This document shows positions 1-64,000 of a stretch of DNA of 64,000 nt, in pieces (within the stretch, counting starts at the first letter, position 1; each line of letters opens with the position of its first letter). Source of the stretch: Thauera terpenica 58Eu (GTDB taxonomy: Bacteria > Pseudomonadota > Gammaproteobacteria > Burkholderiales > Rhodocyclaceae); NCBI RefSeq assembly GCF_000443165.1, contig NZ_ATJV01000043.1, positions 1 through 64,000 of the forward strand, in the 5' to 3' direction. The notes beneath the pieces were generated by a model. The model ran no database searches. It was not told where the DNA came from and worked only from the letters and a program-made list of their open reading frames with translations. A program made the translations under genes and the position numbers.

Positions 1-1
1 G

Positions 2-64
2 TTCGCGGCTGAAGCCGCTCCTACGGGGGTGTTTCCTCGCTGTAGGAGCGGCTTCAGCCGCGAA
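2..64. repeat. REP-like inverted repeat downstream of pglW
   Basis: Two 23-base arms (2-24 and 42-64) are perfect reverse complements separated by 17 bases, so the transcript would fold into a long hairpin. The arm core GTAGGAGCGGCTTCAGCC resembles the abundant extragenic palindromes of Pseudomonas, Stenotrophomonas and related Proteobacteria. It starts about 30 bases beyond the stop of the leftward pglW gene and could act as a transcript-stabilising hairpin or attenuator. Copy number in the genome cannot be judged here. Confidence 0.8.
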
Positions 65-96
65 TCGCCGTTCGTGACGCACCACGAACCCGAAGC

Positions 97-3000
97 TCAT
101 GGCTCCATCCATGGCGACAAAGGCGCGTCAAAATCATCCGCCATCTGCCAGTCGCGCCCCTGCATGCTGCCAGGCGGCGCGATAGGGCGCTTGTCTCCAC
201 CTTGCGCACGATGGCGGTTTTCGATCCACGACTGCGGTACGTCGGCAGCGGCGCTGGTGTGGACCAGCGGCACCGGCACCCCGTCGAGCGTCGGCAGGCC
301 TTGGCGGCGGGTGGGCAGCAGCAGCCACAGCGCGGGCGTGCAGCCGGGACGGCCGACCTGGGCTTCGAGCTCGGACACGAGGCTCATCAGCCCATAGCGG
401 GCAAGCAGGCCCGGGCTGGTGAGCAGGACCGGATCGGCGCTGCCGAGCAGACGGTCGCGCAGGCCGGGCAGCGTGCGCTGCACCAGGCGCTGCAGGTTGG
501 CCCAGTCGCGGCTGTCGTGGGCGGCGCCGTCGGCGCGCAGGATGACGTTCCAGTCGGCGCCCAGGGCTTGGGCCTGCGCGCGCAGGGCCTGGATCATGAG
601 GGCGTCGAAGCTGCAGCGGGCGAGCCCGCCGGCGACCGCCGCACCCGGCCCGAAACGGCGCAGCAGCTCGGCCTCGGCACGCACGACAAGGCGCGGATCG
701 ACGCACAGCACCAGCAGCCCGCCCTGGCGCAGGTTGCGCTGCAGGCGGTCTTCGAGCGCCTGCGCGCCCTGCACCGCGGCGTCGGCCAGAGCGAGGCCGT
801 CGACGGTGGTGAGGCGCTGGAAGGCGGTGGTACCGCTGCTGGTGGTGCCCGACTGGAGACGGCGGTAAAGGCGCGCTTCGTCATCCCAGCGGAAAGGGGC
901 GTCGACCTCTTCGAGCAGGCGGTCGAGCCGCGGGCGGTCGGGCAAGAGCTCGGCGAGGGGGTAGCGGCCGCGCACGCGCGCCTTGAGGTCGGCGACTTCG
1001 AGTTCCTTGAGGCTGACCAGAGCGCCGAGGGACTGGCGCAGCGCCTGCAGGGCCGGCATGTTGCGCGGGTAGATTTCTTGCCGACTGGAAAGCGCCGCAG
1101 TGCGCGAGGCTGCGGTGGCCAGGCGCAGCAGGCGGGCTGGCGGAATGGGGCGCTGCACATCGGCTGCATGGTCATCGACCGGCGCGGGCGGGCGAATGCC
1201 TTCGAGCGCCTGCATGACGCGCGTCAGCGGCAACAGCGGATCGGTCAAGGCGCAGGTGTCGGCCACGTCACCGAGCCGGTGCGCGTAGTCCGCCCAGGCG
1301 GAGCTGGTAGCGACGAGCGGGGTGGCCGCGTGGTCGAAGAGCTCGAAGCGGGGCTTTTCGAGGTGGCTCTCGGCCTCGAGGGCTGCGCGCAGCACCGCGC
1401 TGGCCAGGCGCAGGCGCTCGTCGTCGCGCTGTTCGGCGCAGCCGCGCAAGGCCAGCAGGGCGAGTGCGGCCTCGGTGCTGGTCATGACCTCGCCCTGGCC
1501 GTGCAGCAGGGTTTCGAGCTGGTTGCGCAGTTCGGTGAAGGCCGGATTCTTGAGCCAGCGCTCGCGGGCCTTGACCAGAGTGTCGGTGAGTTCCTTGCGG
1601 TCCAGGCCGTGGGCGGTCGCAGCCGCGCCGAGTGCCGGCCAGGTGCCAGCCGGGCCTGGCGAAGTGCGGGGCTGGCCCGGGTCAGTGGCGGCGGGGCTGC
1701 CGCCCTCGGCGTCCTCGTCCAGCCCGAGGAAGTAGGCGAGCGCGGCCTCTTCGGGGCGGTCGTCGCCAGCCGGGCGCCGCGGCAACAACTGACGGGCAAG
1801 CTCGTTGACGCTGATGGCGCGCTTGTCGGTGCTCTTGCCGCCGCCCTCCTCCGTGTCATGCAGCGTGCCACGCCCCTGGGTCAGGTCCGGGCGCAGCCGG
1901 GCGAGCTCCTTGGCCTTGAGGCGGATCTCCTTGCGAATCTTGTCACCCACGCCGCGCAGGTAGCGGAAGCGGATGCGATCGACCGCAAGCAGTTCACGCA
2001 CGTTGTGAATGCCCATGCGCTCGAGCACATCGCGCGCTTCGAGGCTGTAGCCGAGCTCGACCATGGTGGTGTCGGCGTTGGCGGCAAAAGCGATGGCCTC
2101 GAAGCCCTGGGCCGAGGTCGGATGGGTGGTCGACAAGACTTCGAAGACGCGGCGCCAGTCGCGCAACATGTCTTCGGCATTGTCGAAGCGCTCGCGAAAG
2201 TCGCGGGCCAGGGCGTGTGAGAAGAAGGTGTCGAGCGGACCGCGGATGGCAGGGTCGAACACGCCGGTCTCGAACACAAGTTCGCCATCGACCACCACCG
2301 GTGAGCTGGCGCCATCACCCCAGCGCGGCGCCTTGCCCACGGCCATTTCGTAGAGGGTGACGGCCACCGCAAAGCGCTCGGCGTACAGGTCCCAGCGCTT
2401 GCCGGGGCGCAGCGGCAGGAAGGGGTCGAGGTAGGGCGGCGTGCCGGCGCTGAGGTTCTCGACCGGAGTGCGGCACAGTGAGAAGTCGAACAGAACGAGC
2501 TGCAGTTTGCCGCCGCGCCCGCCGCTGATGCCGATGTTATCGGGCTTGATGTCGCGGTGGATGACGCCCTTGTCCTCGATGTGGCGCACCGCCTCGATCA
2601 GTTCCTCGCCGAAGCGGCGCAGCAAGTCGAGCGACAGGCGACCGTCCCTGAGCTTTTCGGCCAGGGTGTGCTCGCCAGCGCTCTTGAGCACCAAGGCGGT
2701 GCGCCCGGCGATCTGCAGGGTCTGGCGGTACTCGACAATGTTGGGGTGGCGCAGCTTGGCCAGCGCCTCGCCTTCGGCCTGCAGATTGTCGCTGTGGGCG
2801 AGGTCGTTGGCCACCTTGAGGACGAACTCTTCGCCGCTGTCATCGTGCTGCACGAGCAGCGCAATGCTGGACGAGCCTCGCCCCAGGCGCGTGACGACGG
2901 TGAAGCCGCCTTCGAGCCGATCGCCCTTGACCGCATCGCTGGGATCGACGGTGGCTTCGGGGTCGGGCGTGGTGAGCTCGTCCTCCACACCTTCGAGGTC

Positions 3001-4449
3001 GGCCAGAAAACCCTGGATGGTGTCGTAGCGGCCGAGCACGTCCGGGTGGGTGGCGTACTGCACCAGTTCCTGCAGCTTCTTGCCGCAGCCATCCATCACA
3101 TCCGACAGACGCAGGCCCTGGCCTTCGCGCAGCTTGACGGTGAGCTCCAATGTCGACGAGGCGGGCGAACGGCCGCTGAAGATCAAGAACGTGAGGCAAC
3201 CAAGGGAAAATACGTCGAGCTCGGCACCATGGACCGGGTCTGCACGCGTGGTTTCGGGCGCCAGATAGACCAGGCCGGGGTCCTCGACATAAGCCTCGAC
3301 GTGCTGGGTGCCGGTGGTGCGATGCACAGTGTCGTCGGCATCGACGTCGCGGGCGGCGGTCTGCCAGTTCATCAACTGGACCTTGAGCCCGCTGCCATCC
3401 TGGCGCACGAGCACGCTCTGCGGCCCGAGGGCGCGGTGATACAAGCGCTTGCCGTGGGCGTACTTGAGCGCTTCGGCGATGTCGCGCACCAGTTGCAGGC
3501 GCTGGTCCACCGTGAGGTGCTGGCCACGCTCGCGAATCAGGTGGTCGAGGCGGACCGAGGCCGGGTCATGATCGAAGATGAGCGCCGGCCCGAGCTCGCT
3601 GTCCTTGTAGTCGTTACAACGCAGGATGCCAGGGTGGTCGATGCCTTCGAGCACCTCGAACTCGCGGCGGGCCTGGCGGGCTCGGGCGCCGCGCTCTTCC
3701 GGGCTGGACGCGGTGGAGATGGTGTAGATGCGCACCCTCCGCTGCACCGTGTCGACGCTGACGTGGCGCACCTGCCAGTCCTGGTAGCCCTCGCCCTCGG
3801 AGATGAGCTTGACCAGCTCGTAGTCGCCGACCTGGCGATGTTTGTTGGATGGCCGCACGCCGGCCTCGGTGAGCCCGCGGGTGATGGCGCGCGCCTGCTG
3901 GTGGTCGACCGGGTGACGGATCGGCCCACGCAGCCCCTGCGCCAGGGCACCGACGATGCCACCATCGTCATCGGCACCGGGGCGCCCGCGCCGATAGGCG
4001 CCAGCTGCAGCGGAGCCTGTGAGCCGGAAATCGAGCGCGGTTGCGGACAGGAACACCAGCGGCTCGACGAAGGGCAGGCGGATCTTGGCCTTGGCGATGG
4101 CCGGTTGCCGACGCAGCAGGCTGGCGAGTCGCTTGGCCTTGCGGTCGGTAAGCAGGAGCGGGTTGTCGATGGTGCGGGTGTGAGCGTCCGTCACCCAGGT
4201 CCACGAGTGCGCATCGCCCGACAAGCGCCCGGGGCGGCTCTTGATCTCGACCAGGAACAGACCGGCGGGCGATAGCACCAGGGCGTCGACCTCATTGACC
4301 TTGCCTTGGTCATCGATGAACTCGAAGTTGCTCCAGACGTGCCAGGGTTCGCGGTCGGGCAGTTGCTCTCGCAGCCAGTCGAGCGCTTCACGCTCCCAGG
4401 CAAAGTTTGATTCGGCGATGACGTGCCAGCGTGACGGTCCCATGCTCAT
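97..4449 (-). CDS. pglW: BREX type 2 serine/threonine kinase PglW (NERD plus two kinase-like domains)
   Basis: A protein of 1450 residues. A NERD nuclease-related domain lies at about 10-125 with the core EVDALVLSPAGLFLVEIKSR (E68). A first kinase-fold domain at about 205-480 has HRALGPQS (from H338) instead of HRDxxxxN and MNW instead of DFG, so it looks like a pseudokinase. A second kinase domain at about 515-790 keeps the Gly loop LGRGSSS, a VLK lysine, HRDIKPDN (H631-D633) and DFS. A helix-hairpin-helix-like segment (LRGVGDKI, near 831) follows, then about 600 residues I do not recognise. This order matches PglW of the phage growth limitation/BREX-2 systems, where the kinase is thought to control the DNA-modification machinery. 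The ATG at 4449 is chosen because it overlaps the upstream stop as ATGA and has a GGGAGG ribosome site. Partners pglX, pglY and pglZ are not in the window. Confidence 0.87.
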   Translation of the reverse strand: MSMGPSRWHVIAESNFAWEREALDWLREQLPDREPWHVWSNFEFIDDQGKVNEVDALVLSPAGLFLVEIKSRPGRLSGDAHSWTWVTDAHTRTIDNPLLLTDRKAKRLASLLRRQPAIAKAKIRLPFVEPLVFLSATALDFRLTGSAAAGAYRRGRPGADDDGGIVGALAQGLRGPIRHPVDHQQARAITRGLTEAGVRPSNKHRQVGDYELVKLISEGEGYQDWQVRHVSVDTVQRRVRIYTISTASSPEERGARARQARREFEVLEGIDHPGILRCNDYKDSELGPALIFDHDPASVRLDHLIRERGQHLTVDQRLQLVRDIAEALKYAHGKRLYHRALGPQSVLVRQDGSGLKVQLMNWQTAARDVDADDTVHRTTGTQHVEAYVEDPGLVYLAPETTRADPVHGAELDVFSLGCLTFLIFSGRSPASSTLELTVKLREGQGLRLSDVMDGCGKKLQELVQYATHPDVLGRYDTIQGFLADLEGVEDELTTPDPEATVDPSDAVKGDRLEGGFTVVTRLGRGSSSIALLVQHDDSGEEFVLKVANDLAHSDNLQAEGEALAKLRHPNIVEYRQTLQIAGRTALVLKSAGEHTLAEKLRDGRLSLDLLRRFGEELIEAVRHIEDKGVIHRDIKPDNIGISGGRGGKLQLVLFDFSLCRTPVENLSAGTPPYLDPFLPLRPGKRWDLYAERFAVAVTLYEMAVGKAPRWGDGASSPVVVDGELVFETGVFDPAIRGPLDTFFSHALARDFRERFDNAEDMLRDWRRVFEVLSTTHPTSAQGFEAIAFAANADTTMVELGYSLEARDVLERMGIHNVRELLAVDRIRFRYLRGVGDKIRKEIRLKAKELARLRPDLTQGRGTLHDTEEGGGKSTDKRAISVNELARQLLPRRPAGDDRPEEAALAYFLGLDEDAEGGSPAATDPGQPRTSPGPAGTWPALGAAATAHGLDRKELTDTLVKARERWLKNPAFTELRNQLETLLHGQGEVMTSTEAALALLALRGCAEQRDDERLRLASAVLRAALEAESHLEKPRFELFDHAATPLVATSSAWADYAHRLGDVADTCALTDPLLPLTRVMQALEGIRPPAPVDDHAADVQRPIPPARLLRLATAASRTAALSSRQEIYPRNMPALQALRQSLGALVSLKELEVADLKARVRGRYPLAELLPDRPRLDRLLEEVDAPFRWDDEARLYRRLQSGTTSSGTTAFQRLTTVDGLALADAAVQGAQALEDRLQRNLRQGGLLVLCVDPRLVVRAEAELLRRFGPGAAVAGGLARCSFDALMIQALRAQAQALGADWNVILRADGAAHDSRDWANLQRLVQRTLPGLRDRLLGSADPVLLTSPGLLARYGLMSLVSELEAQVGRPGCTPALWLLLPTRRQGLPTLDGVPVPLVHTSAAADVPQSWIENRHRAQGGDKRPIAPPGSMQGRDWQMADDFDAPLSPWMEP

Positions 4450-4667
4450 GCCTCCCTCCCCGGCTCGTCGGCCATGTATTCGAGCAAATCTGCGACGGAG
4501 CAGCGGAACAGCGCACAAAGATGATCAACTGCCGGAAGCTCGATGCGCGTCGCAGTGTTGCGGTACAGCGCCGTGACCGTGCTGCGATTAAGCCCGGTGA
4601 GCCGCGCGACATCAGCGATGCGCAGCTTGTCGCGATGCATCAGGGTGGAGAGGTGGCAGCGGATCAT
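4446..4667 (-). CDS. Small Cro/CI-type helix-turn-helix regulator ahead of pglW
   Basis: A 73-residue protein that is almost entirely one HTH domain of the XRE/HTH_26 type. The motif DVARLTGLNRSTVTALYRN fills the helix-turn-helix, and LCALFRCSVADLLEY is the typical closing helix of this family. It is translationally coupled to pglW through an ATGA overlap, so it is the first gene of the defence transcript as seen here. Small XRE regulators are commonly found at the head of BREX and other defence operons and usually act as repressors. A palindrome at 4741-4757 in its upstream region is a candidate operator. Binding targets are inferred, not shown. Confidence 0.85.
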   Translation of the reverse strand: MIRCHLSTLMHRDKLRIADVARLTGLNRSTVTALYRNTATRIELPAVDHLCALFRCSVADLLEYMADEPGREA

Positions 4668-4740
4668 GGGTCGGGTAGGTTTCCCCCGTGTAGCGGAAGG
4701 GGCCTCAATGGGTCGGGGTGCTGCGCAGCGTAGTATTTTT

Positions 4741-4757
4741 ATTTGAGCCCGGCAAAT
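4741..4757. promoter_or_regulatory. Candidate operator upstream of the HTH-pglW operon
   Basis: ATTTG and CAAAT form an inverted repeat with a 7-base spacer in AT-rich DNA about 75 bases ahead of the HTH gene start. The position and symmetry suit a dimeric XRE regulator. No convincing -35/-10 pair could be fixed around it. Confidence 0.35.
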
Positions 4758-5059
4758 ACATTTTCATGGAAAGGAGTACTCGGGGGAAAAGCGAGAGGCG
4801 CCCACATTGGCGCGGCGAGCCGTGAATACATGGGAGGTGGCCCTGCAACACCCGCACCAGAAAGGGACTTTTGCTTGCACTGAATCGCCCCGGCTTCCGT
4901 GGAGGCCGCTTGGTTCAAGTCAGGCCACGATGATGGCCTGACTGGCGAGTTGCCTGTAGTAGTGTCAGGTAGTGTCAGCCTCTGCGGGCGAAATATGACA
5001 TTTGGGTTCGAGCTGCCCGTGATGGTTGAACCGGGACACCCATTCCAGGGATGCCAGCT
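4758..5059. other. Gene-free stretch with a hairpin and a tandem repeat
   Basis: No convincing gene was found. The stretch contains a perfect inverted repeat, GTCAGGCCA at 4919-4927 and TGGCCTGAC at 4934-4942, with a 6-base loop. Just after it is a short tandem repeat of TAGTGTCAG at 4960-4968 and 4970-4978. These may be remnants of mobile-element ends, since transposase debris begins about 80 bases later. Confidence 0.5.
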
Positions 5060-5148
5060 GGCTCTAAGCCGTTTCCAGTGGAAATTGACTCTTCAAACAT
5101 GACGGCGAGTGCTACAACCGCCCGACCCTGACGCTGACCTCGCACACC

Positions 5149-5841
5149 ATGAGCACCCAGATCGAAGCCCTCTTCACCACCGCACTTGGCCTGCAGCCGC
5201 CCTGGCACGTTGCCAAGGTCGAGCTCAACACGAGCAAGCGACGCATCGACTTCGAGGTCGAGCACACCGGCAAGCGTGCAGCGTGTCCGGCGTGCGGGGC
5301 CGAGCCTGAGCTGATTCACGACCGGGTACGGCGCAGTTGGCGTCATCTCGACTTCTTTCAGTTCGAAGCCTGGTTGCATGCTGAGATCCCGCGCGTGCAG
5401 TGCAGCGGTTGCGGCAAGACCACGCAGTTGCCGGTGCCGTGGGCGCGCGAGGGCAGCGGCTTTACCCTGCTGTTCGAGGCGCTGAGCCTGTCGTTGTGCC
5501 GGGAGATGCCGGTGCGCCAGGTAGCCGGCCAGATGCGGGTTGCGCCCAAGCGCATGTGGCGGCGGGTGCGCCACTACGTCGAGGCTGCCCGCGCCAAGGA
5601 CGACATGTCGGGCGTGCGCTACGTGGGCATCGACGAGACCAGCGTCAAGCGCGGACATGAGTACATCACCGTCGTGCATGACCTCGAGCTCAAACGCTTG
5701 CTGTTTGCCACCCCGGGGCGCGATCACACCACGCTGCAGGCCTTTGCCGAGGACATGCGTAGCCACGGCGGTGATCCGCTGACCATCGAGCATGCCTGCA
5801 TCGACACGCTCGGTCGCATCGCGCACGGTGTATTCGTTTGA
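5149..5841 (+). pseudogene. Truncated ISL3-family transposase
   Basis: The 230-residue product begins like an ISL3-family transposase. It has the N-terminal zinc-binding motif CPACG followed by CSGCG, a helix-turn-helix segment (VAGQMRVAPKRMWRR) and the start of the DDE nuclease domain with its first aspartate in VGIDETSVKRG. Family members are usually about 400 residues. Here similarity stops after IEHACID and the frame ends 13 codons later, so the remaining catalytic acidic residues are lost. It cannot encode an active transposase. A possible left terminus (GGCTCTAAGCC at 5060) lies ahead of it. Confidence 0.85.
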
Positions 5842-5910
5842 AGCGCACCGTCTGGCATATCGTCACGGGGCGATTCGCGGCATCCGCTTTTGACTGCGAA
5901 GGTGCGCGAC

Positions 5911-5952
5911 TGTCCAGTTTGGCGTGGAATGCGTGTCCAGTTTGCGTGGAAT
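5911..5952. repeat. IS21-like terminal direct repeats
   Basis: Two near-identical units, TGTCCAGTTTGGCGTGGAAT (5911-5930) and TGTCCAGTTTGCGTGGAAT (5934-5952), occur in tandem. Closely spaced repeats of this kind are typical of the ends of IS21-family elements, where transposase binds. They abut the broken RES gene, so I infer that an IS21-type element inserted into that gene and that most of it was later lost. No istA or istB is recognisable here. Confidence 0.55.
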
Positions 5953-5958
5953 ACGCAG

Positions 5959-6312
5959 ATCTACACCGCGCAGTCACAATCCCTGGCTTTGCTCGAGCTC
6001 ATGGTGCAGGACGACCGCTTGCGAGCAAACTATGTGCTGATTCCCGCGCACGTCGATTTGCCCGAAACGCGCGTTAACGTCGAATCCCTGCCTACCGACT
6101 GGCGAGCTCTCGGTGCCCGCGGTGCTTTGCATGAAATCGGCCGCGCCTGGCTCGACAGTGCGCGTTCAGCGGTTCTGAGCGTGCCCAGCGCGGTGCTCCC
6201 GACCGAGCGCAACTACCTGCTGAATCCAAAGCATCCCGACTTCGCCCGTATCCGTCTCGGTGATCCTGTATCGCTCGCGGTCGATATGCAACTGTTCCGC
6301 AACCTAGGATAG
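5959..6312 (+). pseudogene. RES-domain toxin, N-terminus missing
   Basis: About 117 codons match the C-terminal two thirds of RES-domain proteins. IYTAQSQSLALLELMV resembles the internal family helix, and SVPSAVLPTERNYLLNPKHP is the diagnostic C-terminal motif. RES toxins degrade cellular NAD+ and normally pair with an Xre-type antitoxin encoded just upstream. The first roughly 40-50 residues, including the conserved R-x-[ST]/W-H region, are replaced by IS21-like repeat DNA, and no antitoxin gene remains, so this is a dead fragment. Confidence 0.75.
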
Positions 6313-6739
6313 TCGATCAAAATGCAGATTGCCCCCGCCATTGCGGGCGCCATAAGTCGTGCTGAGCGCATGCTGAATCGGCTCAACGCGCCAGCGGTGG
6401 CAGGGGCGCCGGAGGCCTCGCTCAGTGCCGCCAAACGCGTTTCTCCCGTCGGCAGACTCGCCTAGGCTACATGACTCTACTCTAACGTCGGCAGACTCCC
6501 CTACCCTATTGATTTTTTATGCTTATTGATTACGCTGCATGAGCCTCTTTTGCTGTTTATTCCCCTCGGCTAAGCCTGCCTGCGTAGCGTGCGCGGGGCT
6601 CGCTACGTTCTATGTGCAATCGTGTGCGATCGGATTGCACATAGCCGCTAAAACGGCCGATATGTGCAGCTTTGTGTGCAATTTTTGACCCGTCATTTTA
6701 TTGAATATAAATCATTTTTTGCCTGAAAATCTACATATT
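6313..6739. other. Gene-free island end with putative integrase/excisionase arm sites
   Basis: No gene was found in 427 bases. A 12-base direct repeat GTCGGCAGACTC occurs at 6448-6459 and 6487-6498. A 12-base perfect inverted repeat (CTATGTGCAATC at 6610-6621, GATTGCACATAG at 6633-6644) is followed by more copies of TGTGCA at 6663-6668 and 6675-6680. From about 6680 the DNA becomes AT-rich up to the tRNA fragment. Repeated short motifs within 130 bases of a tRNA scar resemble arm-type integrase sites. That function is inferred. Confidence 0.5.
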
Positions 6740-6789
6740 GAGGACTCATAATCCTTTGGTTGCGGGTTCGAATCCCGCAGGGCCCACCA
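6740..6789 (+). other. 3' fragment of tRNA-Met(CAU): attachment-site scar of the island
   Basis: The 50 bases form the anticodon arm (stem GAGGA/TCCTT, loop CTCATAA with anticodon CAT at 6747-6749), variable loop, T arm (GCGGG TTCGAAT CCCGC) and the 3' acceptor strand GGGCCCA plus CCA. The D arm and 5' acceptor strand are absent; the upstream DNA is AT-rich and unrelated. Tyrosine-recombinase islands that integrate into tRNA 3' ends leave exactly such a duplicate at the far end. The orientation places the island to the left and native chromosome to the right. An elongator-Met or lysidine-modified Ile2 identity cannot be separated from the fragment. Confidence 0.85.
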
Positions 6790-6797
6790 ACAGGATC

Positions 6798-6829
6798 AAG
6801 AGCTCAGGAGAAATCTTGGGCTCTTTTTT
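6798..6829 (+). terminator. Native terminator of the tRNA gene
   Basis: The stem AAGAGCTCA (6798-6806) pairs with TGGGCTCTT (6817-6825), with one G-T pair, and runs into a T tract. It lies 8 bases after the tRNA CCA, as expected of the original tRNA transcription unit, and supports the view that chromosome resumes here. Confidence 0.75.
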
Positions 6830-7049
6830 CTTGGTGCGCCCCGCATGGCCGCACTCCTGCGGGGACAGGTCACCGTAGCTTGCTCACAGCGCTCGAAGTG
6901 AAGGGCAACTCGGCGAGGATGCCCAAGCCAAACCTGTACGGATTTTCCTCATATATCGACATGAAAAGATGTCATGTCGATTCGGTCGACACTTCTTCAC
7001 AATCAGCCGATCGTAAGCCGGGACGGTGCCCGGGAGCCCTGGCTCTTTT
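6830..7049. other. Intergenic region with a small palindrome
   Basis: No gene was found. An 8-base inverted repeat, TCGACATG at 6956-6963 and CATGTCGA at 6973-6980 with a 9-base spacer, is the only obvious structure. Confidence 0.4.
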
Positions 7050-9068
7050 TCATCTAAGCCCTTCGACAGGCTCGGAGCGAACGGTTTCTCCAGCTTGATT
7101 GCCAGTTTGATGGCGCTGACTGAGCAGCGCCTGAGGCGCTGGCCGGGGCTGCCAGTCGATCAAGTGCTGACCGAAGGCATGACTGGCGCCCTGGTAATAG
7201 GCGATGTCGCGGCGCAGGAGCGGGTCCTCGCTATCCACTTTCGTCTCATGACTCAGACCGAGCGCGTCATCGTGACGGCGCATGCCGCGGCGCGGGCTGA
7301 GGATGGCGAGGTCCTTGCCGTCGAACAGGCCGAGATGCTGGTAGTTGCCGAGCAGCGCGCGCCCCGGACGAGTCTCATCGCTCAGCACATTGCGTCCATA
7401 GAAGGTGGAGACGTAGTCCATGTTGAGCAGAGCCAGCAAGGTGGGAGCGAGATCGATCTGGCTGCTCAGCGTGGACACCTCATGCGGCACAACCAGGCCG
7501 GGCGCGAGGATGAAGAGCGGAATGTGATAGTTCGCCACCGGCAGGTCTTCCTTGCCGGCGCTGCCGGCGGTGTGATCCGCCACGAAGACGAACACCGTGT
7601 TGTTGAACCAGGGTTTGTCACGGGCGCGATCGAGGAACTGGCCGATGGCGTAGTCGGTGTACTTCACCGCGCCTTCCCGCCCACGACCGGAGGGGATGTC
7701 GATGCGGCCATCAGGGTAGGTGTAAGGCCTGTGGTTGGAGGTGGTCATCAGCTGCAGGAAGAAGGGCTTGCCGGCGGCGTGATCCTGATCTGCGATCTTC
7801 AGCGCCTGGGCATAGAGGTCCTCGTCTGCCATGCCCCACGCGTTCTGAAAATGCATCTGGTCTTCAGCCACGCTGCTCTGATCGACGATGCGGTAGCCAT
7901 TGCCGCCAAAGAAAGCGTTCATGTTGTCGAAGTAGCCGCGCCCACCATAGGCGAACACGCTGTCGTACCCCTTGGCCTCGAGTTGCTGGCCGAGGCTGGC
8001 GAAGCCCGATTCGCGCCCGATGCGCTTGACGATGGAGCGCCCCGGCGTCGGCGGTATCGACAGGGTGATGGCTTCCAGGCCGCGATCGGTGCGCGTGCCG
8101 GTGGCGTAAAAATTGCTGAAGAACAGGCCCTGATCCCGTAGTGCGTCCAGGTTCGGGGTGAGGCCGCGGCGGTCACCGAAGCTGCCCAGATATTTGGCGC
8201 TCAGGCTTTCGATCGTGACCAGCACCAGATTGCGACGCTGCTCGAGTCCGGGGTTGTCGATTGCACGGCGAATGTCCAGTGGATCACTTCCGACAAAGCG
8301 GGCGATGGGCTCGCTCAGCTCTGCACGCAGCAGCGCAGCGGCACGCGGGTCGGGCAAGGTGGCGTAGAACTGCTGGTAATCGAGTTCGTTGTTGCGGAAA
8401 GCGGCGAAAAACTGGAATGGGCCGTTGCTCGCCAGTTCGCGCTGGAAGACGTTACCGCCCATGGCGAGCGGAAAGTTCTGGCCGATGACGGCGCTGACGG
8501 CGAAGGCGGCCACCGCCAGCGCGCCCACGTACAACAGGGCAGCGGACTTTTGCAGCAAAGGCGCTGCAAGCGCGCGCTTGAGGGTCGACCTCAGCCCCAC
8601 CGTGGCGGCCATTGCCAGCAGCACCAGAAAGGCCAGCACGGGATAGATGGGGTAGGACTCGAGGATGTTGTTGATGACTTCGTCCGAGTAGACCAGGTAG
8701 TCCACCGCGATGAAGTTGAAGCGCACCCCGAACTCGTCCCAGAACAGCCATTCCGCCACCGCAACGAACAACATCGCAAACAAGGCAAGGCCGGTCAGCA
8801 CATGGAGGAATAAAGTGTGGCCCTTGCTACGCCACAGCCGTTTCGGGCACAGCAGCACGTAGAGCGCCGGCGGCAGCGCGGCATAGAGCAGAAAGCTCAG
8901 GTCATACACCAGGCCTATGCCGTACAGGCGCAACACGTCGAACAGTCCAGCATCGGCGTCGGCGAGATGGGCGAGCAGGAGGACGGTGCGGGTGAGGAAG
9001 AACACGAGCAGCCAGCTGAGCAGGAGCACACTCAGATATCGTGTTTGGGCGTAGCGAAGCTGTGGCAT
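7050..9068 (-). CDS. LTA synthase family phosphotransferase (alkaline phosphatase superfamily)
   Basis: The 672-residue inner-membrane protein has about five N-terminal membrane segments (residues 12-195) and an extracytoplasmic sulfatase-fold domain (about 278-590). Candidate metal and nucleophile residues match the LtaS/OpgB family: E287 in VTIESLS, T327 in TRTDRG, and D498/H499 in VADHT. Relatives move phosphoglycerol or phosphoethanolamine head groups from lipids onto polymers or glycans; a Gram-negative member would most likely modify periplasmic glucans or envelope glycolipid. The exact substrate is unknown. The last dozen residues (GETVRSEPVEGLR) are encoded by a repeat-like sequence, so the native C-terminus was probably extended. 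The gene diverges from a two-component pair that could regulate it. Confidence 0.8.
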   Translation of the reverse strand: MPQLRYAQTRYLSVLLLSWLLVFFLTRTVLLLAHLADADAGLFDVLRLYGIGLVYDLSFLLYAALPPALYVLLCPKRLWRSKGHTLFLHVLTGLALFAMLFVAVAEWLFWDEFGVRFNFIAVDYLVYSDEVINNILESYPIYPVLAFLVLLAMAATVGLRSTLKRALAAPLLQKSAALLYVGALAVAAFAVSAVIGQNFPLAMGGNVFQRELASNGPFQFFAAFRNNELDYQQFYATLPDPRAAALLRAELSEPIARFVGSDPLDIRRAIDNPGLEQRRNLVLVTIESLSAKYLGSFGDRRGLTPNLDALRDQGLFFSNFYATGTRTDRGLEAITLSIPPTPGRSIVKRIGRESGFASLGQQLEAKGYDSVFAYGGRGYFDNMNAFFGGNGYRIVDQSSVAEDQMHFQNAWGMADEDLYAQALKIADQDHAAGKPFFLQLMTTSNHRPYTYPDGRIDIPSGRGREGAVKYTDYAIGQFLDRARDKPWFNNTVFVFVADHTAGSAGKEDLPVANYHIPLFILAPGLVVPHEVSTLSSQIDLAPTLLALLNMDYVSTFYGRNVLSDETRPGRALLGNYQHLGLFDGKDLAILSPRRGMRRHDDALGLSHETKVDSEDPLLRRDIAYYQGASHAFGQHLIDWQPRPAPQALLSQRHQTGNQAGETVRSEPVEGLR
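7058..7092. repeat. REP-like sequence forming the end of the LTA-synthase-like gene
   Basis: The stretch beginning CCCTTCGACAGGCTCGGAGC resembles dispersed repeats common in betaproteobacterial and other high-GC genomes. Read leftward it encodes the residues RSEPVEGL at the end of the preceding gene. Only one copy is visible in this window, so the repeat assignment rests on recognition of the family. Confidence 0.5.
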
Positions 9069-9176
9069 CGTGAAAGTCTGTGGCAGATGAACGAGCCGCA
9101 GTCTGTCGCCCTCGACGTGAGCGCTGCGTCAAGGCGATGTGAAGAAAACGTCAATCCATGTAGAGGGAAGTGGTCG

Positions 9177-9860
9177 ATGCGTATCCTGGTGGTCGAAGAC
9201 AATCGCGACATTCTGGCCAATGTCATGGACTATCTTCAGCTCAAGGGCTGGAGCGTGGACTGCGCCCAGGACGGCCTCAGCGGCCTGCACCTGGCCACCA
9301 GCCAGCACTATGACCTGATCGTGCTCGACATCATGTTGCCGGGGATGGACGGCTACCAGCTATGTCGACGCTTGCGCGAGGAGGCGCGCAGCGAAGTGCC
9401 GATCCTGATGCTGACCGCCCGCGACGCGCTCGAAGATCGCCTGCAAGGCCTGCGCTCCGGCGCCGACGACTATCTGCTCAAGCCCTTCGCCCTGTCCGAG
9501 CTGCATGCCCGCATCGAGGCCATCCTGCGCCGCAGCCGGGGCAGCCGCACGCGCCGCCTGCAAGTGGCTGACCTGGTCTATGACCTCGATACGCTGCTCG
9601 TCACCCGTGCCGGCAAGCCTCTCAAGCTCAACCCGCTGGGCATGAAGCTGCTGGCGCTGCTGATGCAGAAGAGCCCCGCCGTGGTGCGCCGCGAGGTACT
9701 CGAGGAGGCGCTGTGGGGAGACGACTGTCCCGACAGCGACAGTCTGCGCAGTCACATCCACCTGCTGCGTCAGGTGATCGACAAGCCTTTTGCACGGCCA
9801 TTGCTGCACACCCAGCACGGCGTCGGCTTTCGTCTGGCCGAGAGCGACGATGCGCTCTAG
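9177..9860 (+). CDS. OmpR/PhoB-family response regulator
   Basis: The 227-residue protein has a receiver domain (residues 1-118) with phospho-acceptor D51 in LIVLDIMLPGMDG and K102 in LLKPF, then a winged-helix DNA-binding domain (about 128-222). The ATG at 9177 is chosen because it gives the canonical start MRILVVEDN; longer upstream readings add non-homologous residues. The sensor kinase starts inside its 3' end, so the pair is co-translated. Divergence from the LTA-synthase-like gene, with about 108 bases between them, suggests that envelope modification may be one target. That link is inferred. Confidence 0.9.
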   Translation: MRILVVEDNRDILANVMDYLQLKGWSVDCAQDGLSGLHLATSQHYDLIVLDIMLPGMDGYQLCRRLREEARSEVPILMLTARDALEDRLQGLRSGADDYLLKPFALSELHARIEAILRRSRGSRTRRLQVADLVYDLDTLLVTRAGKPLKLNPLGMKLLALLMQKSPAVVRREVLEEALWGDDCPDSDSLRSHIHLLRQVIDKPFARPLLHTQHGVGFRLAESDDAL

Positions 9861-11121
9861 GCAACCCTTGATGCGTCGCATCGTCGTCGCCTTCGTGCTG
9901 ATGACGGCGCTGGTCAGTGGCACCTTTTCGCTGGGCATCGTGGCCATCGTGCACGTACTCGAGGAGCACCTGGTGTCGCAGGAGATGCAGCGCGAGCTTG
10001 AGTCCGTGCTGCAGGATGATCTGCGCAACCAACGCCCGCCACGCCTGGGCCCTGCGACTCGGTTCTACGCCTCCAGTCACAGCGCTTATGAGGTCCCGCC
10101 GCAGTACTCCGCACTCGACGACGGCTTCACCGAACTGGTCGACGGGGAGCGTGCACTCTACGTCTACATCCAGACCCTCAACGGCGAGCGCTTCGTGCTG
10201 GTGCAGGAACAACACGAGTTCGAGGCGCGCGAGAAGGCCTTGTTCAACGTGGTGCTCGCCGGCTTCCTGCTCTCGGTGGCGGGCGCCTGGGGACTGGGCT
10301 GGCTCATGGCCAGGCGCGTCATGACGCCAGTCAGCCGGCTGGCCCGGCAAGTCAGCCATCGCGACCAGCTGCTCCCCCTGGCGCCGGCGCTGGCAGCCGA
10401 GTATGCCGACGACGAGGTCGGGCAGCTGGCCGCGGCCTTCGACAGCACCCTCGGGCAGCTGCGCGACTCACTCGAGCGCGAGCGGCTGTTCACCAGTGAT
10501 GTCAGCCATGAACTGCGCACGCCGCTGACGGTGATCGCCACCTCATGCGAACTGCTGCAGCACGCACAGCTTGAGCCACGCCAGCGCGAACAACTCGGGC
10601 GCATCGAGCGCGCGAGCGAGGAAATGGGTGAGCTGGTGCAGACTTTCCTGCAACTGGCGCGCAGCAAGACGAACAAGACCGCCTTCGCGGCCAACTGCAC
10701 GCTGCAAGAAGTGCTTGATGAGCAAGCCGCCCACTGGGGGCCGCAGATACGTGCCAAGGGGCTGGCGTTCGAGCTCGGCAGCGAGGGGCAGGATACGGGC
10801 GTCTACAACCCGACCTTGCTGCGCGCCGTACTCTCCAATCTGTTGCGCAACGCCCTGCACTACACCGACGAGGGGCGTGTCCGGCTTGTCGCCGAGCGTG
10901 GCGGCTTCCGGGTGGAAGACAGCGGCTGGGGCATCGCGCAGCAACAGCATGAGCAGGTGTTCCAGCCCTTCGTGCGCGGCGAACATGCGCGCGGCGAAGG
11001 CCTCGGACTTGGCCTGTCGCTGGTCAGACGCATCTGCACCCACCAAGGATGGACGATCCGCATTCGGGATCTCGAGCCCAGCGGCACTTGCTTTCATGTG
11101 GTGCTCGACAGCACCGCTTGA
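9850..11121 (+). CDS. Sensor histidine kinase with HAMP domain
   Basis: The 423-residue inner-membrane kinase has membrane segments at about 11-36 and 131-155 flanking a periplasmic sensor loop of about 95 residues. It then has HAMP (about 155-210), the HisKA dimerisation helix with phospho-acceptor H220 in SDVSHELRTPL, and an ATP-binding domain with N box NLLRNALHY and the G box GLGLGLSLV. It overlaps the response regulator by 11 bases and surely phosphorylates it. An alternative start at 9871 (MRRIVV) would lose seven residues. The signal sensed is unknown; the architecture is that of QseC/PmrB-type sensors. Confidence 0.9.
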   Translation: MRSRQPLMRRIVVAFVLMTALVSGTFSLGIVAIVHVLEEHLVSQEMQRELESVLQDDLRNQRPPRLGPATRFYASSHSAYEVPPQYSALDDGFTELVDGERALYVYIQTLNGERFVLVQEQHEFEAREKALFNVVLAGFLLSVAGAWGLGWLMARRVMTPVSRLARQVSHRDQLLPLAPALAAEYADDEVGQLAAAFDSTLGQLRDSLERERLFTSDVSHELRTPLTVIATSCELLQHAQLEPRQREQLGRIERASEEMGELVQTFLQLARSKTNKTAFAANCTLQEVLDEQAAHWGPQIRAKGLAFELGSEGQDTGVYNPTLLRAVLSNLLRNALHYTDEGRVRLVAERGGFRVEDSGWGIAQQQHEQVFQPFVRGEHARGEGLGLGLSLVRRICTHQGWTIRIRDLEPSGTCFHVVLDSTA

Positions 11122-11239
11122 GGTATTTTTTTGGGAATGGCTTGGCTGCGGCCAGCTTGATGCGCGCGCCGGCCTCATGCAATCGACAGCGGCAATCGAC
11201 AGCGGGCGTAATCAACAGCGCAACAACGGGCAGACGCCA

Positions 11240-11522
11240 GACGTGACGATGGGGACCGAAGTCCCCACCGGCTTTCTTGGGTTACAAGGCTTCAGCGGCC
11301 CCGGCAGTCAGCTTATGCAGCTACTGCGAAACGCTCATCGTTGGCGTTTATGGTTTTGCGCGGATTACGTCCGTCGCCTCTCGAGTTGCCTGCGCACCTT
11401 TGCCCGCCCTGTCGAAACCAGTACACCCCCACCCAAGCACACTCCCGAATGCACTTGGGTGGAGGTGAGGGGAATCGAACCCCTGTCCAGAACGCCTCCG
11501 GGTTGCCGGGATTACAACCATG
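11240..11522 (-). ncRNA. ssrA: Circularly permuted two-piece tmRNA (beta-tmRNA)
   Basis: Read leftward, the acceptor part comes first: a T arm (AGGGG TTCGATT CCCCT) and the 3' acceptor strand CACCTCC at 11461-11467. A hairpin-closed linker follows (11431-11460, ACCCAAG pairing with CTTGGGT), then the 5' acceptor strand GGGGGTG (11424-11430) and the conserved ACTGGTTTCGACAGGG. The two strands pair over seven bases. The tag frame at 11313-11345 reads ANDERFAVAA then TAA. This order is the reverse of ordinary one-piece tmRNA and matches the permuted form known in some betaproteobacteria, which is cut into coding and acceptor RNAs. tmRNA rescues stalled ribosomes and tags the products for proteolysis. 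A stable hairpin at 11250-11267 lies near the 3' end; both outer ends are approximate. Confidence 0.9.
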
Positions 11523-11528
11523 GCTTGC

Positions 11529-11557
11529 ATCTTACGCAGGCCGGCCGCGACATTCAA
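11529..11557 (-). promoter_or_regulatory. Sigma-70 promoter of ssrA
   Basis: TTGAAT (11552-11557) and TAAGAT (11529-11534), read on the minus strand, are separated by exactly 17 bases. They are placed to start transcription just ahead of the acceptor portion of the tmRNA. Confidence 0.65.
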
Positions 11558-11769
11558 TGGTTGCACTGGTCATTTCCCGTCCAAGTTGTAAGCGCGTCTG
11601 TCAAGCCTCGCACCAGCGTCGCACGCACACCAGCTGAAGCTCCCCACTACCCGGGGTCGCCCGCGGAGCTGACCGAGCTCGATACCGGCGCTTAAGCACG
11701 GCACAGGGCTGGGCCGCAGACTCGACTCGGGTGATAATGCCGGACTGCCGAACTAACGGACTCGATGCA

Positions 11770-13014
11770 ATGAAGCGTGTTGACGACTTTCGCCTGAAGC
11801 TGGGATCCCAGGAATTGGTGCCGATCATGGTGGGCGGGATGGGCGTCGACATCTCGACGGCCGACCTCGCCCTCGAGGCGGCGCGCCTGGGCGGCGTCGG
11901 GCACATCTCGGACGCCATGCTGCCGACGGTTTCCGATCGCCGCTACAACACCAAGTACGTCAAGAACAAGCTCCAGCAGTACAAGTTCAACGTCGCCAAT
12001 ACCGACAAATCGGTCGTGCAGTTCGATCTTGGTCTGATTGCCGAGGCCACCGCGACCCATGTCAGCCGCACGATGGAGCGCAAGCAGGGCAGCGGCCAGA
12101 TCTTCATCAATTGCATGGAGAAGCTGACCATGAACTCGCCCAAGGAAACCCTCAGGGCGCGGCTCAGAGCGGCGATGGACAACGGCATCGATGGCATCAC
12201 CCTGGCGGCCGGCCTGCACCTGGGCTCGTTCGCACTGATCGAGGACCACCCGCGCTTTCACGACGTCCGGCTTGGCATCATCGTCAGCTCGCTGCGGGCG
12301 CTGCAGTTGTTCCTGAAGAAGAGCGCCCGCACCGGCCGCCAACCCGACTTCGTCGTGGTCGAGGGTCCACTCGCGGGCGGCCACCTCGGCTTCGGGCTCG
12401 ATTGGGCACAGTACGATCTCGCCACCATCGTCGTCGAAGTGCGTGACTGGCTCAAGGCACAGCAACTCGACATCCCCCTGATCCCGGCCGGCGGCATCTT
12501 CACCGGCACCGACGCGGTCAATTTCCTCGAGATGGGCGCGGCGGCGGTGCAGGTTGCCACCCGTTTCACGGTGGCGAAGGAATGCGGCCTGCCAGAAACG
12601 GTGCAACAGCACTACTTCAAGGCCAGCGAGGAAGAGATCGAGGTCAATCAGATCTCCCCCACCGGCTACCCGATGCGAATGCTCAAGAGCAGCCCCGCCA
12701 TCGGCAGCGGCATCCGCCCCAACTGTGAAGCCTACGGCTATCTGCTCGACTCGAGCGGCAACTGCCAGTACATCGAGGCCTACAACCGCGAGGTCGCGGC
12801 TCATCCGGAAGCGAAGAAGATCAAGGTCTTCGAAAAGACCTGTCTGTGCACCCACATGCGCAACTTCGACTGCTGGACCTGTGGCCACTACACCTACCGT
12901 CTCAAGGACACCTCGGTGCGCGAGGACAACGGTGATTACCGCATCCTCACCGCCGAGCATATCTTCCGCGACTACCAGTTCAGCACGGACAACAAGATCG
13001 CGCTGCCCGCCTGA
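11770..13014 (+). CDS. Nitronate monooxygenase-like flavoprotein with C-terminal cysteine cluster
   Basis: The 414-residue protein has the TIM-barrel fold of the nitronate monooxygenase/2-nitropropane dioxygenase family. Signs are the N-terminal PIMVGGMGVDIS, the FMN-region EGPLAGGHLGFG and IPAGGIFTG with ATRF further on. Family members oxidise alkyl nitronates using FMN and oxygen, and the family also includes enoyl-ACP reductase FabK-like enzymes. The C-terminal extension carries C358-x-C360-x7-C368-x2-C371, a metal-binding or iron-sulfur-like pattern not needed by typical members. The ATG at 11770 is the start that opens directly into the conserved fold. It stands alone, downstream of but opposite in strand to the tmRNA gene. 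Substrate unknown. Confidence 0.8.
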   Translation: MKRVDDFRLKLGSQELVPIMVGGMGVDISTADLALEAARLGGVGHISDAMLPTVSDRRYNTKYVKNKLQQYKFNVANTDKSVVQFDLGLIAEATATHVSRTMERKQGSGQIFINCMEKLTMNSPKETLRARLRAAMDNGIDGITLAAGLHLGSFALIEDHPRFHDVRLGIIVSSLRALQLFLKKSARTGRQPDFVVVEGPLAGGHLGFGLDWAQYDLATIVVEVRDWLKAQQLDIPLIPAGGIFTGTDAVNFLEMGAAAVQVATRFTVAKECGLPETVQQHYFKASEEEIEVNQISPTGYPMRMLKSSPAIGSGIRPNCEAYGYLLDSSGNCQYIEAYNREVAAHPEAKKIKVFEKTCLCTHMRNFDCWTCGHYTYRLKDTSVREDNGDYRILTAEHIFRDYQFSTDNKIALPA

Positions 13015-13138
13015 AGCGGATAGCCGGGGTGTTTACCCGGGATGACACCGTGCTCGCGCTTCAAGGCGGGCAAAGTTCCTCGCCTGCACGGCGTTTAGCA
13101 GCGATAGTCCCGATGTCCATGCTCCCTGATAGCCGCCC

Positions 13139-14194
13139 ATGAAAATCGTCATCGTCGACGACACCCCGCTCAACCTGTTGCTGATGGTCAAGCTCGTCGA
13201 TCGCCTGCCCGGCGTCGAATCGCACGGATTCGAGTCGCCGCAGGAGGCCTTGACATGGTGCGCGCACACCGAGCCCGACCTCATCATCGTCGACTACATG
13301 ATGCCGGACATCGACGGCCTCGAGTTCATTCGCCGCGTACGCGCCAGCCACAAGCACGAAGACGTGCCCATCCTCATGGTGACCGCGAACAACGAGCGTG
13401 GGGTGCGCTATGAGGCGCTCGAGTGTGGCGCCAACGACTTTCTGACCAAGCCGATCGACGCTCACGAGTTCGAACCGCGTGTGCGCAACATGCTCAAGCT
13501 GCGCGAAGCCCACCTCGCCACGCGCCAGCGCGCCGAGACCCTCAGCGTGGCGGTGCGCAAGGCCACCGCCGCGATTCTCGACCGCGAACGCGAAACCATC
13601 ACCCGCCTCGCGCGCGCCGCCGAATTCCGCGACCCCGAGACCGGCGCTCACATTCAGCGCATGTCGCACTACTCGGCAGTGATTGCACGCCGCATGGGCC
13701 TGGGGAGCGAGCTTGCCGACGCCCTGCTGCTGGCGGCACCCATGCATGACGTCGGCAAGCTCGGCATCCCTGACACCATCCTGCTCAAGCCCGGACGTCT
13801 GACAGTCAACGAGTTCGAGGTGATGAAACGCCACCCCCTCATCGGCCATGACATCCTCAAGGACTCTTCATCCGAAGTGCTGCGACTGGGCGCTCGCATC
13901 GCCTTGTCTCACCACGAGAAGTTCGATGGCACAGGCTACCCCAACGGCATCGCTGGCGAGGCAATTCCCCTCGAGGGCCGCATCGTCGCTGTGGCCGACG
14001 TATTTGACGCGCTGACCTCCTCCCGCCCCTACAAGCCCGCCTGGCCTTTCGCGCGCGCCATCGCGCTCCTGCGCGAAGGCCGGGGCAGCCACTTCGACGC
14101 ACGCTGCATCGACGCCTTCCTGTCGAGCTGGGACGAGGTACTCGACATCCACACCCGCTTCGTCGACGAACCCGAACACACGACCGTTCAATAG
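13139..14194 (+). CDS. HD-GYP response regulator (probable cyclic-di-GMP phosphodiesterase)
   Basis: The 351-residue protein has an N-terminal receiver (residues 1-125, phospho-acceptor D52 in IIVDYMMPD, lysine in LTKPI) and a C-terminal HD-GYP domain. The catalytic pair H203/D204 lies in MHDVGKLGIPD, and HHEKFDGTGYP (ending about 268) is the GYP signature. This is the layout of RpfG-type regulators, which linearise cyclic di-GMP to control motility, biofilm and virulence traits. No partner kinase is adjacent, so it is an orphan in this window. A hydrophilic coiled region (about 118-155) links the domains. Confidence 0.9.
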   Translation: MKIVIVDDTPLNLLLMVKLVDRLPGVESHGFESPQEALTWCAHTEPDLIIVDYMMPDIDGLEFIRRVRASHKHEDVPILMVTANNERGVRYEALECGANDFLTKPIDAHEFEPRVRNMLKLREAHLATRQRAETLSVAVRKATAAILDRERETITRLARAAEFRDPETGAHIQRMSHYSAVIARRMGLGSELADALLLAAPMHDVGKLGIPDTILLKPGRLTVNEFEVMKRHPLIGHDILKDSSSEVLRLGARIALSHHEKFDGTGYPNGIAGEAIPLEGRIVAVADVFDALTSSRPYKPAWPFARAIALLREGRGSHFDARCIDAFLSSWDEVLDIHTRFVDEPEHTTVQ

Positions 14195-14394
14195 CTTTCC
14201 GGACCGGGTTTCTGGACCGCCCCACAGCCGTCGGAACACCCCACTGCGTATGCGACCCAGGCTTGGTGGCGGCACCTCTGAAGTTCAACGCAACATCATC
14301 ACCACGCGCAAGCCGGGCTTGCCGAGAAACTTCCAGTCGATGATGATGCTGCGACGAGGTTCAGACTCCGCAAATCATCCTTGGACAAGCCCGC

Positions 14395-15411
14395 ATGAAA
14401 ATCTACACCACCGCCCCCCTGGAAGATCCGCGCAAGGCTCGCACCATCTACAAGGAACTGGAGGACATCGGCTATGACGGAGGCTTCTCCTTCGAAGCCA
14501 AGCACGACCCCTTCCTGACCCTCGCCGTCGCGGCCGAGCACACGAGCACCCTGCGCCTGGGCACGGCCATCGCCATCGCCTTCGCCCGCAACCCCATGAA
14601 CCTGGCCAACCTGGGCTACGACATGCAGTCGATCTCCGGTGGCCGCTTCTTCCTCGGCCTGGGCTCGCAGGTCAAACCCCACATCGAGAAGCGATTCAGT
14701 TCCGTCTGGTCCCATCCGGCCGAACGCATGCGGGAAATCGTGCTGGCCATCAAGGCCATCTGGAACTGCTGGGAGGGCAAGGCGCCGCTCAACTTCGAAG
14801 GCAAGTTCTACCGTCACACCATCATGATCCCGGCTTTCAACCCGGGGCCGAACCCCTTTGGTCCGCCACCGATACTCACCGGCGGCTTCGGCCCGCTGAT
14901 GACGGCGGTCGCTGGCGAGGCCGCCGACGGCTTCATCGGCCACCCCTTCAACACGCGGCGCTCATTGCTGGAAAACACGCTGCCGGCGCTGGAAAAAGGC
15001 TTGAGCAAATCGGGCCGCCAGCGCAGCGATATCGAGATCATCTGCGCCACCCTGGTCGTCACCGCCGATACCGAGGAAGCCTTTGAGGCCTCCAAATTGG
15101 CAGCGCGCAAGCAGCTGGCTTTCTACGGCTCCACGCCTGCCTACCTGCCCACACTGGCCTGCCATGGCTGGGACGACGTCCATGCCGAACTCAATCGGCT
15201 GTCCAAGGCGGGCCGTTGGGACGACATGACCGGCCTCATCAGCGACGAGATCCTCAATGAAGTTGCGGTGCTGGGGGAGCGTCACGAAATCGCCGGCAAG
15301 CTGCGCGCTCGTCTGGCCGGCATCGCCGACGGCGTCAGCATCACCCACAACCGCTGTCCCGACCCTGGCCATTGGGCTGACATCGTGCAGGCATTCAAGC
15401 GGGAAGGATGA
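14395..15411 (+). CDS. Luciferase-like (LLM-class) flavin/F420-dependent oxidoreductase
   Basis: The 338-residue protein has the bacterial luciferase-like TIM barrel. Conserved stretches include the N-terminal EDIGYDGGFSFEAKHDP, LRLGTAIAIAFARNP and SGGRFFLGLGSQVKPHIEKR. It most resembles the LLM subfamily described in F420-producing actinobacteria, although betaproteobacteria generally use FMN. It opens a same-strand run with a DUF1214 protein, a sulfotransferase and a short-chain dehydrogenase, with gaps of 19, 30 and 106 bases. A shared catabolic or modifying pathway for a hydrophobic alcohol or ketone is plausible, but the substrate is unknown. Confidence 0.8.
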   Translation: MKIYTTAPLEDPRKARTIYKELEDIGYDGGFSFEAKHDPFLTLAVAAEHTSTLRLGTAIAIAFARNPMNLANLGYDMQSISGGRFFLGLGSQVKPHIEKRFSSVWSHPAERMREIVLAIKAIWNCWEGKAPLNFEGKFYRHTIMIPAFNPGPNPFGPPPILTGGFGPLMTAVAGEAADGFIGHPFNTRRSLLENTLPALEKGLSKSGRQRSDIEIICATLVVTADTEEAFEASKLAARKQLAFYGSTPAYLPTLACHGWDDVHAELNRLSKAGRWDDMTGLISDEILNEVAVLGERHEIAGKLRARLAGIADGVSITHNRCPDPGHWADIVQAFKREG

Positions 15412-15430
15412 AGACCAGGAGGTAGCAAGG

Positions 15431-16621
15431 ATGAGCGCTAGCGATGACGAAGATGTTCTGCGCCAGGGCTGGGCAGACTTTTGCGACGAGTTGAAGAGAG
15501 CCGGAGAGATCCCGTTCCGGGCCACGGTGCCACCCCATGTCAATGATCGCACTGCCGGTTTCGAGGTCCTGGCCCGCAACATATCGCTGGCCTTGAACTT
15601 CCAACACGACTACGCGGATCCGCTCCATCCGGAGTTGATGCACTATTTCGACCCCGTGCGCAAGCAGGGCGGCGACAACACCGACGCGGTCTATGTTGGC
15701 GCCACCATCAATGGCACCGACACCTACCGCATCAGCGGCGACCGCGGCAGCGCCCGCTATTTCGCCGTCACCTCGGTCGAGCAGGGCCAGACCCCCTGGG
15801 GTGGCAAGGTAGCTCAGACCCTCTTCGCCGATGACCTTCAGGTGGACGCTGATGGCAGCTTCGAACTCATCTGCAGTCCCGAGCCCCAGCCCGGCAACTG
15901 GCTGCGCACCACCCCGGAAACCTTTCGCGTCACCTTCCGTCAGTTCTTCGCCGACTGGGAGAACGAGCGCCCCATGAAGGCGCGCATCGATCGATTGACC
16001 GGCGACATGAGCCCACCGCCACCCCCGACACCGCAACGTCTCGCACGGCAACTGCTGGCCTCGGCCAAATGGGTCAACGAGTCCATCGAGTTCTGGGTCT
16101 ACATGATCAACATGTGGAAAGCCCAACCCAACACCTTCCGCTCCTACAAGCAACTGGCAGATCAGGCCATCGACGCCACGCCGGGCGGCGAGCCCATGAT
16201 TGCCTACTGGGCCCTGCCGCCGGACGAGGCCCTGATCATCCGCGTGCGACCTCCCCGCTGCCAATACTGGGCGGTGGAGTTCGGCAACTACTGGTGGACC
16301 ACCATGGACTACCGCTACCGGCTGTCCAACACCAACTGCCATTACGCCCAACTGGAAGGCGACGGCGAACTGATCGTCGTCATCGCCCACGAAGATCCGG
16401 GCTTGCCCAACTGGCTGGATCCCTCCGGTTATGCGGAAGGCTATGTCTGCTACCGCTGGATGCTGTCTGACGCTTACCCGGCCCCTGTGGCCACCCAGAT
16501 CAAGTCGGCGCAGTTGTCCGAACATCTGCCGGCCGACGTGAAGCGCATCAGCCCGAATGGACGCCGCGAACAATTGGCAGCCCGGCGCCGGGGCGTGATC
16601 AACCGCTTCGGCAATATCTGA
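15431..16621 (+). CDS. DUF1214 domain-containing protein
   Basis: The 396-residue soluble protein has no signal peptide. The C-terminal half contains the DUF1214-type pattern: YWALPPDEALIIRVRPPRC, then EFGNYWWTTMDYRYRLSN, then a DPGLPNWLDPSG motif. The family has no established reaction. A strong ribosome site (AGGAGG) sits ahead of the ATG at 15431, 19 bases after the oxidoreductase stop. In this context it may bind or process the same substrate as its neighbours. That is inferred only from linkage. Confidence 0.8.
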   Translation: MSASDDEDVLRQGWADFCDELKRAGEIPFRATVPPHVNDRTAGFEVLARNISLALNFQHDYADPLHPELMHYFDPVRKQGGDNTDAVYVGATINGTDTYRISGDRGSARYFAVTSVEQGQTPWGGKVAQTLFADDLQVDADGSFELICSPEPQPGNWLRTTPETFRVTFRQFFADWENERPMKARIDRLTGDMSPPPPPTPQRLARQLLASAKWVNESIEFWVYMINMWKAQPNTFRSYKQLADQAIDATPGGEPMIAYWALPPDEALIIRVRPPRCQYWAVEFGNYWWTTMDYRYRLSNTNCHYAQLEGDGELIVVIAHEDPGLPNWLDPSGYAEGYVCYRWMLSDAYPAPVATQIKSAQLSEHLPADVKRISPNGRREQLAARRRGVINRFGNI

Positions 16622-16651
16622 ACGACATCCCCTTTTCCAGGAGAGGCCCAG

Positions 16652-17911
16652 ATGAGCGCAGGCACGCCGACAGGCTGGACACCCCCAGCACGCCCCGACT
16701 GGCTGGCAAAGCTCAACCAGGAAGGAAGGGGCATGGACATTGCCAGCCTGGTTCCCCTGCGCGCCCAGGAACTGCTGGACACGGCGATGGCCAACACGGG
16801 CCTCTCCGACTTCGGCAAAGACGAATGGCGCGAGCCCTTTGAAATTCTGGTCAAGGCGATAAACGAGGAGGCGGAGCTCAACCTTTTCGGCCGCCTGATG
16901 ACGCGTAGCGATCTGCTGATCTGGCTTCAGGAGCGGCTGGAGATCGAGGAAACCTACCGTCGCCATCCGGAGATCGAGGACGAGATCGTGGATGCGCCGG
17001 TATTCATTGTCGGCCAGGCCCGCTCCGGCACTTCCATTCTGTTCGAGTTGCTTTCACAGGACGGGCAGTTTGGCGTCCCGACCAACTGGGAAATCATGTT
17101 TCCCTGTCCGCCACCGGAGGCCGCTACCTACCGCAGCGACCCGCGCATCGCGAAGGCCCAGCACCTGCTGACCCAATGGCATCGGGTGGCCCCCAGCTTT
17201 CTCGCCATGCACGAGCTGGGGGCAAGCATACCCAACGAGTGCAAGGTGGCCATGAATTGCACCTTCGTCACCGACAACCTGACCGGCATCTTCCAGATTC
17301 CCAGCTATTACCAGTGGCTGACGCAGGCGGATCTCTCCGTCCCCTATGCCTACTACAAGCGCATGCTGAAGCTGTTGCAATGGAAGAACCCTCGTTCTCA
17401 TTGGCTCTTGAAATCGCCCTCCCATACCGAGAGCCTGCCTGTGCTGTTCAAGGTGTTTCCTGATGCCCAGGTGGTCTACACGCACCGGGATCCGATCAAG
17501 GCCAGGGCTTCGGTCACCAATCTGCTCGGCACCCTCTACTGGATGCGCAGCGACAAGCCATTCGATGCCGCCGCCTTCGAGCGCCTGCTGACGCCGGAGG
17601 CCTATGCTCACAGCCTCAACCGGGTCATTGAGCAGATCGAGGACGGCAGCATCCCCCGATCCCGCATCCATGATCTCCTGTTCGCCGATCTGATGGCCCA
17701 GCCCCAGGAAACGCTCGCCCGACTGTATCAGCAGATGGGCCTGCCGTTCTCCGAGCAGGCCCGCAGCAACGTGCTCAGCTACCTGGCCGAAAAGCCCCAA
17801 GGCAGATTCGGCCAGCATCAGTACAGCGTCGGCGAACGCGACCAGATCGCCAGGGAACGGGAGATTTTTGCCCGCTATCAGCACTTCCACCACGTACCGG
17901 ACGAGCTCTGA
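16652..17911 (+). CDS. PAPS-dependent sulfotransferase family protein
   Basis: The 419-residue protein has the sulfotransferase P-loop-like PAPS-binding motif GQARSGTS at residues 121-128, preceded by APVFIV, and a second 3'-phosphate-binding element in YTHRDPIKARAS. WLLKSPSHTE is the typical segment carrying a conserved lysine and histidine. Members transfer sulfate from PAPS to hydroxyl groups of small molecules or glycans. No PAPS-synthesis genes lie nearby. It is third in the run that begins with the luciferase-like oxidoreductase, so a hydroxylated metabolite of that pathway is a reasonable acceptor guess. Confidence 0.82.
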   Translation: MSAGTPTGWTPPARPDWLAKLNQEGRGMDIASLVPLRAQELLDTAMANTGLSDFGKDEWREPFEILVKAINEEAELNLFGRLMTRSDLLIWLQERLEIEETYRRHPEIEDEIVDAPVFIVGQARSGTSILFELLSQDGQFGVPTNWEIMFPCPPPEAATYRSDPRIAKAQHLLTQWHRVAPSFLAMHELGASIPNECKVAMNCTFVTDNLTGIFQIPSYYQWLTQADLSVPYAYYKRMLKLLQWKNPRSHWLLKSPSHTESLPVLFKVFPDAQVVYTHRDPIKARASVTNLLGTLYWMRSDKPFDAAAFERLLTPEAYAHSLNRVIEQIEDGSIPRSRIHDLLFADLMAQPQETLARLYQQMGLPFSEQARSNVLSYLAEKPQGRFGQHQYSVGERDQIAREREIFARYQHFHHVPDEL

Positions 17912-18017
17912 TGGCCTGCGATGCGAGCGAGCTTGCCTCCATCAGCGGTGCACTGTTGCCGGTAAACGGCGCGATTCATGGTCCCACCAACGACTGACAT
18001 CGACGAGGAGAACCGGC

Positions 18018-18851
18018 ATGGATCTGGACCTGAAAGGCAAGACCATCATCATCACAGGTGGCAGCGGCGGTATCGGCCAGGGCTTGGTGATGGAATTCGC
18101 CCGCGAAGGCTGCAATGTGCTCAGTGCTTCAAGGGATGCGGCCACCGGCCAAAAGCTCGCTCAGGAGGCCAAGCAGCAGGGCCTGCCCGGCCAGGTGCTG
18201 GCAGTGGCCACCGATGTCACCCAACGGGCCAGTGTGGAGGCGATGATTGAAATCGCCCACCAGCAGTTCGGCCCCATCGACGGACTGGTGAACAATGCCG
18301 GCGGCGTTGCCCACCCGGCTGCCTTTGCGGAACTGGACGAGGCGGCTCGACGCTGGGAGATTGCGCTCAACATTGATGGCGTCGTGAATTGCTGCCAGGC
18401 GGTCGCCAGGGACATGTTGGCTCTGGGCCGAGGGAGCATCGTCAACATCTCCTCCAACTCCTCCCTGCTGGGCGAGGCCGCCGCGGGCGTCGCCCACTAT
18501 GGCGCCACCAAGGGTTTCGTGAATAGCCTGTCCAAGGCGCTGGCCTGGGAATGGGCCAAGCAAGGGGTGCGCGTGAACAACATCTGTCCGGGCTGGATCG
18601 TGCCCCACAAGGCGGAGAACGTAGGCGGCGGCAGCTTCTGGAACCGCTTCGGTTTTGAGCAACTCGGCAAGCCGGAGGACATGGAACGAGCGCGCCTGGA
18701 GGGCAGTCTGTTCAACATGAGCGGGCTGCCCACCCCTCGCCTGGGGCGCCCCGAGGATATCGCCAATCTGGCGCTGTTCCTCATTTCGGAGCGCTCCAGC
18801 TACATCACGGGACAGCTCATCAGCGTCAGCGGCGGCGCCTATATGCCCTGA
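18018..18851 (+). CDS. Short-chain dehydrogenase/reductase
   Basis: The 277-residue protein is a classical SDR. The nucleotide-binding motif TGGSGGIG is at 13-20, NNAG at 92-95, the catalytic serine lies near 146, and Y161-x3-K165 is in YGATKGF. The C-terminal segment GQLISVSGGAYMP is the usual SDR ending. An ATG at 18018 with GAGGAG upstream gives the canonical start. It is the last gene of the run, followed by a hairpin convergent with gloA. It should oxidise an alcohol or reduce a ketone with NAD(P); the substrate is not predictable from sequence. Confidence 0.88.
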   Translation: MDLDLKGKTIIITGGSGGIGQGLVMEFAREGCNVLSASRDAATGQKLAQEAKQQGLPGQVLAVATDVTQRASVEAMIEIAHQQFGPIDGLVNNAGGVAHPAAFAELDEAARRWEIALNIDGVVNCCQAVARDMLALGRGSIVNISSNSSLLGEAAAGVAHYGATKGFVNSLSKALAWEWAKQGVRVNNICPGWIVPHKAENVGGGSFWNRFGFEQLGKPEDMERARLEGSLFNMSGLPTPRLGRPEDIANLALFLISERSSYITGQLISVSGGAYMP

Positions 18852-18871
18852 GCGGCTGTTCATGAAACCTG

Positions 18872-18895
18872 AAACCCATGTCGAGCACGGGTTTT
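18872..18895. terminator. Hairpin between convergent SDR and gloA genes
   Basis: AAACCCATG (18872-18880) pairs with CACGGGTTT (18886-18894) around a 5-base loop with one mismatch. A short T run follows on the plus strand and the A-rich left arm would give U residues on the minus strand. The position between convergent genes supports a bidirectional terminator. Confidence 0.5.
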
Positions 18896-18939
18896 ACGTG
18901 ACTCACAATCGCGACGTCATCATCCCGTGCGCTACGCTG

Positions 18940-19335
<396 letters not shown>

Positions 19336-19380
19336 GTTCAGTTTTCCTTTAAAGTCGATTCGTCGCACGCGACGAAGGTC

Positions 19381-20163
19381 TCAGTCTTCAGCATTGATCA
19401 AGCCGGCGTCGTTCGCCTCCATGGTTCCGAACACCGGCAACTGCAGCGCCGCCGCGCGCAGCCGCGCCCGTGCTTCGCGCCAGTCCGGATAGACCGACTC
19501 CACCACGGCCCAGAAACGAGGCGAATGGTTCATCTCGCGCAGATGGGCGAGCTCATGCGCGACGACATAGTCTATGAGCGCCGGGGGCAAATGCACCAGC
19601 CGCCAGTGCAGACGGACTCCGGAGCGGCTGCTGCAACTACCCCAACGCGTGCGTGCGCTCGTCAGCCGTAGCTCGGGCATGGGCAGACCAAGGCGCTGGC
19701 AGTAGATCTCCACGCGCTCCCGGTACCACGCCAGCGCCCGCGCGCGCAGGGCGCGTTGCAAGGCCTGTGCAACATCGCCCTGAGCGGGAAGATGCAACTC
19801 TTCACCACCATCGTCATCGAGCCGCCACTGGCTGCGGCGCCCGCTGCCGAGCCGCAGTCGCAGCGGGCGTCCGAACAAAGGCAACTCAGCCCCGTCCACC
19901 AGCGTCAGCGGCGGCGCCGCCATGCGCTGCCGCGAGCGCTGCAGCCGCTCCAGCAGCCAGGCGCCATGTCCGCGCACGAAGTGCTCGACTTCAGCCAGAG
20001 GAGTGCGCATGGGCACCGATACCCGCGCGCCGCGATGATCGACCTGCAAGGCAAAGGATCGGCGCTGCGAGCGCCGCAGCGTCAGCCTCACCTGCAGACC
20101 TTCGATATCGAGCTCATGCGCCTCTTCGCTCGCCGCCGCCGCGCGCCCAGCACGCGCGCGCAT
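19381..20163 (-). CDS. YgjP-like M48-type metallopeptidase (DUF45)
   Basis: The 260-residue cytosolic protein has the zinc motif HELAH at 203-207 and a following histidine (REMNHSPRFW). RWGSCSS just before it is the hallmark of the YgjP/WLM-type zincin family. The E. coli homologue has been reported with nucleotide pyrophosphatase activity, so a peptidase role is not certain. The ATG at 20163 overlaps the stop of the upstream CinA-like gene (TGATG), making translational coupling likely; an in-frame ATG at 20181 is the alternative. It is the fourth gene of the leftward ffh transcript. Confidence 0.83.
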   Translation of the reverse strand: MRARAGRAAAASEEAHELDIEGLQVRLTLRRSQRRSFALQVDHRGARVSVPMRTPLAEVEHFVRGHGAWLLERLQRSRQRMAAPPLTLVDGAELPLFGRPLRLRLGSGRRSQWRLDDDGGEELHLPAQGDVAQALQRALRARALAWYRERVEIYCQRLGLPMPELRLTSARTRWGSCSSRSGVRLHWRLVHLPPALIDYVVAHELAHLREMNHSPRFWAVVESVYPDWREARARLRAAALQLPVFGTMEANDAGLINAED

Positions 20164-20912
20164 CAGACCTTGTCCTGCCACTCCAGCCCACGTGTGTCGA
20201 TATCAGCCTTGATCAGCGCCATCGCCGCAGCCACGGATGCGGCTGTGCCCTTCATGCCGAGTTCGAGCGAGCGCCGCTGGCCTTGCGCCGCCAACGTGGG
20301 GAGACTGAACAAGGTGGCGCCGGGGAAATCCGCAGTGATCTGCTGCATCATCCCGATCAGCTGACCCTCGTAGGTGTCCCAGATGGTGATGGCCTGCTCC
20401 ACATAGTCCTCGGCGTGATGCAGGTGCGCGTAGCGCTGGTCGAGCACCCACTCCACCATGGGCCAGGCCATGACCGGAAATCCCGGCGTGAAATAGTGCT
20501 CGCGGATGGAGAAGCCCGGAATGCGGTTATAGGTGTTGGGGACGATCTCACTGCCCAGCGGATAGACCCCCATCTGCAGACGCTCGGCGGTGATTTCATC
20601 ACCAAAGCGGGCACGGATCTCGGCCTCGGCTTCGGGGTGCAGCGCGAGTTCCACCCCCAGCGCTGCGCCCGCCGCCTCGCGCGTGCGGTCATCGGGGGTG
20701 GCCCCGATCCCACCAAAGCAGAAGACCACATCGCCGCTGGCGAAGGTCTGACGCAAGGTGGCGGTGAGTTGCGCCAGATCGTCGCTGCAATAGCGCGCCC
20801 ACGACAACTTGAGCCCACGTGCGCCAAGCAGCTCGATGAGCTTGGCGAGATGTTTGTCGCTGCGACGACCGGACAGAATCTCGTCGCCGATGATCAATGC
20901 CGCAAATTTCAT
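20163..20912 (-). CDS. CinA-N/MoaB-type molybdopterin-binding domain protein
   Basis: The 249-residue protein consists of one MoCF_biosynth-type domain. It begins AALIIGDEILSGRRSD and contains FCFGGIGATPDDRTRE, the glycine-rich nucleotide/molybdopterin-binding signature shared by CinA, MogA and MoeA. It lacks the C-terminal deamidase domain of full CinA. Stand-alone homologues are annotated as competence/damage-inducible proteins, without a firm reaction in proteobacteria; ADP-ribose or FAD pyrophosphatase activity is a possible role. It overlaps the EI24 gene by ATGA. Confidence 0.82.
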   Translation of the reverse strand: MKFAALIIGDEILSGRRSDKHLAKLIELLGARGLKLSWARYCSDDLAQLTATLRQTFASGDVVFCFGGIGATPDDRTREAAGAALGVELALHPEAEAEIRARFGDEITAERLQMGVYPLGSEIVPNTYNRIPGFSIREHYFTPGFPVMAWPMVEWVLDQRYAHLHHAEDYVEQAITIWDTYEGQLIGMMQQITADFPGATLFSLPTLAAQGQRRSLELGMKGTAASVAAAMALIKADIDTRGLEWQDKV

Positions 20913-21685
20913 GAGCCTGCCCGCGCAAGGTTTGGTGCTTCGGCGTCGAGCAAGGTCACGCCGCGCAAGCGCCGATCCTGCCGCAGACGCTCGAGCAGAT
21001 AATGGACAAAAGCCAGCCCTGCGTAGGCCGGCGCGACCAGGTTGATCACCGGCACATAGGCGAGCAGGGCGGAGCCGCCGCCGAGCAGCAACATCTGCGG
21101 CCGCCAGTCGCGACGCAGGCGATGCAACTCCTCAGCGTCCGCATGCAGCATCAGGGCGTCGTAACCAAAGGCGCGCTGGTTGAGCCAGCCGGTCAACAGC
21201 ACTGCGGCCAGCAGCCCTACCCCTGGAATCAGCCAGAACGGCAGTGAAACAATCAGCGCCAGAAGGAACAGGATGCCCGCCAGAATCGAATTCCAGGCGC
21301 TGCCCAGGCTGGAGCCGCCGCGTCGCTGCTCGACATCGGCGTAGTCGCGCCGGCTGACACGCTCGAGCATGAGCGGCAAGGCAATGGTGGCAACGATCAG
21401 CGCCGCGGTGACGTAGATCAGCGGCACGAAAGCCAGCCCCACGGCAATCTGGACGAGCACCAGCGTCACCGCCGCAGCAGCTTCCGAGGTCGAGATCCAG
21501 CCCCCCACGAAGCTCCACCCGCCCACCCAGGCGTAAATCCAATCAGTGACCGGGGTCCACGCCAGCACCGCCACCAGCGTCCACACCAACATCGACACCA
21601 CGCCCGGCCACAGCAGGTGCCAGAAGATGTCGCGGCGGAAGAGGCTGCGCGTGGCGCGGCCGAAGGCAAGCAATATGTCTTTCAT
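20909..21685 (-). CDS. EI24/CysZ-like integral membrane protein
   Basis: The 258-residue protein has several strong membrane segments (about 22-45, 65-100, 135-165 and 195-235). The N-terminus AFGRATRSLFRRDIFWHLLWPG is typical of the EI24 domain, which includes CysZ sulfate permeases. Betaproteobacterial members of this group next to a CinA-like gene have no known substrate. It follows ffh by 13 bases and overlaps the next gene, so it belongs to the ffh operon. Confidence 0.8.
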   Translation of the reverse strand: MKDILLAFGRATRSLFRRDIFWHLLWPGVVSMLVWTLVAVLAWTPVTDWIYAWVGGWSFVGGWISTSEAAAAVTLVLVQIAVGLAFVPLIYVTAALIVATIALPLMLERVSRRDYADVEQRRGGSSLGSAWNSILAGILFLLALIVSLPFWLIPGVGLLAAVLLTGWLNQRAFGYDALMLHADAEELHRLRRDWRPQMLLLGGGSALLAYVPVINLVAPAYAGLAFVHYLLERLRQDRRLRGVTLLDAEAPNLARAGS

Positions 21686-21698
21686 CCTGCCCCCGCCT

Positions 21699-23069
21699 TC
21701 AGCGCGGCATTCCGGGCAGGCCGCCCGGCATCATGCCTTTCATCGCCCGCATCATCTTGTTCATGCCGCCCTTGGAGAACTGCTTCATGACCTTTTGCGT
21801 CTGTTCGAACTGATTGAGCAAGCGATTGACCTCCTGCACCGTCACCCCGGCCCCTGCCGCAATACGACGCTTGCGGCTGGCCTTGAGGAGTTCGGGTTTG
21901 ACGCGTTCGAGCGGCGTCATCGAATTGATGATGCCCTCGATCCGACCGATGGTCTTTTCCTCGGCACCGCCCTGCAACTGCCCCGCGGCCTGCGCGAACT
22001 GCGCCGGCAGCTTGTCCATCATCGACGACAGGCCGCCCATCTTGCGCATCTGCGCAATCTGCTCCTTGAAGTCGTTGAGATCGAAACCCTTCCCGCTCTT
22101 GAGCTTTTGCGCGAAAACGCGCGCTTTCTCCTCGTCGACGCCACGCCGCGCCTCCTCCACCAGGCCGAGGATGTCGCCCATGCCGAGGATGCGGCTGGCC
22201 ATGCGCTCAGGATGGAAAGGCTCGAAGCCGGTGAGTTTTTCGCCCACGCCGGCAAACTTGAGCGGCTTGCCGGTGACGTGGCGGACCGACAGCGCCGCGC
22301 CGCCACGTGAATCGCCGTCGAGCTTGGTGAGCACGATGCCGGTCAGGGGCAGCGCTTCGTTGAAGGCGCGCGCGGTGTTGACCGCATCCTGGCCCAGCAT
22401 CGCGTCCACCACGAACAAGGTCTCGATCGGCGCGACCGCGGCATGCAAGGCCTTGATCTCGGCCATCATCAGCTCGTCGATGGCGAGACGACCGGCGGTA
22501 TCGACCAGCAGCACGTCAAAGTGGTGCTTGCGCGCGAAGTCCAGCGCCGCGCGGGCGATATCGACCGGCTTCTGCTCGACCGTAGACGGGAAGAACTCCA
22601 CGCCCGCCTGCGCCGCGACCGTCTTCAGCTGCTCGATCGCCGCCGGACGATAGACGTCGGCGGACACCACCAACACCTTCTTCTTCTGCTGTTCGTGCAG
22701 CAGCTTGCCCAGCTTGCCGGTGGTGGTGGTCTTGCCTGCGCCCTGCAGGCCGGCCATGAGAACCACCGCCGGCGGCTGGGTGGCCAGATTCAGCCCCTCA
22801 TGGGCGCTGCCCATCAGGTTGCGCAGTTCGTCATGGACCACGCCAACCAGCGCCTGACCCGGCGTCAGTGAGGCAATGACGTCCTGGCCAACGGCCTTTT
22901 CCTTGACCCGGGCGATGAAGTCCTTCACCACCGGCAGCGCGACGTCGGCTTCGAGCAGGGCCATGCGCACCTCGCGCATCGCCTCCTGGATATTGTCTTC
23001 CGTCAGGCGCGCTTGACCGCGCAGAGTCTTGACGACCTTTGACAGGCGTTGGGTGAGATTGTCGAGCAT
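21699..23069 (-). CDS. ffh: Signal recognition particle protein Ffh
   Basis: The 456-residue GTPase has an N domain, the G domain with P-loop GLQGAGKTTT, DTAGRLAIDELMM and TKLDGDSRGG, and a methionine-rich M domain ending GMMPGGLPGMPR. It binds 4.5S RNA and signal sequences and delivers ribosomes to FtsY for membrane insertion. The length is normal for bacteria. It is divergent from the cytochrome c assembly gene, which starts 43 bases away, and heads a leftward operon of four genes. Confidence 0.97.
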   Translation of the reverse strand: MLDNLTQRLSKVVKTLRGQARLTEDNIQEAMREVRMALLEADVALPVVKDFIARVKEKAVGQDVIASLTPGQALVGVVHDELRNLMGSAHEGLNLATQPPAVVLMAGLQGAGKTTTTGKLGKLLHEQQKKKVLVVSADVYRPAAIEQLKTVAAQAGVEFFPSTVEQKPVDIARAALDFARKHHFDVLLVDTAGRLAIDELMMAEIKALHAAVAPIETLFVVDAMLGQDAVNTARAFNEALPLTGIVLTKLDGDSRGGAALSVRHVTGKPLKFAGVGEKLTGFEPFHPERMASRILGMGDILGLVEEARRGVDEEKARVFAQKLKSGKGFDLNDFKEQIAQMRKMGGLSSMMDKLPAQFAQAAGQLQGGAEEKTIGRIEGIINSMTPLERVKPELLKASRKRRIAAGAGVTVQEVNRLLNQFEQTQKVMKQFSKGGMNKMMRAMKGMMPGGLPGMPR

Positions 23070-23111
23070 GTGCGAGAGAGCCTTCGTCAGCGGGTGACTT
23101 GGAGTAAACTT

Positions 23112-23954
23112 ATGTTCTGTATGAGCACAATTCTACTTCATCTGATTCCAGCCTCGCTCTATGCCGGCCTCGGCGTGGTGTTCTGGCGCAGCTGCATCCT
23201 CGCCCGTGCGCCGCTCGCCAAGGGGCGGCAGTGCATGGCGCCGCGCGAACGTGTTTTTCTCCTCATCGCGCTGGTGGCGCACGGTGTCGCCCTGCACTCT
23301 GCCATCTTCCCCGGCGAGGAAATGCGCTTCGGCTTCGGCGTCGCCATGTCCTTGATGGTATGGCTGGCGATCTGCTTTTACTGGGTCGAGACGCTCTACA
23401 CCCGGCTCGATGGCCTGCATGCCGTGGTGATGCCAGCCGGTGTGCTGGCAAGCACCATTCCCATGCTCTTTCCCGGCGAACACGTCCTCGCGAACGCGGC
23501 ATCGCCGGCGTTTCGCGCGCACTTCGTCATCGCCATGCTGGCCTACAGCCTGTTTACGCTGGCGGCCCTGCACGCGCTATTGATGTCGGTCGCCGGGCGT
23601 CAGTTGCACAACGCCCGCTTCAGCCGCCTGCTCACCAACTTGCCGCCACTGATGACGATGGAGGCGCTGCTCTTTCGCCTCATCGCCATCGCCTTCTCCT
23701 TGCTGACCCTGACGCTCGCCACTGGCGTGATGTTCTCCGAGTCACTGTTCGGCCAGGCGTTCCGGGTCGACCACAAGACCATATTCGCGGCCATCTCGTG
23801 GCTGCTGTTTGGCGCCCTGCTGCTCGGCCGCAACCTGTGGGGCTGGCGCGGTCGAATTGCGCTGCGCTGGACGCTGGCCGGCTTCGTCGCGCTCATGCTT
23901 GCTTACGTTGGCAGTCGCTTCGTCATCGAGGTCGTGCTGCAGCGCATTGGCTGA
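23112..23954 (+). CDS. CcsA/HemX-type cytochrome c assembly protein
   Basis: The 280-residue integral membrane protein has about eight predicted membrane helices and the CcmC/CcsA-family fold. HFVIAMLAYSLFTLAALHALLM and the late ESLFGQAFRVDHKTIFAAISWLLFG stretch carry the conserved histidines of heme-handling proteins. Homologues (YpjD) commonly lie next to ffh in proteobacteria. GGAG seven bases before the ATG at 23112 supports this start; a second ATG at 23121 is possible. Its precise role in heme delivery is inferred. Confidence 0.83.
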   Translation: MFCMSTILLHLIPASLYAGLGVVFWRSCILARAPLAKGRQCMAPRERVFLLIALVAHGVALHSAIFPGEEMRFGFGVAMSLMVWLAICFYWVETLYTRLDGLHAVVMPAGVLASTIPMLFPGEHVLANAASPAFRAHFVIAMLAYSLFTLAALHALLMSVAGRQLHNARFSRLLTNLPPLMTMEALLFRLIAIAFSLLTLTLATGVMFSESLFGQAFRVDHKTIFAAISWLLFGALLLGRNLWGWRGRIALRWTLAGFVALMLAYVGSRFVIEVVLQRIG

Positions 23955-24092
23955 GCGCCAAGCGACCATGGCCAAGGATGCAGGTCCGCACGATGTCACC
24001 CAGGCCAGCTCGCTAGCCTGCAGCGGTGAAGATACCGCGCACCCAGACTCATCCCTTATGATCTTCAGATGCGAGAACTCCGAAGGGAAGGC

Positions 24093-25811
24093 ATGGCGGC
24101 AAATCCTCAACCGGCCCTGAGCGGTTTCGCGCGGGCCCTCGTTCAGCACGGGCGTCTGTCAGAGGCCGACGCGATCGCCTGTACACGTCACGGCACCGAG
24201 GGCGCCAATGCCTTCATATTCGAGTCCGCCAAACGCGGACTGATTTCGATCGCCAGCCTGGCGCGTTTTGCGGCCGACACCTTCGGCTATCCGCTGCTCG
24301 ACATCGCCGCATTCGACAAGTCCATGCTGTCGGCCGATGCCGTCGATCGCAAACTGATGCAAAAGCACCAGGTCGTTGCCCTCGCGCAGCGCCAGAACCG
24401 CATCACCCTTGCGCTCGCAGACCCTTCCAACATGCGCGTGCTCGACGAGATCCGCTTCCAGACCGGCCTGCAACTCGATCTTGTGATCGCCGAGGCCGAC
24501 AAGCTCAAGCGCCTGGTGGAGACGCTCTCCGAATCCGCCGCCGACACGCTGAAGGAGTTCAACGGCGACAACTTCGACATGGGTTTGCTCAAGCTCGAAG
24601 CGCAGGGCGAGTCGCACGAGGAAGCGGAGGACACGAGCGAAGTCGACGATGCGCCGGTGGTCAGGTTCATCCAGAAGGTGTTGATCGACGCGATCAACGA
24701 GGGCGCATCGGACGTGCACTTCGAACCCTATGAGAAGTACTACCGCATCCGCGTCCGCACCGACGGCGTATTGCGCGAAATCGCCCAGCCGCCGCTGGTC
24801 CTGAAGGAAAAGATCGCCGCCCGCATCAAGGTCATTTCGCGCCTCGACATCTCCGAAAAGCGCGTCCCCCAGGACGGCCGCATGAAGCTCGTGCTGTCGA
24901 AGGCCAAGGCCATCGACTTTCGCGTATCGACCCTGCCGACCCTGTATGGCGAAAAGATCGTGATGCGCATCCTCGACCCCAGTTCGGCGATGCTGGGCAT
25001 CGACGCACTCGGCTACGAGCCCGACCAACGTCAGGCACTGCTCGCCGCAATCGAGCGCCCCTACGGCATGATCCTCGTCACCGGACCCACCGGCTCGGGC
25101 AAGACCGTGTCGCTCTACACCTGCCTCAACCTCCTCAACAGGGCCGGGGTCAACATCTCGACCGCAGAAGACCCGGCCGAAATCAACCTGCCTGGGGTCA
25201 ACCAGGTCAACGTCAATGAAAAGGCCGGGCTGACATTTTCTGTCGCCTTGCGCGCATTCCTGCGCCAGGATCCGGACGTGATCATGGTCGGCGAGATCCG
25301 CGACATCGACACCGCGGAAATCTCGGTCAAGGCCGCACAGACCGGCCACCTGGTGCTCTCGACCCTGCACACGAACGACGCCCCGACCACGCTCGAACGC
25401 CTGAAGAACATGGGCGTGGCGCCCTTCAATATCGCCTCCTCGGTGATCCTGATCACGGCACAGCGTCTGGCGCGGCGGCTATGCTCATGCAAAAAGCCTG
25501 CGGACATCCCGCTTGAGGCAATGCTTGAAGCCGGTTTCAGTGTCGACGAACTGGACGATAGCTGGCAGCCCTATGGACCCGCGGGCTGCGATCGGTGCAA
25601 GGGCAGTGGCTACAAAGGACGGGTTGGCATTTACCAGGTCATGCCGATCACCGAGGAAATTGCCCATATCATCATGACGGGTGGCAATTCGATGGACATC
25701 GCCGCGCAGGCGGACCGCGAAGGGGTGCACAATCTGCGCCGCTCAGGTCTGCTGAAGGTCAGGCAGGGCGTCACCTCGCTCGAAGAAGTACTGGCCACGA
25801 CCAACGAATAA
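24093..25811 (+). CDS. pilB: Type IV pilus assembly ATPase PilB
   Basis: The 572-residue hexameric motor protein powers pilus extension. An N-terminal MshEN/T2SSE-N region (about 1-160) is followed by the secretion ATPase core: Walker A GPTGSGKT at 331-338, an Asp box (DGRMKLV), VGEIRDIDTAE (Walker B) and STLHTNDAP (His box). A CSC and CDRC zinc tetracysteine near the C-terminus is characteristic of PilB. The ATG at 24093 has a strong GAAGGGAAGG site; an ATG 24 bases earlier is weaker. It is followed by pilC and pilD on the same strand; the pilin gene is not nearby. Confidence 0.96.
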   Translation: MAANPQPALSGFARALVQHGRLSEADAIACTRHGTEGANAFIFESAKRGLISIASLARFAADTFGYPLLDIAAFDKSMLSADAVDRKLMQKHQVVALAQRQNRITLALADPSNMRVLDEIRFQTGLQLDLVIAEADKLKRLVETLSESAADTLKEFNGDNFDMGLLKLEAQGESHEEAEDTSEVDDAPVVRFIQKVLIDAINEGASDVHFEPYEKYYRIRVRTDGVLREIAQPPLVLKEKIAARIKVISRLDISEKRVPQDGRMKLVLSKAKAIDFRVSTLPTLYGEKIVMRILDPSSAMLGIDALGYEPDQRQALLAAIERPYGMILVTGPTGSGKTVSLYTCLNLLNRAGVNISTAEDPAEINLPGVNQVNVNEKAGLTFSVALRAFLRQDPDVIMVGEIRDIDTAEISVKAAQTGHLVLSTLHTNDAPTTLERLKNMGVAPFNIASSVILITAQRLARRLCSCKKPADIPLEAMLEAGFSVDELDDSWQPYGPAGCDRCKGSGYKGRVGIYQVMPITEEIAHIIMTGGNSMDIAAQADREGVHNLRRSGLLKVRQGVTSLEEVLATTNE

Positions 25812-25831
25812 GGCAAAGGAAGTTCGATCAC

Positions 25832-27061
25832 ATGGCAAGCGCGAGCCGGGCACAGCGTCAAACAGGTCCGAAAGAGGGGCTGTACAACTGGGAAGGCAAG
25901 GACAAGACCGGCAAGTTGGTCCGCGGTGAGACCCGCGCCAACGGGGACGCCATGGTTCGAGCCATGCTGCGCCGCCAGGGCATCCTCGTCACCAAGGTGA
26001 AGAAACAGAAGATGTCGCGCGGCGGCCGCATCCGCGACAAGGACATCGCCCTGTTCACGCGCCAGCTGGCAACGATGATGAAGTCCGGCGTGCCCTTGTT
26101 GCAAGCCTTCGACATTGGCATCAAGGGTTCGGGCAACCCCGCGCTGGCACGCCTGCTCAACGAGGTGCGCACCGATGTCGAGACCGGCTTCAACCTGTCA
26201 CAGGCCTTCGCCAAGCACCCGGCTCATTTCGACAAGCTGTTTTGCAACCTGGTGGCGGCTGGCGAACAGGCCGGCATTCTGGACAGCCTGCTCGACCGCA
26301 TCGCCACCTACAAGGAGAAGATCCTCGCCATCAAGGGCAAGATCAAGGCCGCCCTGTTCTACCCAGCCGCCGTCCTGATGGTGTCGGCACTGGTCATCTC
26401 GGTGATGATGTTGTTCGTCATTCCCGAGTTCAAGAGTGTATTTGCCGGCTTTGGTGCCGACCTGCCGGCGCCGACAATGATCGTGATCGCGATGTCGGAT
26501 TTCTTCGTCGACTTCTGGTACGTCGTGCTCGGCATACCCATCGTCACCATCCTCACCATTGGCTGGCTGTACAAGCGCTCGCCGGCGATGCAGATTGCCA
26601 TCGACCGTACGGTGCTCAAGCTGCCGGTCATCGGCAACATCATCCGCAAGGCAACCGTTGCGCGCTGGACGCGCACGCTGTCGACCATGTTTGCCGCCGG
26701 CGTGCCGCTGGTGGAAGCGCTCGAATCGGTCGGGGGCGCCTCGGGCAACCACGTCTATCTGACCGCGACACGCCAGATCCAGAGCGATGTCAGCACCGGC
26801 ACCAGCCTCACCGTTTCGATGCAGGGTGTGGGGGTTTTTCCGACCATGGTCGTGCAGATGGTGTCGATCGGTGAGGAGTCCGGTCAGCTCGACGCCATGC
26901 TCGGCAAGGTTGCCGACTTCTTCGAGCAGGAAGTCGACGATGCAGTGGCCGGCCTGTCACAGTTGCTCGAGCCCATCATCATGGTCTTCCTCGGCACCAT
27001 GATCGGTGGCCTGGTGGTGGCGATGTATCTGCCGATCTTCAAGCTCGGCTCGATTGTCTGA
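25832..27061 (+). CDS. pilC: Type IV pilus inner-membrane platform protein PilC
   Basis: The 409-residue polytopic protein has two GspF-type domains (about 70-195 and 275-400), each ending in hydrophobic helices. RQLATMMKSGVPLLQAFDI and ARTLSTMFAAGVPLVEAL-like stretches are the duplicated family signature. It anchors PilB and supports pilin polymerisation. It begins 20 bases after pilB and ends 3 bases before pilD, so the three genes form one unit. Confidence 0.96.
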   Translation: MASASRAQRQTGPKEGLYNWEGKDKTGKLVRGETRANGDAMVRAMLRRQGILVTKVKKQKMSRGGRIRDKDIALFTRQLATMMKSGVPLLQAFDIGIKGSGNPALARLLNEVRTDVETGFNLSQAFAKHPAHFDKLFCNLVAAGEQAGILDSLLDRIATYKEKILAIKGKIKAALFYPAAVLMVSALVISVMMLFVIPEFKSVFAGFGADLPAPTMIVIAMSDFFVDFWYVVLGIPIVTILTIGWLYKRSPAMQIAIDRTVLKLPVIGNIIRKATVARWTRTLSTMFAAGVPLVEALESVGGASGNHVYLTATRQIQSDVSTGTSLTVSMQGVGVFPTMVVQMVSIGEESGQLDAMLGKVADFFEQEVDDAVAGLSQLLEPIIMVFLGTMIGGLVVAMYLPIFKLGSIV

Positions 27062-27064
27062 GCC

Positions 27065-27916
27065 GTGACAGAGGCAGTGCGCGACCCCGTCCTCTTCACC
27101 GCTCTGAGTGCCCTGCTGGGGCTGTTCGTGGGCAGCTTCCTGAACGTCGTCATCCATCGCCTGCCGAAGATGATGGAGCGCGACTGGCAGCTTCAGGCCG
27201 CCGAGCTGCGCGGCGAGGCGGTGCCACACATCGAGCATTTCAACCTTGCCACCCCGCGATCACGCTGTCCGCACTGCGGCCACCTGATCACGGCGGTCGA
27301 GAACATTCCCCTCATCAGCTATCTGGCCCTACGCGGCCGCTGTCGCCATTGCGGTGCCGGCATCGGCAAGCGCTACCCGATCGTGGAGGTTTTTTCCGCC
27401 TTGCTGTCGGGCTACGCCGCGTGGCATTTCGGCTCCGGCCTTGCCGCCATGGCAGCGCTGCTTTTCATCTGGACCCTGCTCGCGCTCGCCTTCATCGACA
27501 TCGACACCCAGCTGCTGCCCGACGACCTGACCCTGCCCCTGTTGTGGCTGGGCCTGCTGTTCAATCTTGGCGACACCTTTACCGACCTGTCGAGTGCGGT
27601 GATCGGTGCGATGGCGGGCTATCTCGTGCTGTGGGCGGTGTACTGGCTGTTCAAACTGGCGACCGGCAAGGAGGGCATGGGCTATGGCGACTTCAAGCTG
27701 CTCGCCGCCATCGGAGCCTGGTTGGGCTGGCAGATCCTGCCGCTCACCCTGCTCTTGTCCTCGCTGGTCGGGGCGCTGGTCGGCATCGCGCTCATCGTCT
27801 TTGCGCATCATGGCCGCAACGTGCCGATTCCCTTCGGCCCCTATCTCGCGGCGGCCGGCGTGATCGCCCTGTTCTGGGGCGAAGCGCTGACAAGCCACTA
27901 TCTGGGCGCGCTGTAA
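27065..27916 (+). CDS. pilD: Prepilin peptidase/N-methyltransferase PilD
   Basis: The 283-residue membrane aspartyl protease cleaves prepilin leaders and methylates the new N-terminus. A zinc tetracysteine is formed by C68/C71 and C93/C96, and the catalytic aspartates are D147 (FIDIDTQLLPDD) and D209 (GYGDFK). Eight or so membrane segments fill the rest. Translation starts at GTG (27065), 3 bases after pilC. coaE, often next in related clusters, is absent here. Confidence 0.95.
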   Translation: MTEAVRDPVLFTALSALLGLFVGSFLNVVIHRLPKMMERDWQLQAAELRGEAVPHIEHFNLATPRSRCPHCGHLITAVENIPLISYLALRGRCRHCGAGIGKRYPIVEVFSALLSGYAAWHFGSGLAAMAALLFIWTLLALAFIDIDTQLLPDDLTLPLLWLGLLFNLGDTFTDLSSAVIGAMAGYLVLWAVYWLFKLATGKEGMGYGDFKLLAAIGAWLGWQILPLTLLLSSLVGALVGIALIVFAHHGRNVPIPFGPYLAAAGVIALFWGEALTSHYLGAL

Positions 27917-28068
27917 GGACTGCTATCTCAGGCGCACGCCCTGCCAGCCAGGCTTGAAAGCCCACCAGCGCGACCCCATTTACGCCCTTGGCCCGGCGTA
28001 CGCGGGCTTCGCCTTCTTCCTTATGCTGCATTGCGCTAGACTTGCGCACTTGTTTTCGGGAGCTCGTC

Positions 28069-28353
28069 ATGCCCATCTACGAATACCGTTGTCCGAGCTG
28101 CAGTTTCCAGAAGGATCACCTGCAGAAAATGAGCGATGAACCGCTCACCACCTGCCCATCCTGTGGCCTCAGCGGCTACACCAAGCTGCTGTCAGCAGCC
28201 GCCTTTCAATTGAAGGGAAGCGGCTGGTACGCGACCGACTTCAAGGGCAATGGCAGCGGCAAGGGAAGCAGCACGGGCGGCGACACATCCACCTCAGGTG
28301 AGAGCGCCTCGCCTTCCGCGCCCGCTTGCGCAGGTGGCTGCGCCTGCCACTGA
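28069..28353 (+). CDS. FmdB-family zinc ribbon protein
   Basis: The 94-residue protein begins MPIYEYRCPSC with a second CPSCG, forming the FmdB regulatory zinc ribbon. A Gly/Ser-rich tail ends in the cysteine cluster CAGGCACH. The role is unknown, but the order FmdB-DUF502-aspS is very common in betaproteobacteria. An ATG at 28069 matches the family start exactly. Confidence 0.88.
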   Translation: MPIYEYRCPSCSFQKDHLQKMSDEPLTTCPSCGLSGYTKLLSAAAFQLKGSGWYATDFKGNGSGKGSSTGGDTSTSGESASPSAPACAGGCACH

Positions 28354-28420
28354 CGGCCCCCAGTCCTTACCCGCCTGCACCTCATCGGCCTGCACCGCGC
28401 AGGCCTCGCAAGAAGACTTC

Positions 28421-29044
28421 GTGAAGAAATATTTCATCACCGGCCTGCTGATCTGGATCCCACTGACCATCACCTTCATGGTGATGGCCTGGATCGTGAA
28501 CACGCTCGACCAGATCCTGCTGTGGCTGCCGCGCGACGCCCAGCCCCAGGCCATCCTGGGCTTCAACATTCCTGGCATCGGCGTGGTGATGACCCTGCTC
28601 ATCATCCTTGTCACCGGACTGGTTGCCGCCAACGTGCTGGGTCAGAAGCTGGTCAAGGTGTGGGAGAGCCTGCTCGCCCGCATTCCAGTGGTGAAATCCA
28701 TCTACTACAGCGTCAAGCAGGTGTCCGACACGCTGTTTTCCAGCAGCGGCCAGGCTTTCCGCAAGGCCTTGCTGGTTCAGTACCCACGCGAAGGTGCCTG
28801 GACCATCGCCTTCCTCACCGGCAAGCCCGGCGGTGATGCCGCGCGGCATCTCAAGGGCGATTACGTCAGCGTCTATGTGCCGACCACGCCGAACCCGACC
28901 TCTGGCTTCTTCCTGATGATGCCGACAAAGGACGTCATCGAGCTCGACATGAGCGTAGACGAAGCCCTCAAGTACATCATCTCGATGGGCGTCGTTGCGC
29001 CGCCTTCGCGCCGCAGCGAACTGCCCGCCCTACTCAACGAATAA
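28421..29044 (+). CDS. DUF502 inner-membrane protein
   Basis: The 207-residue protein has two membrane helices (about 5-28 and 50-75) and then the DUF502 segment, including [17 protein letters not shown] and [13 protein letters not shown]. It has no demonstrated function. A GTG at 28421 gives the conserved start [15 protein letters not shown]. It lies between the FmdB gene and aspS on the same strand. Confidence 0.87.
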
Positions 29045-29111
29045 CGCCCATCTCCCTTTCAGACCCCCGCGCGCTTCAGGCGTCGCCACCCAGACCTGCC
29101 GGAACCCACCC

Positions 29112-30914
29112 ATGCGAACTCATTACTGCGGAAAAGTCACCGCCGCCGACCTCGATCAGATCGTCACCCTCTGCGGCTGGGTACACCGCCGCCGCGACCA
29201 CGGCGGCGTCATTTTCATCGACCTGCGCGATCGCGAAGGCCTGGTGCAGGTGGTGTGCGATCCGGACCGTGTCGACATGTTCAGCATCGCCGAGTCGGTG
29301 CGTAGTGAGTACGTACTGAAGATGAGCGGCAAGGTCCGCCGCCGCCCGGCTGGTACCGAAAACGCAAATCTGGGCTCCGGTGAAATCGAAATCCTGTGCC
29401 AGGACATCGAAGTGCTGAACGCAGCTGTCACACCCCCCTTCCAGGTGGACGACGACAACCTGTCCGAGACCGTGCGCCTGACCAACCGTGTCATCGACCT
29501 GCGTCGCCCGCAAATGCAGCACAACCTGATGCTGCGCTACAAGACCACGATGGCCTTCCGCCGCTTTCTCGACGCCGCCGGCTTCATTGACGTCGAGACG
29601 CCGATGCTGACCAAGAGCACGCCGGAAGGCGCGCGCGACTATCTGGTGCCTTCGCGCGTGCACCCGGGCCAGTTCTTCGCCCTGCCGCAGTCGCCCCAGC
29701 TCTTCAAGCAATTGCTGATGGTGGCGGGCTACGACCGCTACTACCAGATCGTCAAGTGCTTTCGCGACGAAGACCTGCGCGCCGACCGTCAGCCCGAATT
29801 CACCCAGGTCGACCTCGAGACCTCATTCCTGACCGAACACGAGATCACCGCTTTGGTGGAAGACCTGATCCGCTTCGTGTTCAAGGAGGCACTGGCGGTC
29901 GAGTTGCCCTCACCCTTCCCGCGCATGACCTATGCGGAGGCGATGCGTCGCTACGGCTCGGACAAGCCCGACCTGCGCGTCACCCTGGAGCTCACCGACG
30001 TCACCGACGCGGTGCAGGACGTCGCCTTCAAGGTGTTCAGCGGCCCCGCCACCTCGGGCGGCCGCGTTGCAGCGATGCGCGTGCCCGGCGGCAACAGCCT
30101 GACCCGCGGCGAGATTGACGAGTACACCAAGTTCGTCGGCATCTATGGCGCCCGCGGGCTCGCCTACATCAAGGTCAACGATGCCAGCCAGGCCAACGAG
30201 CAAGGCCTGCAATCGCCCATCGTCAAGAACCTGCACGAGGGCGCGCTGCGCACCATCCTTGAGCGCACCGGGGCCCAATCCGGCGACCTCATCTTCTTCG
30301 GCGCAGACAAGACCAAGGTCGTCAATGACGCCATGGGCGCCCTGCGCAGCAAGCTCGGCCACGAGAAGGGCTACCTCAGCGGCCAGGCTTGGTGCCCGCT
30401 GTGGGTCGTCGACTTCCCCATGTTCGAATACGACGAGGACGACAAGCGCTGGGTGGCCTGCCACCACCCCTTCACCAGCCCCAAGGACGAACACCTCGAG
30501 CTGCTCACCACCAGCCCCGGCGAGTGTCTGGCCAAGGCCTACGACATCGCCCTCAATGGCTGGGAGATTGGCGGCGGCTCGGTGCGTATCCATCGTGCCG
30601 ACGTGCAGGCCAGGGTGTTCGAAGCGCTCAACATCGGTGCTGAAGAGCAACAGGCCAAGTTCGGCTTCCTCCTCGATGCGCTCAAATACGGCGCGCCACC
30701 GCATGGCGGCCTCGCCTTCGGCCTGGACCGCATCGTGACCATGATGACCGGCTCCGAGTCGATTCGCGACGTGATCGCCTTCCCGAAGACGCAGCGTGCT
30801 CAGTGCCTGTTGACCAACGCACCCAGCGACGTGGACGAAAAGCAACTGCGCGAACTGCACATCCGTCTACGCCAGAAGGTGGAGACCACGGTAGAAGTCG
30901 GCAAGCCTTCCTGA
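29112..30914 (+). CDS. aspS: Aspartyl-tRNA synthetase
   Basis: The 600-residue class II synthetase has an OB-fold anticodon-binding domain (about 1-105), the catalytic core with motif 2 [16 protein letters not shown] and motif 3 [11 protein letters not shown], and the bacterial GAD insertion (about 290-415). It charges tRNA-Asp, and possibly tRNA-Asn if the organism uses the amidotransferase route. The ATG at 29112 is the family start MRTHYCG; a longer upstream reading is unsupported. Confidence 0.97.
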
Positions 30915-31101
30915 GCCTGGCCTGCTGAGAGCGCGGCAGCGGGTTCGCCGCCCTCGCGCAATTCGGCAGCAGCGGCGGGCAGCAGTAATGCCCGCCAGGC
31001 CAGCGCTGGATAATTCTCCCCTGCGGCCGCTTCAGATTACGTGCCGGATGCCGTAGTCTTCGGCCAAGGCACGCCATTGCGTGCGTTTGGCGCCACTACT
31101 G

Positions 31102-32751
31102 ATGTTCCTCTCGCACGAACTCGAAGTCCTGGTCGTTGAAAGCCAGCCCACGATGCGCACGCAATTGCGCACCATGCTGACTTCAATCGGGGTCGAAACC
31201 GCCCAATTCGCGGTGTCGGCAACGATGGCCATGCGTCGCCTGCGCGAGCAGCGCTTCGATCTGGTGCTGTGCGAATACAACCTGGGCGACGGCCAGGACG
31301 GCCAGCATCTGCTGGAAGACCTCCACGCCCAAGGCATCATCCCGCTCGACACCGTGTTCGTCATGATCACTGGCGAACGCAATTACGAGCGCGTGGTGAG
31401 TGCCTGTGAGCTCACGCCCAACGATTACATTCTCAAGCCCCTGAACGCTGAAACGCTGCGTGTGAGGCTGTTGCGCGCCTTGCAAAAACGCGACGCCTTC
31501 CTCCCGGCGTGGCAGCTAGCAAGGCTGGGCGACCCGATCGGTGCAATCGATTATTGCCGCCTTGCGCGCAATGAGAACCCTCAATACCTGACTGACCTGA
31601 TGCGTCTGCAGGCGCAGCTTCACGCCAGCATTGGCCAGGTCGATGAAGCCGCGACCCTGTATCGGGAAATACTCGGCGCACGCAGCATCCCGTGGGCAGA
31701 GCTCGGGCTTGCACGCATACTGGTGATCAAGAAGCAGTACGTCGAGGCCGAAGACATCGTGCGCGGCGTGCTGAGCCGAAATGAGCGCTTCATCGCTGCC
31801 TACGAACTCCTGGCCCAGATTCAGGAGGAAACCGGGCGCCCGGATGAGGCCTGCACCACTCTCGCGACGGCGACCGAGTACTCGCCCCACCGCGTCGCGC
31901 GCCTGCGCCGTCTCGGCACCCTGTCCCTGGCCACCGGCCGGCCTGAAGGGGCAGAGCAGGCGATGGCCGAGGTCGTGCGCAAGGGCAAGTACTCGGAATT
32001 TCGCGACCCCGAGGATCACGTTCGCCTGCTGCAGGCACAACTGGCGCGGAACAGGGTGGATGAGGCCCAGGCAACCGTTGCCGACCTTGAGCGCAGCATG
32101 GGACGCCAGCCCAAGGGTGAGCTGTGCAAGGCTGTGTGCACCGCCCTCATTCACGCCCACAACAACGATCGGGCACGCGCCCAGCAGGCGCTGGCGAGCA
32201 CGCTGCGCGCCGGCGGCAGCATGCGCGAGTTGTCGGTCGGCTTGCGCCAGGACATGATCAGGACCTGCTTCGAGCAGCAGCTGGACGACCATGGCAAGGA
32301 ACTCGTCGCCGACCTGTTGCGCAGCGCCGCGGATGATCGCACGCTCGAAACCACGCGCGCGGTGCTCGAAGCCCGTGGCCTGGGGCAATTGTCACAGCAG
32401 ATCGAGGCCGGCATCCAGGCTGAGGTCAAGTCTCTCGTCACCACCGGCGCCGAGAAGGCGCAGGCGGGAGACTACGACGGTGCGGTGGCCGAGATGATGA
32501 ACGCTGCCCGCAAGCTGCCCGGCAATCCGCACGTGCTCTTCAACGCCGCGCTGGCGCTGCTGCGTCACATCGAGAACCGCGGCTGGAACGACGCCTTCGC
32601 CGTTCAGGCCCGCGACCTCATCCAGCGCGCTCATCGTCTTTCACCCGCCAATCCGCGCCTGACCGCGATCACCGAATTCATGCATGCGCTGATCAAGCGC
32701 TATGGCATCCGCCCTGAACGTGTGATGTCACGCCTGGTCCGCAATACCTGA
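31102..32751 (+). CDS. Receiver-TPR protein lacking the phospho-acceptor aspartate
   Basis: The 549-residue protein has an N-terminal receiver-like domain (1-125) followed by tetratricopeptide-type helical repeats to the C-terminus. The expected aspartate is glutamate, E58 in DLVLCEYNLGDGQDG, and the acidic pocket reads VVES (E13-S14) rather than two aspartates; the lysine in ILKPL is kept. A glutamate can mimic the phosphorylated state, so the domain may be constitutively on or serve as a docking fold. An ATG at 31102 is preferred over GTG at 31081. It stands alone after aspS; partners are unknown. Confidence 0.8.
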   Translation: MFLSHELEVLVVESQPTMRTQLRTMLTSIGVETAQFAVSATMAMRRLREQRFDLVLCEYNLGDGQDGQHLLEDLHAQGIIPLDTVFVMITGERNYERVVSACELTPNDYILKPLNAETLRVRLLRALQKRDAFLPAWQLARLGDPIGAIDYCRLARNENPQYLTDLMRLQAQLHASIGQVDEAATLYREILGARSIPWAELGLARILVIKKQYVEAEDIVRGVLSRNERFIAAYELLAQIQEETGRPDEACTTLATATEYSPHRVARLRRLGTLSLATGRPEGAEQAMAEVVRKGKYSEFRDPEDHVRLLQAQLARNRVDEAQATVADLERSMGRQPKGELCKAVCTALIHAHNNDRARAQQALASTLRAGGSMRELSVGLRQDMIRTCFEQQLDDHGKELVADLLRSAADDRTLETTRAVLEARGLGQLSQQIEAGIQAEVKSLVTTGAEKAQAGDYDGAVAEMMNAARKLPGNPHVLFNAALALLRHIENRGWNDAFAVQARDLIQRAHRLSPANPRLTAITEFMHALIKRYGIRPERVMSRLVRNT

Positions 32752-32804
32752 ATCATCCGCCCCTGGCCGCCCGGCCTCGCTACCGATCAAGCTCGTCCGC
32801 CCCC

Positions 32805-33176
32805 ATGCTCCACCGCCCTCGCCTTCGGCTCCCTCTTGTGTTTGCAATGCTGTTCGCCGCGCTGCTCGCAGCGTGCAGCCCGGGCAACGGCGCGGGCAGC
32901 CCTTACGCCGGCCTGCCTGCGGAAGCCACCGAGACCCTGGCCCTGATCCAGGACCGCGGCCCCTTCCCTTATCGCAAGGACGGCAGCGTATTCCACAATC
33001 GCGAGCGCCTGTTGCCGCACAAGCCCTCTGGCTACTACCGCGAATACACCGTGCCCACACCCGGAGCGCGTGATCGCGGCGCGCGCCGCATCGTCAGCGG
33101 TGGTGACCCACCGGTGGTCTACTACTACACCGACGATCACTACCGCAGCTTTCGTCAGCTGGAGCCGCGCCCGTGA
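32805..33176 (+). CDS. Barnase-type secreted ribonuclease (lipoprotein)
   Basis: The 123-residue protein has a hydrophobic signal with lipobox LAAC (C24) and a microbial ribonuclease N1/T1-type domain. The catalytic triad of barnase/RNase Sa is recognisable as E80 (YYREYTV), an arginine at 94 or 95 (GARRIV) and H112 (DDHYRSF). Such enzymes cleave RNA on the 3' side of guanosine. The stop overlaps the GTG start of a barstar gene as GTGA, so the inhibitor is made together with the toxin. Roles could be nutrient scavenging, or antagonism with self-immunity. Confidence 0.88.
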   Translation: MLHRPRLRLPLVFAMLFAALLAACSPGNGAGSPYAGLPAEATETLALIQDRGPFPYRKDGSVFHNRERLLPHKPSGYYREYTVPTPGARDRGARRIVSGGDPPVVYYYTDDHYRSFRQLEPRP

Positions 33177-33532
33177 CCACAACGCCCCTTGATCCAGCGC
33201 TCGAAGTACACATCGACCTGTCGGCGTGCACCGGCAAGCATGACCTGCTCGATCGCTTTGCTGCTGCCCTGCGCTTTCCCTCATGGTTCGGCCACAACTG
33301 GGATGCAATGCACGACTGTCTCACCGATCTGTCGTGGCTGCCCGCCTCGGCCTATCGCGTCGTCCTTTCCCACCCCGCGCTGCTGCGCCAGAACGAACCC
33401 GAGACACTCGCCAGCGCGCTGCAAGTGCTCGCCGGCGCCGCTGCCTTCTGGGCAGACGAAGGCATTGCATTCACCGTGAGCATCATCGACGAAGGCACGG
33501 AACCGGGCGCCGACGTGGAGGCTTCATCCTAG
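33173..33532 (+). CDS. Barstar-family ribonuclease inhibitor
   Basis: The 119-residue cytoplasmic protein has the barstar signature, FGHNWDAMHDCLTDLSWLP (about residues 41-60), preceded by a short strand and helix (DLLDRFAAALRFP). Barstars block the active site of barnase-type RNases. GTG is the start, overlapping the upstream RNase gene by four bases, which ensures coupled translation. Its last bases overlap the 3' end of the opposing CWC gene. Confidence 0.9.
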   Translation: MTTTPLDPALEVHIDLSACTGKHDLLDRFAAALRFPSWFGHNWDAMHDCLTDLSWLPASAYRVVLSHPALLRQNEPETLASALQVLAGAAAFWADEGIAFTVSIIDEGTEPGADVEASS

Positions 33533-33745
33533 CCCGGCCTGCCGTGCCGCGATCAGCCCGGCAAGACAGTCCGCACAGTAGCAGCCTTCGGTCACACCGG
33601 ACCCGGCGGCGGCGGGCACTGCAAACGCTGGCGGATAGGCAGCACACCAGCACGGCTCCACACCCGCACGCATGCCACAGGAAAAAGCTTGTGCGCAGCG
33701 TGGGCACAGATTGGTAGGCGGCGCTGCAGAGATGTTTGCATCCAT
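33524..33745 (-). CDS. Cysteine-rich CWC family protein
   Basis: The 73-residue protein has the family pattern CPRCAQAFSCG, then PCWC, then CYCADCLAGL; the eight cysteines probably bind metal. The function of CWC proteins is unknown. It is convergent with the barstar gene, overlapping it by nine bases, which argues that both transcripts share termination space. Confidence 0.83.
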   Translation of the reverse strand: MDANISAAPPTNLCPRCAQAFSCGMRAGVEPCWCAAYPPAFAVPAAAGSGVTEGCYCADCLAGLIAARQAGLG

Positions 33746-33805
33746 TTGCGATCCAGGTCGAGAAATGCACGCCAGGGATCATAGGCCAGGACTCCGGCCT
33801 TCGGT

Positions 33806-33833
33806 CTTGAAAACCAGGGCTTCGCACCTATCT
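33806..33833 (+). promoter_or_regulatory. Sigma-32-like heat-shock promoter
   Basis: CTTGAAA (33806-33812) and CCTATCT (33827-33833) are separated by 14 bases. This fits the heat-shock sigma consensus, 53 bases ahead of the small heat-shock gene start. Confidence 0.6.
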
Positions 33834-33885
33834 TGTAGGTGAGGCCGGAATCCCCCGGCAGACTTCGAGCACAGGAGGCCTGAAC

Positions 33886-34323
33886 ATGAGCACCAATCTC
33901 ACACGTCGTCCCGATCCGCTGGAAGACTTCTTCCGCGGCTTCTTCGTCCGCCCGGTGGACTTCGGCGGTCACCCGCTTGCGAACGTCAGCACCGACGCCC
34001 CTCAGATGCGCGTGGACGTGAAGGAGAAAGCCGACGCATACGAAGTACATGCCGAGCTGCCCGGCATGAAGAAGGAAGACATCCACGTCCATATCGATGG
34101 TCCGGTGGTATCGATCAGCGCCGAGCGCAAGCAGGAAAAGGAAACCAAGGAAGGCGACAAGGTGCTGCGCACCGAACGCTATTTCGGCAAGGTCTCGCGC
34201 AGCTTCCAACTCGGCCAGGAAATCGACGAAGCCAAGGCATCAGCCAGGTTCAACGACGGCGTGCTGGAACTCTCGCTACCCAAGAAGGCGGAAGCCCAAG
34301 CCAGGCGCCTGAGCATTGACTGA
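33886..34323 (+). CDS. Small heat-shock protein, Hsp20/alpha-crystallin family
   Basis: The 145-residue protein contains an alpha-crystallin domain (about 40-140), with MRVDVKEKADAYEVHAELPG at its start and the GVLELSLPK closing motif (G-x-L motif). It acts as an ATP-independent holdase that keeps unfolding proteins soluble. AGGAGG lies 12 bases before the ATG. A sigma-32-like promoter upstream and an independent terminator downstream make it a single-gene unit. Confidence 0.94.
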   Translation: MSTNLTRRPDPLEDFFRGFFVRPVDFGGHPLANVSTDAPQMRVDVKEKADAYEVHAELPGMKKEDIHVHIDGPVVSISAERKQEKETKEGDKVLRTERYFGKVSRSFQLGQEIDEAKASARFNDGVLELSLPKKAEAQARRLSID

Positions 34324-34369
34324 GCCCGCAACGGGACAGCGCTGATCAGCTGTTCAATGCTGCCTCGAG

Positions 34370-34410
34370 CCCGCATCCACGCCCAGCCAGGGCGCGGATG
34401 CGGGTTTTTT
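34370..34410 (+). terminator. Rho-independent terminator after hsp20
   Basis: CCCGCATCC (34370-34378) pairs perfectly with GGATGCGGG (34396-34404). An inner GCCC/GGGC stem sits in the loop, and six T residues follow. Confidence 0.88.
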
Positions 34411-34470
34411 CATTGAGGCGAGAGCAGGACGGCGGAGATCCCGCGCACAGAATGCGACAGAGAACAGTAA

Positions 34471-35415
<945 letters not shown>

Positions 35416-35421
35416 GCGCGG

Positions 35422-35456
35422 GTGTGCGCCCCCGCAGCTGATACGGGGGCGCACAC
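35422..35456. terminator. Hairpin between convergent argB and epimerase genes
   Basis: A 13-base perfect stem (GTGTGCGCCCCCG at 35422-35434 with its complement at 35444-35456) encloses a 9-base loop. There is no T tract, but its placement between two converging stops suggests bidirectional termination. Confidence 0.6.
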
Positions 35457-35460
35457 AGGA

Positions 35461-36468
35461 TCAGACACGGTAGTAGTCGCGATACCAGGCAACGAAGCGC
35501 GCGACACCGTCCTGCACGCTGGTGGCCGGCGCAAAGCCGGTCCAGGCGTTCAAGGCTTCGGTGTCGGCGTAAGTCGCCGGCACATCGCCATCTTGCAGCG
35601 GCATGAAATTTTTCTGCGCGCTCATGCCCAGCGTGCTCTCGATGGCAGTGACGAAGTCCATCAGTTGCACCGGGTCGTGGTTGCCGATGTTGAACACACG
35701 GAAGGGCGCCTTGCTGCGACCCGGATCAGGCCGATCCGAATCAAAGGCGGCATCCGGCTCCGCGGTGCGATCCAGGGTGCGGATCACGCCCTCAACGATG
35801 TCGTCTACATAAGTGAAGTCGCGCTTCATCTTGCCGTGGTTGAAGACGTCGATCGGTCGCCCCTCGAGGATGGCCTTGGTAAACAGGAACAAGGCCATGT
35901 CGGGCCGCCCCCACGGACCGTACACGGTGAAAAAGCGCAGACCGGTCGTTGGCAGGCCGTACAGGTGGCTATAGGTGTGCGCCATCAGTTCGTTGGCCTT
36001 CTTGGTTGCCGCATAAATGCTGACCGGGTGATCGACACTATCGCGCTCGGAAAACGGCATCCTGGTGTTGCCGCCGTACACGCTGGAACTCGATGCATAA
36101 ACCAGGTGCTGCACCTTTGAATACCTGCAGCCCTCGAGCACATTCATGAAACCGACCACGTTGCTGTCGATGTAGGCCTGGGGATTCTGTAGCGAATAAC
36201 GTACTCCGGCCTGGGCCGCGAGGTGGATCACGCGATCGAACTTCTCGGTGGCAAACAGTCCCTCCATGCCAGCACGGTCGGCGACGTCCATCTTCACGAA
36301 ACGGAAAGCCGGGTGCGGCGTCAGGCGTGCAAGGCGCGCGTCCTTGAGCGTCGGATCGTAGTAATCGTTGAGATTGTCGAGGCCGACCACTTCGTCGCCA
36401 CGCGCAAGCAGACGTTGGGAAGCGTGCATGCCGATGAAACCAGCGGCGCCGGTAACGAGAATTTTCAT
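35461..36468 (-). CDS. NAD-dependent epimerase, probable UDP-glucuronate 4-epimerase
   Basis: The 335-residue extended SDR has TGAAGFIG near residue 6, [21 protein letters not shown], and the catalytic [23 protein letters not shown] is characteristic of UDP-glucuronate 4-epimerases and related sugar epimerases. It would supply UDP-galacturonate for lipopolysaccharide or capsule. The ATG at 36468 opens the Rossmann fold; it diverges from waaA, whose product also acts in LPS synthesis. Confidence 0.88.
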
Positions 36469-36590
36469 GAGGGTCGTGGCAGCGGAGAACACAAGGCGCG
36501 AATTATCGCATGCAGCCACGGGCACAGCATGAGGCAACCGACACGGTCGTCCTTGCTTATACTTGCGCCATCCCACTGCCATCTGACTCG

Positions 36591-37850
36591 ATGCTGACTC
36601 GCCTGCCCTACACCTTGTTGTGGCTCCTGGCCCTGCCCTTCGTACTGTTGCGCCTGGTGTGGCGCGCGCGCCGCCAAGCGGCCTACCTCAAACACCTTGG
36701 CGAGCGCTTTGGCCGCTACAGCGTGCGCGCTCCGAGCCAGGTCATCTGGGTGCATGCGGTCTCGGTGGGCGAGACACGCGCCGCCGAGCCCCTGATCAAG
36801 GCAATGCTTGAACGCTGGCCCGAGCACAGCATCGTGCTCACGCACATGACGCCCACCGGGCGCGAAACCTCCAAGAGCCTGTTCAAGAGCGATCGCCGCG
36901 TGCTGCGCTGCTATCTGCCCTACGACATCGGCTGCTTTGCCCATGCCTTTCTGCGTCACTTTCGTCCGCAATTCGGCGTCATCATGGAAACCGAGCTGTG
37001 GCCCAACCTGCTCGCCGCCTGTCGCCGGCGCAAGATACCGGCGATGCTGGCCAACGCACGCCTGTCCGAACGCTCGGCACGCCGCTACGCCCGGCTACCT
37101 GCACTGAGCGCGCTGACCATGGGCGCACTGAGCGCAATCGGCGCGCAGACGGCTGCCGACGCCGCGCGCTTGTCGGCGCTGGGCGCAAAGCGGGTGATGG
37201 TGACCGGCAACATCAAGTTCGATATCAGCCCGCCGGACGACACGGCCGCTCGCACCGCCATCTTTCGCGCGCGCACCGGCGCGCGCCCGCTGCTGCTGGG
37301 CGCCAGCACGCGCGATGGTGAAGAGGCCTTGCTGCTCGACGCATTTGCCCGTCTCGCTCCAGCCGAAGTCTTGCTGGTTCTGGTTCCGCGTCACCCGCAG
37401 CGTTTCGATGAAGTCGCAAAGCTTGCCGCCACGCGCGACCTCAAGCTGCAACGACGTTCGGACAACAGCGCGGTGGACGCGGACACGCGCGTCTGGCTGG
37501 GCGATTCGATGGGTGAGATGTTCGTCTACTACGCGCTCGCCGATGTCGCCCTGATTGGCGGCAGCTGGCTTGCCTTCGGTGGCCAGAATCCGATCGAAGC
37601 CTGCGCCAGTGGCACGCCAGTCATCGTCGGGCCGCACACCTTCAACTTCGCCGCAGTGGCCGAGCAGGCGATTATCACAGGCGCGGCAGTGCGCGCACCC
37701 GACGTCGAGGAAGGCGTGCGTACCGGATTGAAACTACTGGAGGACGCTGCAAGCCGTGATGCAATGGCGAGGGCAGGCAAGGCTTTTGCCGAAGCCGACC
37801 GTGGCGCGAGCGCGCGTACGCTGGAAATGCTCGAGGCCTTGAAACCTTGA
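36591..37850 (+). CDS. waaA: 3-deoxy-D-manno-octulosonic acid (Kdo) transferase
   Basis: The 419-residue GT30 glycosyltransferase has an N-terminal membrane anchor (about 5-22), then [28 protein letters not shown] and [18 protein letters not shown], the classical KdtA blocks. The C-terminal nucleotide-sugar domain has [21 protein letters not shown]. It adds Kdo to lipid IVA at the cytoplasmic face of the inner membrane, so the cell makes LPS. The ATG at 36591 is the family start. Confidence 0.96.
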
Positions 37851-37856
37851 GACTCA

Positions 37857-37885
37857 CATACCCAAGGCCTGAAGTCCTGGGTATG
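37857..37885. terminator. Hairpin between convergent waaA and tolC
   Basis: CATACCCA (37857-37864) pairs with TGGGTATG (37878-37885), with further AGG/CCT pairing inside. No T tract follows. The location between convergent genes supports a shared terminator. Confidence 0.5.
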
Positions 37886-37910
37886 GAAGGCGCAAGCTGA
37901 AGGCGGAATC

Positions 37911-39212
37911 TCAGGGCACGAGCAAGGCGTTGATCGCGCGTACGTCGTCCTCGCCCAGGGTGCCCGCGGCGGCCTTCAGCCGCAATTGCGCCAGCAGCGT
38001 GTCGTAACGTGCGCGTGACAACTGTTGCAGCGTATCGGCGAGCTGAGTTTGCGCGTTCAGCACGTCAATGTTGATGCGCACCCCGACCTCATAGCCGAGT
38101 TTGTTGGCCTCCAGGGCCGAGGAGGATGAAACCCGCGCGGCCTCCAGCGCCTTGATCTGGGCCATTCCACTGGTGACGCCAAGCCAGGACTGACGCGCTG
38201 CGAGCGCTGCCGAGCGCCGGGCGTCCTCGAGATCGGCGTCAGCCTTGAAGCGCAGCGCGGCCGCCTCGCGCGTCACCGACGACACCCGCCCACCCGCATA
38301 CAGCGGCAGATTGAGCTGCACGCCGACCAGAGTCGCCTCGCTGCGATCGGTTGCCAGCTGCGGCTTGTGGCGCACGCCATGCGAGGCCACCAGGTCCACG
38401 GTGGGCAAGTGCCCGGCGCGCGCGCGTTCGACTTCCTGCGCCGCAATCTCGCGCACCAGCTGCTGCGCCTGCACACCAAGGCTGCCCGACTCCGCCGCGC
38501 TCACCCAGTCGGCAATGTTGTCAGGCTGCGGTCGCGAGAGCGTCACGCCCTCACGCAGGCCGGCAAGCGCTTCGGGCTGCTTGCCGATGATCTGCGCCAG
38601 CGCCTGGCGTGCGACCTCGAGCTGGTTCTGCGCCGCGATCTCCTGTGCTGAGGCCAGATCGAAGCGCGATTGAGCTTCATGCACGTCGGTGATGGTCACG
38701 GTGCCGACCTCGAAGCTGGTCCTGGCCAATTCGCGTTGCTCGCCCGCCGCCTTGCGCAGCTGCGTGACCGCGTCCACGACGTCCTGCGCGTTGAGCACGT
38801 TGAAGTAGGCTTCCGCCACGCGCAGCACCAGATCCTGCTGCTGCACCCCGAACTGCGCACCCGCCAGCGCCGTGCGCAGCTCTCCCTGCTTGAACTGCAC
38901 CCAGTTCTGCCAACGAAACAGCGGCTGTGTGAGCTGCACGCCGTAACCGCGGCTGTCATAGTCGCCGGACGAGGTGCCCAGGTTCGACTTGATTTCTGCA
39001 TCATTCCAGGCCGCATCGGCACTCAGGCCAAGCTGTGGCAACAGACCGGCACGCCCCTGCACCACGCTCTCCTGGCCGGCCTCGAGTTGCGCACGGGCAG
39101 CGGCGAACTTCGCATCGTTCGCAAGCGCATCCTGGTACACCTGCATCAGATCGGCCGCCATGGCACCGCTTGAGAACAGACCTGCCAGACAAATTGCCAA
39201 CGCTCGCTTCAT
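37911..39212 (-). CDS. tolC: TolC family outer-membrane efflux protein
   Basis: The 433-residue protein has a signal peptide (MKRALAICLAGLFSSGAMA) and the repeated OEP helical hairpins of TolC, with DLMQVYQDALANDAKF at the mature N-terminus. It forms the trimeric outer-membrane exit duct for type I secretion and multidrug efflux. The ATG at 39212 has GGAG correctly spaced upstream; an ATG at 39224 is less likely. It is third in a leftward operon after the pcm-like and rhodanese genes. The MacAB-like pump at 50808-55134 could use it. Confidence 0.92.
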   Translation of the reverse strand: MKRALAICLAGLFSSGAMAADLMQVYQDALANDAKFAAARAQLEAGQESVVQGRAGLLPQLGLSADAAWNDAEIKSNLGTSSGDYDSRGYGVQLTQPLFRWQNWVQFKQGELRTALAGAQFGVQQQDLVLRVAEAYFNVLNAQDVVDAVTQLRKAAGEQRELARTSFEVGTVTITDVHEAQSRFDLASAQEIAAQNQLEVARQALAQIIGKQPEALAGLREGVTLSRPQPDNIADWVSAAESGSLGVQAQQLVREIAAQEVERARAGHLPTVDLVASHGVRHKPQLATDRSEATLVGVQLNLPLYAGGRVSSVTREAAALRFKADADLEDARRSAALAARQSWLGVTSGMAQIKALEAARVSSSSALEANKLGYEVGVRINIDVLNAQTQLADTLQQLSRARYDTLLAQLRLKAAAGTLGEDDVRAINALLVP

Positions 39213-39236
39213 TCCGTGCTCCATGAGTACAACTGC

Positions 39237-39560
39237 TCAGTAATGCGGCATCTTGGGGTCGACCTGTGAGGCCCAGCCCGCCACCCCCCCCGCCAGGTTG
39301 ATCACGTTCGTGAAGCCGTGATGCTCGAGGAACATGCACACCTGCGCACTGCGCATGCCGTGATGGCAGATGACCACCGTTTCACGCTCAGGCTCAAGCT
39401 CCACATAGCGTGTCGGCACGCTCCCCATCGGCAGCTCGAGCGAATTCTCGATATGACAAAAACGAAACTCCCAGGCCTCGCGCACGTCGAGCAGAAGCGG
39501 CGCGTCCTTGCTGCCGTCATTCAGACGATCGGCCAACTCACGGGGACTGATCTGACGCAT
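39237..39560 (-). CDS. Rhodanese-like domain protein
   Basis: The 107-residue single-domain protein has the active-site loop CHHGMRS containing the catalytic cysteine, and LLLDVREAWEF near its start. It probably transfers sulfane sulfur or acts as a thiol carrier. It lies between the pcm-like gene and tolC with short gaps, an arrangement common in betaproteobacteria. Confidence 0.92.
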   Translation of the reverse strand: MRQISPRELADRLNDGSKDAPLLLDVREAWEFRFCHIENSLELPMGSVPTRYVELEPERETVVICHHGMRSAQVCMFLEHHGFTNVINLAGGVAGWASQVDPKMPHY

Positions 39561-39569
39561 GCCCTGGAC

Positions 39570-40223
39570 TCAGAACTTGAACGAGGCCTTGTCCAGCGCA
39601 TTGCGCAACATCGGCACCACCGTCTCGAATACATCTTCGGTGCGGAAGCGGCCCTCAGCCTCGCAGGTGACCAAGCGCGCCTTCATCACCGGCGCTGCGC
39701 CGACAAAGGCGAAAAGACGGCCGCCGACCGCGAGCTGCTCGAGCAGCGCCTGCGGAATTTCCCGCACGCCGCCCGACACCACGATCACGTCATAGGGCGC
39801 GCGCTCGGCCCAGCCCTCAAGGCCGTCACCCTGGATCACGACGACGTTCTCGACGCCGTTGCGTGCCAGGTTTGCGGACGCCAGGCGCACCAGCGCGGGC
39901 TCGATCTCGATCGTCCGCACCCATTCCGCATGCCCGGCAAGCAAGGCGGCAAAAAAGCCCGAACCCGAACCGATCTCGAGCACCGAGTCCGTCTTGTTCA
40001 CCTGCACGGCCTGCAACAGCTTGCCCTCGATGGTCGGCTTGAGCATGACCTGATCAAAACCGATCGGGATCTCGACTTCGGCAAACGCCAGCGCGCGCGC
40101 GCCGGCAGGCACGAATTCCTCACGCTTGACCGTCATGAGGAGATCGAGCACGTCCTGATCCAGCACCTCCCAAGGGCGGATCTGCTGCTCTACCATGTTG
40201 AAGCGCGCTTTCTCGAAGTTCAT
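39570..40223 (-). CDS. Protein-L-isoaspartate O-methyltransferase family protein
   Basis: The 217-residue SAM-dependent methyltransferase has motif I VLEIGSGSGFFAALLAG and DVIVVSGGVREIPQALLEQL later. Residues MVEQQIRPWEVLDQ at the N-terminus mark the betaproteobacterial Pcm-like group found upstream of tolC. Repair of isoaspartyl residues is the family function, but this subgroup lacks direct proof. It is the first gene of the three-gene operon. Confidence 0.88.
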   Translation of the reverse strand: MNFEKARFNMVEQQIRPWEVLDQDVLDLLMTVKREEFVPAGARALAFAEVEIPIGFDQVMLKPTIEGKLLQAVQVNKTDSVLEIGSGSGFFAALLAGHAEWVRTIEIEPALVRLASANLARNGVENVVVIQGDGLEGWAERAPYDVIVVSGGVREIPQALLEQLAVGGRLFAFVGAAPVMKARLVTCEAEGRFRTEDVFETVVPMLRNALDKASFKF

Positions 40224-40386
40224 CAGGTGCTCCTGGCGGAATATTAGCAGACGCTAATAAAAAGCGTCATCCATTACGGAAAAGTCCAATATTCTAGCGC
40301 AGTTGATGCACCGCGATGAGGAAGGATTGGCGCGGGCAACGGCCCGCACAGCGCCGTTTCGCTGCGCTCGTCGGGGCCCACGGGGC

Positions 40387-42072
40387 TCAACGCGACTCCA
40401 GGATGGGCCGCCCGTTGGTATCCTGGAGCGGGCGTGAGTTGCCTGTGTGCAGGCGTGCAAACACGGCGAGCTGATCCGCGCTCATCCCCACCGGAGTCTT
40501 CATCACCGCCCAGATCACATCCTCGGTGCAAGGCGGTGTGGGCAATGAGCCCAGGTAGAGAAAGTGTGCCGGATTGTCGGGCAGGATGTCGGCGAGGTCG
40601 ATGATCGCATCGGGCACGAACTCCCGCCCCTGATCCAGCGGCAGGTTGTTCAACAGCGTCTGCAGCAGCACATTGGGCTCCGTACCCGCGGACAGCAGGA
40701 CGGCCAGGATCGCAATGCGCCCGTCCGCGCTGCGATGTTCGAGATACATGCTCATGTCGAAAGCCATGCCACCGATGCGCTCCTGCGCGGGCTGGTGCAG
40801 GCTCAGGCGTTCGAGCTCGTAGCGCACGCCGCGCACCTCCATGCCCATGCCTTCTCCTGGCGTGACTTCGATCGCATTGCCGGTGTCACGAATACGAAAG
40901 CCGGTAGAGAGGTAGTGAAACTTGATCGGCGCCAGATCGACCACCAGCCCTTCACGCAGGTCGACGGGTGACTGCCGACGACCTTCGCTGCAGGTGCGCC
41001 AGTCGGGACGCAGACGCCCCCAGACTTCAGGCCCCGTCTCCCCCTCATAGCTCCATCCCGCATCGAACGGGTTCTGGCGCCGGGCGCGCAACAGCGCCTC
41101 AACGGCGTCGGGGGCATCGGGTGCAGCCGCGTTCGCCCCTGGCTTGAGCGGAGCAGGCCCTGATCTCGACGGCGTGCGGGTTTGCGCCATCGCGAGCACC
41201 GGCGGGACATTCGGCTTCCTGGCCGAGCTCGCGGCACGTGCGGGGGTCACTCTTGCCCGGGGTGGCGGCGCTGAGCCCTTTGTCGGCGCGTCCGCGGCTT
41301 CGGCCGCCTCCGGCTCGGGTCGGGTGGGCTTGATGCGCGGCAGCGGCGGCACGATGGACGCCTGGGGTGTGGCCTCGGGGGTGGCAGTCTGGGGCTCCGC
41401 TCTGGACTGCGCCGCTGGCGCGGGCTGCGGGCTCTGGGCGGCACGAATCGGGCGCACCGAGGTGTCACGCGCATCGATGGGGCCAGGGCGCGCGTCCTCA
41501 GCGCTCGCAGGCAGCGCTTTGGCGCCCCCCTCCGGCTCGGCTTCAGCCGCAGGCAGCGCCGCCTTGGCAGACGGCGCCGGCGCCAGGGGCACAGGCGGGG
41601 CCACCACCGGCTGCGCCAGCGCGGGCTGCGTCGCCGCCAGCTTCTGCACTTCGCTCGCAATCCTTTGCAGATCATTGGCGGAGGGTGGAGTGCACACCTC
41701 ACGCCACATGCGCTCATCAACCGAGTTGGGCGTGACGCGCAAAGGGGCCTGCTCCGCCACCGATTCTTCACGCACGATGATCTCGTTGCCGTCGAGATAG
41801 ACGCGCTTGACGGTCACGAAGGTCCGGTTCTGGCAATCGTAGCGATTCAAAGCCTTGATCGTGGCATAGCCCGCCGTTGCCGCCTCCTCATTGCTCAGCA
41901 CCACCCGCCCCCACGACACCTTGGTGCCGCGATCAGACGCGAAGATGCTGGAGCGATCGATCTCCACCCGCCGATTGCGATCGCTCAGCACCAACTGCCA
42001 GTCGGCAGCCAGCGCCTGCTGGAGCGGGATTGCGGTCAACATGGCCAGCAAGACCAGGCGGGAGGGTTTCAT
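40387..42072 (-). CDS. Adhesin-E-like domain fused to a degenerate alpha-carbonic anhydrase
   Basis: The 561-residue exported protein has a signal peptide (1-22), an N-terminal domain (about 23-128) like surface-adhesin E proteins with one cysteine pair, a long Pro/Ala-rich linker (about 150-320), and an alpha-carbonic-anhydrase-like domain (about 335-561). The domain keeps CSEGRRQSPVDL and PTPPCTEDVIWAVM. Two zinc histidines appear replaced by S424 and S441, only H426 remains, and the threonine equivalent to Thr199 is P511. It is therefore probably not a carbonic anhydrase but a binding or structural protein of the envelope. It is transcribed divergently from the thiamine genes. Confidence 0.78.
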   Translation of the reverse strand: MKPSRLVLLAMLTAIPLQQALAADWQLVLSDRNRRVEIDRSSIFASDRGTKVSWGRVVLSNEEAATAGYATIKALNRYDCQNRTFVTVKRVYLDGNEIIVREESVAEQAPLRVTPNSVDERMWREVCTPPSANDLQRIASEVQKLAATQPALAQPVVAPPVPLAPAPSAKAALPAAEAEPEGGAKALPASAEDARPGPIDARDTSVRPIRAAQSPQPAPAAQSRAEPQTATPEATPQASIVPPLPRIKPTRPEPEAAEAADAPTKGSAPPPRARVTPARAASSARKPNVPPVLAMAQTRTPSRSGPAPLKPGANAAAPDAPDAVEALLRARRQNPFDAGWSYEGETGPEVWGRLRPDWRTCSEGRRQSPVDLREGLVVDLAPIKFHYLSTGFRIRDTGNAIEVTPGEGMGMEVRGVRYELERLSLHQPAQERIGGMAFDMSMYLEHRSADGRIAILAVLLSAGTEPNVLLQTLLNNLPLDQGREFVPDAIIDLADILPDNPAHFLYLGSLPTPPCTEDVIWAVMKTPVGMSADQLAVFARLHTGNSRPLQDTNGRPILESR

Positions 42073-42191
42073 CGAAACGACCGGAATTCAAGTGTGGTTT
42101 CATGCTAAACGACGCTTGCGCCGAATTCTTGAGCACGAATTCTTGAGCACCTTGCCACGGTCCGGTGCATGCAGTATCGTCGCCCTTCTCG

Positions 42192-42267
42192 TTAGGGGTG
42201 CCCGCTGCGTACGGGCTGAGAAACACCCTTGGAACCTGATCCGGCTCGCACCGGCGTAGGGAAACGT
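42192..42267 (+). promoter_or_regulatory. TPP riboswitch (THI element)
   Basis: Conserved blocks GGGGTGCCC, GGGCTGAGA, CCCTTGGAACCTGATC and the closing GGCGTAGGGAAACGT are in the correct order. It ends four bases before the thiD start. The AGGGA in its last strand looks like the thiD ribosome site, so thiamine pyrophosphate would block translation initiation. Confidence 0.95.
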
Positions 42268-42271
42268 CACC

Positions 42272-43159
42272 ATGAGTTCATCCGCATCATCGGCTGCCGT
42301 CACCGGCAGCCCCTCCCGCATTCCCAATGTGCTCACCATTGCCGGCATCGACCCGTCTGGCGGTGCCGGCGTGCTCGCCGACCTCAAGACCTTCTCCGCG
42401 CTCGGTGCCTACGGCTGTGGCGTGATCGCGGCACTGACGGCACAGAACACGCATGCGGTCACCGCCGTGCATGTGCCACCCACCGACTTCCTGCGCCTGC
42501 AGATCGACACCTTGTTTGCGGATGTACAACTGCACGCGACCAAGATCGGCATGCTCGGCAGCGCCGAAGTCACCGCCACCGTCGCAGACCGGCTTGCGCA
42601 CTGGAAAGCCGTCAAGGTCGTGCTCGATCCGGTCATGGTGGCCAAGAGCGGCGACAGCCTGCTGGCAAAGAGCGCGATCTCGATGATGCGCGAAGCCCTG
42701 TTTCCGCAGGCTTTCATGATCACCCCGAATCTGCCCGAGGCCGGGGTGCTGCTCGGGCAGCGCGCGCCGGAGTCGGTCAAGGACATGTACCGCGCCGCCG
42801 AACGCCTGCGCGAACTGCTGCCGCTGTCGTCAGAGCGCTGGGTCTTGCTCAAGGGTGGCCACCTGCCCGGCAATGAGCTCATGGACTTGCTGTTCGATGG
42901 CGAGCGCATGATCGAACTCCCCGCCGCCCGCATCGAAACCCGCAACACCCACGGCACTGGCTGCACCCTGAGCTCGGCCGTGGCCGCCTTGTTGCCACAA
43001 ACGGCAGCCGACTTTCGCCCGGTGGAAACCGCCGTGCGCCAGGCGCGCCAGTGGCTGCTCGGCGCGATCGCGCATTCAGGCGAGCTCGCCGTCGGCAGCG
43101 GCCATGGACCGGTCCATCACTTCCATGCGCTGTGGCGCAAGTCGCCCACTCGCGACTGA
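42272..43159 (+). CDS. thiD: Hydroxymethylpyrimidine/phosphomethylpyrimidine kinase
   Basis: The 295-residue ribokinase-fold enzyme has IAGIDPSGGAGVLADLKTF near the N-terminus, VLDPVMVAKSG in the middle, and NTHGTGCTLSSA containing the catalytic aspartate region and anion hole. It phosphorylates HMP twice in thiamine synthesis. It is controlled by the TPP riboswitch directly upstream and lies 119 bases ahead of thiC on the same strand. Confidence 0.96.
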   Translation: MSSSASSAAVTGSPSRIPNVLTIAGIDPSGGAGVLADLKTFSALGAYGCGVIAALTAQNTHAVTAVHVPPTDFLRLQIDTLFADVQLHATKIGMLGSAEVTATVADRLAHWKAVKVVLDPVMVAKSGDSLLAKSAISMMREALFPQAFMITPNLPEAGVLLGQRAPESVKDMYRAAERLRELLPLSSERWVLLKGGHLPGNELMDLLFDGERMIELPAARIETRNTHGTGCTLSSAVAALLPQTAADFRPVETAVRQARQWLLGAIAHSGELAVGSGHGPVHHFHALWRKSPTRD

Positions 43160-43206
43160 ATCTGCCCAGCCTCTGCGTCGCCACCTCGCCGACCCCGTAT
43201 TCGTAA

Positions 43207-45195
<1,989 letters not shown>

Positions 45196-45205
45196 CCTGC
45201 GCTGC

Positions 45206-45234
45206 GGGAGGGGCCGCCGGCATGCGGCCCTCCC
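45206..45234 (+). terminator. Hairpin after thiC
   Basis: A GC-rich stem, GGGAGGGGCCGC with GCGGCCCTCCC (one bulged G), starts 11 bases after the stop. No T tract follows, so termination efficiency is uncertain. Confidence 0.45.
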
Positions 45235-45346
45235 GTGCTCCTGGTTCGACCCAGATCAAGCCCGCCGTCGTCATGGTGGTCCATAGTGTCCCTGGCCGTT
45301 CGCGCCTGATCTCGCGGACTCACCTTCCTGTACCAGGAGACGCCCC

Positions 45347-46447
45347 ATGACTGCCATGATGAAAGCGACTGTCTTCGTTGCCCCCGGCCGTATCGAACTG
45401 GTCGACAAGCCGATCCCCGAAATCGGCCCCAACGATGCCCTGATCCGCATCACCACGACCACGATCTGCGGCACCGACGTACACATCCTGAAAGGCGAAT
45501 ATCCAGTCGTGCCCGGCCTCACCATCGGCCATGAGCCGGTGGGCGTGATCGAAAAACTCGGCAGCGCGGTACAAGGCTACCGCGAAGGCCAGCGCGTGAT
45601 CGCCGGCGCGATCTGCCCGAACTTCAACTCCTACGCCGCACAGGACGGCGCCGCCTCGCAGGACGGCAGCTACCTGATCCCGTCCGGCCAGTGCGGTGGC
45701 CACGGTTACAAGGCCACCGCCGGCTGGCGCTTCGGCAACCTCATCGATGGCACCCAGGCCGAATACGTGCTGGTGCCCGACGCCCAGGCCAACCTCGCCC
45801 CCATTCCCGACGGCCTCAGCGACGAGCAGGTGCTGATGTGTCCGGACATCATGTCGACCGGCTTCAAGGGCGCCGAGAACGCCAACATCAAGCTCGGCGA
45901 TACGGTGGTGGTGTTCGCCCAGGGCCCGATCGGCCTGTGCGCCACCGCCGGCGCGCGGCTGCTGGGCGCGACCACGGTGATCACGGTCGATGGCAATGAC
46001 CACCGCCTCGGCATTTCCAAGGTGATGGGGGCCGACGTGACGCTCAACTTCCACAACTGCGACGTGGTCAGCGAGGTCATGAAGCTCACCGGCGGGCGCG
46101 GTGCTGACTCCGCGATCGAGGCATTGGGCACCCAAGCCACCTTCGAGCAGTCGCTGCGCGTACTCAAGCCGGGCGGCACACTTTCCAGCCTCGGCGTGTA
46201 TTCGAGCGACCTGACGATCCCGCTGTCCGCCTTTGCCGCCGGCCTGGGCGACCATCGCATCAATACCGCGCTCTGCCCTGGCGGCAAGGAACGCATGCGC
46301 CGGCTGATGAACGTGGTCGCATCCAAACGCGTCGACCTCGGTGTGCTGGTGACCCACACCTACAAGCTCGACGACATCGTCGCCGCCTATGAATTGTTCG
46401 CCAACCAGCGTGACGGCGTGCTGAAGGTGGCCATCAAACCGAACTGA
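45347..46447 (+). CDS. Zinc-dependent alcohol dehydrogenase (medium-chain family)
   Basis: The 366-residue MDR-family enzyme has catalytic zinc residues in TICGTDVHILKGEYP and TIGHEPVG, and a Rossmann motif VVVFAQGPIGLCATAGARL. The structural-zinc four-cysteine lobe of classical ADHs is replaced by a Ser/Ala/Gly-rich stretch, as in NADP-dependent secondary alcohol dehydrogenases. The substrate is probably a short-chain or secondary alcohol. CAGGAGA precedes the ATG. A perfect palindromic terminator follows. Confidence 0.88.
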   Translation: MTAMMKATVFVAPGRIELVDKPIPEIGPNDALIRITTTTICGTDVHILKGEYPVVPGLTIGHEPVGVIEKLGSAVQGYREGQRVIAGAICPNFNSYAAQDGAASQDGSYLIPSGQCGGHGYKATAGWRFGNLIDGTQAEYVLVPDAQANLAPIPDGLSDEQVLMCPDIMSTGFKGAENANIKLGDTVVVFAQGPIGLCATAGARLLGATTVITVDGNDHRLGISKVMGADVTLNFHNCDVVSEVMKLTGGRGADSAIEALGTQATFEQSLRVLKPGGTLSSLGVYSSDLTIPLSAFAAGLGDHRINTALCPGGKERMRRLMNVVASKRVDLGVLVTHTYKLDDIVAAYELFANQRDGVLKVAIKPN

Positions 46448-46464
46448 TGTCGCACCGAGCGTGA

Positions 46465-46506
46465 ATCAGCAAAAAGGGCGCCTGCGCAGGCGCCCTTTTT
46501 GCTGAT
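46465..46506. terminator. Bidirectional terminator, 42-base perfect palindrome
   Basis: The arms 46465-46485 and 46486-46506 are exact reverse complements, with a GGGCGCCTG core flanked by five A residues on one side and five T on the other. Each strand therefore gives a GC stem followed by U residues, serving both the adh gene and the opposing ompA-like gene. Confidence 0.93.
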
Positions 46507-46550
46507 CCGGCGACGCGGTTCGCGTCGCCTTGCCAGACTTCAGGCCAGGT

Positions 46551-47216
46551 TCAGCGCACCTGCTCGGCGACGAAGACCTCAACACGGCGGTTCATCGCCC
46601 GCCCGGACGGGGTCGAGTTGTCCGCGATCGGCTGGCGTGCGCCACGCCCTTCGATGCCGATGCGCTGGGCGGCCACGCCACGCGCAACCAGATAGTCACG
46701 TACGGCAGAAGCACGGTTGATCGAGAGCGGGTTGTTCACCGCATCGCTGCCGGTACTGTCGGTGTGACCGACGATGGTGATGGTGGTGATCGGGTGCTGA
46801 TTGAGGCCGTTGGCGAGGTTGTCGAGCACCGGGCGCATGTTGGCCTTGATGTCGTAGCGCCCGGTGTCGAAGGAGACATCGCTGGGGATGTCCACCTTGA
46901 GCTGATTGTCGGCGGTCTGGCTCACACCGATGCCGGTGCCAGCCGTGGCCTGCTCCATCTCCGCCTTTTGCTTCTGCATGTTCTGCGACCACAGATAGCC
47001 GCCACCCGCGCCAAGGGCCGCGCCTATGGCCGCCCCCGTGGCCGCGCTCTTGCCCTTGTTTCCGCCCGCGGTGGCGGCACCGATCAGGCCTCCGGCCACG
47101 GCGCCAATGGCTGCACCCATGCCGGTATCACGCTGGGTTTCGTTCATGTTGGCGCAACCGACAAGACCACTTGCGGCGAAAGTGACCCCAGTCAGGGAAA
47201 TGAGGATTTTATTCAT
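46551..47216 (-). CDS. OmpA-family lipoprotein with glycine zipper
   Basis: The 221-residue protein has a lipoprotein signal (lipobox LVGC), a glycine-zipper segment (about 30-75, GAAIGAVAGGLIGAATAGG) and a C-terminal OmpA peptidoglycan-binding domain (about 105-215) with IVGHTDSTGS and NRRVEVFV. It would tether the outer membrane to the cell wall, like YiaD/Pal. The ATG at 47216 starts the signal sequence. Confidence 0.92.
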   Translation of the reverse strand: MNKILISLTGVTFAASGLVGCANMNETQRDTGMGAAIGAVAGGLIGAATAGGNKGKSAATGAAIGAALGAGGGYLWSQNMQKQKAEMEQATAGTGIGVSQTADNQLKVDIPSDVSFDTGRYDIKANMRPVLDNLANGLNQHPITTITIVGHTDSTGSDAVNNPLSINRASAVRDYLVARGVAAQRIGIEGRGARQPIADNSTPSGRAMNRRVEVFVAEQVR

Positions 47217-47328
47217 GGTTTTGAGCCTCCAGATTTGTAACAAGCCGATCGATTATCGGCGCGCAATGCCGCACCCCCGTCTTCCAGTGTGCAACAAAGC
47301 ATGACACCCCTCACGCGGAACCAGCTGC

Positions 47329-47712
47329 TCAAGTCCGCAGCATGTTGAAAATCGAGTATCCCGCCCAGGTCATCAGCACCGAGCCCATCACATGCAGCGT
47401 CACATGCAGCCCCAGCCAGCCGATGGCGCCGCGCTGCAACAAGTGAAAGGCTTCGGCCGAAAACGTCGAAAAGGTCGTCAAGCCGCCCAACAAGCCAGTC
47501 GTGAGCAAGAGTTTCAGCGCCGGCGTCATCGCCGGCCAGGCCTGAATCAGACCGAGCGCAAAACCCATCAACAGGCCGCCGCCCAGGTTGGCCACCAGCG
47601 TCCCCAGCGGCACCATCGCCGACAGCGGGTTCAGCCACGCGCCCAAGCCCCAGCGCAGCCAGGCGCCACAGGCAGCACCGACCCCCACTGCCGCGAAGGC
47701 GGTGAAATTCAT
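47329..47712 (-). CDS. crcB: Fluoride ion channel CrcB/Fluc
   Basis: The 127-residue protein has four membrane helices and the signature GGLTTFSTFSAEAF with the phenylalanine-lined pore. Fluc dimers export fluoride passively. Its start overlaps the stop of the mechanosensitive channel gene (ATGA). No fluoride riboswitch was seen ahead of the pair. Confidence 0.95.
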   Translation of the reverse strand: MNFTAFAAVGVGAACGAWLRWGLGAWLNPLSAMVPLGTLVANLGGGLLMGFALGLIQAWPAMTPALKLLLTTGLLGGLTTFSTFSAEAFHLLQRGAIGWLGLHVTLHVMGSVLMTWAGYSIFNMLRT

Positions 47713-48884
47713 CGCGCCTCCGCCATCGCCACAGCTTGCGGCGACGCACCCCCGGCCTGCGCGCCCACGGCCTCGGCGGCCGCAGCCTCGCCCAGCACAT
47801 GCAGGGTCCGCGTCGGAAAGGCAAGTTCCGCCCCGTGCGCAACGACGATATCGGCAATCTTCAGCATCACGTCCTGCTTGATCTCATGGAAATGCACCCA
47901 CACCGTCGTCCTTGTAAACGTATAGACCATGATGTCCAGGGTTGAGGGGCCGAACTGCAGCAGATTGACGATCAGGGTCTGGTTCTGATCGATTTCCTCA
48001 TGGGACTGCAGCATCGCCTTGATGTCCGCGACGATGGCGGCGACCTTGCCGATGTCAACATAGCGCAGTCCGACCGTTTCCTTGATGCGGCGATTGCTCA
48101 TGCGCGACGGATTCTCCACCGTGATCTGCGCGAACACCGCATTGGGCACGTAGAGCGGACGCTTGTCGAAGGTCCGGATGCGCGTCAGCCGCCAGCCGAT
48201 CTCCTCCACCGTGCCTTCGATCTCCTTGTCCGGCGAGCGCACCCAGTCGCCCACCACGAAGGGACGGTCCAGATAAACCATCAAGCCACCAAAGAAGTTC
48301 GCCAGCAGATCCTTGGCCGCGAAACCCACCGCGATGCCGCCGATGCCGCCAAAGGCGAGCACGCCGGAAACCGAGAAGCCGAGGCTCTGCAGCCCCACCA
48401 GCACCGAGGTGATGATCACCGACACGCGCAGCAGCTTGCCGATCGCATCCACTGTGGTGCGGTCGATCGACTCACCGCGACGGTGACGCTTCTCGATGAT
48501 GCTGTCCTGGAAGTTGCCGATGAAGCGCACCAGGAACCAGGCGACGCAAGCAATCACTCCAACCGTGCGCAGGGGCTCGACCACCTCCAGCAGCACCGAG
48601 TCGGTCTTCGACTCCACGATGCGTGCAGCGAAGCTCAGGCCGACGATCCAGGCCAGCACACTCAAGGGCCTGCGCGCCGCCGACAGGAGGGGAAAGTCCC
48701 ACTCCACCATCGTGCTGCGAGAGTGTTCCTCAAGCCGGGCCATGGTACGGCGCAGAAAGAAGTTCGCGACCACCACCGCCAGCACGACGAGGAAGAGTTG
48801 CAGCACCAGCGTCAGCATGTTCTCGCCGCCAGTGAGATCGGCAAGAAAGGTCTGGAACCAGGAAAAATAGGATATTTCAGCCAT
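47709..48884 (-). CDS. MscS-family mechanosensitive ion channel
   Basis: The 391-residue protein has four or five membrane helices (about 20-190). The pore-lining helix is near GVLAFGGIGGIAVGFAAKDLL, followed by the MscS beta domain (LDRPFVVGDWV, GTVEEIGWRLTRIRTFD) and a C-terminal vestibule domain. It opens under membrane tension to relieve osmotic stress. It is the first gene of the pair with crcB. Confidence 0.93.
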   Translation of the reverse strand: MAEISYFSWFQTFLADLTGGENMLTLVLQLFLVVLAVVVANFFLRRTMARLEEHSRSTMVEWDFPLLSAARRPLSVLAWIVGLSFAARIVESKTDSVLLEVVEPLRTVGVIACVAWFLVRFIGNFQDSIIEKRHRRGESIDRTTVDAIGKLLRVSVIITSVLVGLQSLGFSVSGVLAFGGIGGIAVGFAAKDLLANFFGGLMVYLDRPFVVGDWVRSPDKEIEGTVEEIGWRLTRIRTFDKRPLYVPNAVFAQITVENPSRMSNRRIKETVGLRYVDIGKVAAIVADIKAMLQSHEEIDQNQTLIVNLLQFGPSTLDIMVYTFTRTTVWVHFHEIKQDVMLKIADIVVAHGAELAFPTRTLHVLGEAAAAEAVGAQAGGASPQAVAMAEAR

Positions 48885-49051
48885 TACGATCCTGTTTCAG
48901 GTTCAAGGAAGCCTCATTTTACCCGCCGACGGCCGAACGCTGCGCGCGCCGGCTCCGCGGGCGCCGCACGCGCGGGCGAGGCGACCGGATCGGCTACAAT
49001 CGCGCTCATGGAAACCCGGCCGCGACGCGGCCACCGTCACCTGCGAAGCCG

Positions 49052-50785
49052 ATGAAACCCGAAAAAAATCTCGCCGCCGCCCCCCCGCCTGCCTCCAATT
49101 TCGTGCGCAACATCATCGACGAGGACCTGCGCACCGGGAAATGGGACGGCCGCGTCGAAACGCGCTTTCCGCCCGAGCCCAACGGCTATCTGCACTACGG
49201 CCACGCCAAGTCCATCTGCCTGAACTTCGGCCTCGCCGAGGCCTACGGCGGGGTCTGCCACATGCGCTTCGACGACACCAACCCGGAGAAGGAAGAGCAG
49301 GAATACGTCGACGCCATCCTCGAAGCGGTAAAGTGGCTCGGCTTCGACTGGGGCGAGCATCTTTACTTCGCATCCGACTATTTCGACACCATGTACGCCT
49401 GTGCGCTGAGCCTGATCAGTGCCGGCAAGGCCTATGTCGATTCGCAGTCCGCCGACGACATGCGCGCCAGGCGCGGCACCCTGACCGAGCCCGGCAAGGA
49501 CAGCCCCTATCGCGAGCGCAGCGTCGAGGAGAACCTCGACCTCTTCAGCCGCATGCGCGCCGGCGAATTCCCCGAAGGCACGCACATCCTGCGGGCGAAG
49601 ATCGACATGGCCAGCGCCAACATCAACATGCGCGACCCGGCGATCTACCGCATCCGCCACGTCGCCCATCACCGCGCCGGCGACAAGTGGCCGATCTATC
49701 CGATGTACACCTTCGCCCATCCCATCGAGGACGCGATCGAGAACATCACCCACTCGGTGTGCACGCTCGAATTCGAAGACCAGCGCCCGTTCTATGACTG
49801 GCTGCTCGACGCGCTCGCGGACGCCGGCCACTTCTCGCGCCCGCTGCCGCAGCAGATCGAGTTCGCCCGCCTCAACCTCACTTACGTGGTGCTGTCCAAG
49901 CGCAAGCTGATCCAGCTCGTCAATGAAGGCCACGTTGCCGGCTGGGACGATCCGCGCCTGCCCACGCTCATCGGCGCACGCCGCCGCGGCTTCACCGCCG
50001 CCGGCTTTCGCCGTTTTGCCGAGCGCATCGGGGTGTCCAAGGCCGACTCCTGGATCGACATGAGCGTGCTCGAGGAGTGCATGCGCGACGACCTCAACGA
50101 GGCCGCCGAACGTCGCGTCGCGGTGCTCGACCCGCTCAAGCTCATCATCACCAACTATGCCGAGGGTGAGTCCGAGCTGTGCCAGGCGCCCAACCACCCG
50201 CTCAAGCCCGAGCTGGGCAAGCGCGACATGCCTTTTTCCCGCGAACTGTGGATCGAGCGCGAAGACTTCATGGAAGAACCGGTGAAGGGCTTCCACCGCC
50301 TCTACCCCGGCAATATGGTGCGCCTGCGTTACGGCTTCGTCGTCAAATGCACCGGCTGCGAGAAGGATGCCGCCGGCACGGTCACCACGGTGTTCGCCGA
50401 ATACATGCCCGACTCCCGCTCCGGCACGCCCGGCGCCGACACCTACAAGGTCAAGGGCAACCTGCACTGGGTATCGGTCGCGCACGCTTATGAAGCCGAA
50501 GTCCGCATCTACGATCGCCTGTTCGCCCATCCCCACCCTGGCCAGCGCCGCGAAGGCGACGCACCCGAGCTTGAGCGCGACTTCCTCACCGACATCAACC
50601 CCGACTCCAGGCGCAGCCTCATCGCCTACCTCGAGCCCATACTCAAGGACGCCAGGCCAGAGGAGCATTTCCAGTTCGAGCGCCACGGCTATTTCGTCGC
50701 CGACCGCATCGACTCGAAACCCGGTTCACCAGCATTCAACCGTACGGTGACGCTGAAGGATTCGTGGGCAAAGGCCAGCAAATAA
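49052..50785 (+). CDS. glnS: Glutaminyl-tRNA synthetase
   Basis: The 577-residue class I synthetase has the HIGH-type motif PPEPNGYLHYGHAKS, the KMSKS-type VVLSKRKLIQLV, and paired C-terminal beta-barrel anticodon domains. GlnRS presence means the cell need not rely on transamidation for glutamine tRNA. It starts 168 bases from the divergent channel gene, and an ABC exporter operon starts 22 bases after its stop. Confidence 0.97.
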   Translation: MKPEKNLAAAPPPASNFVRNIIDEDLRTGKWDGRVETRFPPEPNGYLHYGHAKSICLNFGLAEAYGGVCHMRFDDTNPEKEEQEYVDAILEAVKWLGFDWGEHLYFASDYFDTMYACALSLISAGKAYVDSQSADDMRARRGTLTEPGKDSPYRERSVEENLDLFSRMRAGEFPEGTHILRAKIDMASANINMRDPAIYRIRHVAHHRAGDKWPIYPMYTFAHPIEDAIENITHSVCTLEFEDQRPFYDWLLDALADAGHFSRPLPQQIEFARLNLTYVVLSKRKLIQLVNEGHVAGWDDPRLPTLIGARRRGFTAAGFRRFAERIGVSKADSWIDMSVLEECMRDDLNEAAERRVAVLDPLKLIITNYAEGESELCQAPNHPLKPELGKRDMPFSRELWIEREDFMEEPVKGFHRLYPGNMVRLRYGFVVKCTGCEKDAAGTVTTVFAEYMPDSRSGTPGADTYKVKGNLHWVSVAHAYEAEVRIYDRLFAHPHPGQRREGDAPELERDFLTDINPDSRRSLIAYLEPILKDARPEEHFQFERHGYFVADRIDSKPGSPAFNRTVTLKDSWAKASK

Positions 50786-50807
50786 GCCACCGACCGGGTT
50801 CCCCACC

Positions 50808-51965
50808 ATGAAAAGCCTGCGCCGCCTGCTCACTGTCCTTGTCGTGCTGGTCCTGCTGGCGGCGACAGGCTGGTGGTTCACCCGACCGAAACCCATCCTG
50901 GTGGTTGTGCAGGAAGTGGGCCGTGGCCAGGTCGAAGCCACCCTGTCCAACACCCGCGCCGGCGAGATCGAAGCCTGCCAGCGCACCAAAATGGCCACCA
51001 TCGTCGGCGGGCGTATCGACTATCTGGGCGTGAAGGAAGGCGACCGGGTGGAGGCCGGCCAGGTCTTGATGCGGCTGTGGCATGAGGACCTGGATGCCAG
51101 GCTGGCGGTCAACGAGGCCCAACTGGCCACGGCGCGCCAGCGCGTGCGCGAAGCCTGCACCGTCGCCGACAACGCCGAGCGCGAGGCCGCACGCCAGGCG
51201 CAGCTGGTGAAGCGCGGCTTCGTCTCCGCCAGTGTGGAGGAGCGGGCGCGCACCGAAGCCCGCGCCCGGCGCGCTTCCTGCGATACCGCGAAAGCCGATG
51301 TCCTCACCGCCCAGGCTCAGACCAAAGCCACCACCATCGATCGCCAGCGCCTGGTGCTGATCGCGCCCTTCGCCGGCACCGTGGCCAGCATCAGCGGCGA
51401 ACTCGGTGAGATCTCCATCCCCTCGCCACCGGGGGTCCCCACGCCACCTGTCATCGACCTCATCGACGACAGCTGCCTCTATGTCAAGGCGCCCATGGAC
51501 GAGATCGACGCGCCCAGAATCGTCCCCGGCCAAGCCGTGCGCATCACCCTCGAGGCCATGCCCGCCAAGGTGTTCGAGGGTCGCGTCAAGCGCGTCGCAC
51601 CCTACATCACCGCGGTGGAAAAACAGGCGCGAACAGTGGAGGTCGATATCGACTTCGTGCACCCGGAAGAGGCGCGCGGCCTGCTGGTGGGCTACAGCAC
51701 CGACGTCGAGATCGTGCTCGACACGCGCGAGGACGTGCTGCGCATTCCGACTTCAGCCCTGCGCGAGGGCCATCGCGTGCTGATCGCACAAGATGGCGTG
51801 CTCGTCGAGCGCCGCGTGCGCAGCGGGCTGTCGAACTGGGAGCAGACCGAAGTGCTGGAAGGCTTGAGCGCGGGAGATCGCATCGTGACCTCGCTCGAAC
51901 GTGCGGGGGTGGAAGCGGGCGCGCAGGTCAGCATCGAAGCTTCAACCCAGGCCGCCACCCCTTAG
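50808..51965 (+). CDS. MacA/HlyD-type periplasmic adaptor of an ABC exporter
   Basis: The 385-residue protein has an N-terminal signal anchor (about 8-25), then a membrane-fusion layout: a lipoyl half around 55-85, a coiled-coil hairpin (about 95-180), and beta-barrel and membrane-proximal domains. VGYSTDVEIVLDTREDVL and IPTSALREG are typical of the family. It links the inner-membrane ABC transporter to an outer-membrane duct such as the TolC protein encoded at 37911-39212. ATPase and two permease genes follow directly. Confidence 0.9.
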   Translation: MKSLRRLLTVLVVLVLLAATGWWFTRPKPILVVVQEVGRGQVEATLSNTRAGEIEACQRTKMATIVGGRIDYLGVKEGDRVEAGQVLMRLWHEDLDARLAVNEAQLATARQRVREACTVADNAEREAARQAQLVKRGFVSASVEERARTEARARRASCDTAKADVLTAQAQTKATTIDRQRLVLIAPFAGTVASISGELGEISIPSPPGVPTPPVIDLIDDSCLYVKAPMDEIDAPRIVPGQAVRITLEAMPAKVFEGRVKRVAPYITAVEKQARTVEVDIDFVHPEEARGLLVGYSTDVEIVLDTREDVLRIPTSALREGHRVLIAQDGVLVERRVRSGLSNWEQTEVLEGLSAGDRIVTSLERAGVEAGAQVSIEASTQAATP

Positions 51966-51984
51966 CGCAGCGCCGAGGCCGACC

Positions 51985-52710
51985 ATGGCACAGATCGAGC
52001 TCGAGGGCATCAACCGCGTGTTCACGCTTGGCGACAGCGAGGTCCATGCGCTGTGCGAGGTGGCACTCAGCATCGAAGCCGGCGAATACGTCGCGGTGAT
52101 GGGCCCCTCGGGCTCGGGCAAGTCCACCCTGCTCAATCTGCTCGGCCTGCTCGACCGCCCCAACAGTGGCCACTACCGGCTCGAAGGTCGCGATGTCACC
52201 ACCTTGAGCGCCGACGAACAGGCCGCAGTGCGCAGCGCCCGCATCGGTTTCGTGTTCCAGAGCTTTCATCTCGTGCCACGGCTGACAGCAGTAGAGAACG
52301 TCGCCCTGCCGCTGATGCTGGCGGGTGTTTCCGCATCCGAACGTGGCGCGCGCGTGAGCCAGGCGCTGAAGGACTTCGGCCTCGCCAGCCGCGCCCACCA
52401 CCGCCCGGAAGAGCTCTCCGGTGGCCAGCGTCAGCGCGTCGCCATCGCACGCGCCACCATCATGCGCCCCGCCCTGCTGCTCGCCGACGAGCCCACCGGC
52501 AACCTCGACCGCGCCACCGGACAGGAGGTGACTGCGCTCCTCGAGGACCTCAATGCCGCCGGCATGACGCTGATCGTCGTCACCCACGACCCCTCCATGG
52601 GCGCACGCGCGCGCCGCCGTTTGCTGATGGAAGACGGCTTCATCCGCCAGGATGTGCGCAAACCGGCAAGCCCAAGCCTGGCCGCAGACCAGCCGCAAAC
52701 CGCCCCATGA
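51985..52710 (+). CDS. MacB/LolD-type ABC transporter ATP-binding protein
   Basis: The 241-residue ATPase has Walker A GPSGSGKST, signature LSGGQRQRVAIARA, Walker B LLLADEPTGNLD and the switch histidine in VVTHDPS. The family energises FtsX-type permeases that move substrates through mechanotransmission. Its stop overlaps the start of the first permease gene (ATGA). No permease domain is fused, unlike E. coli MacB. Confidence 0.95.
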   Translation: MAQIELEGINRVFTLGDSEVHALCEVALSIEAGEYVAVMGPSGSGKSTLLNLLGLLDRPNSGHYRLEGRDVTTLSADEQAAVRSARIGFVFQSFHLVPRLTAVENVALPLMLAGVSASERGARVSQALKDFGLASRAHHRPEELSGGQRQRVAIARATIMRPALLLADEPTGNLDRATGQEVTALLEDLNAAGMTLIVVTHDPSMGARARRRLLMEDGFIRQDVRKPASPSLAADQPQTAP

Positions 52711-53915
52711 GCCCGGCCGACACGCTGCGCTTTGCCACCCGCGCCGCACTCGGCTACCCGCTGCGCACGGCCTTGATGGTGCTGGCGATGTCGATCGGCG
52801 TGGCCGCAGTGGTGATGCTGACGGCGCTCGGAGATGGCGCGCGGCGCTACGTGGTGGAGGAATTCTCCGCGCTGGGCGCCAACCTGCTCATCGTGCTGCC
52901 CGGGCGCAACGAGACCGGTGGCGTCAATCCAGGCAGTTTCGTCAGCAGCACACCGCGCGACCTCACCACCAGCGACGCCGCCGCCCTGCTGCGCCTGGCG
53001 CTGGTGCAGCGCGTCGCGCCGCTGGCGGTGGGCAATTCCGAAATCTCCTTTGGCGGACGGCTGCGCGAGGTGATGGTGGTCGGCACCAGCGCCGACTACG
53101 TCGACATCCGCGGCTTCGGTGTTGCCAGCGGACAGTTCCTGCCACCTGAGGATTTCGGCCGCGCCTCGGCGGTGGCGGTCATCGGCGAAACGATCCGTGC
53201 GGAGCTGTTCGGCAACCAGAATGCGATCGGGCGCATGATCCGCCTCGGCGACCGCCGCCTGCGCGTCATTGGCGTCATGAGTCCGGCCGGGCGCGGGCTG
53301 GGGATGAATTCCGACGAGCTGGTGCTGGTGCCGGTCGCCACCGCGCAGGCCATGTTCAACACCAACTCCTTGTTTCGCATCATGATCGAGACACGTGGCC
53401 GCGACGCCCTGGTGCCCGCTCAAGCTCAGGTCGAAGCGCTCTTGCGTGCGCGCCGTGACGGCGAACTCGACTTCACCGTGATCACGCAGGACGCCGTGCT
53501 CGGCACCTTCGACCGCATCCTCAGCGCGCTCACCCTGGGCGTGGCCGGCATCGCCGCCATCAGCCTGGCGGTGGCGGGCATCCTGGTGATGAACGTGATG
53601 CTGGTGGCCGTCACCCAGCGCACTGGCGAGATCGGCCTGCTGAAGGCACTCGGCGCCAGCGCTCGCGCCATCCGTCTTGCCTTCCTCACCGAAGCCGCGC
53701 TGCTGTCACTGGCCGGCGCGCTGAGCGGCTTTGTCCTCGGCCACGCTGGCGCGTGGGTGATTCGCCTCGTCTTTCCCGCCCTGCCTGCCTGGCCACCGAG
53801 CTGGGCGGTGATTGCCGCCGTGGGCACAGCGCTCGTCACCGGCCTGCTGTTCGGCGTCATGCCGGCCAGGCGTGCCGCCAACCTGGACCCGGTCCAGGCC
53901 TTGATGAAGCGCTGA
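52707..53915 (+). CDS. MacB/FtsX-type ABC permease, first copy
   Basis: The 402-residue protein has one N-terminal membrane helix (about 20-42), a large periplasmic MacB_PCD-like domain and a C-terminal FtsX domain with three helices. ITQRTGEIGLLKALGA-type and MPARRAANLDPVQAL motifs end the protein. It probably pairs with the second permease to make a heterodimer. Confidence 0.9.
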   Translation: MSPADTLRFATRAALGYPLRTALMVLAMSIGVAAVVMLTALGDGARRYVVEEFSALGANLLIVLPGRNETGGVNPGSFVSSTPRDLTTSDAAALLRLALVQRVAPLAVGNSEISFGGRLREVMVVGTSADYVDIRGFGVASGQFLPPEDFGRASAVAVIGETIRAELFGNQNAIGRMIRLGDRRLRVIGVMSPAGRGLGMNSDELVLVPVATAQAMFNTNSLFRIMIETRGRDALVPAQAQVEALLRARRDGELDFTVITQDAVLGTFDRILSALTLGVAGIAAISLAVAGILVMNVMLVAVTQRTGEIGLLKALGASARAIRLAFLTEAALLSLAGALSGFVLGHAGAWVIRLVFPALPAWPPSWAVIAAVGTALVTGLLFGVMPARRAANLDPVQALMKR

Positions 53916-53934
53916 ACATGAGGAGGCCACAACG

Positions 53935-55134
53935 ATGAGCTGGCGTGACCTGCTGCAGCTGGCCCTGCGCTCGATCACCGCCCACCGCCTGCGCAGCGCG
54001 CTGACCCTGGGTGGCATCGCCGTCGGCATTGCCGCGGTCATCCTGCTGACCTCGATTGGCGAAGGTCTGCACCGCTTCGTGCTGCAGGAGTTCAGCCAGT
54101 TCGGCACCAACGTCATCCAGATCAACCCCGGGCGCCAGGGTGCGCGCGGCGGCCCGCCCGGCCTGCCGTCGACTGCACGCGAATTGACCCTTGATGACGC
54201 TGCCGCGCTCGCCCGCCTGCCCTACGTCACCCATGTCACCGCCAACGTCAACGGCAATGCCGAAGTGCGCGCCAACGGCCGCGTGCGCCGCACCACGGTG
54301 CTCGGCGTCAGCGCCGACATGCAGGAGGTGTATGCGATGCGGGTGCGCGTCGGCCACTTCCTGCCGCCTGACGACAGCGCCAGCGCGCGCGCCTTCGTCG
54401 TCCTCGGCCCCAAACTCAAGCGCGAACTGTTCGGCGTCGCCAATGCGCTCGGTGAGCGTGTCCAGATCGGTGATGAACGCTACCGCGTGATCGGCATCAT
54501 GGAAGAGAAGGGCGAATTTCTGGGCGTCGATCTCGACGATACCGCCTTCATTCCCAGCGTGCGCGGGCTGGCGCTGTTCAAACGCGACGGCCTGATGGAG
54601 ATCGGCGTGGCTTACGCGGGGAACGTCCCCGTCGCGCCCGTCGTCGACGCGGTCACGCGCAGCCTGATCACCCGCCACGGCCGCGAAGACTTCAGCGTAC
54701 GCACCCAGGAGGACATGCTGGCAACGCTGTCCAACATTCTCGACATCCTCACCGCCGCGGTGGGCGCACTCGGCGGCATCTCGCTGCTGGTGGGCGGTGT
54801 CGGCATCGTCACCATCATGACCATCGCGGTGTCCGAACGCACCAACGAGATCGGCCTGCTGGTGGCGCTGGGTGCACGCCGGCGCACCATCCTGGGCTTG
54901 TTCCTGGGCGAAGCGGTGGTGTTGTCGGCGCTGGGCGGTCTGGTTGGACTGGCCGTCGGCGCGGGCGCAGCCCATGCGCTGGGATTGCTGCTGCCGGCAT
55001 TACCGGTGAGCACGCCGTGGGGCTTTGCCCTCGCCGCGGAATTGCTCGCCGTGCTGATCGGCCTGCTGGCTGGTGTGCTCCCCGCGCGGCGTGCTGCCAG
55101 CCTCGATGCGGTTGCAGCTCTGCGCGCCGAATAA
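53935..55134 (+). CDS. MacB/FtsX-type ABC permease, second copy
   Basis: The 399-residue protein has the same layout as its neighbour, with SERTNEIGLLVALGARRRTI and LPARRAASLDAVAALRAE. The two permeases are related but clearly different in the periplasmic domain, so the transporter is likely asymmetric. It starts 19 bases after the first copy and ends the operon. Confidence 0.9.
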   Translation: MSWRDLLQLALRSITAHRLRSALTLGGIAVGIAAVILLTSIGEGLHRFVLQEFSQFGTNVIQINPGRQGARGGPPGLPSTARELTLDDAAALARLPYVTHVTANVNGNAEVRANGRVRRTTVLGVSADMQEVYAMRVRVGHFLPPDDSASARAFVVLGPKLKRELFGVANALGERVQIGDERYRVIGIMEEKGEFLGVDLDDTAFIPSVRGLALFKRDGLMEIGVAYAGNVPVAPVVDAVTRSLITRHGREDFSVRTQEDMLATLSNILDILTAAVGALGGISLLVGGVGIVTIMTIAVSERTNEIGLLVALGARRRTILGLFLGEAVVLSALGGLVGLAVGAGAAHALGLLLPALPVSTPWGFALAAELLAVLIGLLAGVLPARRAASLDAVAALRAE

Positions 55135-55276
55135 GACCACACAGAGTGTAGGTTCAGCTGGACAAGCTAGGGAAAACCACTACACTGAAAGTGAGCCAGC
55201 ACCGTGACAGGGATCACCAGCCAACGCAGAAAGGTATTGAACGCAGTGACCAGGCAGCGCCTGGAAGGAGGCCATC

Positions 55277-55504
55277 ATGAGCATCATCGACTTCCCCATC
55301 GGCCGTTGCGAAGCTGTCAGAGAGATGGTTTTACTCGACGCAACGCAGCACGAGTGCGCTTGCGAGCACGGTTGCCCGCCCGGTTTTGATTGCCCGCTGG
55401 CCGGGTACTTCGCCGAAGTCAGCGGCCTCAGCGACGAGACCGCTGCGGCGCTGAAGCTCAGCGGCAAGTGCCTGAAGCGGGCACGGCCTGCTGCCCCCGC
55501 CTGA
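55277..55504 (+). CDS. Small cysteine-rich protein of unknown function
   Basis: The 75-residue protein has a central cluster CACEHGCPPGFDCP with four cysteines plus two outside it (C11 and one near the C-terminus). There is no signal peptide or membrane helix. A good AAGGAGG site sits ahead of the ATG, supporting translation. I do not recognise a family; metal binding or redox sensing is plausible. It lies in its own space between the exporter operon and the leftward rluB-like gene. Confidence 0.6.
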   Translation: MSIIDFPIGRCEAVREMVLLDATQHECACEHGCPPGFDCPLAGYFAEVSGLSDETAAALKLSGKCLKRARPAAPA

Positions 55505-55591
55505 GCCGGGCCGGTGCGCGCCCACGCGGCTGCGCACCGGCGCTGACCAGCTCCGCGACAAGGTCGCTCGGCACGGACAGATCAGCACAGA

Positions 55592-56923
55592 TCAGAAGGA
55601 CTCATCCTCGCGCAGAAAGCGCCACTCCCCCAGAGGCAGGTCACCGAGCTTGATCCGGCCGATGCGCACGCGCTTGAGACCCACCACTTTCAGGCCCACG
55701 AGCTCGCACATGCGGCGAATCTGGCGCTTGCGGCCTTCACGCAATTCAAAGCGCAGCTGATCATCATTGATCCACTCCACCTTGGCCGGTCGCAAGCGCA
55801 CGCCATCGAGCTCGAGGCCGTGATTGAGCAGCGCCAGGCCCTCGGCGTCGAGTTGGCCCTCGACGCGCACCAGGTACTCCTTGTCCACCTTTGAGTCCTC
55901 ACCGATCAGGCGGCGCGCGATGCGCCCATCCTGGGTCAGAACCAGCAGTCCGGTGGAGTCGATGTCGAGCCGGCCCGCAGGAGCCAGATTCATGAGATGG
56001 CTGCCATGAAAACGCTGCGCGCTTTCACGGTCGAACTGGTTGTCTGCGCCGATCAGGCTGGCCGCGGGGGTGTAACCTGGCTCGGGCTGGCCCGATACAT
56101 AGCCCACCGGCTTGTGCAGCAGGATGGTCACGCGCTGGCCCTGGGTGCGAGCCGCTTCCGGCGCCAGATCAATGCGCGCGTCGGGATCGATGCGGATGCC
56201 AAGCGCGGACACGCGCTTGCCGTCGACGAAAACCCAGCCGCGCTCGATGAATTCATCAGCCTCCCGGCGCGAACAGATTCCACGCTCGGCCATGATCTTG
56301 GACAGCCGCACCCCACTGGGAGGCTCGGCTGCCGCTGCGCCAGAAACCGGGAGCGAAGCGGAGGCTGCGGCGATGGAGCGCACAGAGTCCGCCCCGGCGT
56401 CGGCGCGATTCTCATACGCCCGCCGATGCGCACTCGCGTCGGCATTGTCCGCTGCGCCGCGCACGCGGCCAGGGCGCTCGGAGCGCTCGCCTGCATCACC
56501 GGCCGCGCGTGGCCCCTTGACCGGGCTGCGCCCACGGCTTGCCGGCGTGCGCTCATTGGTGGGGCCTTCGCCGCGCCTGGGTTGATTCGTGTGGCCTTCG
56601 CCGCGCCGGGCTGGATTCGTGGCGCCTTCTCCGCGGCTCACCTGTGAGCGCGGACGCTCTAGCGGCCGCTCGGAGGGACGTCCGCTCGTGCGCTCGCGGC
56701 CACGCTCGCCACCCGTGCGATCGCCACGGGGGCGCTCGACGCCATCGGCCTCAGCTTTCCTGCGCTGATCATTGCTGCGCTCCTCGCTCTGGGGCGTCCT
56801 CGCCGGCGCGCCGACCGCAGGCACTTCGGCCTCGGCCTCAGCAGCGGCTGGCTTGCGCACCTTGAGCGTGCCGGAAATGAGTGAAGGTGCAGGCTGGGGG
56901 GGACTCTTGCGAACGGTGCTCAC
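55592..56923 (-). CDS. rluB: RluB-type 23S rRNA pseudouridine synthase with repetitive N-terminal extension
   Basis: The 443-residue protein has an S4 RNA-binding domain (about 200-260, [20 protein letters not shown]) and a catalytic domain with the aspartate in [11 protein letters not shown]. RluB modifies a uridine of the 23S peptidyl-transferase region. The first 190 residues are a charged, low-complexity tail rich in R, E, G and P, with three tandem RGEG-x-TN units. A GTG at 56923 with AGAGG upstream is preferred; an ATG 10 codons earlier lacks a ribosome site. Confidence 0.85.
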
Positions 56924-57030
56924 AACGATACCTCTGGCGTCGAACCGACGCACATCAAAGCGGAGGCGCGATTATGCGCCCAAGCGCAGGTGAAAGGCGG
57001 CGAGCGCCGACACACGCCACAATTCAGGCA

Positions 57031-57483
57031 CTACCGCGGGCTTCGCCCGGCGTCGTCGTTGTGCGCTTTCTCTGCGGCTGCGGGATCAGGCCCGTCATCC
57101 ATCACCGCCTTCATCTCGGCCGCGGCGTCATGCGGCGCCTCGAAAGTGCCCCAGCCGTGGCCGTCGGGCCGCGGCAGCTCGCGCACCGGGTCGACGTGAC
57201 GGTGAATGTGCGCCTTGGCGAGGAAGTGGGCGGTGATCGGCGCAGTCAGAAACAGGAACATCGAGATCAGCAACTCGTGCAAGGACAGGTGGCTCTTGAA
57301 CGCCGCAAAATAAAGCATGGACGCCAGCAAGGCGCCACCGACACCGAGTGTGGTGGCCTTGGTCGGGGCGTGCAGGCGGCTCATGAGCTCGGGCAACTTG
57401 ACCATGCCCCACGAGCCGATCAGCGTGAAAACGCCGCCGATGATGATCAGCACGGCAACCAGGATCTCGAACACGAGGTTCAT
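57031..57483 (-). CDS. phaG: Mrp/Pha cation-proton antiporter subunit G
   Basis: The 150-residue membrane protein has three helices, with IGSWGMVKLPELMSRLHAPTKATTLG typical of MnhG/PhaG subunits, and a hydrophilic tail. It is the last gene of the leftward six-gene Mrp operon, 10 bases after phaF. The ATG at 57483 is chosen over an upstream one. Confidence 0.93.
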   Translation of the reverse strand: MNLVFEILVAVLIIIGGVFTLIGSWGMVKLPELMSRLHAPTKATTLGVGGALLASMLYFAAFKSHLSLHELLISMFLFLTAPITAHFLAKAHIHRHVDPVRELPRPDGHGWGTFEAPHDAAAEMKAVMDDGPDPAAAEKAHNDDAGRSPR

Positions 57484-57493
57484 GAGCACAGCC

Positions 57494-57763
57494 TCACTCG
57501 ATGATGTCGCCACGCAGCACGAAGCGACAGAAGGCGACGGTAGACACGAAACCGAACATGGCGAGGATGAGCGCCGCCTCGAAATACACCGGCGTGCCCT
57601 CGTGTATGCCGTAAAAGATGATCAGTGCGATCATGTTGATGACCATGGTGTCGACCGCCAGCACACGATCAATGACACTCGGCCCGTGCACCAGGCGCCA
57701 CAGGTTGAGCAGCAGTGCAAGCGAGGTCGCGCCGAGCGCAAAACTGAGTGCATGGTCGATCAT
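57494..57763 (-). CDS. phaF: Mrp/Pha cation-proton antiporter subunit F
   Basis: The 89-residue protein has three membrane helices with the conserved GPSVIDRVLAVDTMVINMIAL motif containing the buried aspartates. It overlaps phaE by four bases (ATGA). Confidence 0.93.
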   Translation of the reverse strand: MIDHALSFALGATSLALLLNLWRLVHGPSVIDRVLAVDTMVINMIALIIFYGIHEGTPVYFEAALILAMFGFVSTVAFCRFVLRGDIIE

Positions 57764-58284
57764 TCGAAGATCTCCTTCAGCCTGGCCTCATAGCGCGTCT
57801 TGATCTCGCGCACGATCTGCTCCGTATCCGGCGCATCGAGGCAATGCACCAGCAGGTATCTGCCATCGGCCGACAGATCGCAGCTCACCGTGCCCGGGGT
57901 CATCGTCACCGTGCCTGCCAGCACGGTGATCGCCTCCGGGCTGGAGAGCTCGAGCGGCACGCTCACCCAGCGCGTGCGCAGCTCGCTCGCACGGCGGAAC
58001 AGGATCAGACGCGCAACGTCGATGTTGGCGAGCACGATATCGCCGATCACCATCACGCTGTAACGCAGCACCGCGACCCAGCTCTTCACCCGCAGCCGCT
58101 TCGGCCACAGCCCACTGGTCCACAAGGGAATGCCCAGGCCCAGCACCAGCCCAAGCAGCAGGTTGCCAAGATCCAAGCTGTTCTGCAGCAACAGCCACAC
58201 CAGCACCAGTGAAGCGCTCAACAAGGGATGAGGCAGCCAGCCCCTCTTGTCGGCGGCGGACGCAGTTGCCCTATCGCTCATCAC
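57760..58284 (-). CDS. phaE: Mrp/Pha cation-proton antiporter subunit E
   Basis: The 174-residue protein has two or three membrane helices and a cytoplasmic domain with VTMTPGTVSCDLSADGRYL, the MnhE hallmark. It overlaps phaD by four bases. Confidence 0.93.
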   Translation of the reverse strand: MMSDRATASAADKRGWLPHPLLSASLVLVWLLLQNSLDLGNLLLGLVLGLGIPLWTSGLWPKRLRVKSWVAVLRYSVMVIGDIVLANIDVARLILFRRASELRTRWVSVPLELSSPEAITVLAGTVTMTPGTVSCDLSADGRYLLVHCLDAPDTEQIVREIKTRYEARLKEIFE

Positions 58285-59804
58285 TCGTTCCCCCCTGCGG
58301 CACCCAGCACCGCATCGATGTAGTGTGAGGGCTGGTAGAGCTGGGCAGCGGCTTCATCCAGCCACAGGGTGATTGGCCCCGCAAACACGGTCAGCAGCAC
58401 CAGACTCGCGAGCAGCACGCCAATCGCCACCAGCGGCAGCGGCGCCCCGGGTGCACACAGCGGGCGAAAGTCCGCGCTCACGGTTTCTTTCCAGAATACG
58501 GTGCTGCCCGCACGTGCGAAGCCGACCAGGGCCAGCAGCGAGGTTGACAGCACGAGAGCCCAGATCCACAGCATGCTCGCTGAATCGCGTGCGGCATCGA
58601 GCACCAGCAGCTTGCCGATGAAGCCCGACAGCGGTGGCAGACCACACAGCGCAATCGCATTGACGAAGAACAGCGCCGCCAACAGGCTGCGAGACTCGAA
58701 TTGCCGCCCCACGATCAGCGCCTCGCCGGCGCTCTTGCGCCGCAGACCGACCTGCTCGGCGATCAGGAACAGCGCCGCCACTGCCAGGGTTGAATGCAGC
58801 ATGTAGTAGAGCGCGGCCGACGTCGCCTGTGCAGAAAACAGGCCCACCGCGATCAGCAGCGTACCCATGGAGCCGATCACGGCGAAGCTTGCGAGTTGGC
58901 TCAGGCTGCGCGCGGCCAGCACGCCAATCATGCCCAGAGCCAGGGTCAACATGGCGGCTGGCAACAGCCACTGCGCCGCGAGCAAGGCCGACGCGCCCGC
59001 CTCCGGACCGAAGGCGAGGACGTACAGGCGCAGGATGGAGTAGGCCCCGACCTTGGTCATGATCGCGAACAATGCCGCCACCACGGCGCTGGTACTGCCA
59101 TACGTTCCCGGCAGCCAGAAATGCACGGGCACCAGGGCGGCCTTGACGCCAAACACCAGTAGCAGCAAGAGCGCACCGGCATGGAGCAGGGCGCGATCAC
59201 CAGCCGCGACCTCGGGCACCTTCACCGCGAGATCGGCCATGTTGAGCGTGCCGGTGACGCTGTAGATCAGGCCCACCGCAATCAGGAACAGGGTGGAGCC
59301 GACGAGGTTCACCACCACGTACTGCACCCCTGCCCTCACCCGCTGTGCGCCTCCCCCATGCACCATGAGGCCGTAAGAGGCGATCAGCAGCACTTCGAAG
59401 AACACGAACAGATTGAAGAAGTCGCCGGTGAGGAAGGCCCCATTGATCCCCATCACCTGGAACTGCCACAGGGCATGGAAATGACGCCCGCGGCCGTCGC
59501 TATCGCCGACCGCATAGAGCAGCACCACCAGCGACAGCAGCGCAGCCAGCATCAGCATCAGCGCCGACAGGCGATCGAGCACGAGCACGATGCCAAATGG
59601 CGCGGGCCAGTCGCCCAGCGCATAGACCTGCGCCACGCTGCTGTCGCTGGCCGACAACAGCAGGCCCAGCGCCAGCCCCAGCGCCAGCACCGCCGTCCCC
59701 AGCGACAGCGCGCGCGCCAGCCCCAGGTCGTAACGTGCAGCCAGCACGAGCACGGGCGCGACGATCGCCGGCAACAGGATGGGGAGGATGATCCAGTGGT
59801 TCAT
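58281..59804 (-). CDS. phaD: Mrp/Pha cation-proton antiporter subunit D
   Basis: The 507-residue protein is NuoN/NuoM-like with about 14 helices. FEVLLIASYGLMVHGG and LVPVHFWLPGTYG carry the proton-channel glutamate and the lysine/histidine region shared with complex I antiporter subunits. It overlaps phaC by four bases. Confidence 0.94.
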   Translation of the reverse strand: MNHWIILPILLPAIVAPVLVLAARYDLGLARALSLGTAVLALGLALGLLLSASDSSVAQVYALGDWPAPFGIVLVLDRLSALMLMLAALLSLVVLLYAVGDSDGRGRHFHALWQFQVMGINGAFLTGDFFNLFVFFEVLLIASYGLMVHGGGAQRVRAGVQYVVVNLVGSTLFLIAVGLIYSVTGTLNMADLAVKVPEVAAGDRALLHAGALLLLLVFGVKAALVPVHFWLPGTYGSTSAVVAALFAIMTKVGAYSILRLYVLAFGPEAGASALLAAQWLLPAAMLTLALGMIGVLAARSLSQLASFAVIGSMGTLLIAVGLFSAQATSAALYYMLHSTLAVAALFLIAEQVGLRRKSAGEALIVGRQFESRSLLAALFFVNAIALCGLPPLSGFIGKLLVLDAARDSASMLWIWALVLSTSLLALVGFARAGSTVFWKETVSADFRPLCAPGAPLPLVAIGVLLASLVLLTVFAGPITLWLDEAAAQLYQPSHYIDAVLGAAGGNE

Positions 59805-60196
59805 TGGCTTGCCTCGCGCGCTGAGGACGCAGCGGTTCGCGGTGCTGAGCCGCCCAGCTCGTCCTCAGTGGGCTGTACCAGGACGTCCACGCCATCGTCG
59901 CCGCTCTCGATGAAGCTGCGCAGGGACATCACCACCAACACCGCCGTCATGCCAAAGGAAATGACGATCGCAGTCAGCACCAGCGCCTGCGGCAAGGGGT
60001 CGGTGTAGCCGCGCGCGAGCGCATCCACCACCGGCGGCCGGTTCACCGCAAGACGCCCCATGGCAAACAGGAACACGTTGGTGGCGTAGGACAGCAACGC
60101 AAGACCCAGCACCACGGGAAAGGTGCGCGCGCGCAAGAGCAGATAGACGCCAGTGGCGGTCATCACGCCGATCGCACTGGCAAGCAGGAATTCCAT
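59801..60196 (-). CDS. phaC: Mrp/Pha cation-proton antiporter subunit C
   Basis: The 131-residue protein is NuoK-like with three helices; DPLPQALVLTAIVISFGMTA is the conserved central segment. The ATG at 60196 lies one base from the phaAB stop. A charged tail follows the last helix. Confidence 0.92.
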   Translation of the reverse strand: MEFLLASAIGVMTATGVYLLLRARTFPVVLGLALLSYATNVFLFAMGRLAVNRPPVVDALARGYTDPLPQALVLTAIVISFGMTAVLVVMSLRSFIESGDDGVDVLVQPTEDELGGSAPRTAASSAREASQ

Positions 60197-60197
60197 G

Positions 60198-63047
60198 TCA
60201 GCCTTGTCCGGAGTGGGATTGCAGCGAGGGATCGATATCCATGGGCTCGGCATTCACGGGCAGATATTCGGCACGCCGCGCGATGCGCGAGAGATTGGCA
60301 AGCGCCAGCATCGTCGCCCCCACGACCACCAGAAACACCCCGGTGTCGAAGAACATCGCCGACGCAACATGCACCTCACCCAGCAGCGGCAGCGACAGAT
60401 GCCACACCGTGCTGGTGAGGAAGGGATAGCCGGCAACCCAGGCCCCCAGGCCGGTCAGCGCGGCCACCAATACCCCGCTGCCGATGAGGCCGTGGTAGTC
60501 GATTTTCATGCGCTGCGCTGCCCAGCTGAAACCGCTCGCCATGTACTGCACGATGAGCGCAATCGCCACCAGCAGTCCGGCGATGAAGCCGCCGCCCGGC
60601 ACGTTGTGGCCGCGCAGGAAAATGAACACGCCCACCACCAACGCCAGCGGCAGCCCCACGCGCGTGGCCACCACCAGCATCATCGGATGGCGATCCGCGG
60701 AGCGTGCCTGATCCGGCACCCACGCCACCAGCTTGCGCTGCACCGCGCCGCGCATCACGCCATCGAGCAGCGCATAGATGGTGAGTGCAGCGATGCCGAG
60801 CACGATGATCTCGCCAAAAGTATCGAAGCCGCGGAAGTCGACGAGGATGACGTTGACCACGTTGGTGCCACCGCCGCCAGGCACGGACTGCTCGAGGTAG
60901 TAGCCCGACAGGGTCTCGAAGTCTCGCGTGAGCACCGCCCACGCCAAGCCTCCGATCCCGAGCCCGGACGCCACTGCCAGCGAGCCATCACGCAGGCGCC
61001 TCGCCCCACTGCTCTCGCGCGGCGTGTCCTTGGGCAGAAAGTTCAGCGCCAGCAACATCAGCACGACCGTGACCACCTCGACCGAGATCTGTGTCAAAGC
61101 CAGGTCCGGCGCCGACAGATAAACGAAAGCCACCGACACCACAAGGCCGACAATACCCACCGCAATCAGGCCGACGATACGCTCGTGGTGATGCAGAAGC
61201 ACCGTCAGGCAGCCCCCCACGAGCATCAGCCACACCATCACCGTTGCCAGATTCGCCTCGAGCAAGGGGCGCTGCCCGGCCTCGTGGCTGCCGCCGATAA
61301 AGGCCGAAATCCCCAGCAGCAGTGCGGTGGCGATCATGAACGCCAGATAACGCGGCAGCGCACCGTTATGCAGACCTTGGGTGATCGCTTGCGCCAGTTC
61401 GACGGCAAAGGAGATCGTGGAGCGAAACATCAGGCGCGCTTCAGGATGTGGTCCGGCAGCCCATATCGCCCGCACGCGCGGGTAGGCCTTCAGCATGAAG
61501 AAGCCGCAAACGACGGCAATCGCACTCAGCCCGAGCGCCGGGGTGAAGCCATGCCAGAGCGCGAGGTGGTAATCCATCACCTCGCCCCCGGTCACCACCC
61601 GCGACACACTCGCCACCAGCGGGCCGGCGACGGGATCGGGGAAAAGGCCGATCAGCACCACGAGCACCACCAACAGCGCCGGCGGCAGCCACATGCCGAG
61701 CGGCGGGTCGTGCGGCGTGTGCGGCAGCTCGCTGCGCGTCCTGCCGAAAAACACATGTCCGACGTAACGCAGCGCATAGGCAACCGAGAAGCACGCGGCC
61801 AGGGTCGCCATCGCCGCCACCACCCAGTCCGAGCCCAGCCATGCGGTCGACACGGCCTCGTGCAGCATCATTTCCTTGGACAGAAAACCGTTCAGGGGCG
61901 GCAGGCCCGCCATCGATGCCGCCGCCACCATGGCCAGGGTGGCGGTGATCGGCATCACCTGCAGCAAGCCGCCCAGGTGCGGAATGTGGCGGGTGCCGGT
62001 CTCGTGATCGACGATGCCGGCATTCATGAACAAGGCCGCCTTGAAGATGGCGTGATTGAGGATGTGGAACACCGCTGCAACCGCCGCCAGCGGCGTGCCG
62101 AACCCGAGCAACATGGTCACCAGCCCGAGATGGCTGACGGTGGAAAAAGCCAGCAAGCCCTTCAGGTCATCCTTGAACAGGGCAATCACGGCGCCAAGCA
62201 GCATGGTCACCAGGCCGGTGGTGGCGACGATGTAGAACCACTCCGGCGTGCCCGCCAGCACGGGCCACATGCGCGCCATCAGGAAGAGGCCTGCCTTCAC
62301 CATGGTCGCCGAGTGCAGGTAGGCCGAAACCGGCGTCGGCGCTGCCATGGCCTGTGGCAGCCAGAAGTGGAAGGGGAACTGCGCGCTCTTGGTGAAGCAG
62401 CCGATCAGGATCAGCACCAGCGCGGGCAGGTAGAGGGGCGAGGCCTGGATCGCCTCGCGCGCCAGCAGGATCTCGGACAGATCGTAGGAACCTGCAATCT
62501 CGCCCAGGATCAGCATGCCGGCGATCATTGCCAGGCCGCCGGCACCGGTCACGGTCAGCGCCATGCGCGCGCCCTGCCGGCCTTCGGGCAGGTGCTTCCA
62601 GTAACCGATGAGCAAAAAGGACGACAGGCTGGTGAGCTCCCAGAACACGAGCAACAACAGGATGTTGTCCGACAGCACGATGCCCAGCATTGCGCCCTGG
62701 AAAAGCAGCAGATAGGCGTAAAAGCTGCCCATCGGATCGTCTTTTGCCAGATAGAAGCGCGCGTAGACGATGATCAGCAAACCAATGCCCAGGATCAGCC
62801 CGGCGAAGAAGAAGCCCAGGCCGTCGAGCATGAAATTGGCATTGAGACCGAGCCCCGGCAACCATTCCCAGCTCGCGTGCACCACTTCGCCATTCAACAC
62901 CGCCGAGCTGTGCGACAAGAGCAGCGCAAGTGCGATCAGACTGAAGCTGAATGTCGTCGTCGCGCAGGCCGTGCGCCCGGCGCGAATCATCAACGCCGGC
63001 AATAGCGCGCCGAGAAAAGGCAGCAGCACGATCAGCAGAAGACTCAT
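60198..63047 (-). CDS. phaAB: Mrp/Pha antiporter fused subunits A and B
   Basis: The 949-residue protein is NuoL-like over about residues 1-770, with FWELTSLSSFLLIGYW and FPFHFWLPQAMAAPTPVSAYLH as proton-channel motifs. It is followed by a MnhB domain (about 795-930) beginning after RKLVAWVP and containing RGHNVPGGGFIAGLL. Fusion of A and B defines the six-gene group-2 Mrp systems. The complex exchanges Na+ or K+ for protons and helps pH and salt tolerance. It is the first gene of the operon. Confidence 0.94.
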   Translation of the reverse strand: MSLLLIVLLPFLGALLPALMIRAGRTACATTTFSFSLIALALLLSHSSAVLNGEVVHASWEWLPGLGLNANFMLDGLGFFFAGLILGIGLLIIVYARFYLAKDDPMGSFYAYLLLFQGAMLGIVLSDNILLLLVFWELTSLSSFLLIGYWKHLPEGRQGARMALTVTGAGGLAMIAGMLILGEIAGSYDLSEILLAREAIQASPLYLPALVLILIGCFTKSAQFPFHFWLPQAMAAPTPVSAYLHSATMVKAGLFLMARMWPVLAGTPEWFYIVATTGLVTMLLGAVIALFKDDLKGLLAFSTVSHLGLVTMLLGFGTPLAAVAAVFHILNHAIFKAALFMNAGIVDHETGTRHIPHLGGLLQVMPITATLAMVAAASMAGLPPLNGFLSKEMMLHEAVSTAWLGSDWVVAAMATLAACFSVAYALRYVGHVFFGRTRSELPHTPHDPPLGMWLPPALLVVLVVLIGLFPDPVAGPLVASVSRVVTGGEVMDYHLALWHGFTPALGLSAIAVVCGFFMLKAYPRVRAIWAAGPHPEARLMFRSTISFAVELAQAITQGLHNGALPRYLAFMIATALLLGISAFIGGSHEAGQRPLLEANLATVMVWLMLVGGCLTVLLHHHERIVGLIAVGIVGLVVSVAFVYLSAPDLALTQISVEVVTVVLMLLALNFLPKDTPRESSGARRLRDGSLAVASGLGIGGLAWAVLTRDFETLSGYYLEQSVPGGGGTNVVNVILVDFRGFDTFGEIIVLGIAALTIYALLDGVMRGAVQRKLVAWVPDQARSADRHPMMLVVATRVGLPLALVVGVFIFLRGHNVPGGGFIAGLLVAIALIVQYMASGFSWAAQRMKIDYHGLIGSGVLVAALTGLGAWVAGYPFLTSTVWHLSLPLLGEVHVASAMFFDTGVFLVVVGATMLALANLSRIARRAEYLPVNAEPMDIDPSLQSHSGQG

Positions 63048-63281
63048 TGAAAATTCCAGGCCTTGCTCATTGGGTCTTGCGCGGGAGTCTTGTGCGCACA
63101 GCGCGCGGCGACAAGCTCAGACGCATACATTACGCCAGCCAGCAAGCGCTGGGTCTGTTGCGGCCAAAGTATATCCGGGCTGGCACATTGCCGCAAAACG
63201 GCACCTCGTTTCATTAGGCGAAATCAGACCGTCCGCGTAAGATTCAAGCTTCGGCATTTCCTGCTCACTTCAAATCTCATC

Positions 63282-64000
63282 GTGCCCGCCAAGAAGATCG
63301 ATCCTGCTCCCGTCGCCGAAGGCAAGAACCCCATTCAGGTCATCGATCGCATGATGAAGCTGCTGGATGTGCTCGCGCAACATCCCGATCCGGTGACCTT
63401 GAAGCAGCTCGCACTGGAGACCGGGCTTCACCCGTCGACCGCGCACCGCATCCTCGGCGCCATGACCCAAAGCGGTTTCGTTGATCGCACCGACGCGGGC
63501 ATCTACCGGCTCGGGATCCGCCTGCTGGAGTTGGGTAGCCTGGTGAAGTCGCGCATCTCCTTGCGTGACACCGCGATGCCGATGATGCTCAAGCTGCACG
63601 CGGCCACCGGCGAGAGCGTCAACCTGGGCATCCGCGCCAACGACGAGATCGTCTATGTGGACCGCACCTCGAGCGGACGCTCCTCGGTGCGCGTGGTGCA
63701 CATTGTCGGCGCACGCGCGCCGCTGCACACGACCGCCACCGGCAAGCTGTTCCTGGTCGAAGACGGCCTTGAGCGCATTCGCGAATATGCTCGCCGCACC
63801 GGCTTGCCGGCGTCCACGCCCGCATCCATCGTCAGCCTGCCAGCACTGGAAAAGGAACTCGATCGCGTGCGCCGTCATGGCGTGAGCTTCGATCTGGACG
63901 AGGTCGAGGCGGGCGTTCGCTGCATCGCCGCCGGCATCCGTGACGACCATGGCAAGCTGATCGCGGGGATTTCGCTGTCCACGCCGTCGGAACGCTTCAA
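63282..64000 (+). CDS. IclR-family transcriptional regulator, cut by the window end
   Basis: At least 239 codons are open to the edge. An N-terminal winged helix (about 18-78, LKQLALETGLHPSTAHRILGAM) precedes the IclR effector domain with VYVDRTSSG and APLHTTATGKLFL. Such regulators bind small aromatic or organic acids and control nearby catabolic genes, which would lie to the right. The start is taken as GTG at 63282, since no better in-frame ATG precedes the helix-turn-helix. Confidence 0.9.
   Translation, partial: MPAKKIDPAPVAEGKNPIQVIDRMMKLLDVLAQHPDPVTLKQLALETGLHPSTAHRILGAMTQSGFVDRTDAGIYRLGIRLLELGSLVKSRISLRDTAMPMMLKLHAATGESVNLGIRANDEIVYVDRTSSGRSSVRVVHIVGARAPLHTTATGKLFLVEDGLERIREYARRTGLPASTPASIVSLPALEKELDRVRRHGVSFDLDEVEAGVRCIAAGIRDDHGKLIAGISLSTPSERF

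What the first reader, a model, noticed from the sequence alone, without database searches (positions are those of the whole stretch)
14395..18851. Uncharacterised run: luciferase-like oxidoreductase, DUF1214, sulfotransferase, short-chain dehydrogenase
Four same-strand genes with short gaps combine two redox enzymes, a PAPS sulfotransferase and a domain of unknown function. Related sets are more familiar in actinobacteria that attack sterols and other hydrophobic compounds. Possible roles are synthesis or breakdown of a sulfated lipid or alcohol. This is the best candidate in the window for an undescribed pathway.
Basis: inference. Interest (0 to 1): 0.62.

Follow-up and report, generated by a model that had tools for sequence, protein, structure and literature searches.

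The report
Mobile steroid-sulfation gene cassette
Four neighbouring bacterial genes form a transferable unit that most likely attaches sulfate to steroid-type molecules while the cell breaks them down, a step for which we found no description in the papers we could search.

Summary
In detail: LLM oxidoreductase (TIGR03617), DUF1214, Sulfotransfer_3 and SDR genes lie on one strand at 14395-18851, with gaps of 19, 30 and 106 nt.

The four genes fill a ~4.8-kb insertion. In 11 of 12 genus-mates fetched, left-flank gene(s) lie beside gloA without it. An acyl-CoA-dehydrogenase remnant (14262-14333) shows part of its origin.

DUF1214+ST recurs three more times in this genome; ST is adjacent in 45 of 75 other loci. 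PAPS-synthesis genes lie near in 15 of 75, though in 0 of the 6 closest orthologues. A sister copy is cysD-cysNC-cysQ-TetR-ST-DUF1214-SDR-LLM in 7 of 7 genus-mates (SDR missing in one); all seven carry cofD (F420) and an Ltp2-type steroid thiolase gene. A Tsukamurella DUF1214-SDR-ST operon and its cysD operon carry boxes resembling the KstR (cholesterol) motif.

Best reading: PAPS-dependent sulfation of an alcohol during steroid catabolism, with F420- and NAD(P)-linked redox steps. Sulfate as a leaving group removed by DUF1214 is my favoured, unproven mechanism. Substrate and DUF1214 activity are unknown.

The parts
14395..15411 (+). LLM-class oxidoreductase, TIGR03617 subfamily, probably coenzyme F420-dependent
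   Evidence: 448.9 bits vs cut-off 278.15; of 9 solved sequences matched (E 1e-17 to 1e-12), 8 are named F420-dependent enzymes or methylene-H4MPT reductases and one a luciferase family protein
15431..16621 (+). DUF1214 protein (PF06742), 396 aa, function unknown; proposed to act on the sulfate ester
   Evidence: 40.5 bits vs cut-off 25; AlphaFold mean pLDDT 92.1; full-length fold match to 6ans, Z 42.2
16652..17911 (+). PAPS-type sulfotransferase, Sulfotransfer_3, 419 aa
   Evidence: 113.3 bits vs cut-off 27; GQARSGTS loop at residue 121 and HRDP...S region; closest solved relatives 2z6v and 2zq5
18018..18851 (+). classical short-chain dehydrogenase/reductase, 277 aa
   Evidence: PF00106 173.3 bits; best relatives lie near DUF1214 in L037 and L035 (486 and 390 bits)
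14262..14333 (+). remnant of the C-terminus of an acyl-CoA dehydrogenase gene
   Evidence: frame reads GGGTSEVQRNIITTRKPGLPRNF; 70-83% identical to the end of the acyl-CoA dehydrogenase just upstream of LLM in L033, L034 and L036 (Pfam confirms the L033 gene)
14177..18955 (.). extent of the inserted unit (no blastn homology to genus-mates at this site)
   Evidence: homology to genus-mates stops at or before 14176 and resumes at 18956-18961; NMO-(HDGYP)-gloA adjacent in 11 of 12 genus-mates fetched
13139..14194 (+). left flank: response regulator with HD domain (not part of the cassette)
18940..19368 (-). right flank: lactoylglutathione lyase gloA (not part of the cassette)

Best explanation
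The run is one horizontally acquired copy of a widespread module, linked to steroid catabolism and built around a PAPS-dependent sulfotransferase and a DUF1214 protein. The sulfotransferase sulfates an alcohol group on a hydrophobic, steroid-type intermediate (sulfation itself: about 0.9). The setting is catabolism of steroids or similar isoprenoids rather than making a sulfolipid (about 0.7). The SDR and the F420-dependent LLM enzyme carry out hydride-transfer steps before or after sulfation (about 0.6). My committed mechanism for the rest, inferred and not shown (about 0.3): the sulfate ester is an activated leaving group; DUF1214 cleaves the C-O bond, giving an alkene or displaced product, and the redox enzymes pull the product on. 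Shown here: gene identity, insertion as a unit, recurrent pairing, and linkage of related sets to PAPS synthesis, to F420 synthesis and to steroid genes. Inferred: every reaction.
For: Sulfation: PAPS-loop residues are kept. A sister set in the same genome is preceded by cysD, cysNC (ATP sulfurylase + APS kinase) and cysQ (PAP phosphatase), all above their cut-offs, and this order is kept in 7 of 7 genus-mates fetched. In 75 other loci PAPS-synthesis genes are 31 of 521 genes at 1-4 genes from DUF1214 and 0 of 325 at 5 or more (Fisher p 2e-7). A Tsukamurella plasmid has cysD and a cysC-type gene divergent from DUF1214-SDR-ST. Pairing: ST immediately beside DUF1214 in 45 of 75 loci; 49 of 145 genes at distance 1 against 5 of 325 at 5 or more. 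Steroid link: set (ii) on C70 starts 39 nt behind a lipid-transfer thiolase gene (549 bits to 6ok1_A; 622.4 bits to PRK07855, cut-off 469). The orthologous DUF1214-ST-SDR in L035 faces such a thiolase (586.9 bits), a ChsH2-DUF35-type gene (6ok1_B, 4w78) and a 3-oxosteroid 1-dehydrogenase relative (632 bits to 7p18). Among 28 genus-mates the sister set occurs in 7 of 8 genomes with a 59-60% identical thiolase and 0 of 20 without, 5-11 kb from it. KstR-like boxes lie before both cysD and DUF1214 in Tsukamurella, and a KstR motif is reported upstream of Rv3531c (PMC1995591, passages). F420: cofE, cofD and FO synthase genes in this genome; TIGR03617 over cut-off in 11 of 13 cofD-positive and 0 of 5 cofD-negative genomes, in 18 that I picked. 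Unit: empty site.
Against: No activity, substrate or product is known. The window copy has no PAPS or steroid gene next to it, and none of the six closest orthologous loci has a PAPS gene within five genes; the PAPS linkage comes from paralogues and relatives at about 20-39% identity. The 15 loci with PAPS genes are 6 Pseudomonas, 8 other gammaproteobacterial-type records and 1 Acidimicrobiia (titles), so there are few independent cases, and no cysQ-like gene was found in the 80 loci. In 18 of 75 loci no ST lies within four genes of DUF1214, and of eight annotated plasmid stretches around DUF1214 hits only two show an ST, one of them beside it (those gene tables are incomplete). LLM and SDR are not constant partners: a strong LLM within three genes in 4 of 75, an SDR in 24 of 75. 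An alkylsulfatase-type gene is near in 7 of 75, which would fit hydrolysis rather than elimination. The DUF1214 genes of set (iii) and of Tsukamurella fall just under the Pfam cut-off (24.8 and 22.3 bits against 25), though they score well with session profiles or pairwise. Fisher values ignore shared ancestry.
Confidence: 0.6

Rival explanations
1. Sulfation for solubility or traffic: the module makes steroid sulfates so that sparingly soluble substrates can be handled or exported, and a sulfatase later removes the group; DUF1214 is a binding or carrier protein.
For: Alkylsulfatase-type genes within five genes of DUF1214 in 7 of 75 loci (PF14863 in the representative); DUF1214 is mostly beta with no solved relative of known function.
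Against: 68 of 75 loci lack such a sulfatase nearby; DUF1214 has polar residues identical in all 55 aligned sequences (D85, N156, R170, N286, N302, R342), which is more than a carrier needs; a redox partner would not be required.
Confidence: 0.2
2. Biosynthesis: the four genes make a sulfated lipid or signalling compound unrelated to growth on steroids.
For: Sulfotransferase relatives include regions annotated as polyketide synthase and solved CurM/OLS domains; the window copy stands alone among ordinary genes.
Against: A paralogue and the L035 orthologue sit with lipid-transfer thiolase, ChsH-type and 3-oxosteroid dehydrogenase genes; the sister set tracks that thiolase in 28 genus-mates; the insertion carries an acyl-CoA dehydrogenase remnant.
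Confidence: 0.15
3. Detoxification or loose association: four generally useful enzymes moved together by chance and act on different compounds.
For: LLM and SDR partners change between loci.
Against: The DUF1214-ST pair and, in several lineages, PAPS genes recur with close spacing.
Confidence: 0.05

Closest known systems
Mycobacterial Rv3531c-Rv3530c-Rv3529c (KstR regulon; Rv3529c = sulfotransferase Stf1)
   Same: A sulfotransferase (Rv3529c is called Stf1 in PMC8882603, passage), a possible oxidoreductase and a hypothetical protein listed among cholesterol-catabolic genes (PMC6429209, passages), with a KstR motif upstream of Rv3531c (PMC1995591, passages). The Tsukamurella DUF1214-SDR-ST operon, whose ST scores 573.6 bits to 2zq5 (that 2zq5 is Rv3529c is recalled), would match this order.
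   Different: Gene order in the window is LLM-DUF1214-ST-SDR, with an F420-type LLM inside the operon. That Rv3531c is a DUF1214 protein is recalled and was not tested. No reaction is given for these genes in the passages seen.
25-hydroxysteroid kinase route of Sterolibacterium denitrificans (PMC8449060, passages and section 4)
   Same: Activation of a steroid alcohol as an ester for later elimination in an anaerobic sterol degrader; a phosphate-eliminating C-O lyase is described as a distinct activity (no gene named for it in what I read); a 30-kDa band matching luciferases was among the enriched bands.
   Different: Phosphate from ATP, a phosphotransferase; the terms sulf and F420 do not occur in the main text.
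CurM/OLS sulfotransferase domains (PMC3903477, passages) and sorghum LGS1 (PMC8713700, passages)
   Same: PAPS sulfotransferases that activate a hydroxyl by sulfation so that it leaves; the CurM/OLS domains are weak profile relatives of our ST (4gox, 4gbm, E 7-8e-10).
   Different: Biosynthetic; the second step is done by a thioesterase or is likely spontaneous; no DUF1214, F420 enzyme or catabolic setting.
6ans, uncharacterised protein of Burkholderia cenocepacia
   Same: Same full-length DUF1214 fold: Z 42.2, rmsd 2.7 A over 361 residues; E 1.3e-159 with the profile.
   Different: No function in the entry title.

Membership tests
TIGR03617 F420-dependent LLM oxidoreductases | score above the curated cut-off | tested here: met
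   448.9 vs 278.15 bits
TIGR03617 F420-dependent LLM oxidoreductases | use of F420 rather than FMN | tested here: inconclusive
   Host has cofD, cofE and FO synthase genes; family over cut-off in 11 of 13 cofD+ and 0 of 5 cofD- genomes, 18 picked by me; cofactor not measured; cofC not searched
Sulfotransfer_3 PAPS sulfotransferases | profile cut-off and PAPS-binding loop | tested here: met
   113.3 vs 27 bits; GQARSGTS at 121; R124, G126, K254, R279, S287 invariant in the 8 sequences of A2
Sulfotransfer_3 PAPS sulfotransferases | sulfate transfer from PAPS to an alcohol | not testable with these tools
   linkage of related sets to PAPS genes only
DUF1214 (PF06742) | profile cut-off and fold | tested here: met
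   40.5 vs 25 bits; 6ans Z 42.2
Classical SDR | profile, glycine motif and YxxxK | tested here: met
   PF00106 173.3 bits; GGSGGIGQG and YGATK read directly in the translation; the motifs are recalled
KstR-regulated Rv3531c-Rv3529c type operon | gene order DUF1214-SDR-ST | tested here: not met
   window order is LLM-DUF1214-ST-SDR; works like, not filed as, this operon
KstR-regulated Rv3531c-Rv3529c type operon | KstR box upstream | not tested
   searched only in L189, L076, L083 and L056; 12 of 14 or better only in L189
25-hydroxysteroid kinase route | 25-HSK phosphotransferase in the genome | not tested
   no 25-HSK sequence at hand

The most novel reading that the evidence does not exclude
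Bacteria degrade some steroids through a sulfated intermediate: a sulfotransferase turns an unreactive (perhaps tertiary) alcohol into a sulfate ester, DUF1214 is a new class of sulfate-eliminating C-O lyase, and an F420-dependent enzyme uses the product. In some lineages PAPS is made and PAP recycled by genes of the same operon because the demand is stoichiometric with growth substrate.
Probability: 0.25. Interest if true: 0.85.

Novelty: new variant of a known kind. Interest (0 to 1): 0.62.

Why it matters
PAPS-dependent sulfation is costly and is mostly known from decoration, signalling or detoxification (established knowledge). A recurrent module that couples sulfation, a protein family of unknown function and F420 to steroid breakdown would add an unrecognised step to an environmentally important pathway. 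It would offer a testable function for DUF1214, whose solved structure (6ans) has no assigned role, and for the sulfotransferase operon among cholesterol-catabolic genes of actinobacteria.

Tried and rejected
Idea that the LLM is an FMN luciferase of general use: not favoured, because the family tracks cofD and most of its nearest solved relatives are F420 enzymes; not excluded. KstR-like boxes in Gordonia L076 and L083 and in Acidimicrobiia L056: best matches 10, 9 and 11 of 14, not taken as boxes. Control for the Tsukamurella boxes: with the looser core pattern and one mismatch, 3 sites against 0.57 expected, and 2 of 100 shuffles reached 3; with the full 14-mer, 0 of 300 first-order resamplings had a site of 12 or more; the middle two bases of that 14-mer are N in the paper's palindrome, and a KstR gene in that organism was not looked for. 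Idea that the nitronate monooxygenase and HD-domain regulator upstream belong to the unit: rejected by the empty site. A function for DUF1214 from fold search: only 6ans and the uncharacterised Vibrio proteins 3u07, 3vb9 and 2p3y stood out (Z 11.8-13.9 for the latter); lower rows (Z 6.2 and less) I took as common beta arrangements. Idea that ST-SDR always comes with DUF1214: not so; in Mycolicibacterium madagascariense the gene after ST-SDR matches neither Pfam nor my profiles. Paper searches for a published link: DUF1214+sulfotransferase 0 papers; DUF1214 1 paper on genome quality; sulfotransferase+steroid degradation+Denitratisoma 1 review, listing only; sulfotransferase+KstR 3 and sulfotransferase+KshA 5, none relevant by listing; Rv3529c+sulfotransferase 1. 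PMC6016249 holds neither sulfotransferase nor F420; of PMC11061730 I saw the outline and abstract only; two papers that name Rv3529c do so in reference lists, for a paper on innate immune signalling. The library lacks most subscription journals. Rows dropped: 5 of 80 loci (L065, L077, L079, L081, L089) had no DUF1214 gene call; in the raw ORFs all five have an ST just downstream. Of 80 DUF1214 matches, 62 were tried for alignment A4 and 8 of these left out because the match range ran over a stop. 16 of 28 genus-mates were searched for the right flank; all matched, 4 of them only beyond gloA; the 12 with the gloA part were fetched. Species identity of the host was not established; the gene content resembles sterol-degrading beta-proteobacteria (inference).
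Full report
WHAT IS THERE. The four genes are real and correctly placed. LLM 14395-15411 scores 448.9 bits to TIGR03617. DUF1214 15431-16621 scores 40.5 bits to PF06742, the sulfotransferase (ST) 16652-17911 scores 113.3 bits to PF13469, and the SDR 18018-18851 scores 173.3 bits to PF00106. The gaps are 19, 30 and 106 nt, each with a purine-rich stretch before the ATG. The pattern scan put no promoter- or terminator-like site between them.

A TRANSFERRED UNIT. The window is G000:C43 of a 4.15-Mb genome. Of 28 genus-mates, 16 were searched for the right flank; all 16 match, four of them only beyond gloA. The twelve with gloA were fetched. In 11 of 12 the nitronate monooxygenase gene lies beside gloA, in five of these with the HD-domain regulator between them, and in none of 12 was a cassette gene detected. 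DNA homology stops at or before 14176 and resumes at 18956-18961. Among 61 genomes (own and relatives) the window-type DUF1214 is found only here; seven genus-mates have the other, longer type. The closest relatives, 66-84% identical in DUF1214, are six loci in MAGs labelled Steroidobacteraceae, Pseudomonadales, Pseudomonadota or Proteobacteria; records of very near genomes may be left out of that scan. Four of these six match the window DNA over LLM-DUF1214-ST, one over DUF1214-ST and SDR, one over DUF1214 and SDR. In L033, L034 and L036 an acyl-CoA dehydrogenase gene lies just upstream of LLM; its last codons survive in the window at 14262-14333. The insert was therefore cut from a longer operon, or is a recombinant of such operons (inference).

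COPIES IN THE SAME GENOME. Contig C70 holds three more sets: (i) DUF1214-ST-SDR at 10243-13387; (ii) ST-DUF1214-SDR at about 138983-142301; (iii) ST-DUF1214-SDR-LLM at about 154266-158815 (its DUF1214 scores 24.8 bits, just under the cut-off of 25). Set (ii) follows, by 39 nt, a thiolase-like gene with 549 bits to the lipid-transfer protein chain of 6ok1 (the name Ltp2 and its role in steroid side-chain cleavage are recalled). Further upstream lie genes of a type II DMSO-reductase-family Mo enzyme (beta subunit over its cut-off, alpha 927.3 against 984.75; closest solved relative ethylbenzene dehydrogenase 2ivf, 657 bits) and the F420 genes cofE and cofD, both over cut-off. Set (iii) follows cysD, cysNC and cysQ and a TetR-type gene. 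In 7 of 7 genus-mates fetched the order is cysD-cysNC-cysQ-TetR-ST-DUF1214-SDR-LLM; the SDR was not detected in one, L157. In these seven, cofD lies 3.5-5.5 kb to one side and the Ltp2-type gene 5-11 kb to the other. FO synthase genes are also present in the host.

ACROSS BACTERIA. Eighty loci were fetched with a DUF1214 alignment; 75 had a DUF1214 gene call. An ST is the immediate same-strand neighbour in 45 of 75 and within four genes, either strand, in 57 of 75. By gene, an ST is found at 49 of 145 positions at distance 1 and 5 of 325 at distance 5 or more (p about 1e-22, ignoring relatedness). Recurrent other neighbours include an SDR cluster (33 loci), an APS kinase/CysNC cluster (15), acyl-CoA dehydrogenase (13), SRPBCC (11), ATP sulfurylase (8) and CysD (7) (representatives named). 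PAPS-synthesis genes lie within five genes in 15 of 75 loci and at 0 of 325 positions further out: 6 Pseudomonas, 8 other gammaproteobacterial-type records, 1 Acidimicrobiia, and none of the six closest orthologues. No cysQ-like gene was found in these loci. Alkylsulfatase-type genes are near in 7 of 75. On plasmids the pairing is weaker: of eight annotated stretches around DUF1214 hits an ST is annotated in two, L189 and L191, though those gene tables are incomplete; two of the eight (L112, L117) have an annotated CysQ.

STEROID LINK. The orthologous DUF1214-ST-SDR in L035 faces a lipid-transfer thiolase (586.9 bits to PRK07855, cut-off 469), a ChsH2-DUF35-type gene and a relative of 3-oxosteroid 1-dehydrogenase (632 bits to 7p18; 490 bits to the NCBIfam model, under its cut-off of 789). 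Among 28 genus-mates, set (iii) occurs in 7 of the 8 with a 59-60% identical Ltp2-type gene and in 0 of the other 20 (p 7e-6, ignoring relatedness). In a Tsukamurella plasmid a DUF1214-SDR-ST operon is divergent from cysD and a cysC-type gene, with a regulator gene between; its DUF1214 scores 22.3 bits in Pfam, under the cut-off, but 235-273 bits with session profiles. Boxes resembling the published KstR palindrome (PMC1995591, passages) at 13 and 12 of 14 positions lie 56 bp before cysD and 38 bp before DUF1214; 0 of 300 resamplings had any site of 12 or more, while a looser pattern was less striking (3 sites, 0.57 expected). That ST scores 573.6 bits to the solved structure 2zq5. In Mycobacterium tuberculosis a KstR motif precedes Rv3531c, and Rv3531c, Rv3530c and Rv3529c are listed among cholesterol-catabolic genes as hypothetical protein, possible oxidoreductase and conserved hypothetical protein (PMC6429209, passages). 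Rv3529c is called sulfotransferase Stf1 in PMC8882603 (passage). That Rv3531c is a DUF1214 protein and that 2zq5 is Rv3529c are recalled, not tested.

F420. In 18 genomes that I picked among those of the loci, cofD is over cut-off in 13 and TIGR03617 in 11, all 11 among the 13 (p 0.0025). Among 28 genus-mates cofD occurs in 8, including all 7 with set (iii). The LLM is therefore most likely F420-dependent; the cofactor was not measured.

DUF1214. The AlphaFold model has mean pLDDT 92.1; I read it as two beta-rich halves with added helices. The only close solved structure is 6ans, of unknown function (Z 42.2). Twelve positions are identical in all 55 aligned sequences, among them D85, Y99, N156, R170, N286, N302 and R342. 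A conserved polar set fits an enzyme, but no residue was placed in three dimensions.

HOW IT MOST LIKELY WORKS. A PAPS sulfotransferase that in some lineages has its own PAPS supply and PAP phosphatase, in or near steroid gene clusters, points to sulfation of a steroid-type alcohol at catabolic flux. A growth pathway has no use for a permanent sulfate, so the ester should be resolved. CurM/OLS (PMC3903477, passages) and LGS1 (PMC8713700, passages) use PAPS to make a hydroxyl a better leaving group. In Sterolibacterium a kinase plays the like role at C25, and the eliminating lyase is described as a separate activity (PMC8449060, section 4). DUF1214, the commonest partner of the ST in our loci, is the natural candidate for the second step. 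This last part is inference (about 0.3). Hydrolysis, inversion or binding remain open; alkylsulfatase-type neighbours in 7 of 75 loci speak for hydrolysis in some lineages.

VERDICT. A real, mobile, four-gene cassette of a recurrent, steroid-linked sulfation module. The parts are known families; the combination and its role were not found in the papers searched.

Noticed in passing
G000:C70 129555-131269 (L027 4556-6270), C48:280274-282520, C67:26810-27850: Coenzyme F420 biosynthesis genes (cofE, cofD, an FbiC-like fused FO synthase and a second cofH); cofD is found in only 8 of 28 genus-mates, 3.5-5.5 kb from the sulfation operon in seven.
   Followed up: partly
L102, L103, L104, L061, L106, L070, L072: Alkylsulfatase-type metallo-beta-lactamase genes within five genes of DUF1214, in some loci without a sulfotransferase nearby.
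   Followed up: no
L112 7905-8684 and L117 6700-7446: CysQ PAP phosphatase genes a few genes from DUF1214 on Novosphingobium plasmids (ES2-1 and pNL2) although no sulfotransferase is annotated in the stretch shown.
   Followed up: no
L069 and L097: Record titles name Klebsiella pneumoniae MAG MH-08apr19-278, but L069 shows the same DUF1214-ST, CysNC/Sat layout as loci titled uncultured Gammaproteobacteria (L060, L070, L071); the label is probably wrong.
   Followed up: no
plasmid hits H67, H68, H74 (Planktothrix agardhii): The window sulfotransferase matches regions annotated type I polyketide synthase at 31-33% identity, a sequence link to sulfation as activation chemistry.
   Followed up: partly
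G000:C70 131570-136314 (L027 6571-11315): Type II DMSO-reductase-family Mo enzyme genes (gamma, beta, alpha) resembling ethylbenzene dehydrogenase, between cofD and set (ii); steroid C25 dehydrogenase would be a candidate identity (not tested).
   Followed up: partly
G000:C56:29176-30225 (L031 9150-10382): A fifth sulfotransferase of the same family without a DUF1214 gene in the stretch read.
   Followed up: no
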